Shown here in pieces: positions 1 to 31,515 of a DNA stretch of 31,515 bases. Source of the DNA: a virus; IMG/VR virus record IMGVR_UViG_3300010389_000077, positions 1 to 31,515 of that record. The stretch is one strand, 5' to 3'. The notes under the pieces were generated by a model. It was not told where the DNA came from. It saw only the letters and a list, made by a program, of their open reading frames with translations, and ran no database searches. Both the position numbers and the translations under genes were made by a program. How positions within the stretch are numbered: position 1 is the first letter of the stretch; each line of letters opens with the position of its first letter.

Positions 1-45
1 GATTCCTCTACGTCTCGTGGGCTCGGAGATGTGTATAAGAGACAG
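1..45. other. Illumina Nextera i7 adapter (assembly artefact)
   Basis: Bases 12-26 read GTCTCGTGGGCTCGG. Bases 27-45 read AGATGTGTATAAGAGACAG, the Tn5 mosaic end, so together they form the Nextera read-2 adapter. Bases 4-11 (TCCTCTAC) match the adapter-strand form of i7 index N712 as I remember it, and bases 1-3 (GAT) fit the end of P7. This is library sequence left on the contig end, not phage DNA. Confidence 0.97.
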
Positions 46-175
46 GTGCGGTATCGTGCATAACTTCTTGAATCACTCTTGTGGGTGGTATTTTTTCATA
101 ATCTGTAATCAATTTTGAGGTTCCCCACATCTCTCTCATGTAATTTTTGTCTCTATCCACGGGTAAATTTGACAT
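46..175 (-). CDS. Conserved phage protein, 3' end lost to adapter
   Basis: The first 43 codons read from an ATG at 175 with an AGGAG ribosome site about 7 nt upstream. The protein begins MSNLPVDRDKNYMREMWG and continues with a hydrophilic stretch (KLITDYEKIPP). The frame is open until it meets the adapter at base 45, so the C-terminus is missing. It resembles a small uncharacterised cyanophage protein, judged from memory only. Function unknown. Confidence 0.75.
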
Positions 176-242
176 TTTTTTGCTCCTGTTTTAAAGTTAA
201 AACAGAACTTTTATAAAGGAGGTTCCTATCTCCCTATACTAT

Positions 243-569
243 TTAACGATTTACTTCTCGTAAATTATAATTGTAGGAATTTAGGTATTTGAGTAATTCA
301 ATTGCAATAAGTCTTGGATTTCCTTCACCACAGGTATATACGTCAATTGCCACACAACCATTTTCTGGCCATGTGTGGCATGATACGTGACTTTCTGAGA
401 GTGCGATGACAATAGTGCATCCCTGAGGAAGAAAACAATGAGAAAAAATGTTTAAAATTGTCATTTTTGCACGAGTAATACCTTTTTCCATTGCTTCTTG
501 GAGTGATATTACATCGTTTAAGATTTCAAAATCTACATTATACACCTCTAAAAGAAGGTGTGTTCCCAT
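243..569 (-). CDS. speD: S-adenosylmethionine decarboxylase, phage auxiliary gene
   Basis: Decarboxylates S-adenosylmethionine to give the aminopropyl donor for spermidine. The protein (108 aa from the ATG) has the whole signature of the small prokaryotic pyruvoyl enzyme: SESHVSCHTWPENG at about 58-71 and DVYTCGEGNP at about 76-85. By comparison with Thermotoga SpeD, cleavage between E59 and S60 makes the pyruvoyl group, and H65 and C80 are the other catalytic residues. Spacing between these residues matches the family. An in-frame TTG at 584 would add five residues, but a TATAAT box at 584-589 would then overlap the start, so the ATG is preferred. speD is a known auxiliary gene of T4-like cyanophages, presumably supporting polyamine supply for DNA packaging or host metabolism. 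Confidence 0.95.
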   Translation of the reverse strand: MGTHLLLEVYNVDFEILNDVISLQEAMEKGITRAKMTILNIFSHCFLPQGCTIVIALSESHVSCHTWPENGCVAIDVYTCGEGNPRLIAIELLKYLNSYNYNLREVNR

Positions 570-611
570 TGAATAATGTTCCAATTATAATTTTAATAAA
601 AACTTATTTAT

Positions 612-758
612 TTACGATTTTCCTTGCCCTCGGTATTTTTTTCTTGCTTTATTTCGTGATGTCGCTGAATATTTTGTATTCGAACCCATTCCTTGCTTTG
701 TTTTTTTAGGAAGTGATTCAATTTCTTGCTTACCACCGGATGATTTTTTGATTGCCAT
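612..758 (-). CDS. Small basic conserved phage protein
   Basis: 48 aa and strongly basic, with a lysine/arginine-rich C-terminus (SRNKARKKYRGQGKS). It starts at an ATG preceded by a strong AGGAG. The start lies 2 nt past the stop of the upstream gene, so the two are probably translated together. The sequence style (KKTKQG...TKYSATSRNKA) is one I associate with small cyanophage proteins. A nucleic-acid-binding role is plausible from charge alone but not shown. Confidence 0.85.
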   Translation of the reverse strand: MAIKKSSGGKQEIESLPKKTKQGMGSNTKYSATSRNKARKKYRGQGKS

Positions 759-760
759 GT

Positions 761-919
761 CTATTCTCCTATGATTTCGGTTTCAATTTCATTTGGATTT
801 GGAGAACCTGTCTGATAAAACTCAGCTGCAAGGTCCTCCATAATATTAAAGTACTCTTCTTCCGAGAGATTTGAGTATATTTTTCTACCATTACATAGAA
901 TATTATATACTTCCTTCAT
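761..919 (-). CDS. Small acidic conserved phage protein
   Basis: 52 aa, reading MKEVYNILCNGRKIYSNLSE then EEYFNIMEDLAAEFYQTGSP. It probably has a short beta start followed by an acidic amphipathic helix. It begins 6 nt after the glycosyltransferase stop (925) and is followed at once by the basic 48-aa gene, forming a three-gene operon. Function unknown; the SEEEYFxxMEDLAxEFYQTGSP pattern looks typical of cyanophages. Confidence 0.85.
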   Translation of the reverse strand: MKEVYNILCNGRKIYSNLSEEEYFNIMEDLAAEFYQTGSPNPNEIETEIIGE

Positions 920-924
920 TTTTC

Positions 925-1683
925 TCAGATAATTCGTGTTTTTTCGTGTCCGACTCGAATACGAGGATCACACCAAATCTCAAATCCTGCTTCTTTTGCA
1001 TCCAGACAGAAAGATACATCTTCTCCACACATATCCTGAACCTCTCCAGATTCAAAGACTTGCATTTTTGGAGCAAACCATGGATATTTCATCTCAGAAT
1101 GCTCAAAAACTCCTTTTTTAATGAGTAACCAACCAAAACCGGCATAATCCACCGTAAATGGTTTGCGTCTTTTGCTGATACTTTCAACGGTTTCATGATT
1201 CATGACTCCACCATTATTGCGGAAATCATCTTCTTCCATCCAGTGGGCAACAGATGTAGTATGGCCGTCTTCTGTAGCGTACCATCCAGAGGCAATATCC
1301 TTATTCATTAGAATTAATTGCCAAAACTTTTCACTATTGAATACAATGTCGGAGTCAATCCATAATTGCCAATCATAGTTTAGTTTTCCGTCCCAGGGAA
1401 GTTGATCCGGTCCTCTAAGGACGTTTGCTCCAAGGCACTTACAACGAGCAAAGTTTACCATGGAGGAATAGTCCTGAGAAATCTGAATACTTGCTCCGGA
1501 CTGAACGAGATCGAAGCAGAGTTGTACAAAATTCTTAAGATAGGTATAGGATACTCCTCTTCCTGGTAAACAGAATACTATCGATTTTCCTTTTACTATT
1601 TCTTTTGCTAGGTTATAGTCCCATTCTGGTTGACTATCTGCTGCAACAGGCGATTTTGCCTTTACGGTGAATCCTTTTGCCAT
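925..1683 (-). CDS. GT-A fold glycosyltransferase-like protein
   Basis: 252 aa. The core fits a GT-A (family 2-like) glycosyltransferase: an SIVFCLPGRG strand at about 34-43, the metal-binding DSD motif in WIDSDIVF at 110-112, and a C-terminal GEDVSFC...GFEIWCDPRIRVGHEKT block with an acidic residue and a late histidine suited to nucleotide-sugar and metal binding. Cyanophages carry similar predicted transferases; the acceptor (DNA base, capsid or host surface sugar) cannot be told from sequence. It leads the operon running to speD. An extended -10 (TGTTATAAT) at 1707-1715 is its likely promoter. Confidence 0.8.
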   Translation of the reverse strand: MAKGFTVKAKSPVAADSQPEWDYNLAKEIVKGKSIVFCLPGRGVSYTYLKNFVQLCFDLVQSGASIQISQDYSSMVNFARCKCLGANVLRGPDQLPWDGKLNYDWQLWIDSDIVFNSEKFWQLILMNKDIASGWYATEDGHTTSVAHWMEEDDFRNNGGVMNHETVESISKRRKPFTVDYAGFGWLLIKKGVFEHSEMKYPWFAPKMQVFESGEVQDMCGEDVSFCLDAKEAGFEIWCDPRIRVGHEKTRII

Positions 1684-1706
1684 AAAATTACAATACTCAA
1701 TTCTTT

Positions 1707-1715
1707 ATTATAACA
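1707..1715 (-). promoter_or_regulatory. Extended -10 promoter of the glycosyltransferase operon
   Basis: On the minus strand the sequence reads TGTTATAAT, a consensus extended -10 element, about 24 nt before the ATG at 1683. No clear -35 box was found, as expected for extended -10 promoters. Confidence 0.55.
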
Positions 1716-1731
1716 GATTATCTATAAGAGG

Positions 1732-1905
1732 TCAATCATCTCTTTCTGAAATCACAATTTCATCACCTTCGAGTCTTATTTTAATCTCTGTATCTTCGTA
1801 CCAAGAGAGTTCATTCATAATTTGCTCCGGAACGGTTATGAAGTATTTTCCCGTAATTGGATCAACTTGTATGGAGTCAAAAATTTCTTCAGAATTTTTT
1901 TTCAT
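1732..1905 (-). CDS. AbrB/SpoVT-like swapped-hairpin small protein
   Basis: 57 aa. The order of short strands (SIQVDPITGKYFITVPEQIM, then EIKIRLEGDEIVISE) matches a single AbrB/MazE-type swapped-hairpin DNA-binding domain. The same pattern recurs as a C-terminal domain in the gene at 25338-25883. It could be a small transcription factor. A TATAAT box ends 9 nt before the ATG, and a TATAAATA late element lies at 1972-1979. Spelling of the domain is clear; the function is inferred. Confidence 0.7.
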   Translation of the reverse strand: MKKNSEEIFDSIQVDPITGKYFITVPEQIMNELSWYEDTEIKIRLEGDEIVISERDD

Positions 1906-1971
1906 GTCTTTGTATTATATGCGACCTTTTATGAATTATATAGTACTGAAAAATTTTTTAAGTCAGATCGG

Positions 1972-1979
1972 TATTTATA
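1972..1979 (-). promoter_or_regulatory. Candidate T4-type late promoter
   Basis: The minus strand reads CTATAAATAC, a perfect TATAAATA late element, about 67 nt upstream of the AbrB-like gene. Exact copies elsewhere in the window stand before particle genes. Confidence 0.45.
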
Positions 1980-2091
1980 GGTCGATTTGGGTCGTTTATA
2001 GCTTATAAGGACCCATAAAAATCAAACAACCCCCCCGGACCCCTGCGTATACACGAACGAACATAAGTGCGCCCACACGCATATACGAATA

Positions 2092-2113
2092 GGGGAGGGA
2101 TTGCGCCCTCCCC
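2092..2113 (-). terminator. GC hairpin after gene 2127-2318
   Basis: Perfect 8-bp stem GGGGAGGG/CCCTCCCC with a 6-nt loop, just downstream of the stop at 2127. An identical stem and loop occur at 2946-2967. Here no clear U-tract follows, so termination is less certain than structure. Confidence 0.6.
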
Positions 2114-2126
2114 AGTGTAACTAACC

Positions 2127-2318
2127 TCAGTACTGATCCATGAGATTGTGGAGATCACGCAGCGCACTTAGGCGCTGTGGATTATCATCACGCTGATCAG
2201 GATAGAGGTCGGGATTATTAACAACACCGCTCACCATGTGATAACGTTCAGCGATTGCATCCTTCAAACAAACTAACTGCATGTCGGTGAGATTTAGGAT
2301 GACTGGAGTGATGTTCAT
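2127..2318 (-). CDS. Hypothetical small helical protein
   Basis: 63 aa, mostly helical in character: LTDMQLVCLKDAIAERYHM, then a hydrophilic turn rich in Asp/Asn/Gln, then QRLSALRDLHNLMDQY. It is flanked by GC hairpins on both sides. A TACACT box (2326-2331) lies only 8 nt before the ATG and there is no Shine-Dalgarno site. Not recognised; may be a small regulatory or inhibitor protein, but nothing in the sequence proves it. Confidence 0.7.
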   Translation of the reverse strand: MNITPVILNLTDMQLVCLKDAIAERYHMVSGVVNNPDLYPDQRDDNPQRLSALRDLHNLMDQY

Positions 2319-2351
2319 GGGACTAAGTGTAGAGTGAAAGTGTAGAGAATA

Positions 2352-2370
2352 GGGGGAGGATTAGTCCCCC
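2352..2370 (-). terminator. GC hairpin after gene 2384-2713
   Basis: Stem GGGGGA/TCCCCC with a 7-nt loop, 14 nt past the stop at 2384. It separates two single-gene units and sits just upstream of the TACACT box of the next gene. Confidence 0.5.
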
Positions 2371-2383
2371 TTAAGTGTAACGA

Positions 2384-2713
2384 TCAGCGGCGGATCATTA
2401 CGTAGGGGTCGCCAACGTTGGCGACTGCGCGACCGGTCCGGACTGCCCTCTCTTTAGTCGCCTTAATTTCAGCGGCAAGCGCAGGACACGTGACCTGCAC
2501 GGTCCGGCGCCCGGCGCACACGCTAACGGTGCCTACGTCGGTTTTGACCCGCGTCTCCCCGGCACGCTGCAGCATCTCCAGCAGCATCTCACGCCGCGCC
2601 TTAAGCACGCTAGTTTCGTACTCGACTAGCGCCTGTTGTTCCAGCACACCCTCCGCCAGGGCGGCGATGGCATCGATGCCGGTCAGGGTTTCAGCGGTTG
2701 CGGTTGCGGTCAT
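2384..2713 (-). CDS. Hypothetical protein, Ala/Glu-rich with coiled-coil
   Basis: 109 aa from the ATG at 2713 (MTATATAETLTGIDAI). Residues about 15-55 are helical and heptad-like (ALAEGVLEQQALVEYETSVL, then KARREMLLEML). A beta-rich, arginine-containing second half follows (RTVQVTCPALAAEIKATKER, ending DPYVMIRR). Two other genes here also start MTAT, which supports this start over the longer open frame running back into the repeated leader. Codon use is GC-rich compared with the right part of the window. Not recognised. Confidence 0.75.
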   Translation of the reverse strand: MTATATAETLTGIDAIAALAEGVLEQQALVEYETSVLKARREMLLEMLQRAGETRVKTDVGTVSVCAGRRTVQVTCPALAAEIKATKERAVRTGRAVANVGDPYVMIRR

Positions 2714-2724
2714 GGGTTTCTCTC

Positions 2725-2905
2725 CCGTGGTTGACCCCCATATATTAACCCCTAGGACCGGATCCCGCCACCATCCAATGGTAACAACCGATACCAAAAC
2801 CAGAATCCAATTGATCAGGGATCCTAATGTATCGAAACGTGAAAAAGCTTGACCTGGGCCCCGGAACCGAGTAGACTTGATCTGTACCCACCCTGCCATG
2901 AAATA
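2725..2905 (-). promoter_or_regulatory. Long repeated 5' leader, copy 1
   Basis: About 180 nt between an AT-rich promoter side and the gene start at 2713, opening with GGCAGGG (minus strand of 2891-2897). It is nearly identical to the leader at 4075-4255 and shares its gene-proximal half, including a CCTAGG motif, with 4785-4990. Strong conservation outside genes suggests an early promoter plus a structured leader RNA. Confidence 0.65.
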
Positions 2906-2945
2906 GTTGGATATAGTAAATACAAAAAACTTAAGTGTAAAGAAA

Positions 2946-2967
2946 GGGGAGGGATTGCGCCCTCCCC
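2946..2967 (-). terminator. Intrinsic terminator of gene 2976-3638
   Basis: Perfect stem GGGGAGGG/CCCTCCCC followed on the minus strand by TTTCTTT. It lies 9 nt after the stop at 2976, so stem plus U-rich tail makes a good rho-independent terminator. Confidence 0.75.
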
Positions 2968-2975
2968 GGTATACC

Positions 2976-3638
2976 CTACCACCCGAACTTCGTGGCGCAG
3001 ATAGGACCAATCCCCGCTTCAATGCTACGGGGATCGGTTAACTCCCGCCCGCAACATGAACAGGATCCTGATACCTTACCGTAGCGGATTGCAGCGGTCA
3101 GCGGATCACTTGCCGCCGCTATTATGATCTCTTTAACTGTATCCGACAGGCGCGAATCACACCCCTGAGGTGTAACCTTGCCAAGGTACTTGGGTTTGAG
3201 ACCATAATCTCCCATCTCAGTCTCAGTCTGCGATGTAACCCACAGCGCAGAAAGATCGCGGTTAGGTTTAACGTTAACCCCATCGAATCGCAGGGTTAGG
3301 CGCTTTGCGCCCTTAGACTTTGCTGCCTCGAAGGCAGCAAATAGGGCGTCAAATTGCGAGGGTTCGTTATCACTTTGCGGCGCGGATTGTGCCGCCGCAA
3401 AATCTACCGCTAACTTATGAACCCACGCTAATTGCTTGTCCGAAAGTTTGTCCGCCTGATACAAACTACGGGCAAAGTTGCCGGGAACATAATATAGTAA
3501 ATCCCACGCAGTATCGTCCATAAATTTAGACTCAAAAGTGATAGATTCTCCCCGGCAAACTACAGTAAACTCCCGCGCCGGCAGCAGAGCCAGGGCAATC
3601 AATTCGGCAGCGGAGCGGCGGGCGGTGGTGGCAGTCAT
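2976..3638 (-). CDS. Zinc-ribbon protein with DUF6011-like C-terminus
   Basis: 220 aa from MTATTARRSA. The last ~30 residues carry the Cys pattern C193-x2-C196-G and C214 within a GRELTDPRSIEAGIGPICA block, typical of the DUF6011 domain found in phage and actinobacterial proteins that may bind zinc. The N-terminal 190 residues are variable, with a charged patch (EAAKSKGAKRLTLRFDG) and a strand-rich middle. The open frame extends 47 codons upstream, but that part crosses the promoter TATACT (3705-3710) and an inverted repeat, so it is treated as leader. Molecular role unknown. Confidence 0.75.
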   Translation of the reverse strand: MTATTARRSAAELIALALLPAREFTVVCRGESITFESKFMDDTAWDLLYYVPGNFARSLYQADKLSDKQLAWVHKLAVDFAAAQSAPQSDNEPSQFDALFAAFEAAKSKGAKRLTLRFDGVNVKPNRDLSALWVTSQTETEMGDYGLKPKYLGKVTPQGCDSRLSDTVKEIIIAAASDPLTAAIRYGKVSGSCSCCGRELTDPRSIEAGIGPICATKFGW

Positions 3639-3649
3639 GGGTCGCGGTG

Positions 3650-3700
3650 CGGATTGCTCTGCCATCCTATCACCTAGGACGCCCAACCGCAAGCAATCCG
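3650..3700 (-). repeat. Inverted repeat in leader of gene 2976-3638
   Basis: CGGATTGCT (3650-3658) pairs with AGCAATCCG (3692-3700), enclosing a CCTAGG motif, directly upstream of the start codon region. In RNA this would form a 9-bp stem near the 5' end, much like the 13-bp stem at 6176-6269. Confidence 0.55.
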
Positions 3701-3734
3701 GAAAAGTATATCTAACTCTACGCAAGTTTAATAT

Positions 3735-3800
3735 ATTATTATTGCCTGGCAGGGTAGGTGTCTTGGTTTGTGTCATCACGCCGCCCGCGTTCGCTTGATT
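3735..3800 (+). promoter_or_regulatory. Inverted copy of the GGCAGGG leader start
   Basis: The plus strand reads TATTATTATTGCCTGGCAGGG, then a GTGTC...TTTGTGTCATCACGCC tract. It is clearly homologous to the minus-strand leader beginning at 6332. This copy points right, against the surrounding genes, with no convincing plus-strand gene to serve. Likely an inversion or remnant left by module shuffling. Confidence 0.5.
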
Positions 3801-3824
3801 GTCTCCCTACTGTAGCAGCGGGAT

Positions 3825-3844
3825 GGGGGATCCCGCGATCCCCC
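3825..3844 (-). terminator. GC hairpin after gene 3865-4065
   Basis: Perfect stem GGGGGATC/GATCCCCC with a 4-nt loop, 20 nt beyond the stop at 3865. Near-identical hairpins stand at 5795-5814 and 6794-6812. No U-tract follows, so it may act as an RNA 3' end or processing structure rather than a classical terminator. Confidence 0.55.
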
Positions 3845-3864
3845 TTGTGCAACTTAGCGGATTG

Positions 3865-4065
3865 TCACACGGCGCCCCGCGCTGCCAGGCAAGCGCCCCA
3901 GAAGTCAACCCAGGACTCTCCCCGCTGGCGCTCTACGGTGCCCCAAGCGGCGCGGGCAGCGGCACGGCGGCGAGCGCGAGGCATGGCAGCATCAGGGCGC
4001 TGGCGCAGGGTGTGAAAGTCTGCCACGGCGGCGGCGGTGACAGCGGGGGCAAAACGGAAGATCAC
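3865..4065 (-). CDS. Hypothetical small Ala/Arg-rich protein
   Basis: 66 aa from a GTG at 4065. There is no usable ATG before residue 30. The GTG sits at the end of a GTCAATCGCACCACACC leader, the same place where neighbouring genes have their ATG. The protein is basic (RPDAAMPRARRRAAARAAW) and ends in ESWVDFWGACLAARGAV. The stop overlaps the dyad seen after other genes. GC content is the highest of the window. Not recognised; gene status moderately supported by module context. Confidence 0.5.
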   Translation of the reverse strand: MIFRFAPAVTAAAVADFHTLRQRPDAAMPRARRRAAARAAWGTVERQRGESWVDFWGACLAARGAV

Positions 4066-4074
4066 GGCGGTGTG

Positions 4075-4255
4075 GTGCGATTGACTTCCATACAATAACC
4101 CCTAGGACTCGATCCCGCAAGGTCCAAACGGTAACAACCGATACCAAAACCAGAATCCAATTGATCAGGGATCCTAATGTGTCGAAACGTGAAAAACCTT
4201 GACAGGGGCCCCGGATTCCAGTAGACTTGATCTGTACCCACCCTGCCCTGAAATA
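4075..4255 (-). promoter_or_regulatory. Long repeated 5' leader, copy 2
   Basis: Near-copy of 2725-2905, differing at scattered positions, again starting GGCAGGG (minus strand of 4241-4247) and containing CCTAGG. It leads into the gene at 3865-4065. The scattered changes are not biased to codon third positions, arguing against a translated leader. Confidence 0.65.
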
Positions 4256-4274
4256 GTTAGATATACTGAAAGAA

Positions 4275-4300
4275 AAAGCGTTAAGTATACTTAACGCTTT
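4275..4300 (-). terminator. Perfect-palindrome intrinsic terminator
   Basis: AAAGCGTTAAG and CTTAACGCTTT flank a TATA loop: an 11-bp perfect stem. On the minus strand it is followed by TTTTTCTTT, and it lies 6 nt after the stop of 4306-4473. A textbook rho-independent terminator. Confidence 0.85.
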
Positions 4301-4305
4301 CACAG

Positions 4306-4473
4306 TTAGGTATGCGCTTTGCGCCAATCTTCAAGAGGTTTTTTGTACTTTTCCCGGAAATATGCTGATATTTCAATAGCGTTGGAGGTGCCAACATAGG
4401 CACCTGCCCTATACATCGCCCACTCAATTTGGCGGGTTTCGATGTTAATGGCGGGAGAGAAAGTGCGGGTCAT
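4306..4473 (-). CDS. Hypothetical small protein
   Basis: 55 aa from MTRTFSPAINIETRQIEWAM. The second half, NAIEISAYFREKYKKPLEDW, looks helical and basic. The start at 4473 follows TATAGTT and avoids overlap with the upstream gene; a longer reading from 4575 would overlap gene 4541-4771 and cross its hairpin. It is the second gene of a two-gene unit ended by the palindromic terminator. Function unknown. Confidence 0.7.
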   Translation of the reverse strand: MTRTFSPAINIETRQIEWAMYRAGAYVGTSNAIEISAYFREKYKKPLEDWRKAHT

Positions 4474-4513
4474 AACTATACTGAAATGGTGGGGAAAAGT
4501 GTAATAAATTGGG

Positions 4514-4529
4514 GGGGAGTTGCCTCCCC
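4514..4529 (-). terminator. GC hairpin between genes 4541 and 4306
   Basis: Stem GGGGAG/CTCCCC with TTGC loop, 11 nt after the stop of 4541-4771. Same class as the hairpins at 2352 and 2092. Confidence 0.5.
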
Positions 4530-4540
4530 TTAAGTGTAAC

Positions 4541-4771
4541 TTAGTGTGCCAAATAATCCCTCCAAAATTCTTCATCGTACTCGCCTTTGCTTATTGGCAA
4601 AGGTGAGGCATACGTTACACCGCAGCTGCGGCCATATGCCACACACTCTCTAGTGCCAACTCCAATACACGTACCCTCTTTAGTGTACTCATCCCCAAAG
4701 GTGAGGTATTCTGAACCCTTAACCCAGCGGCGGTAAGGGTCTGGAATCATAGCGGCGGTGGGATTAGACAT
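4541..4771 (-). CDS. Hypothetical small protein
   Basis: 76 aa from MSNPTAAMIPDPYRRWVKGS. It contains three cysteines (TCIGVGTRECVAYGRSCGVT) and an acidic end (EYDEEFWRDYLAH). The ATG follows a GGGGTCC...ACACCGCTGAC leader related to the GTCAACC leaders nearby. First gene of a unit driven from the long leader at 4785-4990. Not recognised. Confidence 0.75.
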   Translation of the reverse strand: MSNPTAAMIPDPYRRWVKGSEYLTFGDEYTKEGTCIGVGTRECVAYGRSCGVTYASPLPISKGEYDEEFWRDYLAH

Positions 4772-4784
4772 GTCAGCGGTGTGC

Positions 4785-4990
4785 TTTGGACCCCCATAGA
4801 TTAACCCCTAGGACTCGATCCCGCAACCATCCAATGGTAACAACCGATACCAAAACCAGAATCCAATTGATCAGCAACGCTTATCGATTGAGACTCGCAG
4901 TCTGCCCCAGGATCGACTAGACTGAGGGAACAACAGAAGAGGGAGCGCAGAGAGCGCGATGATACAAATCTAGTAACTCACCCTGCCAAG
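4785..4990 (-). promoter_or_regulatory. Long repeated 5' leader, copy 3
   Basis: Starts at GGCAGGG (minus strand of 4981-4987) just after a TTATAC -10-like box. Its gene-proximal ~90 nt match copies 1 and 2, including CCTAGG. Its distal part instead resembles the leaders at 6270-6332 and 9960-10043. It therefore looks like a hybrid made by recombination between two leader types. Confidence 0.65.
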
Positions 4991-4994
4991 GTAT

Positions 4995-5157
4995 AATCTC
5001 GTAAAATATAAAGAATAAAGAATCGAATCATTCTTTATATCTTTATACTTAGTTAAATATAATTTTATACTTAGTTAAATGTAAAGATATAAAGAATTAG
5101 ACAGGACTGAATGTAAAGAATAAACCACACCACTGACAATAAATTACATTCAATCCT
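4995..5157. repeat. AT-rich repeated spacer with terminator-like inverted repeat
   Basis: Gene-free. The first ~45 nt are almost identical to 7325-7370, and ATACTTAGTTAAATGTAAA-like units occur twice (two more at 7330-7450). From 5103 to 5157 a large inverted repeat (TGAATGTAA 5108-5116 with TTACATTCA 5144-5152, plus AGGA/TCCT) lies downstream of gene 5184-5315 and is followed on the minus strand by a T-rich run, so it may be that gene's terminator. Confidence 0.6.
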
Positions 5158-5183
5158 GAGTATTTCCTTATATCTTTAGTTCT

Positions 5184-5315
5184 TTATGCTAACTTCGCTG
5201 GACTTCCACAAGATATGTAAAACTCTACCATACGTTGCGCCTCTTCTAGTGTTGCGAACGATTGTGTGCGCCATTCACAATCTCCGTATGGAATCTGATA
5301 ACGTACAATAAACAT
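5184..5315 (-). CDS. Small conserved phage protein
   Basis: 43 aa from MFIVRYQIPYGDCEWRTQSF. A short beta hairpin is followed by a helix (ATLEEAQRMVEFYISCGSPA). This WRTxSFxTLEEAxRMxEFYxSCG pattern looks like small cyanophage proteins I have seen. It has no Shine-Dalgarno; the upstream region is the repeat zone with TCTCGTCGAGA palindromes. Function unknown. Confidence 0.75.
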   Translation of the reverse strand: MFIVRYQIPYGDCEWRTQSFATLEEAQRMVEFYISCGSPAKLA

Positions 5316-5319
5316 GATG

Positions 5320-5445
5320 ATAATGTGTGTGTCGAGATGATGTAATGAATGTGTGTCGAGATGTATGATATGTTATGATATGATACATCTCACGAGATGT
5401 TTATGTTATCTCGACGAGATTTGTTTATAGTCTCGTCGAGATTTG
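5320..5445. repeat. TCTCGTCGAGA palindrome cluster 1
   Basis: Two perfect 11-mers, TCTCGACGAGA at 5409-5419 and TCTCGTCGAGA at 5431-5441. A related dyad, ACATCTC-AC-GAGATGT, lies near 5386-5401, and short ATGATATG-type repeats surround them. The cluster sits between the start of gene 5184-5315 and the stop of gene 5457-5750. The same motif recurs at three other intergenic sites. Confidence 0.85.
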
Positions 5446-5456
5446 TATCTTTATAT

Positions 5457-5750
5457 CTACTGTGCTGCCGCCCAGTTCATCACTTCCAGCATCTCATTTG
5501 GTGTAACCCAACCCCTAACTTGATCACAATCAGGACAACCAGGAAACCCGGTGACAAAGTTACCATCAGGACCGATCACAGCAATCTCCGCATCGGGAGA
5601 ATTGTGATCACTCCAGACTTTAACAGTGGCGCCAACTTCTATAGGAAAATCCCGATTTTCGCAGTAGTTACCAGCGCCGAACATAACGCTGACAGTAAAA
5701 CCGTTCGGGAAAGTTGTTTGGAATCCCTTTTGAGCGAAAGTCTTAAACAT
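5457..5750 (-). CDS. Conserved phage hypothetical protein
   Basis: 97 aa from MFKTFAQKGFQTTFPNGFTV. Beta-rich, with FGAGNYCENR at about 30-39 and CPDC in the second half, ending in a helix (TPNEMLEVMNWAAAQ). The ATG at 5750 follows GTCAACCACACCGGACCCAACC, the shared leader of this region; the longer reading from 5822 would include the upstream hairpin. Related small proteins occur in cyanophages as I recall, always uncharacterised. Confidence 0.8.
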   Translation of the reverse strand: MFKTFAQKGFQTTFPNGFTVSVMFGAGNYCENRDFPIEVGATVKVWSDHNSPDAEIAVIGPDGNFVTGFPGCPDCDQVRGWVTPNEMLEVMNWAAAQ

Positions 5751-5770
5751 GGTTGGGTCCGGTGTGGTTG

Positions 5771-5787
5771 ACTTAATCAGTATAGGG
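5771..5787 (-). promoter_or_regulatory. TATACT box with GTCAACC leader (gene 5457)
   Basis: On the minus strand TATACTGATTAAGTCAACC leads to the ATG at 5750. The same arrangement (TAYACT, a few A/T, GTCAACC) precedes genes ending at 6747, 8054, 8483 and others, suggesting a repeated promoter-leader unit. Confidence 0.5.
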
Positions 5788-5794
5788 GATGGAT

Positions 5795-5837
5795 GGGGGA
5801 TCCCGTGATCCCCCGGTGACACTTAACGGATTGTCAC
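5795..5837 (-). repeat. Double stem-loop after gene 5834-6148
   Basis: Two structures in tandem: the dyad GTGACA-N10-TGTCAC at 5816-5837, whose right arm contains the stop codon, and the stem GGGGGATC/GATCCCCC at 5795-5814. The pair closes the unit before the next TATACT box. Confidence 0.7.
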
Positions 5838-6148
5838 ACCTCCACCGATTCGATGTCACCGTGGCGACGAGCGCGGGCGATCAGCGATCCCCAGGAGACG
5901 CTAGAACGTGCCTCCGGATCGCTCAGCAGATCAAACCACTTAGCAGCGGTTGCATCGTCTTCCACAGCGAAGCGGTAGACTTTAGGACTGGTGCGCCACT
6001 GGATCAGCGCATCGTATGCCATGCTGCCATCAGCAGCAGGGACCAATTCCAGCATCTTGATGGCGCCGGACTCCTCCTCGGTGAAGACCCAGGAGATCTT
6101 GAGAGCGTGGGCGGCCGCCCACGCGTGGGCGGCGAGCGTTGCGGTCAT
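5834..6148 (-). CDS. Hypothetical protein, possibly KTSC-like
   Basis: 104 aa from MTATLAAHAWAAAHALKISW. The tail KVYRFAVEDDATAAKWFDLL followed by SWGSLIARAR vaguely recalls the KTSC domain (a Tyr-Phe strand, then an amphipathic segment ending in a small-residue loop), but the match is weak. GC-rich codons. The start at 6148 shares the MTAT opening with genes at 2713 and 3638. Its stop is embedded in the 22-bp dyad. Function unknown. Confidence 0.7.
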   Translation of the reverse strand: MTATLAAHAWAAAHALKISWVFTEEESGAIKMLELVPAADGSMAYDALIQWRTSPKVYRFAVEDDATAAKWFDLLSDPEARSSVSWGSLIARARRHGDIESVEV

Positions 6149-6175
6149 TTGGTCGGTTTTGTTTGGGACTCCCAT

Positions 6176-6332
6176 ATCCTACAGCATCGGGAACCCATCC
6201 GCGACCTTTGATTGATAAGGACTGCTGATCTGTCATAATCCCCAAAACGGGTCTGGGATGCTGTAGGATTGACTCAACAAACAAAGGAAGCGGGGGCGCC
6301 GCGATGATACAAAACAAGTCACTCACCCTGCC
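6176..6332 (-). promoter_or_regulatory. Long 5' leader with 13-bp stem
   Basis: Begins GGCAGGG (minus strand of 6326-6332) after TATTATTATCA, then a stretch shared with leaders at 4785 and 3735. The gene-proximal part is enclosed by a perfect inverted repeat: ATCCTACAGCATC (6176-6188) and GATGCTGTAGGAT (6257-6269). The transcript would fold a 68-nt loop domain just upstream of the start codon. Confidence 0.65.
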
Positions 6333-6369
6333 TGATAATAATAGGACTTCACAAAGTATAAAAAAAGAA

Positions 6370-6394
6370 GGGCACTAAGTATAACTTAGCACCC
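6370..6394 (-). terminator. Intrinsic terminator of gene 6415-6747
   Basis: On the minus strand GGGTGCTAAG pairs with CTTAGTGCCC (two G-U pairs) around a TTATA loop, then TTCTTTTTTT follows. Located 20 nt after the stop. A strong rho-independent terminator. Confidence 0.85.
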
Positions 6395-6414
6395 TATGAG
6401 TTTGCTATACTAAC

Positions 6415-6747
6415 TCAGGCAAGTCTCATACCTGACCTAAACTCAGTTACAAAATGTTCGGTGCCATTCCATAGGCGGATGAACCATTCATAACGCTTTT
6501 GGAATACACCTTCACCAGGCAATCCGTGAGCGGAAAGTATAGCGTTCAGGCGACTCTTTGTGGTGTTTGACTGATGCCCACCATCATAGAGTTTGATGCC
6601 CGTATCGCTGACTGTAGCGATAAGATGATTGTGCAAGTATACATCGGACACTTGCATAATCTCATCATAGATAACCTCCGTATTGTCAAGTTTCCAATTA
6701 ACTTTAGCGTTAATTGCAGCGTTCATCTGGCGTTCGATTTTGCGCAT
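6415..6747 (-). CDS. Conserved phage hypothetical protein
   Basis: 110 aa from MRKIERQMNAAINAKVNWKL. Alternating strands follow (NTEVIYDEIMQVSDVYLHNH, then LIATVSDTGIKLYDGG) and a SNTTKSRLNAILSAHG block, ending in FQKRYEWFIRLWNG. This layout matches a small uncharacterised family present in several phages and cyanobacteria, recalled from memory. The ATG follows GTCAACCACACCGCACCACCGACC. It ends in a strong terminator, so it forms a one-gene unit. Confidence 0.8.
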   Translation of the reverse strand: MRKIERQMNAAINAKVNWKLDNTEVIYDEIMQVSDVYLHNHLIATVSDTGIKLYDGGHQSNTTKSRLNAILSAHGLPGEGVFQKRYEWFIRLWNGTEHFVTEFRSGMRLA

Positions 6748-6793
6748 GGTCGGTGGTGCGGTGTGGTTGACTCTTAAAGTATACAGGATGGAT

Positions 6794-6836
6794 GGGGGAT
6801 CCTGTGACCCCCCAGTGACACTTAGCAGATTGTCAC
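6794..6836 (-). repeat. Double stem-loop after gene 6833-7135
   Basis: The dyad GTGACA-N10-TGTCAC (6815-6836) holds the stop codon of gene 6833-7135 in its right arm. It is followed by GGGGG/CCCCC hairpin 6794-6812 and then the TATACT box of the next gene. Same layout as 5795-5837. Confidence 0.7.
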
Positions 6837-7135
6837 AGACCCAGGAAGCGAGCGATCCGTTCCCGCTTGCGAAGCGGCAGGATCCTTTTGTATGTTACAA
6901 AGCGACGATTGCCGACCTTGTAATCATAACGCTGCACCAAACCTTTGCCTGCCATTTCCTTCATCATCAGGCACAAAGATGTTCTGGCAGCGTTAGACAA
7001 TCCCAGAGCAGATTTGATCTCGGGAGAGTTCAATCCGTGCTGATTCTTGTCTGAATCCATAGGCAGAACCGACAGAATCGCCCACTGATAGGTGTTACCG
7101 AAGGTCTGGGGATTGGTGATGGTGGTAGAAAACAT
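6833..7135 (-). CDS. Putative winged-helix DNA-binding protein
   Basis: 100 aa from MFSTTITNPQTFGNTYQWAI. The central part suits a winged helix: helix (QWAILSVLP), helix (NSPEIKSALGLS), recognition helix (AARTSLCLMMKEMAGKGLVQ), then a beta wing (RYDYKVGNRRFVTYKRI), and a basic tail (RKRERIARF). MarR-like regulators have this order. It could regulate the repeated promoters nearby. Start chosen at 7135 after the GTCAATCACTCGATCAA leader. Regulator assignment is inference. Confidence 0.6.
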   Translation of the reverse strand: MFSTTITNPQTFGNTYQWAILSVLPMDSDKNQHGLNSPEIKSALGLSNAARTSLCLMMKEMAGKGLVQRYDYKVGNRRFVTYKRILPLRKRERIARFLGL

Positions 7136-7139
7136 TTGA

Positions 7140-7319
7140 TCGAGTGATTGACTACCCACATACAATCTCACAGATTCAGCGGCAGGTCAAGGGGTTTCGA
7201 CCAGTTCCAAAAGTGGCACAGGACCCCCACAGAAGCGGCAGGAAGGTCGCTATACTATGGGAAAGGAAGAGAGGGGCGGGATCCCCGACGACGACCACTT
7301 ATAGGACACTTACCCTGCC
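7140..7319 (-). promoter_or_regulatory. Long 5' leader of gene 6833-7135
   Basis: Starts GGCAGGG (minus strand of 7313-7319) after ATTATATCTT. It keeps the purine-rich GGGAAAGGAAGAGAGG tract of the other leaders (plus-strand view near 7260) and has a GGGGATCCCG segment able to fold on itself. No coding region found. Confidence 0.55.
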
Positions 7320-7324
7320 AAGAT

Positions 7325-7450
7325 ATAATTTAGTAAAATATAAAGAATAAAGAATCAAATCGTTGTTTTATACTTTATACTTAGTTAAGTGTAAACAATA
7401 AAAATCAAATCCTTATTGTATTCTTTATACTTAGTTAAATGTAAAGAATA
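7325..7450. repeat. AT-rich repeated spacer, second copy
   Basis: Gene-free AT-rich tract. Its first ~45 nt match 4995-5040, and units of the form TATACTTAGTTAARTGTAAA occur twice. Each unit can pair its own ends (TATACTTA with TAAGTGTA). It lies between a promoter-leader and the terminator of gene 7495-7689. Confidence 0.6.
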
Positions 7451-7454
7451 AAAG

Positions 7455-7484
7455 AGAGAGTTAGGATTATGATTCTAACTCTCT
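7455..7484 (-). terminator. Intrinsic terminator of gene 7495-7689
   Basis: AGAGAGTTAG (7455-7464) pairs perfectly with CTAACTCTCT (7475-7484), followed on the minus strand by CTTTTATTCTTT. It begins 10 nt after the stop. Confidence 0.85.
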
Positions 7485-7494
7485 TGTTTGTTTA

Positions 7495-7689
7495 TTATAC
7501 AGGAGAAAGAATGATAGCGTCCTGATTTTTATAATGTGTCAAAGTGTTAATTACACCTTGCTCTGTCATCGGTTTGCGACAGACTGGTAGACCTTTCTCC
7601 CATCCTGTAGCAATCCATCCAGCACTTGTCTTGTCAAATGTAACAGACTCACCCGTGATCTGTATGTAACGAATGTTATTGAGATTCAT
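7495..7689 (-). CDS. Hypothetical small protein
   Basis: 64 aa from MNLNNIRYIQITGESVTFDK. A short beta sheet is likely, followed by a helix (MTEQGVINTLTHYKNQDAII). No recognised motif. The start lies at the edge of palindrome cluster 2 and lacks a Shine-Dalgarno site; a strong terminator follows it. Confidence 0.75.
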   Translation of the reverse strand: MNLNNIRYIQITGESVTFDKTSAGWIATGWEKGLPVCRKPMTEQGVINTLTHYKNQDAIILSPV

Positions 7690-7796
7690 GATGATGATGT
7701 AATGATGTCGAGATGTAATGATGATAATGAATGTATGTGTATCTCGACGAGAATGTATGTGTATCTCGTCGAGATTTAACTATAATCTAGTCGAGA
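7690..7796. repeat. TCTCGTCGAGA palindrome cluster 2
   Basis: Perfect copies at 7742-7752 and 7764-7774 and a one-mismatch copy (TCTAGTCGAGA) at 7786-7796, touching the stop of gene 7797-8054. ATGATGATGTAATGATG-type short repeats fill the left part. Confidence 0.85.
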
Positions 7797-8054
7797 CTAG
7801 AAGTCGAAAACGTCTCCGTTAATCTCAGCACGATTCACTTTAGGATCGGTCCACTTTACACCGTCAGGAGTTTCTTTGGTGCCACATTCGTAGAACAATT
7901 CCAGCAGTTCTTCATAGCAGCAGACATCATTTTGCTGAATGTATTCCTGGATTGATTCATCATTCTCAATCCAGAGAACAACGTTCCAAGTCTCATAATT
8001 GGTCCAACCGTTGTAGGTGGTATCGGTGAGGCAGGTCTGGTAGGCAGAAGTCAT
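7797..8054 (-). CDS. DUF7249-like phage protein
   Basis: 85 aa from MTSAYQTCLTDTTYNGWTNY. The TYNGWTNYETWNVVLWIEND core (about 13-32) is the signature of a small phage family (YNGWTNYETWNVALW), annotated DUF7249 as far as I recall. The rest is acidic and helical with paired cysteines (DVCCYEELLELFYECG). Function of the family is unknown. Preceded by TATACTAAGCAAGTCAACC on the minus strand. Confidence 0.75.
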   Translation of the reverse strand: MTSAYQTCLTDTTYNGWTNYETWNVVLWIENDESIQEYIQQNDVCCYEELLELFYECGTKETPDGVKWTDPKVNRAEINGDVFDF

Positions 8055-8098
8055 TTGCTTGAGTGTCGTTGGTGGTTGACTTGCTTAGTATAGGGTCT

Positions 8099-8121
8099 GG
8101 GGGGGGAAAGGTCAACCCCCC
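8099..8121 (-). terminator. G/C-run hairpin
   Basis: GGGGGG (8101-8106) pairs with CCCCCC (8116-8121) between the stop of gene 8134-8268 and the TATACT box of gene 7797-8054. Confidence 0.5.
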
Positions 8122-8133
8122 GAACCATTAGTG

Positions 8134-8268
8134 TTACTTATGAGTTTGAATGGTTTGCTGTTGATATAATTTAACACCTGCTTTCACTCCCTCAATGATA
8201 TACATCCACATAAAGAGAGATACAACCAAAACAAAACTATAGGAGAAGATTTTGGGGATTTTAGTCAT
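8134..8268 (-). CDS. Small single-pass membrane protein
   Basis: 44 aa. MTKIPKIFSYSF is followed by a hydrophobic segment (about 11-26, FVLVVSLFMWMYII) and a short polar tail (EGVKAGVKLYQQQ). Its ATG overlaps the stop of the upstream gene by 4 nt (ATGA), a good sign of real translation. It is one of several tiny membrane peptides in the window. Possible membrane or envelope role; no further clue. Confidence 0.75.
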   Translation of the reverse strand: MTKIPKIFSYSFVLVVSLFMWMYIIEGVKAGVKLYQQQTIQTHK

Positions 8269-8483
8269 GAGTGAGTGTCGAGAATGTGACGATAATCAAT
8301 AAAGTTGATACACCAACCTGTAGCAGCAGTAATCTCTTCTACGAGATCATCTTCATCGTCGGCATCCCATATTTGACCGATGGTTTCTTCTGTTACTTCA
8401 TGTTGATAATCGGGATCTACATCACCCCAACTAGGATCATCAGAACTGAAATCAAACTCAATTTCGGTAACTTGAAACTTCAT
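8265..8483 (-). CDS. Hypothetical acidic protein
   Basis: 72 aa from MKFQVTEIEFDFSSDDPSWG. Very acidic in the middle (IWDADDEDDLVEEITAATGW), ending CINFIDYRHILDTHS. The FSSDDPSW...ATGWCINFIDY pattern resembles small conserved cyanophage proteins. The ATG at 8483 follows GTCAACCAACGACACACATCAC. Function unknown; the charge could mimic DNA but this is speculation. Confidence 0.75.
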   Translation of the reverse strand: MKFQVTEIEFDFSSDDPSWGDVDPDYQHEVTEETIGQIWDADDEDDLVEEITAATGWCINFIDYRHILDTHS

Positions 8484-8508
8484 GTGATGTGTGTCGTTGG
8501 TTGACTTT

Positions 8509-8570
8509 TTAAGTGTAATGGGTCGAGAGGGGGAACCGAGTCCCCCTTGTGCCACCTATTCAACTGGCAC
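8509..8570 (-). repeat. 47-bp duplicated cassette plus perfect 22-bp dyad
   Basis: Bases 8509-8555 are identical to 9177-9223. The block holds a TTACACTTAA box (minus strand), the hairpin GGGGGA/TCCCCC (8529-8546) and the left arm of the dyad. The dyad GTGCCA-N10-TGGCAC (8549-8570) is perfect here and lies at the end of gene 8556-8783. Confidence 0.85.
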
Positions 8571-8783
8571 AGTAGTTGCTGATTCTAACAAATCTTGAGC
8601 AACTTCCTCACCATAGAGTTCTTCAATCTCACCTACAATTTGTTCCTCAGTATAAGTTTCATACTCACGGCAGAGTAAATCAAAGACCATAGTTTCAAGA
8701 GTGTCTACATCCATCCCGTCCACAATATGTGAAACATAGTTCTCAACGAACTGGGAGAATTGTGCTTTGTTGGTGAGTTTCAT
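8556..8783 (-). CDS. Hypothetical acidic helical protein
   Basis: 75 aa from MKLTNKAQFSQFVENYVSHI. Glutamate-rich helices make up most of it (EYETYTEEQIVGEIEELYGE, ending EVAQDLLESATTVPVE). Its end lies within the 22-bp dyad. It is the last gene of a tightly packed operon of small genes from 9153. Not recognised. Confidence 0.75.
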   Translation of the reverse strand: MKLTNKAQFSQFVENYVSHIVDGMDVDTLETMVFDLLCREYETYTEEQIVGEIEELYGEEVAQDLLESATTVPVE

Positions 8784-8789
8784 TTTAGA

Positions 8790-8918
8790 TCACTTACGCA
8801 GAGGAGAGTTAAAATAACGGCGGAAAGAAGTTACCACGATGATAAGAGTTGAAATCACTCCAATCAATCCAAGGTAAGTTACAGCGTCACCGGTAAAGTT
8901 AAGAGTGTCGGGAGTCAT
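8790..8918 (-). CDS. Small single-pass membrane protein
   Basis: 42 aa. MTPDTLNFTGDAVTY is followed by one clear membrane segment (about 14-31, YLGLIGVISTLIIVVTSF) and a basic end (RRYFNSPLRK), which predicts the C-terminus in the cytoplasm. It overlaps the preceding gene by 4 nt (ATGA). Role unknown. Confidence 0.75.
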   Translation of the reverse strand: MTPDTLNFTGDAVTYLGLIGVISTLIIVVTSFRRYFNSPLRK

Positions 8919-9028
8919 TTTTTGTTAATGATGTAAGATTTGTTGATAATGGTTTGCCATTCATTAGATGCCGAAAGTCGTTGGTTTACGATTACCCAAC
9001 GACCTTGAAACTTAAGAAGTTTTTTCAT
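8915..9028 (-). CDS. Small basic protein
   Basis: 37 aa: MKKLLKFQGRWVIVNQRLSA followed by SNEWQTIINKSYIINKK. Basic and probably a small beta-hairpin protein. It is held in an overlapping chain: its ATG overlaps the upstream TGA and its stop overlaps the next ATG. Translation is credible from the coupling; function unknown. Confidence 0.65.
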   Translation of the reverse strand: MKKLLKFQGRWVIVNQRLSASNEWQTIINKSYIINKK

Positions 9029-9153
9029 CAGTAATCGTAGTCAGCGGCAAGATAACCATCAAAATCGAAGTTTTCTTGTTCTTCTTGAAGTTCAAGAATG
9101 TCGAAGATTTCACCGGGAGTTTCCTGAATCTCGTTCCAAAGTTCGTCAAACAT
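9028..9153 (-). CDS. Very acidic small protein
   Basis: 41 aa: MFDELWNEIQETPGEIFDIL then ELQEEQENFDFDGYLAADYDY. Almost no basic residues. Start at 9153 follows AAGTCCCAACCAAATCACGATC. First gene of the four-gene chain to 8556. Such acidic peptides in phage early regions are often inhibitors or DNA mimics, but there is no direct evidence. Confidence 0.7.
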   Translation of the reverse strand: MFDELWNEIQETPGEIFDILELQEEQENFDFDGYLAADYDY

Positions 9154-9176
9154 GATCGTGATTTGGTTGGGACTTG

Positions 9177-9238
9177 TTAAGTGTAATGGGTCGAGAGGGG
9201 GAACCGAGTCCCCCTTGTGCCACTTATCAAACTGGTTT
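9177..9238 (-). repeat. Second copy of 47-bp cassette with partial dyad
   Basis: Bases 9177-9223 repeat 8509-8555 exactly, with the GGGGGA/TCCCCC hairpin at 9197-9214. The dyad 9217-9238 is here GTGCCA-N10-TGGTTT, its right arm decayed. Confidence 0.8.
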
Positions 9239-9484
9239 CTTGATTTGAAGAAACACCATTTGAATCGGTTGTTCTTGAATATAAAAGAACACATAATTCG
9301 GGTGAACTTCAATATCACCATCTACTGTAGAAAGATCTACATAATCATCTCCATCGTTGTTAGCGATATAAGGATTGTCATCCATGTCATACCCTACGAA
9401 GTATAGAGTATCATTCACGCAGACAGCATAGGCATCAGAAAGCAGATCGTGAAACTGATCGAGAGTGATGGTAGTTTTAGTCAT
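9227..9484 (-). CDS. Hypothetical acidic beta-rich protein
   Basis: 85 aa from MTKTTITLDQFHDLLSDAYA. Repeated short strands with many Asp and Asn (YFVGYDMDDNPYIANNDGDD) lead to a hydrophobic end (NYVFFYIQEQPIQMVFLQI). Overlaps the upstream gene by 4 nt (ATGA). Not recognised. Confidence 0.75.
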   Translation of the reverse strand: MTKTTITLDQFHDLLSDAYAVCVNDTLYFVGYDMDDNPYIANNDGDDYVDLSTVDGDIEVHPNYVFFYIQEQPIQMVFLQIKKPV

Positions 9485-9627
9485 TTGTTCAGAAAGTTAG
9501 AAAAAGCATAAACCACAATGTCGCAGAGTTCTTCATCAACAAACTCAGGAAGATCGTTGACATCGCGCCAACACATTAGATCTTCTTGAAGTTGTTCACG
9601 AAGCGAAAGAATGTCGGTTTGGGTCAT
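9481..9627 (-). CDS. Small acidic helical protein
   Basis: 48 aa: MTQTDILSLREQLQEDLMCW followed by RDVNDLPEFVDEELCDIVVY and AFSNFLNK. Two acidic helices. Coupled to the next gene through an ATGA overlap. Unknown function. Confidence 0.7.
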   Translation of the reverse strand: MTQTDILSLREQLQEDLMCWRDVNDLPEFVDEELCDIVVYAFSNFLNK

Positions 9628-9663
9628 AAGAACCTCAGGAACAAATGTAATGTAGAACGGATT

Positions 9664-9683
9664 GGGGGATTTCGCAACCCCCC
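9664..9683 (-). terminator. GC hairpin after gene 9694-9852
   Basis: GGGGG and CCCCC pair across a 9-nt loop, 11 nt from the stop at 9694, followed leftwards by the start region of gene 9481-9627. Next to it is a decayed dyad starting GTGCCA at 9686. Confidence 0.5.
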
Positions 9684-9693
9684 TTGTGCCAGT

Positions 9694-9852
9694 TTAGTAA
9701 CCGTTCAGGAAGTCTGCGAGTGCTTCCAGGTACTCCTCCTCCGTCTCGAAGGTCCTAAGACCTATGGTGCAGGGGAAGGTCTTCCTAGTGGCAGGAGCGT
9801 TGCTAGGATCCTTTCCCTGGGAGCGGATCTGTTCTTGGTAGATGTGAGTCAT
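9694..9852 (-). CDS. Hypothetical small protein
   Basis: 52 aa from MTHIYQEQIRSQGKDPSNAP. The second half, FETEEEYLEALADFLNGY, is an acidic helix. Start at 9852 follows the GAGTCAATCACACCAGACC leader. Not recognised. Confidence 0.7.
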   Translation of the reverse strand: MTHIYQEQIRSQGKDPSNAPATRKTFPCTIGLRTFETEEEYLEALADFLNGY

Positions 9853-9855
9853 GGT

Positions 9856-10043
9856 CTGGTGTGATTGACTCCGTAATCCTACACCATCGAGCACCCATAC
9901 CGCGAGTCTGGACCTGAGTATTGTGCCACTTCAGTAACTGTCCTTCATGTGCCCCATATGACTCAAGATGTCTTAGACTATGGGAACAAGAGAAGAACAG
10001 AGGCGGACTCCTCTACGACAACAAAGAGGAAACTACTCCTGCC
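9856..10043 (-). promoter_or_regulatory. Promoter and long leader of gene 9694-9852
   Basis: The minus strand reads TATTATAATCAGGCAGG at 10038-10054, a clear TATAAT followed by the GGCAGG leader start, then ~185 nt of untranslated leader. The region near 9970-10010 resembles the leaders at 4900-4960 and 6270-6310. It also contains a decayed GTGCCAC dyad (about 9930). Confidence 0.65.
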
Positions 10044-10057
10044 TGATTATAATAGAA

Positions 10058-10285
10058 TTATTGAAGTTCTTCTAAAGCTTCTATAATCTTATCCAGAATG
10101 TTATTTACTTTATCTAAACCTTTATTAAAGGCAACAGATTCAAGTAAGACTAGAATATGCTTTATTTTTTGTATAATAGAATTGGGAACTCTAATATGTG
10201 TGGTATCACCTAAGATTTGGTATTTCTTTATAAAACCTTGATGACCTTTACGGGAGTTATGATATTCTTTTGCTGTAGAGTTCAT
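10058..10285 (-). CDS. Putative small DNA-binding (RHH-like) regulator
   Basis: 75 aa from MNSTAKEYHNSRKGHQGFIK. After a basic head, the segment THIRVPNSIIQKIKHIL has the short strand plus helix layout of ribbon-helix-helix repressors, followed by a second long helix (VNNILDKIIEALEELQ). Four ATGCGTTACC iterons cover its promoter, the usual layout for an autorepressor, and this is the main support for the call. AT-rich, unlike the GC-rich genes to its left. Confidence 0.55.
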   Translation of the reverse strand: MNSTAKEYHNSRKGHQGFIKKYQILGDTTHIRVPNSIIQKIKHILVLLESVAFNKGLDKVNNILDKIIEALEELQ

Positions 10286-10288
10286 TTA

Positions 10289-10354
10289 ATGCGTTACCTC
10301 ATATGCGTTACCTTATTATATATGCGTTACCTCATATGCGTTACCGTATTATAT
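10289..10354 (-). repeat. Operator-like iterons at promoter
   Basis: A 33-bp unit occurs twice in tandem (10289-10321 and 10322-10354, one mismatch). Each holds two copies of ATGCGTTACC 14 bp apart (starts 10289, 10303, 10322, 10336). Minus-strand TATAAT boxes at 10315-10320 and 10348-10353 are interleaved with them, just upstream of the ATG at 10285. Confidence 0.85.
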
Positions 10355-10433
10355 AAGTCTCAAAGCTTTCTTATACCTTATCTTGCAAAGGAACAAACCT
10401 AGTCTAGCAGTATTATTGAATCTTGTCAAGCAT

Positions 10434-10465
10434 AAAAAAAAGGCAGGGACACCACTCCCCGCCTT
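10434..10465 (-). terminator. Intrinsic terminator
   Basis: AAGGC(A)GGGA pairs with TCCC(C)GCCTT (one mismatch), followed on the minus strand by eight T. It ends transcription coming from gene 10633-11049 before the iteron-controlled promoter. No gene was found in the 170 nt between that stop and this terminator. Confidence 0.8.
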
Positions 10466-10550
10466 ATACTACTCCACCCATCTTACGTTATATGATTATC
10501 ACTCGCAAGGTAACTTTTCCATTAAGACGAGGCAAACCTATTCCTCGTAT

Positions 10551-10625
10551 GATATGATGTATCTCGTATGATATGTTATGTCTCGTCGAGATGTTATGTA
10601 TGATACGCACATCTCGACGAGATTT
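10551..10625. repeat. TCTCGTCGAGA palindrome cluster 3
   Basis: Perfect copies at 10581-10591 and 10612-10622 (inverted centre base), with TATCTCGTATGATATG repeats beside them and a GTATGATACGCAC tract between. It follows the stop of the ArdA-like gene (10633). Confidence 0.85.
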
Positions 10626-10632
10626 GATTCAA

Positions 10633-11049
10633 CTAGAACGAAGAATCAAACACATAACCATCCACGAAGTCAAAGTCATAACGCAGACTTTGCTCCCAGG
10701 TTGCTTCCCAATCTACTACAAGAAAGGAAGGAACATCACCATAGACATCGTTATAGTATTCTTCAGCGAAGTCAGCACCAGAGTCATAAGTGCCACGATA
10801 GGCATCACGAACGTGCTCTACATAGGCAACCCCATGATACTCAATAAAGGCATCCACAACATCATAACCAATATCCTCACCCTGAGTTACATACTCCTCA
10901 TAGAAGGTAACGAAGTCATTTTCGTTGTGATTGTCGATAAACTCCAGCATATCTTCCAGAGCATAGTTTTCCTCCAGAAGTTCATCAATCTTCTCTACAG
11001 TAGCAGCAGATAAGGTTTCTTTGTAGTTAGCAGTCATTGTGATAGACAT
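10633..11049 (-). CDS. ardA: ArdA-like antirestriction protein
   Basis: 138 aa, very acidic. The C-terminal half has the ArdA pattern: AYVEHVRDAYRGTYDSGADF (about 75-94), then AEEYYNDVYGDVPSFLVVDW (95-114) and RYDFDFVDGYVFDSSF at the end. ArdA proteins mimic bent B-form DNA and block type I restriction-modification enzymes; the N-terminal half here is shorter and more helical (VEKIDELLEENYALEDMLEF). The ATG at 11049 is chosen because it follows a CAAGCAATTCACCCC leader like that of gene 11399-11671; an internal ATG at 11037 is possible. Its target could be host systems or a rival phage's. Family match is by eye. Confidence 0.75.
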   Translation of the reverse strand: MSITMTANYKETLSAATVEKIDELLEENYALEDMLEFIDNHNENDFVTFYEEYVTQGEDIGYDVVDAFIEYHGVAYVEHVRDAYRGTYDSGADFAEEYYNDVYGDVPSFLVVDWEATWEQSLRYDFDFVDGYVFDSSF

Positions 11050-11103
11050 GGGGTGAATTGCTTGAGTACGAATGTAGAATAACAGGATTGAAGCAGGAAG
11101 TCT

Positions 11104-11138
11104 AGGGGGGTTGTGCCACTTTGGCAACCGGACCCCTA
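11104..11138 (-). repeat. Nested stem-loop after gene 11136-11351
   Basis: Inner stem formed by TGCCA and TGGCA around CTT, extended by GTT/AAC. AGGGG (left) and CCCCT (right) can close an outer stem. The right end overlaps the stop of gene 11136-11351. A variant of the gene-end dyad. Confidence 0.5.
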
Positions 11139-11351
11139 CCGGGCACTAATACGAATAGTTTCCATTAACATCATCGCAAGTTCTGTACGATTATCCTGAT
11201 CAATCACGGGAATGTTCATCTCTACATAAGAACTCACAAGTTCCACTAAGAGTTCATTCATTCTCTCATCTTGATATATGAAGGATGCCATATCATCCTT
11301 AAATCCATCACACAGAAGTTTGAGTGACTTTGTAACCGATTGTGATTCCAT
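11136..11351 (-). CDS. Hypothetical helical protein
   Basis: 71 aa from MESQSVTKSLKLLCDGFKDD. Almost all helix (MASFIYQDERMNELLVELVS; RTELAMMLMETIRIS). No known motif. Lies in its own unit between the ArdA-like gene and gene 11399-11671. Confidence 0.75.
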   Translation of the reverse strand: MESQSVTKSLKLLCDGFKDDMASFIYQDERMNELLVELVSSYVEMNIPVIDQDNRTELAMMLMETIRISAR

Positions 11352-11398
11352 GATAATAATGCGTGAGAGGTGTTTGTGTGCTTCTAGAAGGTGCTTGA

Positions 11399-11671
11399 TT
11401 AAACCATTACCATATCAACTGCCCTTTCGACCTTAAATGTTCCCAGAGGACCGTATACGACAGAGTAAGGAATTGTGCCGAACTCTTGAATTACTTCCCA
11501 ATCCTCATGATTCACACGGATGATTACAGCACCATCCATCTCTGGATCCTGAAGATGAGCATCATAGAATCCACAGGCATAACCAATTGTACTGCAGAAT
11601 GCGAATTCATTAAAGAATCCGTGTTCGTTGGTGCCGAAACCAATTACTCGATAGGTGGTTTTGGTAGTCAT
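11399..11671 (-). CDS. Hypothetical protein
   Basis: 90 aa from MTTKTTYRVIGFGTNEHGFF. Alternating strands and a helix, with VIIRVNHEDWEVIQEFGTIP in the middle and GPLGTFKVERAVDMVMV at the end. Compact alpha/beta protein of unknown function. The start follows a CAAGCAACACCACCAA leader. Confidence 0.75.
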   Translation of the reverse strand: MTTKTTYRVIGFGTNEHGFFNEFAFCSTIGYACGFYDAHLQDPEMDGAVIIRVNHEDWEVIQEFGTIPYSVVYGPLGTFKVERAVDMVMV

Positions 11672-11712
11672 TTGGTGGTGTTGCTTGAGTACGAATGTAG
11701 AATAACCGGTTT

Positions 11713-11733
11713 GGGGGGTCTTGGGAACCCCCC
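11713..11733 (-). terminator. GC hairpin after gene 11744-11914
   Basis: GGGGGGT (11713-11719) and ACCCCCC (11727-11733) form a 7-bp stem, 10 nt past the stop at 11744. Confidence 0.55.
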
Positions 11734-11743
11734 TTGTGCCAGT

Positions 11744-11914
11744 TTATGCAGTGACCTCCATCCATTCAATTCCATTACGGAAGATAATCATAGGATCCCC
11801 ATGATCATCAACCGACCAATCAAAAGCAACATCAAGTGCATGATCTTCTGATGTAAAGAACTCCATATCTTCAGGATTAGACTTAGGAGCAACAGACCAG
11901 GAAACGAATGTCAT
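11744..11914 (-). CDS. Hypothetical acidic small protein
   Basis: 56 aa: MTFVSWSVAPKSNPEDMEFF then TSEDHALDVAFDWSVDDHGD and PMIIFRNGIEWMEVTA. A small beta-rich acidic protein. The ATG follows AAGTCAACCAAACAAACAA, the regional leader. Not recognised. Confidence 0.7.
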   Translation of the reverse strand: MTFVSWSVAPKSNPEDMEFFTSEDHALDVAFDWSVDDHGDPMIIFRNGIEWMEVTA

Positions 11915-11943
11915 TTGTTTGTTTGGTTGACTTGTGAATCATA

Positions 11944-11996
11944 AGGCACCCAGAGCGGGTCCTAGGTGCCTTCTGTGCCAGTTTCTAGATTGTCAC
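11944..11996 (-). repeat. Double stem-loop after gene 11993-12193
   Basis: The dyad GTGCCA-N10-TGTCAC (11975-11996, one mismatch) covers the stop of gene 11993-12193. Next to it the perfect 8-bp stem AAGGCACC/GGTGCCTT lies at about 11944-11972. Confidence 0.7.
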
Positions 11997-12193
11997 ATCG
12001 CCATCACTAGGTTCGCTACTCTTTTCTCTCCGGGGAGTTCTTCTAATCGATGTGAGATATTCTCAAACTGTTGTATAATGTGAAGGTAATATGCTGCCAG
12101 ATGTGGATTCTCTTCATATACAGACTGTTCCTTATCACAAAGGGCGGAAATAATGTCTAGAACTTCACCAGAAGTCAGCGAAACAGTAGTCAT
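11993..12193 (-). CDS. Hypothetical helical protein
   Basis: 66 aa from MTTVSLTSGEVLDIISALCD. A helical bundle is likely (ENPHLAAYYLHIIQQFENIS; HRLEELPGEKRVANLVMAM). Start at the ATG 12193. The stop lies in the gene-end dyad. Unknown function. Confidence 0.75.
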   Translation of the reverse strand: MTTVSLTSGEVLDIISALCDKEQSVYEENPHLAAYYLHIIQQFENISHRLEELPGEKRVANLVMAM

Positions 12194-12254
12194 AATGAAT
12201 TGGTGTCGAACAAATGTAATATAACCCCTGCGGCAGAATGCCACAAGAGTGTCT

Positions 12255-12276
12255 GTGCCACTTTAAGAACCGGCAC
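12255..12276 (-). repeat. Gene-end dyad GTGCCA-N10-CGGCAC
   Basis: Same 22-bp geometry as the other gene-end dyads (6 + 10 + 6), one arm base changed. Lies between genes 12318-12452 and 11993-12193. Confidence 0.6.
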
Positions 12277-12284
12277 AATTATAC

Positions 12285-12313
12285 TTGACTGAGGTATAAG
12301 GTTATGTTATACT
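12285..12313 (+). promoter_or_regulatory. Candidate plus-strand sigma-70 promoter
   Basis: TTGACT (12285-12290), a 17-bp spacer, then TATACT (12308-12313) with TGT in front: close to consensus. It points right, antisense to gene 12318-12452, in a region otherwise transcribed left. Confidence 0.5.
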
Positions 12314-12317
12314 ATAA

Positions 12318-12452
12318 TTATGCGTAATGTCTGTATGCCATATCCTGATAATCTTGTGAGTCTCGGGCATAATCCTCGTCCAGGTCCTCATCAATCTCAC
12401 CATATTCTGATGTGAATGCGTATGTATAGTCGAAATCGTAGTCGTCGTACAT
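12318..12452 (-). CDS. Small very acidic Asp/Tyr-rich protein
   Basis: 44 aa: MYDDYDFDYTYAFTSEYGEI then DEDLDEDYARDSQDYQDMAY and RHYA. Its Asp/Glu/Tyr content is extreme. The promoter is good: an extended -10 TGCTATAAT at 12476-12484, 24 nt upstream of the ATG. Strong charge suggests a DNA mimic or inhibitor, but there is no direct support. Confidence 0.65.
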   Translation of the reverse strand: MYDDYDFDYTYAFTSEYGEIDEDLDEDYARDSQDYQDMAYRHYA

Positions 12453-12475
12453 GAGTTCGTCGAGTTTGTATTTAG

Positions 12476-12484
12476 ATTATAGCA
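12476..12484 (-). promoter_or_regulatory. Extended -10 promoter of gene 12318-12452
   Basis: Minus strand reads TGCTATAAT, a full extended -10 consensus. The same nonamer stands before gene 26942-27130. Confidence 0.6.
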
Positions 12485-12485
12485 C

Positions 12486-12630
12486 ATATCTCGATGACAC
12501 GCAAGAGATGTGTGTATTTGTATATATGTGCCTCTCGTCGAGATTCTTATGATATGCTTATGTGTCTCGTCGAGATTATGTGTGTTTCTCGTCGAGATTG
12601 TTATGATACGCACACATTCTCGTCGAGATT
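12486..12630. repeat. TCTCGTCGAGA palindrome cluster 4
   Basis: Four perfect copies, all in the same orientation: 12533-12543, 12565-12575, 12587-12597, 12618-12628 (spacing 32, 22, 31). Degenerate forms lie on the left near 12460 and 12490. ATGATACGCAC and ATGATATGC tracts lie between copies. An open reading frame through here (12302-12721, minus) is only a product of the repeats. Confidence 0.9.
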
Positions 12631-12725
12631 TTATGCGAGACTGTGAAGTTTTATGGCGGTCCTCTTGACTTTTTCGCGTTCTTGTGATAGAGTGCGGGCT
12701 TAGGTCACAAGACTCTGACACATTC

Positions 12726-12784
12726 TATAAGACTTTAAGAGGTTTCTTATAAAGACTTTAAGAGGTTTCTTATAAAGACTTTAA
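12726..12784. repeat. Tandem 23-bp repeat
   Basis: The unit TATAAAGACTTTAAGAGGT followed by TTCT occurs as 12726-12747 (one base shorter), 12748-12770 and a partial third from 12771. A further TAAGACTTTATGC follows. Iteron-like array next to the DnaA-box cluster. Confidence 0.85.
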
Positions 12785-12823
12785 TGCTTTGTAAGACTTT
12801 ATGCTTATATACGCATAAGATAC

Positions 12824-12863
12824 TTTTCCACATAAAAACATAGTTTTCCACAGGTTTTCCACA
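12824..12863 (+). other. Cluster of three DnaA-box-like sites (candidate origin)
   Basis: TTTTCCACA occurs at 12824-12832, 12844-12852 and 12855-12863, all in one orientation. This nonamer is the DnaA box form reported for unicellular cyanobacteria. The flanks are AT-rich, with the tandem repeat on the left and AT tracts to 12944 on the right. Gene direction flips here. Together this suggests a replication origin or a DnaA-sensing control site; not proven. The gene-free stretch 12453-12944 holds only these elements. Confidence 0.6.
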
Positions 12864-12944
12864 GGCAAATACATATATGTCACGATTTGCCCATAAAATC
12901 ACCAATATTCTATTATACATAAAAAAAAGTATAATAAAATCAAT

Positions 12945-13484
12945 ATGTCTCAGGACGTTACACGAAGGATTTCTGACATTGAAGGAATGGAAACCTATAA
13001 GTTTTACTTCGCAACCATCAATGGAGACATCTACTCAAACAAACACAAAAGATTAAGAAAACTGAAGATACACTCGGTTGGTAAAGACAGACATTATCGT
13101 GTGGTTCAACTTTCTGATGGTAAGGGTAATACCAAATCCTTTTACGTTCATCAAATCATTTGTAAGGCATTTCTACCCAATCATACTAACTCCTGGGGTA
13201 TTAGACATAAGGACGGTGATGTAACCAATAATGCTCTTGAGAATCTAGAATGGTTAGGTAGAAAAAAAGAAAGAGATGGTGTCATAGGATTAGACACCGA
13301 TAGACTCGAATTAAATGAGGACCTGAGTGATTACATTAAATTGGTACATCTATCAGCGATCAAAAAAGGTATTCCTGTTCCCGACACCTATGAGTTCTTT
13401 CATGGTATCTTAAATGAATCACTGAATGAATACATCAATCGATTTGGTCTGAAGAAAACAATGTATCAGATAGAGAACTCTTGA
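12945..13484 (+). CDS. HNH homing-type endonuclease (free-standing)
   Basis: 179 aa and the only plus-strand gene. The first ~60 residues look like a NUMOD4-type segment (DIEGMETYKFYFATINGDIY). The HNH core follows: H69 in YVHQIICKAFLPN, H88 in IRHKDGD, N95/N96 and the closing ENLEWL (99-104). Such enzymes nick or cut an allele lacking the gene and so spread it. Its 3' end overlaps the last 19 bp of gene 13466-13603 head-on, consistent with insertion beside an older operon. TATAAT at 12930-12935 is a likely promoter. Confidence 0.85.
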   Translation: MSQDVTRRISDIEGMETYKFYFATINGDIYSNKHKRLRKLKIHSVGKDRHYRVVQLSDGKGNTKSFYVHQIICKAFLPNHTNSWGIRHKDGDVTNNALENLEWLGRKKERDGVIGLDTDRLELNEDLSDYIKLVHLSAIKKGIPVPDTYEFFHGILNESLNEYINRFGLKKTMYQIENS

Positions 13485-13603
13485 ATTTCATTACAGAACG
13501 GCCAAAGAACAGGATTATCTAAGAAAAATTCATCATTTTCTGAAGATTCTTCAAATTCAGTATGTTTTTCATAACACATCTGAAGTATTTGTTCGTTAGT
13601 CAT
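13466..13603 (-). CDS. Small acidic protein
   Basis: 45 aa: MTNEQILQMCYEKHTEFEES then SENDEFFLDNPVLWPFCNEI and QEFSI. Starts 2 nt after the upstream gene's stop. Its C-terminal codons overlap the HNH gene on the other strand. Unknown function. Confidence 0.7.
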   Translation of the reverse strand: MTNEQILQMCYEKHTEFEESSENDEFFLDNPVLWPFCNEIQEFSI

Positions 13604-13604
13604 T

Positions 13605-13721
13605 TTAGTAGTTTTCTTTAAGATTTTCTTGACGTTGAGAATCTTTGTCTTCCTTAAATGGTTCATACTCGGGATGAGCATTTTCCCATTTAATCAGTTC
13701 ATCAATCCAAGAATCAGTCAT
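13605..13721 (-). CDS. Small charged protein
   Basis: 38 aa: MTDSWIDELIKWENAHPEYE then PFKEDKDSQRQENLKENY. Fully hydrophilic after the first helix. It is the first gene after the hairpin-promoter element at 13747-13805, which supports a real transcript. Unknown function. Confidence 0.65.
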   Translation of the reverse strand: MTDSWIDELIKWENAHPEYEPFKEDKDSQRQENLKENY

Positions 13722-13746
13722 CGGTGGTTCCCTTGATTACCTTGTT

Positions 13747-13805
13747 ATTATAAGGGCATTCTGGGGTGTCTGGAATGCCCTGTGTGTCAGTTTCTCAAGT
13801 GGCAC
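13747..13805 (-). promoter_or_regulatory. PeSL-type element: dyad, hairpin, TATAAT
   Basis: From right to left: the gene-end dyad GTGTCA-N10-TGGCAC (13784-13805) at the stop of gene 13795-14691, the perfect stem GGGCATTC/GAATGCCC (13754-13780), and a TATAAT box (minus strand of 13747-13752) one base from the stem. A transcript start ~25 nt before the ATG at 13721 follows. Confidence 0.75.
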
Positions 13806-14691
13806 ATTGAAATCTCCCAGAATTAAAATTAGCATAAGAGAATACTTCCCGATTCACAAGTTTATGCATTCCAAACTCATTCGTCATAACATAACCCTCC
13901 GCATCGATTCGATCATAACCAATATAAGCATCAGGACCGTTATTCCGACAGATAAAGAGACAATCTTCCTTAATTGACTTAATAAGTCTCCAGAACTCAA
14001 TTAGATTAGCATCACACTCAAACTCATCAGAACTTATCTCACGATCCTCACGAATACAAGTATTCAGTTGTTTTTTAATCTGTGCTGCCTCCTTATCAGA
14101 AACAAAGTTCACCAAAGTAGACATCTGACGAGCATAATCACATATCTCTTTGACATCATCAAACGATTCTTGATGATAAAGAATATATGCTTCTGGTTTG
14201 ACAAACTTCACCGTATCAGTATCATTCCAGACGGCACGATCAGGCATCGCAACTGCATCACGAAGATCAGATTCTGCGAAGTAGCAGGTATGTGGCGCTA
14301 TAATGATATTTTGAGTGACAATCTCCGGAAACTGATAAGTAATGATATTGGGAGTGTATTCTTTCGATCCAGAGAATCCAATAAAATCTCCCTGATAGAT
14401 AGTCTCTGTACGAGGAAGATAATCAAGGCAAGAATGTAAAATGTTCGCTACTTCACCCTGATGATTTACATCAATTTCTTCATGAGAATGATTGATTTTG
14501 ATTTTAATCTTGTTAAATACGGATTTGGTTCCAACAAAGAACCTACCCGTGGCAGGATTGGTTCCCCATACAATCGCAGGAGAACCATCCACCTTAAGAC
14601 TAAGAGTGCCAGGAGTTACGAACCAATCCAGAACGGTAAGATCACCAGTCAGGATTGAATCTTCTGGATGTTCGATGTGTGTGTTTTTCAT
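13795..14691 (-). CDS. RNA ligase-like nucleotidyltransferase (DUF6267-like)
   Basis: 298 aa. It carries the motifs of the covalent nucleotidyltransferase superfamily (ligases and capping enzymes): motif I KVDGS with K33 as the likely AMP-accepting lysine, a motif III-like YQGDFIGFSG (about 99-108), motif IV EGYVM at 265-269, and motif V-like HKLVN (276-280). FFVGTKSVFNK after motif I is typical of a phage family annotated DUF6267 in my memory. It may repair or modify RNA or DNA ends, perhaps after host nuclease attack. TATAAT lies 7 nt before the ATG, so the mRNA may be leaderless. Confidence 0.7.
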   Translation of the reverse strand: MKNTHIEHPEDSILTGDLTVLDWFVTPGTLSLKVDGSPAIVWGTNPATGRFFVGTKSVFNKIKIKINHSHEEIDVNHQGEVANILHSCLDYLPRTETIYQGDFIGFSGSKEYTPNIITYQFPEIVTQNIIIAPHTCYFAESDLRDAVAMPDRAVWNDTDTVKFVKPEAYILYHQESFDDVKEICDYARQMSTLVNFVSDKEAAQIKKQLNTCIREDREISSDEFECDANLIEFWRLIKSIKEDCLFICRNNGPDAYIGYDRIDAEGYVMTNEFGMHKLVNREVFSYANFNSGRFQCAT

Positions 14692-14697
14692 ACTGAC

Positions 14698-14756
14698 ATT
14701 ATAAGGGCATTACGGGATCTCTGGAGTGCCTTGTGTGCCAGTTATCAAAGTGTCCT
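14698..14756 (-). promoter_or_regulatory. PeSL-type element before gene 13795-14691
   Basis: TATAAT (minus strand of 14698-14703), then stem GGCATT/AGTGCC (14706-14730, one G-U), then a dyad starting GTGCCA at 14735 with a decayed right arm (TGTCCT). The element bridges the end of the capsid-targeted operon and the ligase-like gene. Confidence 0.7.
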
Positions 14757-15138
14757 AACGTGGATTGCGAATATGAGTATCTTTGGTTGTAAAGTCTCTG
14801 GATCTTCCGCGATTTGGTACGAATCCATGAGTCTTATAAAACTTTGCTAATTTTGCTTTCTTACCTTTGTCCGGATCCTGAGTGAGCGTCATTCTTTTTT
14901 TCTGTTTATCCGCATATTTTGTAAGACCTTTCATTATTCTCGTTCCTGTTCCTTTTCCTTGTTGATCTGGTGGAAGCCAGAGTTGATTTACACGCAGATC
15001 GCCAGATTTCTTATCGTGCGAAACACTAACATTTGCTCCAGGAATCTTTCTTCCATATGCCCGATCTATTTTACGAAGAACTTCCTCTGGTGGTCTTGCT
15101 TCTTTTGCTTCTGTAATAAACTGAGAGAATGTTTTCAT
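14755..15138 (-). CDS. GNAT acetyltransferase with capsid-targeting N-terminus
   Basis: 127 aa. Residues 1-11, MKTFSQFITEA, closely match the T4 internal-protein capsid-targeting peptide (MKTYQEFIAEA) and include the gp21-type cleavage site I-T-E before A11. The rest is a GNAT fold: VNQLWLPPDQQGKGTGTRIM (50-69) with the acetyl-CoA loop QQGKGTG at 59-65, and KLAKFYKTHGFVPN (96-109) as motif B. Inference: packed in the head, cleaved, and injected to acetylate a host target. Last gene of the late operon; its ATG overlaps the upstream stop by 4 nt. Confidence 0.8.
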   Translation of the reverse strand: MKTFSQFITEAKEARPPEEVLRKIDRAYGRKIPGANVSVSHDKKSGDLRVNQLWLPPDQQGKGTGTRIMKGLTKYADKQKKRMTLTQDPDKGKKAKLAKFYKTHGFVPNRGRSRDFTTKDTHIRNPR

Positions 15139-15150
15139 TTTCTTTTTGGT
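15107..15150. repeat. CTS-junction direct repeat, copy A
   Basis: 44 bp spanning the first codons of gene 14755-15138 and the last codons of gene 15135-15584. It matches 15552-15595 with one mismatch, and the 35-bp stretch 16104-16138 with few. Confidence 0.85.
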
Positions 15151-15584
15151 CGTATTTTGGTTCTTCTTTTAAATCTACTATTTGGATTATCCTTAAAGTA
15201 TTGTTTTCGGTACTTAGAAGGAATCTTTGGAGAATCAATTACACCTTCTTTGTCTTTTGTGATATGTTTTTTTGCATATTCTGGATTCATTACAGTAGAA
15301 TAATGCTCTCTTCCCCATTTATCAATTGCTTTTTGACCGTCCGTTTTCATAACTTTACCCGGAGTATCAATATCCTTTTTAGGAACACTAAATGATATTA
15401 CCTTAGATCCTCTTCCGTGCCTACTTCCAAAAGAATGTGCGATTTCTCTATCAGTTGAGGTATATACATCTGAAGTATTGAATCCTGATTTTTTAATTTT
15501 ATCAGCATCAGGAGTTCCGTGATGCATCGTTACTCGTTTTAATCTTTGTTGTGCTTCTGTAATGAACTGAGAGAATGTTTTCAT
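15135..15584 (-). CDS. ADP-ribosyltransferase-like protein with capsid-targeting N-terminus
   Basis: 149 aa. Starts MKTFSQFITEA, with the likely prohead-protease cut after E10. Then VTMHHGTPDADKIKKSGF (18-35), VYTSTDREIAHSFG (40-53) and KVISFSVPKKDI (61-72) follow the order of ADP-ribosyltransferase-type folds: His-Gly-Thr strand, Gly-Phe turn, Tyr-x-Ser/Thr strand, and a beta strand ahead of the acidic region. The tail is basic (RFKRRTKIRPKRK). T4 packs the ADP-ribosyltransferase Alt the same way. Catalytic glutamate not identified, so the enzyme call is tentative; the targeting peptide is firm. Confidence 0.65.
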   Translation of the reverse strand: MKTFSQFITEAQQRLKRVTMHHGTPDADKIKKSGFNTSDVYTSTDREIAHSFGSRHGRGSKVISFSVPKKDIDTPGKVMKTDGQKAIDKWGREHYSTVMNPEYAKKHITKDKEGVIDSPKIPSKYRKQYFKDNPNSRFKRRTKIRPKRK

Positions 15585-15595
15585 TTTCTTTTTGG
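15552..15595. repeat. CTS-junction direct repeat, copy B
   Basis: 44 bp at the junction of genes 15135-15584 and 15581-16135, matching 15107-15150 with one mismatch (AATGAAC for AATAAAC). Confidence 0.85.
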
Positions 15596-16135
15596 TTGTG
15601 TCCTAGATCTTTTTGCCTTATCCTTCGCTCTCATCGTTGGTTGTGGGTTCTTATCAATCGACTTATTAGCAATTTCTTTATCCACCATAATATAAGAACC
15701 TCTTGGAACTTTCCTCAAAGGATTTTCATGAGCATCAGGAACTCTGACAATTTTCTTTCCAGATTCAATTGCGGATCTTGCCTGTTTTCTTGGATCCGTT
15801 GGTCTATTTTTATCTTTTACTAAGTCCTCATCAGATACATCTCTCATCCAAGATTTAAGTTTTGATCTATAACCTTTTGGTGAATCTGTTGAATGAGTTT
15901 TTGGATTTACAATTTTAAGACTTACTGGTCTTGTCCCATAATCATTACCAACTCTGGATGAAGGAGTTGTATAAACTACTGACTTTCCCTTAGGATGATA
16001 AGTTCCAGAAGAAGGTGAGTCCTTGAAACCTTTATCCATTATCTCCTTTTTATTTTCTGGAGTAGTATAATGTTTAGTACGAAGAACCCTGACTCTTTTT
16101 GCTGCTTCTATAATGAACTGAGAGAATGTTTTCAT
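15581..16135 (-). CDS. ADP-ribosyltransferase-like protein 2 with capsid-targeting N-terminus
   Basis: 184 aa. Starts MKTFSQFIIEA. The next part repeats the plan of its neighbour: RTKHYTTPENKKEIMDKGF (19-37), then SVVYTTPSSRVGNDYG (52-67) and VSLKIVNPK (71-79). The tail is very basic and again ends PKRK. The middle has SYIMVDKEIANKS. Likely a diverged paralogue of 15135-15584 made by duplication. Overlaps both neighbours by ATGA. Role inferred as a packaged, injected effector or DNA-condensing internal protein. Confidence 0.6.
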   Translation of the reverse strand: MKTFSQFIIEAAKRVRVLRTKHYTTPENKKEIMDKGFKDSPSSGTYHPKGKSVVYTTPSSRVGNDYGTRPVSLKIVNPKTHSTDSPKGYRSKLKSWMRDVSDEDLVKDKNRPTDPRKQARSAIESGKKIVRVPDAHENPLRKVPRGSYIMVDKEIANKSIDKNPQPTMRAKDKAKRSRTQPKRK

Positions 16136-16138
16136 TTT
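16104..16138. repeat. CTS-junction direct repeat, copy C
   Basis: 35 bp covering the capsid-targeting codons of gene 15581-16135; related to copies A and B, diverging just past the start codon. Confidence 0.75.
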
Positions 16139-16779
16139 ACACCCTTTTTCTTTCTAACTCCTCTTGCTTGAGTGTGTTTATCTCTTATATCACCTTTTGA
16201 ATCTTGCCAGTCTCTTTCTTGTGCGTCCCATTCATCTGATTGATTTCTTTTTCTATGATTTTTTTGATGATATTCCTCATAATCTTCGGGATTAAACTTT
16301 TCTATAATCTCATTCACCCAGCTGGCGCTGATATTCTCTGCCATAACTTCGGCACCATCAAGACTATCGGCATAACCTTCACTAAACAGATAATCCGCTA
16401 CTAGATCAAACTCGGCATTAAGACTTCTAGTTCTTCTAGTATTTCCTTGGTCAGATGCCTGACTTCTATCATCAAATGTAATATTGGATCTTTTTTTACT
16501 TGCGGATCTTGTTGGTGATGGTTCTGGTTCTGATTTTCTTGCAGATCTTTTTCTTGCAGAACCGCCTGGTGGGACGATTTCTCCTGCCAATCTTCTTCTT
16601 ATATTGTCAACATAACGAAGCTCTGATGGTTTAAGTGGAAATGAATGTGCCTCATATAACTCTTCAATCTCATCGTCACTCAAAGATTCTACTAATTCTT
16701 CTGCTTCCTCATAAGAATCTGCATAACCCTCAAAATACAGAAACCTAAGAAAATCGTGATACTCTTTATTTGACGACAT
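16132..16779 (-). CDS. Two-repeat EGYAD-domain phage protein
   Basis: 215 aa. A ~36-residue helical module occurs twice: FLRFLYFEGYADSYEEAEEL onward (10-43) and LVADYLFSEGYADSLDGAEV onward (126-160), each ending in an acidic xxIxELYE/NEIIE helix. A basic, Ser/Arg-rich linker (ARKRSARKSEPEPSPTRS) joins them and the tail is basic. I know this EGYAD...AExMxEsIS...I motif from small cyanophage proteins and N-termini of cyanophage virion proteins. First gene of the late operon with the targeted enzymes, 25 nt after a TATAAATA box. Possibly a scaffold or adaptor in the head. Confidence 0.7.
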   Translation of the reverse strand: MSSNKEYHDFLRFLYFEGYADSYEEAEELVESLSDDEIEELYEAHSFPLKPSELRYVDNIRRRLAGEIVPPGGSARKRSARKSEPEPSPTRSASKKRSNITFDDRSQASDQGNTRRTRSLNAEFDLVADYLFSEGYADSLDGAEVMAENISASWVNEIIEKFNPEDYEEYHQKNHRKRNQSDEWDAQERDWQDSKGDIRDKHTQARGVRKKKGVK

Positions 16780-16803
16780 AGAAACAATAGAACTCTCTTT
16801 TCT

Positions 16804-16811
16804 TATTTATA
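16804..16811 (-). promoter_or_regulatory. T4-type late promoter of the packaged-protein operon
   Basis: The minus strand reads TTATAAATAAG, an exact TATAAATA, 25 nt upstream of the ATG at 16779 and overlapping the stop of gene 16807-17349. It separates the restriction genes from the capsid-targeted genes, which fits late expression of packaged proteins. Confidence 0.75.
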
Positions 16812-17349
16812 AATCTAGGATTGATTCGCTCTCTGTGATTGTCAACTCTTTTATAATGATTTGTTTAGGTAGGAAGTTCCAACAATAATAACTACTACTG
16901 AACGTGATTTTATCATTTGGTCTACCATCAGGACTAATGAACTTCATTCGCTTGTCAAACATTAGAAGTTGAAGATCCTTATCCTTAAAAAGTTGTTTGG
17001 GGGCAGAATCATTCAACCAAGTATTTGTCATAATAAGTGCGAATGGTTTATGAAAAGATAATGCTCTCTCAAAGAACTTTCTTTTATTTGTAAATGGTGG
17101 ATTGGATACGATGAGGTCCCATTTTTCAGGTTCATAACTAAAGAAATCCTGACCTGTAGAGATATGTGAATGAACTACAGGATTTTTCTTTGAAATGAGT
17201 CTTACGAAGTTCGATTCTTCTGTATCAAACGGACACCAGACAATAGCATTTTGTGGAATGTATTCTAAAATGGGAAGAACACCATAGACAGGAGTATATG
17301 CCTCATCACCACCACCATGAGAATACATAAGTTTTTTAGAATCTACCAT
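16807..17349 (-). CDS. Adenine-specific DNA methyltransferase-like protein
   Basis: 180 aa from MVDSKKLMYSHGGGDEAYTP. The catalytic motif NPPF is at 83-86 (LIVSNPPFTNKRKFFERA). The motif I area is unusual: IVWCPFDTEESNFVRL (36-51) instead of FxGxG, as in a phage family of small N6-adenine methyltransferases. A substrate loop follows (FALIMTNTW). No target-recognition domain is apparent. The ATG lies one base after the upstream stop, so it is made with the putative nuclease. It could protect phage DNA from that nuclease or from host enzymes. Confidence 0.75.
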   Translation of the reverse strand: MVDSKKLMYSHGGGDEAYTPVYGVLPILEYIPQNAIVWCPFDTEESNFVRLISKKNPVVHSHISTGQDFFSYEPEKWDLIVSNPPFTNKRKFFERALSFHKPFALIMTNTWLNDSAPKQLFKDKDLQLLMFDKRMKFISPDGRPNDKITFSSSYYCWNFLPKQIIIKELTITESESILDL

Positions 17350-17350
17350 A

Positions 17351-17920
17351 CTAGTGCTCAATGATATTATACTCAATTCCCATCTTATTTAATTGACTGG
17401 TTGAAATGGAAGCGCCAATTCTGGGGTCTGCTGCCTTACTATTATACCATGATTTCTCCCATTTCGGCCAAAGAACTTTCCAAACATTATCTGAGGTTAA
17501 TTGAATTGTCTTTACCAATTTACCCATATCGTAATCAATCATAGTCCAATGATGTAAAGAATCACGCATAATCTTTTCTTGACAATATTTTTCTTGTTCT
17601 AAAAGAGTTGGTTTTCTTGTTGTTCCATTATAGGAAAAACTATGTGACTTTTCTACACCTTTGTCGGTAAAACCTTTATACTCCGTTCCTTTAAATTCTG
17701 TGGTTACACTATCATCATCCAATCTAACACCATCAGATCCACCACCGATTCCCAATAGTTTATATCCGAGTGTTTGTGCTTGAATTAATTCAAAGAACCG
17801 ATTGTAATTAAAAGGATTTCCCCAACCGCGTAGTTTAAAATATCTCAACAAAAGAAATCCAATATCTTTAATATCATCATCTGTCAAATTCCGTGGATCA
17901 ATGTCTTTAAATTTTGTCAT
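17351..17920 (-). CDS. Putative PD-(D/E)xK restriction-type nuclease
   Basis: 189 aa. The part GIGGGSDGVRLDDDSVTTEFKG (57-78) gives D63 and E75-F-K77, the spacing of a PD-(D/E)xK active site, before a conserved-looking TEYKGFT. An N-terminal helical domain and a long tail with aromatic residues (WKVLWPKWEKSWYN) surround it. Coupled directly to the methyltransferase gene, the layout of a type II restriction pair. No family could be named, and an alternative is a phage DNA-processing nuclease. Confidence 0.55.
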   Translation of the reverse strand: MTKFKDIDPRNLTDDDIKDIGFLLLRYFKLRGWGNPFNYNRFFELIQAQTLGYKLLGIGGGSDGVRLDDDSVTTEFKGTEYKGFTDKGVEKSHSFSYNGTTRKPTLLEQEKYCQEKIMRDSLHHWTMIDYDMGKLVKTIQLTSDNVWKVLWPKWEKSWYNSKAADPRIGASISTSQLNKMGIEYNIIEH

Positions 17921-17935
17921 ATGTTTTCATTTACC

Positions 17936-18151
17936 TCAGTTATTTTCTTTTTGAGTGTCAAGTCGGTAAACAAGATCTTCAAGTTCTTTGAGAAGTTCTG
18001 GAGTGAACGCCTCTACAATTGGAATCGGTTCTTCATCATCAGCAACCTCATAATAGAGGTCACAATCATACTGATAAGCGAGGTCGTCATCAAAATGCAT
18101 CAGGTTTTCAAGTTGTTGCTCTATACTCTGGATGAGTTGTTCTTGAGTCAT
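17936..18151 (-). CDS. Hypothetical acidic helical protein
   Basis: 71 aa from MTQEQLIQSIEQQLENLMHF. Highly acidic (FDDDLAYQYDCDLYYEVADD), ending LKELEDLVYRLDTQKENN. The ATG at 18151 has a perfect GGAGG six bases upstream, which overlaps the end of gene 18153-18389. Sits just ahead of the nuclease gene. Unknown function; an acidic partner or inhibitor is possible. Confidence 0.75.
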   Translation of the reverse strand: MTQEQLIQSIEQQLENLMHFDDDLAYQYDCDLYYEVADDEEPIPIVEAFTPELLKELEDLVYRLDTQKENN

Positions 18152-18152
18152 T

Positions 18153-18389
18153 TCAACCTCCACCATAGACATAAGATACTACTTCTTCCTTCTCATAAGG
18201 AACATTCTCAATTACTTTGATTGGTGCCTCATTAAACTCTTTTTGCTTACACTCTTTGGCATAATCACTATTACCCGGTGCAAACTCTGTCATAAAGATC
18301 TGTTCGCATCGGGGCAAAGATTCAGCAGCGATTACACACATTCCATCGGTGTAATCATAAAGAACTTCGTTGATGATGTAGAGATTCAT
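18153..18389 (-). CDS. Hypothetical protein
   Basis: 78 aa from MNLYIINEVLYDYTDGMCVI. Strand-rich start, AAESLPRCEQIFMTEFAPG in the middle, and ending VPYEKEEVVSYVYGGG. The pattern IINEVLYDYTDGMCVIAAES looks like small conserved phage proteins. Overlaps the upstream membrane peptide by ATGA. Function unknown. Confidence 0.75.
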   Translation of the reverse strand: MNLYIINEVLYDYTDGMCVIAAESLPRCEQIFMTEFAPGNSDYAKECKQKEFNEAPIKVIENVPYEKEEVVSYVYGGG

Positions 18390-18469
18390 TTGTCTTGAAG
18401 ATAATGTAGAAGAATAATGTGTCCTGCTCCCATAGCATAACCAATTAAAAAGAAAATACCAGTAGTCAT
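18386..18469 (-). CDS. 27-residue membrane peptide
   Basis: MTTGIFFLIGYAMGAGHIIL then LHYLQDK: one short membrane segment with a GxxxG-like small-residue face. It is linked by ATGA overlaps on both sides, which makes translation credible despite its size. Role unknown. Confidence 0.6.
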   Translation of the reverse strand: MTTGIFFLIGYAMGAGHIILLHYLQDK

Positions 18470-18627
18470 TTTTCGTCGGGATAAAGTTTCCATGAGTCGG
18501 CATAAAGTCCTAACTCTTCACAGCGAACTTCATAAACAATTCGGTGAAGAAGACGGAGATCCATATTCTCCACCTGTTGAATGATGGAGCGACGGATTTG
18601 AGCGTCTTGTACGGTATCAGTGACCAT
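18466..18627 (-). CDS. Small helical protein
   Basis: 53 aa: MVTDTVQDAQIRRSIIQQVE then NMDLRLLHRIVYEVRCEELG and LYADSWKLYPDEK. First gene of the operon that runs to the nuclease/methyltransferase pair; promoter in the element at 18653-18711. Not recognised. Confidence 0.7.
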   Translation of the reverse strand: MVTDTVQDAQIRRSIIQQVENMDLRLLHRIVYEVRCEELGLYADSWKLYPDEK

Positions 18628-18652
18628 TAGAGTGTCCGTTGATTACCTTGTT

Positions 18653-18711
18653 ATTATAAGGGCACCCTGGGGTCTCTGGAGTGCCTTGTGTGCCAGTTTC
18701 TATGGTGTCAC
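18653..18711 (-). promoter_or_regulatory. PeSL-type element before the first nuclease/methyltransferase operon
   Basis: TATAAT on the minus strand of 18653-18658, hairpin GGCACCC...GGAGTGCC (18661-18685), and dyad GTGCCA-N10-TGTCAC (18690-18711) covering the stop of gene 18708-18875. Same layout and much the same sequence as 13747-13805. Confidence 0.75.
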
Positions 18712-18875
18712 ACGTTCTTGTGAGTATATTTCTTTACTCTATTATTGATATATCCTTCACCAATCTTATCATAAAACTTTACTCCACCGTGTTCGTGAAA
18801 CTCATTACGAGCATTTCGGCGGTCTTCCTCATACTGAATGATTTTAGTAAGTTTTTTGATTTCGCTGTAGTTCAT
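18708..18875 (-). CDS. Small basic helical protein
   Basis: 55 aa: MNYSEIKKLTKIIQYEEDRR then NARNEFHEHGGVKFYDKIGE and GYINNRVKKYTHKNV. Its stop lies in the dyad arm. No recognised motif. Confidence 0.7.
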   Translation of the reverse strand: MNYSEIKKLTKIIQYEEDRRNARNEFHEHGGVKFYDKIGEGYINNRVKKYTHKNV

Positions 18876-18937
18876 AGTGATGTTTGATTCGTTCTTATTT
18901 TATCAATTACAAGACCCAAAGTCAAGTGGACGGTTTC

Positions 18938-19444
18938 CTAAGTGTCTGGAGTGAACACACCATCCTTAGTTCTTCTACCACGAACTACTTTTCCTGTTTT
19001 TGGATCTTTTTCATATGATACCATACCCTCCCCATGACGAAATGCTTCTCTTGCGGCATTATTTCTTTGTTCTTCTTCTTTTCTTTTTCTTTCCTCTTCT
19101 TGTCTTCTTATCTTTTCTAATTTTTGTTGATATGATTTACTACCATAACTGAAACCTTCCTGTTGTTCTTCTTCTTCTTTTCTTCTTTGCTTGATTACTC
19201 TTTCAATTGCCTTTCTTCCGGTTCTACCCTGATTATTGAGTTCTCTAGTCACATCTTCCGGTTTCTTAAATGGTTTTGATGGTCCGGTATAAGGTGCCAG
19301 GGTATATTCTGTGTATTCGGGGGTTCTACGATATGTTCCTGGAACCACATTAGGGGGCATACTGGGAGAAAGTTTTTTATTCTTCTTTTTCTCCTTTTTC
19401 TTTCCCTCTACAAGTTCAACGAACTCTCTAAATGTAATTGACAT
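18938..19444 (-). CDS. Lys/Glu-rich coiled-coil protein, candidate internal head protein
   Basis: 168 aa. The start MSITFREFVELVEGKKKEKK resembles a capsid-targeting peptide (F-x-x-F-V/I) and includes L-V-E before G14, a fit to the T4-type prohead protease site. A basic run follows, then a proline-rich part, then a long charged coiled coil (KLEKIRRQEEERKRKEEE, about 110-127) and a basic end. T4 internal proteins are also small, basic and helical. A CTAAATA late-like box lies just upstream. Its role as a packaged protein is inference. Confidence 0.6.
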   Translation of the reverse strand: MSITFREFVELVEGKKKEKKKNKKLSPSMPPNVVPGTYRRTPEYTEYTLAPYTGPSKPFKKPEDVTRELNNQGRTGRKAIERVIKQRRKEEEEQQEGFSYGSKSYQQKLEKIRRQEEERKRKEEEQRNNAAREAFRHGEGMVSYEKDPKTGKVVRGRRTKDGVFTPDT

Positions 19445-19461
19445 TTTTATTTTTATTTAGT

Positions 19462-19671
19462 TTATTTGATATGATCCTTGAGACCATAAAAGTATTCGAG
19501 TCTGGCAATATCCTCCTGTATTCTAACATCCTTTACATAACGAACAAAATACTTCTCAAGAGTCAGTTCTTCCTTCGAAAATGGAATATCATTCTCTCTT
19601 TTGAATTTAATATTCTGGGCAAACTGAGTGATACGATTCACCGGTAGATTGAGAAACTCTTCGTAGGACAT
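19462..19671 (-). CDS. Hypothetical helical protein
   Basis: 69 aa from MSYEEFLNLPVNRITQFAQN. Two or three charged helices (FSKEELTLEKYFVRYVKDVR; IQEDIARLEYFYGLKDHIK). No recognised family. Confidence 0.75.
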   Translation of the reverse strand: MSYEEFLNLPVNRITQFAQNIKFKRENDIPFSKEELTLEKYFVRYVKDVRIQEDIARLEYFYGLKDHIK

Positions 19672-19708
19672 TTGAGAAACAAATACTCACTACTATTTAA
19701 TCAATTCT

Positions 19709-19873
19709 CTACTTTTCTGTTTGTACCTTGGAGTACTCACCAGATAGAATAATCATTCTTGGAGAGTTTCTTCCTTCGGCAGCAGGAGGTTCCATAATCA
19801 CATAATTATCACCCACATAGGTAATGATTCCTTCCATATCCCGATAGACAACCGATTGTTGTGTCACAAACAT
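19709..19873 (-). CDS. Small beta-rich protein
   Basis: 54 aa: MFVTQQSVVYRDMEGIITYV then GDNYVIMEPPAAEGRNSPRM and IILSGEYSKVQTEK. Alternating strands around GIITYVGDNYVIME suggest a small barrel (an SH3/KOW-like layout is possible). Unknown function. Confidence 0.7.
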   Translation of the reverse strand: MFVTQQSVVYRDMEGIITYVGDNYVIMEPPAAEGRNSPRMIILSGEYSKVQTEK

Positions 19874-19884
19874 TCAAAACATCC

Positions 19885-20169
19885 TCATACGAAACATTTT
19901 TCCAGTAAAGTTCTTGAAATTGGCATCGCTGTATAAGAAGTAGTATTCTCAATACGGACTGATTTTCCGGGTTTTAATGAATTGATTGGGGCATAATATT
20001 CCTTTTTCTTGAGTGAATAGAATCCCCAGATGGACCGGACTGACTTACCAAGATTATAATCATACATCTTGTGATGTCTTAACCAGATAGAAATTAACCT
20101 ACTATTGAATATCTCATACTCATAAGAATATCCTTTTGGAGCAGACATCGGCAGTTCAAAATCAATCAC
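19885..20169 (-). CDS. Hypothetical protein
   Basis: 94 aa from MIDFELPMSAPKGYSYEYEI. Basic and aromatic (IWLRHHKMYDYNLGKSVRSI; WGFYSLKKKEYYAPINSLK). The ATG overlaps the upstream stop by 4 nt. Not recognised. Confidence 0.75.
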   Translation of the reverse strand: MIDFELPMSAPKGYSYEYEIFNSRLISIWLRHHKMYDYNLGKSVRSIWGFYSLKKKEYYAPINSLKPGKSVRIENTTSYTAMPISRTLLEKCFV

Positions 20170-20399
20170 GTTGTAAATGCCTCCACCACTCTTGATTTCT
20201 CATCCTGAACCAGAGCAAACTTTCTGGAATTAACCACTTCCTTCATAATCAAACCATCATAATTATTGAGATAATTGTCCCTCCATTCCAAAAGAATATC
20301 ATGAACTTCATTATCATTCTTACCAATAACCGCGATAAGTCCGGAGTACTCACTTGCCGGAAAAGGAACCCAGAAATCTACCAAATACAAATACTTCAT
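20166..20399 (-). CDS. Hypothetical protein
   Basis: 77 aa from MKYLYLVDFWVPFPASEYSG, an alpha/beta pattern: strand, loop, GLIAVIGKNDNEVHDILLEW helix, then strands (RKFALVQDEKSRVVEAF). The upstream longer frame lacks an ATG. Unknown function. Confidence 0.75.
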   Translation of the reverse strand: MKYLYLVDFWVPFPASEYSGLIAVIGKNDNEVHDILLEWRDNYLNNYDGLIMKEVVNSRKFALVQDEKSRVVEAFTT

Positions 20400-20412
20400 C
20401 GTGTGTTGTAAA

Positions 20413-20583
20413 TTACTTCTCAATTTTAGACCGAAATTGCTGATTTGTCAATTGCCTTTGTAATTCATATTTTAATGGTAACAGATGAGAAACAAGAAAC
20501 TTTTCGTATTCATTACCTTGAAGTAGAGACATTAGATTATGAACTTGTTGCAATCCCAGAATTAATTTAATTGATGAGTTCAT
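20413..20583 (-). CDS. Small helical protein
   Basis: 56 aa: MNSSIKLILGLQQVHNLMSL then LQGNEYEKFLVSHLLPLKYE and LQRQLTNQQFRSKIEK. Helix-rich and Gln-rich, overlaps the upstream membrane gene by 4 nt. Not recognised. Confidence 0.7.
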   Translation of the reverse strand: MNSSIKLILGLQQVHNLMSLLQGNEYEKFLVSHLLPLKYELQRQLTNQQFRSKIEK

Positions 20584-20732
20584 TTGGCAGGAGGAGGTAG
20601 TTGTGGTTTGGCAATCTCAATTGTGGTCCTCTGTAGATTTACCATTCCTCCATTTAGAACATCGGCAATTGGTCCAAATCCAACCGTGGCAGCGATAATA
20701 CCAAAAATGGTTCCAGCGATAAAGTTAAACAT
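20580..20732 (-). CDS. Small membrane protein
   Basis: 50 aa. MFNFIAGTIFGIIAATVGFG is a membrane segment, followed by PIADVLNGGMVNLQRTTIEI and a proline-rich cytoplasmic or exposed end (QLPPPAK). Start at 20732 is one base past the upstream stop, with AGGAG further up. Possibly an accessory lysis or envelope protein; no proof. Confidence 0.7.
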   Translation of the reverse strand: MFNFIAGTIFGIIAATVGFGPIADVLNGGMVNLQRTTIEIAKPQLPPPAK

Positions 20733-20733
20733 C

Positions 20734-20871
20734 TTAAAGAAACTCCTCAGTAAAGTAATCAACAGTCAATTCCATTTTAGCAGCAGTGTTTTCAATAAAC
20801 TCATCCAGAATTTCCGGAGAATCTTCCTGAATGATACGGTAATAAGAATACCAAAGGTCCGTGGGCATCAT
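20734..20871 (-). CDS. Small acidic helical protein
   Basis: 45 aa: MMPTDLWYSYYRIIQEDSPE then ILDEFIENTAAKMELTVDYF and TEEFL. Its ATG overlaps the stop of the metallopeptidase gene. Unknown function. Confidence 0.7.
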   Translation of the reverse strand: MMPTDLWYSYYRIIQEDSPEILDEFIENTAAKMELTVDYFTEEFL

Positions 20872-21332
20872 GGTGTGTTTAGAAGGCGATTGGGAAAGTA
20901 TTTAATTGACTTTGGATATTTTTCTGCGATGTATTCATCATACAGAACTTTTTCTTGAGAATGTGCCTCTATTTCGTGTTTTTGGTCCATATACTCATAA
21001 TCCTCCACACATTCTCCTTTAAAGTATCTTTTGGATGATTTGAATTTGAGTTCTCCTTTTACCCACTGTTGAAGATGTACCAACTCGTGTAGAAGAACCT
21101 GAATATAAGTATCCCGATTCATATGAGTATTCATCTCAATCAAAAAACTGCGAGGTCTATAGGTTTTATCCGCAACATCACAATAACCGAATGCTCCTTC
21201 ACGGTTTAATCCACGATGAAGAACCTCGATTTCCAGTTTATGTCGTGGAAAATACTTGGATACAAACCAGCATACCACATCCTTACATACCCGTTTGGAA
21301 TAACCATAACCCGTTGTGTATAAGGTAATCAT
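20868..21332 (-). CDS. SprT-like zinc metallopeptidase
   Basis: 154 aa. The zinc site HELVH (82-86, in VLLHELVHLQQWVKG) is followed by a charged stretch with candidates for the third ligand (KHEIEAHSQEKVLYDE, about 118-133). This order and the surrounding hydrophobic strand (RSFLIEMNTH) fit small SprT/gluzincin-like peptidases seen in phages. It may trim phage or host proteins, or act on the host surface during infection. No signal peptide, so it is likely cytoplasmic. Confidence 0.75.
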   Translation of the reverse strand: MITLYTTGYGYSKRVCKDVVCWFVSKYFPRHKLEIEVLHRGLNREGAFGYCDVADKTYRPRSFLIEMNTHMNRDTYIQVLLHELVHLQQWVKGELKFKSSKRYFKGECVEDYEYMDQKHEIEAHSQEKVLYDEYIAEKYPKSIKYFPNRLLNTP

Positions 21333-21412
21333 TAGAATAAAGAGTTTAGAGTGGCATTACAAATACGAACTCCCCAATTCATAAAGATGATGAATGAAGA
21401 GATGAAAATCAT
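21332..21412 (-). CDS. 26-residue hydrophobic peptide
   Basis: MIFISSFIIFMNWGVRICNA then TLNSLF. One membrane-type segment. Its stop overlaps the start of the metallopeptidase (TAATG), suggesting coupled translation. Small size leaves real doubt. Confidence 0.45.
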   Translation of the reverse strand: MIFISSFIIFMNWGVRICNATLNSLF

Positions 21413-21439
21413 TTTATCAAGGTTAGAGAGATACATAAA

Positions 21440-21568
21440 TCAGCAGGCAAAAATCGTAAAGATGTAATAAATTCTGATTTGAGTACAGACACCAAAGTAA
21501 TTCACCTGTTGTGCCTGTACCGGAACGGAGAAGAGTGTGAGTGGAGGAAGTAGAAGAAGTTGTTTCAT
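21440..21568 (-). CDS. Small protein with signal peptide
   Basis: 42 aa. MKQLLLLPPLTLFSVPVQAQ is a clear Sec-type signal sequence with an A-Q-A cleavage region near residue 19; QVNYFGVCTQIRIYYIFTIFAC follows in two short parts. Likely exported or membrane-attached. No Shine-Dalgarno seen. Function unknown. Confidence 0.65.
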   Translation of the reverse strand: MKQLLLLPPLTLFSVPVQAQQVNYFGVCTQIRIYYIFTIFAC

Positions 21569-21572
21569 CGCT

Positions 21573-22037
21573 TTAGCGTTTGTAAAGATACGATGATGCC
21601 CAGTCTGCGTTTTTTAGCAACCACTCTCTTTCCTGAATGATAAGAAGATTATACCTTTCTCCCGCTGCGGGTGTCTTCCATGATGCCGATTTTAACACAC
21701 TTCCCGTCTTCTTATTTATAAAAGCATGACAAGAACGAGAAGGAGAACGACCGGGACCATTATCAATCACCATCACAATCTTGTGATACTTACGACCACT
21801 CTCAATTACAAATTCATAGTTGGATTTGCCATCCTTCAGGTCGGCAATACATGCCTGATGATATTCGGCACTTTCATCCGGATATTTTTCCAGACTGCGA
21901 TGATGACTGCGAATGCTATAATCGATGTAATTTTGACGAAGTGCCTCACAAAGTGCCAGAGTGTGCTTCAGGATATTCTCTGTGATTTGCTCTCTGGCGG
22001 GGGCAGAAGCGGCATAGTCAGCGAAGGTGGTCGTCAT
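21573..22037 (-). CDS. Conserved phage hypothetical protein
   Basis: 154 aa from MTTTFADYAASAPAREQITE. A long N-terminal helix, then SNYEFVIESGRKYHKIVMVI (about 73-92), SRSCHAFINKKTGSVLKSAS (100-119) and a WKTPAAGERYNLLI block. The pattern H-x-F-x(D/N)KKTG-x-x-x-K-x-A-S-W-x-x-P-A-x-G-x-R-Y-N-L is widespread in phages of many hosts, without known function. It may bind nucleic acid through its basic strand face. Confidence 0.75.
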   Translation of the reverse strand: MTTTFADYAASAPAREQITENILKHTLALCEALRQNYIDYSIRSHHRSLEKYPDESAEYHQACIADLKDGKSNYEFVIESGRKYHKIVMVIDNGPGRSPSRSCHAFINKKTGSVLKSASWKTPAAGERYNLLIIQEREWLLKNADWASSYLYKR

Positions 22038-22060
22038 GGGTCCTTTGTGTGTATGAAACT

Positions 22061-22118
22061 ATTATAGGGCACCCAGAGGGTTCTAGAGTGCCCTGTGTGA
22101 CAGTTCCTCATCTGGCAC
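22061..22118 (-). promoter_or_regulatory. PeSL-type element before gene 21573-22037
   Basis: TATAAT (minus strand of 22061-22066) directly abuts stem GGGCAC/GTGCCC (22067-22093). The dyad GTGACA-N10-TGGCAC lies at 22097-22118. Here the whole structure lies inside the 3' end of gene 22083-22226. Confidence 0.7.
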
Positions 22119-22226
22119 AAGGCAATCATCGGATTCCAAATAATTCATCCAATCCTGAGGATTTTGATTGTAGATTTCAATTTCACGGATTTCATCAATT
22201 AATTCTGACAGTTCGGTCGAAAACAT
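22083..22226 (-). CDS. Small acidic protein ending in the hairpin element
   Basis: 47 aa: MFSTELSELIDEIREIEIYN then QNPQDWMNYLESDDCLVPDE and ELSHRAL. It has a good AAGGAG site and an extended -10 (TGCTATACT, minus strand of 22251-22259). Its last ~13 codons run through the dyad and into the hairpin, so the element may have moved in and replaced the original end. Unknown function. Confidence 0.65.
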   Translation of the reverse strand: MFSTELSELIDEIREIEIYNQNPQDWMNYLESDDCLVPDEELSHRAL

Positions 22227-22250
22227 TAGAATCTCCTTAATTACTTTCTC

Positions 22251-22259
22251 AGTATAGCA
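22251..22259 (-). promoter_or_regulatory. Extended -10 promoter of gene 22083-22226
   Basis: Minus strand TGCTATACT, 25 nt before the ATG at 22226. Confidence 0.5.
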
Positions 22260-22327
22260 CAAAAACCATCTATTGGCTCAGTTTTATTTTGGGATAATAT
22301 TAAATGAAATTGATTGTGTTATATATG

Positions 22328-23416
22328 TTAGTATAAGGCATTTTTCAAAGGATTGGATTGGTCTTCTGCTAGTTGTTGGAGCGGCAAAGGAAGGTATTGC
22401 CAGATTGTTTTTTCAATAATATCAAATCTCAAGTTGTTAGCACCATTTGTTGAGTGAAAAGAGACTTCAGACCAATCAATATTTCTAATAATATTATCAA
22501 CTTCTTCTTTATAATTGAGAACAACTATTCCATATCCACGACGATGAGGAAGTTTTTCAAAATCATCATAAATGCGAATAGAATTGGAACCAAAAGAAGT
22601 GGAGGGTAAGTAGTAATCACAAGTATAAAGATGTTTTTTATTTCTTGTATTTCCGGGAGATCCTCCGTCAGAAAGTGAATAAATTTTGACGATGCTAGAT
22701 AAGTTTATTTGTCTTTCTTCTATTTTATGATTTTTTGCCCAAATCTGAAAAACTACATTAACACTTACAGTTTTTCCATCGGGATAATAAAATGAGGAAT
22801 CGACAACTTCACTATGAATTAGATTCAGACCTTTTACTCTACCTCTACAACTTCCTTTTCCATTACTATCAAATAATTGTGGCAAAACGAAGCATACAAA
22901 GTCACAAAACTCTGCTGCGTGATTGGTAAACTTAAGAGCAAGATGACCCCTTAATCCAAATGGCGGATTCCCTATACAAATATTATTTTTTGTAGATGGT
23001 TTCCAGTTGAGAAAATCTGATTGAATTATATCTTCGCGTTTAGGTTCTATATCCACACCAATACGACGATCTTCTGGCATTAGAGAATAAAAACTACCAT
23101 CACCTGCTGATGGTTCGATAAAAGTGAACTCTGAAATATTTACATTTAGATTCGTGAGAACTTCAATTGCTTTGTTATAACAATACTGTGCCGTATCTTT
23201 ATGTGTAAAAAATTGATCCTTTTCTTTCTCTGAAAACTGTGAATAATCTACATGAATATCAGCAACACGACACAGATCAAAATAATACTGCGGCGGTACT
23301 TCTTTCTTCTCTATCCACCTCTTGATTGTACCTTTATGTAGATACAATTCATCACAAATGGCACTCATACCATATTGTTGGTAGATGGGAAGAAAGAAGT
23401 CGTAGATATTATTCAT
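22328..23416 (-). CDS. HTH-fused N6-adenine DNA methyltransferase
   Basis: 362 aa from MNNIYDFFLPIYQQYGMSAI. Residues about 15-55 form an XRE-like helix-turn-helix (MSAICDELYLHKGTIKRWIE), then a class I methyltransferase: motif I EPSAGDGSF (101-109), D122 in GVDIEP, and catalytic NPPF (150-153). A long C-terminal part (NVVFQIWAK, YDDFEKLPHRRGYG) probably recognises the target. It overlaps the upstream nuclease gene by 8 nt. Layout is that of a type II methylase, the N-terminal HTH possibly repressing its own operon. Confidence 0.85.
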   Translation of the reverse strand: MNNIYDFFLPIYQQYGMSAICDELYLHKGTIKRWIEKKEVPPQYYFDLCRVADIHVDYSQFSEKEKDQFFTHKDTAQYCYNKAIEVLTNLNVNISEFTFIEPSAGDGSFYSLMPEDRRIGVDIEPKREDIIQSDFLNWKPSTKNNICIGNPPFGLRGHLALKFTNHAAEFCDFVCFVLPQLFDSNGKGSCRGRVKGLNLIHSEVVDSSFYYPDGKTVSVNVVFQIWAKNHKIEERQINLSSIVKIYSLSDGGSPGNTRNKKHLYTCDYYLPSTSFGSNSIRIYDDFEKLPHRRGYGIVVLNYKEEVDNIIRNIDWSEVSFHSTNGANNLRFDIIEKTIWQYLPLPLQQLAEDQSNPLKNALY

Positions 23417-24026
23417 TACCAATAAGTTTGCTGAGAAGAAAGAAACTAAGTAGGTCATCATCAGGTTGATTCAAATCATACTTAAATGTAACACCTGCTT
23501 TGATACCATGTGCAATAGAGCGCATACTAAAATCAACTTTTGCTTTGCCAGTCTCATTCTTACGGCAGTGACCGTTCTTACCAAAGATAGCAAGATTGAT
23601 TTTATTATCTGTTACTATCTCATCATAGCGAACGATAGTGATATAGATTACATCGTTAGCATCGTAATCAATAAAAGTAGCAAGATCCCATTTGTTATCT
23701 GTGAAATAAATATTTTCGTGTTGCCAACCTTTAGCAACACCTTTTGATACAGTACGTCCAGAAGTTTTTATCTCATTACGACGTTTCTTACCGTTGTGAA
23801 GAAACCAGAACAAATCATAGACACCATCATCATTAGATGTGTTAGAATCTTCATCCCATTGAACTGGAATATCAGTATATTTAAGAATAATGTTTCGCAT
23901 CAATTCTTCACCATATTTACCTTTATAATCAGTAGAAAGTTTTACAACTTCCTCAAACAAAGAACCAGTCCAGTAAGTAGATTTCTGTTGGTAATCTTCA
24001 GTCAGTTTAGTGATTAGGTCCCGCAT
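23409..24026 (-). CDS. Putative type II restriction endonuclease (PD-(D/E)xK)
   Basis: 205 aa from MRDLITKLTEDYQQKSTYWT. The active site reads D71 (GVYDLFWFLHNG) and E85-I-K87 (KKRRNEIKTSGRT), preceded by a helix with a conserved-looking E (KYGEELMRNI). Strand/loop (DLATFIDYDANDVIYITIVR) follows. It is tied to the methyltransferase by an 8-nt overlap, the common order in type II restriction-modification. Alternative: a nuclease aimed at host or rival phage DNA. Confidence 0.65.
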   Translation of the reverse strand: MRDLITKLTEDYQQKSTYWTGSLFEEVVKLSTDYKGKYGEELMRNIILKYTDIPVQWDEDSNTSNDDGVYDLFWFLHNGKKRRNEIKTSGRTVSKGVAKGWQHENIYFTDNKWDLATFIDYDANDVIYITIVRYDEIVTDNKINLAIFGKNGHCRKNETGKAKVDFSMRSIAHGIKAGVTFKYDLNQPDDDLLSFFLLSKLIGNE

Positions 24027-24048
24027 TAGATTGCTTGCGTATGTAGGT

Positions 24049-24107
24049 ATTATAAACCTCCTCTGACTGGTTGAGAACCCTCCTTGTGCCACTTCCTAAA
24101 CTGTCAC
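24049..24107 (-). promoter_or_regulatory. Promoter with gene-end dyad before the second nuclease/methyltransferase pair
   Basis: TATAAT (minus strand of 24049-24054) sits 23 nt before the nuclease ATG. The dyad GTGCCA-N10-TGTCAC (24086-24107, one mismatch) marks the end of gene 24108-24320. GGTTGAGAACC between them can form a small hairpin. The pair thus has its own transcription unit. Confidence 0.65.
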
Positions 24108-24320
24108 TCAATCATCATAAACTCTACACTCCAGGGCATCAGGATGTGAGTCGCAATAAAGTTCTAATGGCGTTGGGTCATAAGAATCTTCTGGATGTCT
24201 TTGATGATAAACTTCCAGAGCTTTCAGTTCTTCTTCTGTATGACGACGCATTTGAGGAGAAATCGTCGGGTCCTCTATGATTTTTTTATCTTTTTCGATA
24301 TGCTTCTCTATACTAGACAT
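24108..24320 (-). CDS. Conserved small cyanophage protein
   Basis: 70 aa from MSSIEKHIEKDKKIIEDPTI. Pattern KDKxIxEDPxxSPQMRRHTEEELKAL, then a proline-rich end ALECRVYDD. This family, ending PDAxECRVYDD, is one I associate with cyanophages. Function unknown. Confidence 0.8.
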   Translation of the reverse strand: MSSIEKHIEKDKKIIEDPTISPQMRRHTEEELKALEVYHQRHPEDSYDPTPLELYCDSHPDALECRVYDD

Positions 24321-24347
24321 TTTAATAATTTGGAGATATTATATTTA

Positions 24348-24512
24348 TTATCCTCCTTTCTCCTGAAGGGATTTCACCAACAATTCACTAAATCTTTCCA
24401 TATGAGTATAATGAACTGACGCAGGAGAATCACTAATGGCGTTTTTAAGAGCGGCAAGTTCTTTCCACTCTTCTTCTGTGAGATTTTTGATTGGTTCTTT
24501 TGTCAGGTTCAT
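24348..24512 (-). CDS. Small conserved phage protein
   Basis: 54 aa: MNLTKEPIKNLTEEEWKELA then ALKNAISDSPASVHYTHMER and FSELLVKSLQEKGG. Two helices joined by a loop; EEWxELxxLKNAI resembles other small cyanophage proteins. TATAAT lies at 24536-24541 and AAGGAA before the ATG. Confidence 0.75.
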   Translation of the reverse strand: MNLTKEPIKNLTEEEWKELAALKNAISDSPASVHYTHMERFSELLVKSLQEKGG

Positions 24513-24535
24513 AATTCCTTTAATTTTCAGAAACT

Positions 24536-24541
24536 ATTATA
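24536..24541 (-). promoter_or_regulatory. -10 box of gene 24348-24512
   Basis: TATAAT on the minus strand, 24 nt upstream of the ATG. The 135-nt space to 24646 also has a perfect CTCTTAAGAG palindrome and an AGAAAC/GTTTCT hairpin after gene 24647-24889. Confidence 0.45.
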
Positions 24542-24646
24542 CTATTATGTATTCAATTGTGTTGATTCCATAACAATCTCTTAAGAGTGTTGTTATAAAA
24601 ATTTACATATATCATTATTAGAAACTTTGAGTTTCTATGGATTAAA

Positions 24647-24889
24647 TTATATTTTAAATCCTTTTTTCTTTTCTCCATTATAGTATCTAACTATATCTTC
24701 GTCAAATTCACTCAAATGATATTGCAATGCAATTGCACCATCAGAATTAAAAGCATAAAGTGTAGAGTTATAATGACATGCAACCCAGGTCATCATCAAA
24801 TATTCATAAAGATGTTGATGAGAATCTTTATGCGGTTCTATCAATAAAATTAACTCCTTTAGCATTTCTCGACTCATTAATCTTTTCAT
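24647..24889 (-). CDS. Hypothetical helical protein
   Basis: 80 aa from MKRLMSREMLKELILLIEPH. Helix-rich with an acidic end (LSEFDEDIVRYYNGEKKKG). The ATG lies 13 nt beyond the upstream stop; a longer frame would overlap that gene by 53 nt. Not recognised. Confidence 0.7.
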   Translation of the reverse strand: MKRLMSREMLKELILLIEPHKDSHQHLYEYLMMTWVACHYNSTLYAFNSDGAIALQYHLSEFDEDIVRYYNGEKKKGFKI

Positions 24890-24902
24890 TTCCAGACTCA
24901 AC

Positions 24903-25121
24903 TCATCCAAAGAAACTACCGAACATTCCGCTGTCTCCGGGTTTGCGATTTTCAAGTTTATCCAATATATTTTCTGTGTGCTCTAGAGTATCAAGTGCGT
25001 GAATAATCTCAGCGATGTGCTTACATACAAAAGGTTTTTCGTTCACGGCAGCATCTCTTAGAGCGGCACGAAGATGACTCTGTGCCTCAAGTAGTTCTTC
25101 TTTGACTTTGGGGGAAAGCAT
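24903..25121 (-). CDS. Hypothetical helical protein
   Basis: 72 aa from MLSPKVKEELLEAQSHLRAA. Long amphipathic helices (AALRDAAVNEKPFVCKHIAE; LDTLEHTENILDKLENRK), then a glycine-rich end (GDSGMFGSFFG). A good GGAG site precedes the ATG. Resembles short helical phage proteins; unknown role. Confidence 0.75.
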   Translation of the reverse strand: MLSPKVKEELLEAQSHLRAALRDAAVNEKPFVCKHIAEIIHALDTLEHTENILDKLENRKPGDSGMFGSFFG

Positions 25122-25143
25122 TTTTAATCTCCAAGTAATAATG

Positions 25144-25341
25144 TTAATTTAGTTCAGTTTGTGGTTTAATTAGATTTTGATAATCCTCCTCTGGAAGCAT
25201 ACAAAGAGCACAAGACGCAATCTCATAGATGTCTTCTTTTGTGAGACCATCAAGGGTCATACACGGTCCATCACCAAAGGCAATAGAGAAACTATAACCA
25301 TCTTCGGGATTATATCCACCACAGGTTTGTATGGTTCTCAT
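25144..25341 (-). CDS. Conserved small phage protein
   Basis: 65 aa from MRTIQTCGGYNPEDGYSFSI. Strand-rich front with GPCMTLDGLTKEDIYEIASC and a helix at the end. Overlaps the stop of 25338-25883 by ATGA. Not assigned. Confidence 0.75.
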   Translation of the reverse strand: MRTIQTCGGYNPEDGYSFSIAFGDGPCMTLDGLTKEDIYEIASCALCMLPEEDYQNLIKPQTELN

Positions 25342-25883
25342 TCCTTCACCCAGAAACCATCATCGGTCATAGTCCAACCTGCGGCAATTGCCTCATCGTG
25401 ATTGAGTTGTTTTTCACATTTTTTAAGAAAAAAAGTTCCGTCATCATTATCAATCCACTCAACATTATCTCCTTCCTTAAGATTTGCTGCTTCCAATAGG
25501 TCTTCCGGAAATGTGATGAAGTATTCACCACTCACAGCATCTTCTTCTACGGGAAGTTGCCACTTGACTACCTTATCTTCCTTATATTGGGAGAGTGCCT
25601 CCATATCACTATGTCCCCAGGGACGCATATAATCATCCGCCTCTTCTTGTTTGAGTTTGGTTACAGTTTCATCCCAGGCATTCTTAAACTTTCGGTCAAA
25701 CTCCTCAAGATAATACTGTAGATACTCATCCACAGCATACATTAGAGTTTCTGTTTTTTCACGATTTCCGGATTCTAGTGAGACAATCGCACTATCCAGA
25801 ATCGCACGGGCACTACAGATTTTTGAGGTTACGGACTCCAGTTCATTCAACGTGGACCATAAACGATCATAGTTAAGTGTCAT
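25338..25883 (-). CDS. Protein with C-terminal AbrB-like domain
   Basis: 181 aa. The first ~80 residues are helical (WSTLNELESVTSKICSARAI; VDEYLQYYLEEFDRKFKNAW). Residues 106-155 match an AbrB/MazE-like swapped hairpin: VKWQLPVEEDAVSGEYFITF then PEDLLEAANLKEGDNVEWID. A short tail (DEAIAAGWTMTDDGFWVKE) ends it. May bind DNA as a regulator or antitoxin-like protein, but no toxin partner was found next to it. Confidence 0.7.
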   Translation of the reverse strand: MTLNYDRLWSTLNELESVTSKICSARAILDSAIVSLESGNREKTETLMYAVDEYLQYYLEEFDRKFKNAWDETVTKLKQEEADDYMRPWGHSDMEALSQYKEDKVVKWQLPVEEDAVSGEYFITFPEDLLEAANLKEGDNVEWIDNDDGTFFLKKCEKQLNHDEAIAAGWTMTDDGFWVKE

Positions 25884-26038
25884 TTTTGCTTTTTATCCTC
25901 TTCAATTGCTTGACGTATTATAACCTGAATCTCAGCAGAAGTCAAGGAGTTCATCCATTTCCAATCTGGGTCCTCTTTATCCCATTCTGCCATATAGGAA
26001 CCGTCTTTATTTTGTATAATTTTTAGTGAGTCACTCAT
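25880..26038 (-). CDS. Conserved small phage protein
   Basis: 52 aa: MSDSLKIIQNKDGSYMAEWD then KEDPDWKWMNSLTSAEIQVI and IRQAIEEDKKQK. A beta hairpin is followed by a helix. The pattern NKDGSYxAEWDKEDPDW...LTsxEIQxIIxxAIEED is familiar from cyanophages. ATGA overlap with the next gene, TGATG-type overlap with the previous one. A related layout is seen in gene 27137-27307. Confidence 0.8.
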   Translation of the reverse strand: MSDSLKIIQNKDGSYMAEWDKEDPDWKWMNSLTSAEIQVIIRQAIEEDKKQK

Positions 26039-26181
26039 CAGTCTCTTTTCTTGGGAGCATTACAAACATTACAATAATATGAAAATCCACTCTTAAAACC
26101 CTTAACGACCTGATAATGGTCTTTGTCTAGTGGTTTTTCTTCACCACAATTGGAACATACTCTAGTTTGGAGTTTCCCAAT
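26038..26181 (-). CDS. Small zinc-ribbon protein, start uncertain
   Basis: About 44-47 aa. RVCSNCGEEKPLDKDHYQVV then KGFKSGFSYYCNVCNAPKKR contains two CxxC pairs ~25 residues apart, a clear zinc ribbon, of a type common in cyanophages. No ATG, GTG or TTG precedes it in frame after the upstream stop; an ATT at 26179-26181 is the nearest possible start. It overlaps gene 26162-26350, so translation may rely on coupling or frameshifting. Confidence 0.6.
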   Translation of the reverse strand: MGKLQTRVCSNCGEEKPLDKDHYQVVKGFKSGFSYYCNVCNAPKKRD

Positions 26182-26350
26182 CTGATTTTTCTTGTTTACG
26201 GAGGCTCTTAAGTTCTTTGTAAAGTTCCTTGATTTTTTGATAAGCGTCTTCTGGTGAGATCTTATTTGCGATTTCAAGTCCGGCAATGAGACCGACTTTA
26301 TCTCCAAAACGAGCCAGTGCCCGTTCAAAAATTGAAAGATCCTCATACAT
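26162..26350 (-). CDS. Hypothetical helical protein
   Basis: 62 aa from MYEDLSIFERALARFGDKVG. Middle IAGLEIANKISPEDAYQKIK, ending LKSLRKQEKSDWETPN. Start overlaps the upstream stop by 8 nt. Its end overlaps the zinc-ribbon frame. Not recognised. Confidence 0.7.
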   Translation of the reverse strand: MYEDLSIFERALARFGDKVGLIAGLEIANKISPEDAYQKIKELYKELKSLRKQEKSDWETPN

Positions 26351-26579
26351 CTTGATTAATTCCACAATGTTCGGCAACAATATCTATGCGGGCATCGACA
26401 GCACGGAGGTTCTCCATTAGTTCATAGAGTACATTTGTGGTCTCAATATTTTCTTCTTCTAATCTTCTAATATCCTCAAGAGCACCATAATACTTTTGCT
26501 CTAATGCCGCAAGACGATCATAAACCTCATCAATCGGCACTTGTTCCTCATATCCCCAGTTGTGTAACCATCCCATCAT
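26343..26579 (-). CDS. Coiled-coil protein
   Basis: 78 aa. After MMGWLHNWGYEEQVP comes a long heptad helix (VYDRLAALEQKYYGALEDIR; RLEEENIETTNVLYELMENL), then AVDARIDIVAEHCGINQDV. A helical spacer or dimerisation protein. ATGA overlap with the upstream gene. Confidence 0.75.
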   Translation of the reverse strand: MMGWLHNWGYEEQVPIDEVYDRLAALEQKYYGALEDIRRLEEENIETTNVLYELMENLRAVDARIDIVAEHCGINQDV

Positions 26580-26758
26580 TTAATCACTCCAATTTCTTTT
26601 AAGTACCGATTATATCTCATAAAACGCTGAACTGAAGGCGTTATATTCAAACTCTTACAACACTCACAATAGGATAAAAACTCAAAGAATGGTGTTGTTG
26701 AGTCGAAAGCAGGATACTTTGGGTCATAATAACCCATAATGCTACGAAAGTCAAGCAT
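26576..26758 (-). CDS. Hypothetical small protein
   Basis: 60 aa from MLDFRSIMGYYDPKYPAFDS. Contains ECCKSLNITPSVQRFMRYNR, basic at the end. Three cysteines (C-E-C-C) close together could bind metal. Overlaps the upstream gene by 8 nt. Confidence 0.65.
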   Translation of the reverse strand: MLDFRSIMGYYDPKYPAFDSTTPFFEFLSYCECCKSLNITPSVQRFMRYNRYLKEIGVIK

Positions 26759-26945
26759 TTAATTCTTCGGCAAGGGATAGAAGGTCATTTTTATCCAAAA
26801 CAATCAAATCATTTTGTGCCGTATAGGACCTTATATTCTCTGCGGCAATCAAAAGAATGGCGGCAACTAACTTTTCTTCTGTATTGGCACCATTATTGCG
26901 GTGTTCCCATACTGCGTTCATAAACTCCTGTGCTCTTTCGGTCAT
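26751..26945 (-). CDS. Hypothetical helical protein
   Basis: 64 aa: MTERAQEFMNAVWEHRNNGA then NTEEKLVAAILLIAAENIRS and a short end (DLIVLDKNDLLSLAEELNA). Helical, with the ATGA overlap common in this operon. Not recognised. Confidence 0.75.
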   Translation of the reverse strand: MTERAQEFMNAVWEHRNNGANTEEKLVAAILLIAAENIRSYTAQNDLIVLDKNDLLSLAEELNA

Positions 26946-27130
26946 TTTTGGTATAGTTGGTAATCTTTTTTAGTAAAGTTGTTTCTGGTTATGTATTTCT
27001 GTGCGTTTAGTAATGAGTCAAAATAACAGGTTTTAGTATCCGCAAGATTCTTACCTTCCTTATGAACGATAATGACCGGAAATCCTTCATACTTAAACTC
27101 CGGAGTTACATCAAGTTTTTTCTTTGGCAT
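26942..27130 (-). CDS. Hypothetical small protein
   Basis: 62 aa from MPKKKLDVTPEFKYEGFPVI. Strands (VIIVHKEGKNLADTKTCYFD) then a helix (LLNAQKYITRNNFTKKD). Basic. Has its own promoter (27153-27161) and an AAAGGA site. Unknown role. Confidence 0.75.
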   Translation of the reverse strand: MPKKKLDVTPEFKYEGFPVIIVHKEGKNLADTKTCYFDSLLNAQKYITRNNFTKKDYQLYQK

Positions 27131-27136
27131 TTTCCT

Positions 27137-27307
27137 TTAAGATTGTTCTGGTATTATAGCACGATTTTCGAGTTTCTGCTCGCAACCTTCACGGATTGCC
27201 CGAATAAAATCTTCTTCTTTCCAGGTATTTAACATACTTTCCATCTCATCGTTCTCATCCCAATAAATTGTCAATGATCCGTCCTGATTGTCTTTTACAT
27301 CAATCAT
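27137..27307 (-). CDS. Conserved small phage protein
   Basis: 56 aa: MIDVKDNQDGSLTIYWDEND then EMESMLNTWKEEDFIRAIRE and GCEQKLENRAIIPEQS. Beta hairpin plus acidic helix, the same plan as gene 25880-26038 (NQDGSLxIxWDxND versus NKDGSYxAEWDxED), suggesting distant paralogues. Overlaps the upstream gene by ATGA. Confidence 0.75.
   Translation of the reverse strand: MIDVKDNQDGSLTIYWDENDEMESMLNTWKEEDFIRAIREGCEQKLENRAIIPEQS
27153..27161 (-). promoter_or_regulatory. Extended -10 promoter of gene 26942-27130
   Basis: Minus strand TGCTATAAT, inside the 3' end of gene 27137-27307, 23 nt before the ATG at 27130. Same nonamer as 12476-12484. It gives the long operon an internal start. Confidence 0.6.
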
Positions 27308-27489
27308 TTAATCTTCTCTCCCCATAACCATTTAGTTTCTCCTGTTGGATTTGGATGTAGTTGATAATACTCTTCGTCATCTAATCGCCTATAAACATAA
27401 TGAGTTCCATTCTCTCTTTCACAAATAAATTCACATTTATGAGGAGAATACAACTTTACCTGAATTAATTTATCTTTTGCGTCTAACAT
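27304..27489 (-). CDS. Hypothetical small protein
   Basis: 61 aa from MLDAKDKLIQVKLYSPHKCE. Small beta protein with FICERENGTHYVYRRLDDEE and a Trp-rich end (TKWLWGEKIK). Starts at an ATG inside the previous gene's 3' end; a TTG three codons earlier is possible. Not recognised. Confidence 0.7.
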   Translation of the reverse strand: MLDAKDKLIQVKLYSPHKCEFICERENGTHYVYRRLDDEEYYQLHPNPTGETKWLWGEKIK

Positions 27490-27607
27490 CGTATTCAATT
27501 ATGATTTTTTCCTTTGTAACGTGTGGGTCTACATAAGTCCATTGACTGACTGTTCCTTTCAGGTCTTTTACCAGTTCATTTAGTTTTTCTTTTTGTTCTT
27601 CAGTCAT
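27470..27607 (-). CDS. Small charged protein
   Basis: 45 aa: MTEEQKEKLNELVKDLKGTV then SQWTYVDPHVTKEKIIIEYD and VRRKR. Helix then strand; basic end. Overlaps its downstream neighbour by 20 nt and the upstream one by 4 nt. Unknown role. Confidence 0.65.
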   Translation of the reverse strand: MTEEQKEKLNELVKDLKGTVSQWTYVDPHVTKEKIIIEYDVRRKR

Positions 27608-27810
27608 TTCGGGCAATATAAGACATATTTGTATTCGGCAAGTTGAGAATTAGACCAGCGAATTAAATCACACCCCCGGTAGTTATCCACCACCTCAAAG
27701 TTACTTTTTGGTTCTGTTACTTCTGTTGGTTGATTGGGTTTAATCATATAAAATAGCAGAAGAATTGATAATACTGCAACTGTAACACCAAAGATTACTG
27801 GTTTATTCAT
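27604..27810 (-). CDS. Membrane-anchored small protein
   Basis: 68 aa. MNKPVIFGVTVAVLSILLLF is a signal-anchor segment. A Pro/Thr/Glu-rich linker (KPNQPTEVTEPKSN) and a domain with two cysteines (DNYRGCDLIRWSNSQLAEYK; YVLYCPK) follow, probably on the periplasmic side. A related small domain with C...IRW...L...Y.YVLYC occurs in other phage proteins. Could act in superinfection exclusion or the envelope. Confidence 0.75.
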   Translation of the reverse strand: MNKPVIFGVTVAVLSILLLFYMIKPNQPTEVTEPKSNFEVVDNYRGCDLIRWSNSQLAEYKYVLYCPK

Positions 27811-28001
27811 TAAATATCTCCCCCAAAGAGTGTGTAAAGAGAATACCATACTGAACCAATTATACCAACAATAGACATAAAAATCAAGGGGTATATAAGT
27901 ATCGCGGGATGAGTGATTACAAGATAAAGAAATAGTGCGATAAGTCCAATTGTAAAGGGAAGAGCAATTGTTGCTTTTATATGTGCGGGCATTTTATTCA
28001 T
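27810..28001 (-). CDS. Two-pass membrane protein
   Basis: 63 aa. Two hydrophobic segments, about 10-28 (ATIALPFTIGLIALFLYLV) and 33-52 (ILIYPLIFMSIVGIIGSVWY), separated by a short loop. Immediately upstream of the anchored protein gene, so the two may work together. Holin-like size, but no lysis gene is near. Confidence 0.75.
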   Translation of the reverse strand: MNKMPAHIKATIALPFTIGLIALFLYLVITHPAILIYPLIFMSIVGIIGSVWYSLYTLFGGDI

Positions 28002-28206
28002 TCCAAGGAGAAGGTCGTTGTAGTAGTTTTCTCAATCTTTCTTGTACTTCAGGGTCTGGGGGTTCATTTATTGCTTCCCAAAGAGCATCATATGCCTCTT
28101 TGGAAACATAAATCGTCTCTGGTTTTGCTCCAAAGTATTTGATACATCGCCTCTCATATTTCCAGGACTTATACTTATACCATAAGGACAAAAAGAAGTT
28201 TTTCAT
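27994..28206 (-). CDS. Hypothetical basic protein
   Basis: 70 aa from MKNFFLSLWYKYKSWKYERR. Basic aromatic N-terminus, then ETIYVSKEAYDALWEAINEP and PDPEVQERLRKLLQRP. The motif YVSKEAYDALxxxxxxPPxPxxxLxxLL is shared with antitoxin/DUF1778-like short proteins, low certainty. Overlaps neighbours. Confidence 0.65.
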   Translation of the reverse strand: MKNFFLSLWYKYKSWKYERRCIKYFGAKPETIYVSKEAYDALWEAINEPPDPEVQERLRKLLQRPSPWNE

Positions 28207-28472
28207 TCCCACAGTTCCCTTGTGTGTGATAGATTATAAGGTGCTCCATATGATATAAACTCCATACCAAATGAGAACGACCAAATACTAAAGTCTATGG
28301 AGAATAGACTACCACACAGAACCCCCAAAGTCAATCTCATACGAGGGTTCCAAGACCAATATTCACTTGTATGTATTTCTACATCAAGAACATTAAATCT
28401 CTTAAACTGCCCTAATGTGAAGTAAAAATCTTCACCGTAATCGTAATCTGTATAAAAGTCAAACAGTTTCAT
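28203..28472 (-). CDS. Hypothetical beta-rich protein
   Basis: 89 aa from MKLFDFYTDYDYGEDFYFTL. Aromatic and beta-rich, with RMRLTLGVLCGSLFSIDFSI (about 44-63), which may be a membrane segment or buried core. Coupled to both neighbours by overlap. Unknown function. Confidence 0.7.
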   Translation of the reverse strand: MKLFDFYTDYDYGEDFYFTLGQFKRFNVLDVEIHTSEYWSWNPRMRLTLGVLCGSLFSIDFSIWSFSFGMEFISYGAPYNLSHTRELWE

Positions 28473-28729
28473 TTTTTCCTCATTATATAAGTGTAATAGT
28501 GGTCTCTGCCGGATAAATTATAAGGGTCAAATCCTGGTTGTCTCATTATGTATTCGTCTTCCATTTGATAATAACCGGCGTTTAACTCTTCCCAGAAGGC
28601 ACAATAATCTATGCGGTCATTATAATTTATAAAGCGAAAGTCAATACAATTTCGCCAAGACCAATAAGCATCCTTAACCCATTCTGTGAATATCTTCCAA
28701 TTCTTTTTCGTCAAAGATACTCTCCACAT
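28469..28729 (-). CDS. Hypothetical aromatic protein, start uncertain
   Basis: 86 aa if starting at the ATG 28729 (MWRVSLTKKNWKIFTEWVKD). Trp/Tyr-rich (AYWSWRNCIDFRFINYNDRI), ending DPYNLSGRDHYYTYIMRKK. It overlaps the upstream gene by 56 nt; no start codon lies between that gene's stop and residue ~55. Real frame likely, exact start unclear. Confidence 0.6.
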   Translation of the reverse strand: MWRVSLTKKNWKIFTEWVKDAYWSWRNCIDFRFINYNDRIDYCAFWEELNAGYYQMEDEYIMRQPGFDPYNLSGRDHYYTYIMRKK

Positions 28730-28958
28730 AACCATCAAAATCAAGGGCAAAATCAGGGTCCAAACGAGGACTACCATCCTGTTCTATAAAAGTATAGTTA
28801 TACACATAATCCTGAAGAGCGAGGAAAATCTTGGCGGCACGTTGTTTGTCGTGCGAATTAACACTAAAATGAGGATGTGCCACAATATTTTCAATCGTGG
28901 TGAAAAGGTCTTCCATTTTCATCGTGTATGACTTTTGATTTGGGTCAAGTTTAAGCAT
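28674..28958 (-). CDS. Hypothetical acidic protein
   Basis: 94 aa from MLKLDPNQKSYTMKMEDLFT. Contains HPHFSVNSHDKQRAAKIFLA and an acidic end (YVESIFDEKELEDIHRMG). First gene of the long operon 28958-24348. Promoter TGGTATAAT on the minus strand of 28983-28991. Not recognised. Confidence 0.75.
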   Translation of the reverse strand: MLKLDPNQKSYTMKMEDLFTTIENIVAHPHFSVNSHDKQRAAKIFLALQDYVYNYTFIEQDGSPRLDPDFALDFDGYVESIFDEKELEDIHRMG

Positions 28959-28982
28959 CAGGTTTGTCTTGTGTATAAGAGT

Positions 28983-28991
28983 ATTATACCA
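28983..28991 (-). promoter_or_regulatory. Extended -10 promoter of the long small-gene operon
   Basis: Minus strand TGGTATAAT, 24 nt before the ATG at 28958. A decayed gene-end dyad beginning GTGACA lies at 29020, next to the LamG gene stop. Confidence 0.55.
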
Positions 28992-29038
28992 GATTTTTGA
29001 GAATTATGGTGTGTTCCTTGTGACAGTTGTGAAAGTGG

Positions 29039-29776
29039 TTAGAGACCGAAACGAGCACGGATCGCATTAAAGTTCTGTGCGACTTCTGTTGCGGAGAGTG
29101 CTCTGTTGTAATATGAAAAAGAATACATATTTCCGTTAAAGAATTCTGAAGTTCCAACAAGATTAGTTCCAAGTGATGGTCCTGATGTGATAAAAGTTTG
29201 AGAACTTACAAAACTGCTTATAAATTTTCCATTCACATATAAGTACCAAGTATTTGTAGATTTAATTAATATAACTGTAATTAAGTAAGTAGTATTAATT
29301 AGGGCAGTAAATCCAGAAAAAGTTCCCATATTTGCGGTATTACTCTTAACAAGTTGTACGGAAGTAATTGAACTGGAATTAAAGTATCTTACTTGTAAAT
29401 GCCCGGCGGTTAAGTATCCGGACAATAATGTGTATGATTTATTAATTGCCGGGAGCGGTGAATTGACCCAAAAATTTAATGTTAAATCCGCATTTGAGTT
29501 GATAGAATTTGCAGTAAGATCAACACGACTATTGGTCCCATTAAAAGTCAAAGTACCACCATTTGAACTACTATACCCAACACTAGCAAGAGTTCCATTA
29601 TTCCCATTACCACTCAAATCAGTCCAGGTGATTCCACTACCAGGATAAGAACTTAAGGCACCGGCATCAAGATTTAACATCAATCCTGATTGATTAATTA
29701 ATTTTGTAGATGCGTCAAGTCTATTCTGGTTTGTAAAATTAGACCAGGCATTAGCAGGACCGGCATAAACACCCAC
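29039..29776 (-). CDS. LamG/concanavalin-like virion protein 1
   Basis: 245 aa from a GTG at 29776 with GGAGG 9 nt upstream; start residues VGVYAGPANAWSN match the way such cyanophage proteins begin. SGLMLNLDAGALSSYPGSGI (about 30-49), then TWTDLSGNGNNGTLASVGYS and NGGTLTFNGTNSRVDL lead into a ~170-residue LamG sandwich. The end SFSYYNRALSATEVAQNFNA then IRARFGL is shared with both paralogues. LamG domains bind sugars, so a tail-fibre or host-surface role is likely. Follows gene 29778-30032 by one base. Confidence 0.8.
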   Translation of the reverse strand: MGVYAGPANAWSNFTNQNRLDASTKLINQSGLMLNLDAGALSSYPGSGITWTDLSGNGNNGTLASVGYSSSNGGTLTFNGTNSRVDLTANSINSNADLTLNFWVNSPLPAINKSYTLLSGYLTAGHLQVRYFNSSSITSVQLVKSNTANMGTFSGFTALINTTYLITVILIKSTNTWYLYVNGKFISSFVSSQTFITSGPSLGTNLVGTSEFFNGNMYSFSYYNRALSATEVAQNFNAIRARFGL

Positions 29777-29777
29777 C

Positions 29778-30032
29778 TTACATATCCTCCATCGGTGAAG
29801 TCCATTCCTCACCACTCAAAATCTCTAATATTTCTTCATAGGTATAATACCCTTGAATGGTTGTGAGTGCTTCTACTGATGGTGGTGGAGTTTCTCCGTC
29901 CCATTTTACAAAAGTCTTTGTTCCATCCACAGAAAGTCTTACAGTATCTGCGGAAGTTTCCAGGACTTCTGTGAAATCAATTTGGTCTAACTCGGTGATT
30001 GAGAAGATTGCGAACTGGCGATTTTCGTACAT
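29778..30032 (-). CDS. Small conserved virion-linked protein
   Basis: 84 aa from MYENRQFAIFSITELDQIDF. Beta-rich (DTVRLSVDGTKTFVKWDGET) then an acidic helix (YTYEEILEILSGEEWTSPME). This TxxFVKWDGxTPxSVxxL...YTYxEILxILxxxEW pattern occurs beside structural genes in cyanophages, as I recall. Preceded by a TATAAATA late promoter at 30048-30055. Confidence 0.8.
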   Translation of the reverse strand: MYENRQFAIFSITELDQIDFTEVLETSADTVRLSVDGTKTFVKWDGETPPPSVEALTTIQGYYTYEEILEILSGEEWTSPMEDM

Positions 30033-30047
30033 TTTATGTTTTTTAAG

Positions 30048-30055
30048 TATTTATA
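30048..30055 (-). promoter_or_regulatory. T4-type late promoter
   Basis: Minus strand CTATAAATAC, an exact late element, 15 nt before the ATG at 30032 and overlapping the stop of the next LamG gene. Confidence 0.75.
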
Positions 30056-30725
30056 GGAACCTGGACTTGGTAGCATTATAGTTTTGTTGGATTTCTTGTG
30101 CTGTAAGAACACGGTTATGAACCATAAAATTTCCCATTCCACCATTCCAGTTTCTTCCTCCAGCATACCAACCTGCTAATCTTAAATTTTGGGCATTATA
30201 AGTGATTGGATTTGCTGCTCCTCCACTGGAATAAAATACTCCATTAATATAAGCACTCGCAACACTATTATTCCAAGTAAATGTTAAGTAATGCCAGGTA
30301 TTTGCCGATAGAGTAAAAAATCCCGTCCCACTAGCATTTGTTGAATTAAAGCAAGCAAACTCGTATTGATTAGTATTTAAATTATTTTGCTGACAAACAA
30401 AATTTCTTGCCCCAGTGTGGTTATTGTCAAATATATCAGCATATTGTACTTGAGTAGAACCTGGATATACCCATAAAGAAATTGTAAAATTATTGAAAGT
30501 AAAAAATGTCCCTAAATCACTATTATCATCAGTACCATCAAAAACCAAAGAACCTCCATTAGCACTATTATACCCAATACTAGTAGCGGAAAGAGTTCCA
30601 GTATTCCCATTACCACTCAAATCAGTCCAAGTGGTTCCACTACCAGGATAAGACTTTTCGTTCCCTGCGTCTAAACAAAGAACTAATCCATCAGTCACTA
30701 TGCGTGAATTATAAGCAACTCCCAT
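30051..30725 (-). CDS. LamG/concanavalin-like virion protein 2
   Basis: 224 aa from MGVAYNSRIVTDGLVLCLDA. The repeated front block GNEKSYPGSGTTWTDLSGNG, then NTGTLSATSIGYNSANGGSL, is followed by a LamG fold (FTISLWVYPGSTQVQY; ARNFVCQQNNLNTNQYEFAC) and the shared end FMVHNRVLTAQEIQQNYNAT. Particle-surface sugar-binding role inferred. A CTAAATAC late-like box lies ~30 nt upstream. Confidence 0.8.
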   Translation of the reverse strand: MGVAYNSRIVTDGLVLCLDAGNEKSYPGSGTTWTDLSGNGNTGTLSATSIGYNSANGGSLVFDGTDDNSDLGTFFTFNNFTISLWVYPGSTQVQYADIFDNNHTGARNFVCQQNNLNTNQYEFACFNSTNASGTGFFTLSANTWHYLTFTWNNSVASAYINGVFYSSGGAANPITYNAQNLRLAGWYAGGRNWNGGMGNFMVHNRVLTAQEIQQNYNATKSRFL

Positions 30726-30754
30726 ATTCTTTCAGTTTCTCTTTGTTTTTGTAT

Positions 30755-31429
30755 TTAGGTTAGACCATAACGACCTTTGAGAGCATCATAGTTCTGTGCG
30801 ATTTCTGCTGCGGTGAGTGCTCTGTTGTATATTGAGACTTGTGCTATGTTTCCGTTCCAATACTCACCACCATTTGTCTGTCTTCCAACACTGGCATTGC
30901 CCGAATTGGTGACCCAAGGTTTTGCCGTTGGTCCAGATACTAATACTCCATTCACATACATTAAGGCATTTGTGCCAGTATAAACTCCTGCCATATTAAA
31001 CCAAGTATTTAAGGGAACTCCAGATGCGGTTATATCATTAGCATATCCACCAAATAAAAATGTTGAATTATTAATTCCCAAAAATCTTGCTGAATTTGTG
31101 AATCCTGATCCATAAGAAACTATAAAATCAAAACCTCCAGTTATTGTATTAGTTCTCGCCCACGCCGACAAAGTTCCCGCAGAATTTGAAGTTGGAAATC
31201 CAGTTGATCCTATTGGTACATAATCATCAGTACCATCAAAAGTCAAAGAACCAAAATTACTCCCAGAATACCCAACATCACCAGCAAATGTTCCATCATT
31301 CCCATTACCACTCCTATCAAACCAGGTGTTTCCGGTGCGAGGATATGAACGGGCATTCGCCGCATCAAGGTATAATACGAGACCGTCACGAACTCCTAAT
31401 GGTTCTTGTGCTCCGTGAACTAATGCCAT
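30755..31429 (-). CDS. LamG/concanavalin-like virion protein 3
   Basis: 224 aa from MALVHGAQEPLGVRDGLVLY. Front block SYPRTGNTWFDRSGNGNDGT and GSLTFDGTDDYVPIGS, then LamG strands (GTLSAWARTNTITGGFDFIV; WFNMAGVYTGTNALMYVNGV), ending VSIYNRALTAAEIAQNYDAL. Closest of the three to other cyanophage LamG proteins as I remember them. GATAAATA lies 24 nt upstream. Confidence 0.8.
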   Translation of the reverse strand: MALVHGAQEPLGVRDGLVLYLDAANARSYPRTGNTWFDRSGNGNDGTFAGDVGYSGSNFGSLTFDGTDDYVPIGSTGFPTSNSAGTLSAWARTNTITGGFDFIVSYGSGFTNSARFLGINNSTFLFGGYANDITASGVPLNTWFNMAGVYTGTNALMYVNGVLVSGPTAKPWVTNSGNASVGRQTNGGEYWNGNIAQVSIYNRALTAAEIAQNYDALKGRYGLT

Positions 31430-31451
31430 TTATTTTATAATTCTTCGTGTT

Positions 31452-31515
31452 TTATTTATCTACCGTTTCCTCACTCCACCAATACAATAGTTTATCACCT
31501 TTCGCAGAAATATTC
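31452..31515 (-). CDS. C-terminal end of a virion-region gene
   Basis: Only the last 20 codons are inside the window (NISAKGDKLLYWWSEETVDK, then TAA). The frame stays open to the edge. Its location next to the LamG genes suggests a structural protein. Too short to name. Confidence 0.65.
   Translation of the reverse strand, partial: NISAKGDKLLYWWSEETVDK
31453..31460 (-). promoter_or_regulatory. Late promoter variant before LamG 3
   Basis: Minus strand GATAAATA, matching the NATAAATA late consensus of T4-like cyanophages, 24 nt before the ATG at 31429. It overlaps the end of the partial upstream gene. Confidence 0.6.

Follow-up and report, generated by a model that had tools for sequence, protein, structure and literature searches.

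Among 831 phages, 143 solitary methyltransferases (MTases) were found and nine restriction-modification (R-M) systems (PMC4176335). Chloroviruses and marseilleviruses also carry R-M systems; that of the chloroviruses serves host DNA degradation, that of the marseilleviruses causes no loss of host DNA and is assigned to the exclusion of rivals, and in melbournevirus the restriction endonuclease (REase) transcript precedes the MTase transcript (PMC7253447). These systems (CviAI/CviAII in chloroviruses, mel_015/mel_016 in marseilleviruses) are virus-borne and type II with N6-methyladenine (m6A), like the phage pair analyzed here, but they belong to eukaryotic viruses and represent a different system (GATC in the best-described cases), the comparison being one of descriptions. 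The temperate Nitratiruptor phages NrS-2 and NrS-3 carry an R-M system with a BglII homologue (PMC9723563), in which a type II endonuclease and an m6A MTase lie side by side as they do at the present locus; there R-M can defend the lysogen, whereas the family described below belongs to T4-like phages with no integrase detected. The chemistry of R-M and its presence on viruses are thus already known, and what we rate as unusual is the carrier and the reversed order of the operon. Occurrence of such a pair in T4-like cyanophages was not found described in the literature searched, most subscription journals lying outside the search.

The window (the whole stretch of DNA analyzed, 31,515 nucleotides) is a linear 31.5-kb IMG/VR fragment of an uncultured virus. 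It carries a nuclease gene (R) and a separate, adjacent MTase gene (M), the arrangement that a type II system requires (Table 1). Sequence, structural modeling and homology support their assignment to one paired family, consisting of a PD-(D/E)XK enzyme and an N6-adenine MTase bearing a helix-turn-helix (HTH). A preliminary description had proposed an R-M pair at this site, and that proposal is supported by the fold of the nuclease, by the pairing of both genes in bacteria and viruses, and by purifying selection. We consider it likely that these genes form a complete type II R-M system of a lytic T4-like cyanophage, working in the manner proposed further on.

Table 1. Features of the R-M locus, with positions given in the window
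Feature	Positions	Strand	Basis or remark
N6-adenine DNA methyltransferase gene (M), 362 aa, N-terminal HTH	22328..23416	minus	conserved ATG at 23416, stop at 22328
M catalytic motif IV, NPPF	22958..22969	minus	invariant in relatives
M motif I, EPSAGDGSF	23090..23116	minus	E, P, G and F invariant in 17 phage and bacterial relatives
HTH-coding part of M, residues 5-51	23264..23404	minus	model, alignment, Pfam HTH matches
Overlap of R end and M start, 8 nt	23409..23416	minus	sequence
Restriction endonuclease gene (R), PD-(D/E)XK, 205 aa	23409..24026	minus	ATG at 24026, stop at 23409
R catalytic core, D71 ... E85-I-K87	23766..23816	minus	invariant in 26 phage members
Promoter-like TTCTCA-17-TATAAT	24049..24077	minus	-10 at 24049-24054, ~22 nt before the R ATG
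22-bp gene-end dyad	24086..24107		just upstream of the R-M unit; genome-wide element

The MTase is readily recognized from its own sequence. It matches the PADLOC type II profile MTase_II PDLC03280 (E 4.5e-60) and phrog_5172 (E 4e-35), and both motifs noticed at the outset are present, EPSAGDGSF at residues 101-109 and NPPF at residues 150-153. The position of motif I ahead of motif IV, together with a match of the M profile to M.TaqI (E 5e-5), identifies M as a predicted gamma-type, M.TaqI-like N6-adenine MTase, and the layout suggests that its target recognition part would be C-terminal. The N-terminal HTH is likewise borne out: Pfam HTH models are matched by N-termini of the family (HTH_23 by 6 of 17 relatives, best E 9.6e-5), and the helices of the M model (residues 5-24, 28-37 and 42-51) fit. 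This fusion is typical of the whole MTase family, bacteria included, and is not specific to phages. MTases of the M.EcoRII/M.SsoII type resemble M in carrying an HTH fused to the N-terminus of the enzyme, which in that type represses the R-M promoter by attaching to an operator there. Lone phage MTases of phrog_5172 (Agrobacterium phage Atu_ph07, Pseudomonas phage KIL1, Vibrio phage 10AMN, Erwinia phage Kaldavass) share a homologous catalytic core with M at 29-35% identity; however, they are only about 250-300 aa long, the match begins at residue 77-82 of M so that the HTH is unaligned, and their records, unlike the window, contain no match to the nuclease.

By contrast with M, the phage nuclease sequence by itself gives no usable match in Pfam, NCBIfam, PADLOC, PHROGs or the PDB, and its identity therefore rests on the structural model, the motif and the bacterial homologues. 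Residues D71, E85, I86 and K87 are where the preliminary description had placed them, counted from the conserved ATG at 24026, which is also the start in several relatives; an in-frame GTG upstream would lengthen the gene to 24092. Across the phage and bacterial nucleases (26-member set) D33, G36, G39, D71, E85, K87, Q102, K163 and D165 are invariant. The AlphaFold2 model of R, built from 26 phage sequences (pLDDT 87.8, pTM 0.88), has the PD-(D/E)XK fold of type II restriction enzymes, on which the first reading of the gene had been made to depend. Its best fold match in the PDB is NhoI (E 3.4e-4), followed by Eco15I, archaeal Hjc, ThaI, PvuII and EcoRV, with modest TM-scores against the best REase matches (0.39-0.42 of the query). 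The model thus predicts for R both the PD-(D/E)XK fold and the intact active site that a type II restriction endonuclease requires. Two viral proteins in BFVD are similar in structure to R, A0A0P0YNA6 (TM 0.74/0.80, 26% identity) and F2Y0Z8 (TM 0.64/0.45, 23% identity); by their modeled structures they look like further viral members of the family of R, possibly from other large DNA viruses.

The two top matches, NhoI and Eco15I, are BisI-family enzymes, whose substrate is methylated DNA (methylated GCNGC); the likeness of R to them is one of fold, with no match in sequence. A nuclease of this modification-dependent kind, or a repair or junction nuclease such as the match to the Hjc resolvase would allow, could stand beside an MTase that acts alone as an anti-restriction enzyme, solitary MTases being the common case in phages (PMC4176335). 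We regard this reading as improbable. A modification-dependent nuclease that cut its partner's methylation would destroy the phage DNA. Moreover, phages and bacteria alike, whatever their gene order, pair the nuclease strictly with one MTase subfamily, and its bacterial homologues match PADLOC REase_II models (PDLC03498/03515, best E 2e-11); strict pairing and type II profile matches fit a cognate R-M pair.

The extent of the pairing in viruses was established by scanning IMG/VR with the nuclease, with the MTase and with a mixed phage-bacterial MTase alignment, using patterns conserved in both groups, so that sampling extends as far as such patterns reach. R-M pairs are very rare in phages, yet here one intact family is present in about 60 distinct lytic-type contigs in which the nuclease almost always lies immediately upstream of the MTase (a count made by hand from tables that includes the window and some viruses recovered in several samples). 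The exceptions are one contig with the reverse order (L153) and two with an MTase and no nuclease (L140, L147); a few loci are cut by contig ends, and three further contigs (L156-L158) have only distant MTases. In most phage relatives R and M overlap by 4-11 nt, while a few abut, and the 8-nt overlap originally described for the window is confirmed. The pair is nevertheless rare, for the phage nuclease has no match among 50,697 phage records. New restriction specificities might also be sought in this nuclease, whose own sequence matches nothing in PADLOC, Pfam or NCBIfam.

Both genes are under purifying selection: compared with its nearest relative, the window has a dN/dS of 0.16 for R and 0.15 for M, and the pairwise medians are 0.19 and 0.13, respectively. 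R diverges faster than M, as its relatives are 32-92% identical to the window protein and those of M 63-93%, and this faster divergence is what would be expected if the MTase alone mattered, with the nuclease carried along in decay. That explanation seems to us very improbable, since the catalytic residues are invariant, dN/dS is about 0.15, and the reading frames are intact in every phage relative aligned.

The relatives in bacteria were reached through the MTase: a scan of genome contigs with the nuclease alignment found none, whereas 52 prokaryotic loci were recovered with the MTase alignment, their MTases being 40-54% identical and nearly all including the HTH. A nuclease homologue adjoins the MTase in 34 of these loci, and 28 of the 34 were already found with an HMM built from phage sequences only (E 1e-22 to 1e-5). 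The bacterial kin, from Helicobacter, Campylobacter, Brachyspira, Mollicutes, Rickettsiales and others, resemble the phages in having adjacent and often overlapping R-M genes, and their nucleases retain the same invariant residues at 17-26% identity to the window R. Together with the matches to type II REase profiles, these relatives speak for a real R-M family of which the window genes are a predicted pair. No relative of the bacterial nuclease homologue was found in phage records or plasmids. In the phytoplasma loci (L083, L088, L094, L101 and L102) the arrangement varies: Candidatus Phytoplasma australiense has four MTase copies or fragments, with a nuclease found beside none and a similar transposase-like gene adjoining three, and in Ca. 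P. pruni MTase and nuclease are about 1 kb apart.

The bacterial and viral loci differ in gene order. All but one of the 34 adjacent nucleases lie downstream of the MTase on the same strand (the remaining one is convergent; a few of the 33 are fragments or lie as much as 1 kb away), so that the order is M then R in bacteria and R then M in phages. When 42 viral MTases were placed in one tree with 47 from prokaryotes, by a quick method and with no bootstrap, a single branch split the viral from the prokaryotic set (SH-aLRT 98), and two changes of gene order suffice to account for the distribution. Because one branch lies between viral and bacterial MTases, the reversed order is an old viral trait, with viruses holding an old R-first lineage and bacteria an M-first one.

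This topology also bears on the idea of a selfish cassette. R-M units are mobile, self-maintaining elements, and the neighbors of the present pair vary between phages, as they would if the pair were kept by addiction and post-segregational cutting to no benefit of the phage. However, the viral members all fall on one side of the supported branch, apart from bacteria, so that frequent hopping is not seen; addiction means little in a lytic cycle, and an R-first order would endanger a newly invading cassette. We consider such a cassette unlikely.

Upstream of R lies the TATAAT noticed earlier, 17 nt downstream of a poor -35 (TTCTCA). A good -10 hexamer (5/6 or better) occurs near the same distance from the ATG in 14 of 23 sequences, compared with a mean of 3.3 (maximum 9) in 500 shuffles; the -10 element therefore exceeds chance, and its conservation supports the claim that the unit has a promoter module of its own. 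In the closest relative (L014:4409) these bases read TATGAT, one base different from the TATAAT of the window, and contain an ATG that lies upstream of the nuclease and in its frame; the site may reflect the loss or gain of an alternative nuclease start.

The unit had also been described as bounded by gene-end dyads. This holds on the upstream side, where a dyad abuts the unit, but on the M side the nearest one (22097-22118) is ~210 nt past the M stop. Nor do dyads mark the R-M unit, since the same element, with a fixed 9+4+9 shape (approximately GTGnCAsTT-N4-AACTGkCAC, often with CACAAGGCACTCCAGA after it), is found at about a dozen places in the window (3847, 5816, 6815, 8549, 9923, 11975, 12255, 13784, 14735, 18690, 22097 and 24086), mostly over or just after the stop codons of minus-strand genes. 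At a strict threshold 11 matches are found, compared with 1.6 in shuffles, and several relatives have the same dyad upstream of the R-M unit. Flanking dyads were therefore rejected as R-M operators or unit boundaries, and with the nearest dyad being a genome-wide gene-end element no specific operator for the HTH can be named.

Other genes of the window are of T4-like cyanophage type (a speD-like AdoMet decarboxylase, DUF6267 and DUF7717), and the gene for one window protein is similar at the DNA level to Synechococcus phage S-PM2; the assignment to a Synechococcus host rests on such DNA similarity of other genes and is to that extent provisional. A search for psbA (PF00124) in 33 contigs was negative, and photosynthesis genes are thus of no help in assigning the host. 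An Rfam search gave no match. Four pair-bearing contigs (82-217 kb) encode the T4 major capsid protein gp23, DUF7717 is found on 17 of 34 records, and a UvsW-like helicase and DUF6267 adjoin the pair on other contigs. Unlike temperate phage defence cargo, which carries integrase or lysogeny genes, the pair is not accompanied by a PF00589 integrase in any of 23 records including the window (a Pfam search of records that are fragments, with serine integrases outside its reach). The neighbors of the pair differ between phages, making it a patchy accessory. In one phage type (L040, L043, L044, L046) the genes on either side of it are members of a single family (f5) and bear methyltransferase-like TSPPYF motifs.

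In the mechanism that we propose, a host-sigma70-like promoter would drive early synthesis of both enzymes in the infected cell, that of M being coupled to that of R. Phage DNA entering the cell would have been methylated in the previous host and hence be safe from R, and with phage DNA methylated in advance R could be made first without harm. R would then cut unmethylated DNA, that of the host chromosome and of co-infecting phages, while M would re-methylate new phage strands, and the HTH of M would probably bind the control region of its own unit and thereby limit expression. With the gene for the cutting enzyme first, the reverse of bacteria, the phage may cut the DNA of its host or of rivals while sparing its own. 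Either target is possible given the marseillevirus and chlorovirus parallels, and the choice between them concerns how a real R-M system is used.

Use mainly against co-infecting phages or mobile DNA, and not against the host chromosome, is a serious possibility that we put somewhat short of even. The marseillevirus system spares host DNA, the exclusion of rivals being its presumed role (PMC7253447), a like role has been proposed for R-M of temperate phages (PMC9723563), and a patchy accessory with varying neighbors fits such a role. However, the phage nuclease, unlike the marseillevirus enzyme, reaches the host chromosome directly, and only in a host that by chance has the same methylation would the chromosome escape cutting. 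We therefore lean slightly toward host DNA plus rivals as the target of R in place of rivals alone. A stronger form of the proposal, which we advance only tentatively, is that the R-first operon belongs to a virus-specific lineage tuned for attack, in which the restriction enzyme would fragment the chromosome of the host, and rival DNA as well, while the HTH-methyltransferase served as a timer. If true, the attack-tuned pair would be a bacteriophage counterpart of chlorovirus R-M that reverses the gene order of the defensive form found in bacteria, and it raises the testable question of whether phages have made a defensive system offensive by changing which enzyme is made first.

A second nuclease-MTase-like pair is present in the window 5 kb from the first, also on the minus strand (16807-17349 and 17351-17920). 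It comprises a 189-aa protein with SDG...TEFK, which is PD-(D/E)XK-like, and a protein of ~180 aa with NPPF that corresponds to the phrog_799 DNA methyltransferase. Homologues of both occur together in Prochlorococcus phage P-TIM68, beside a PF01555 methylase and a helicase, where the nuclease homologue has a weak match to PvuII (PF09225, E 0.002, below the cut-off). In the relatives L048 and L049 a gene of ~300-350 aa separates the two homologues.
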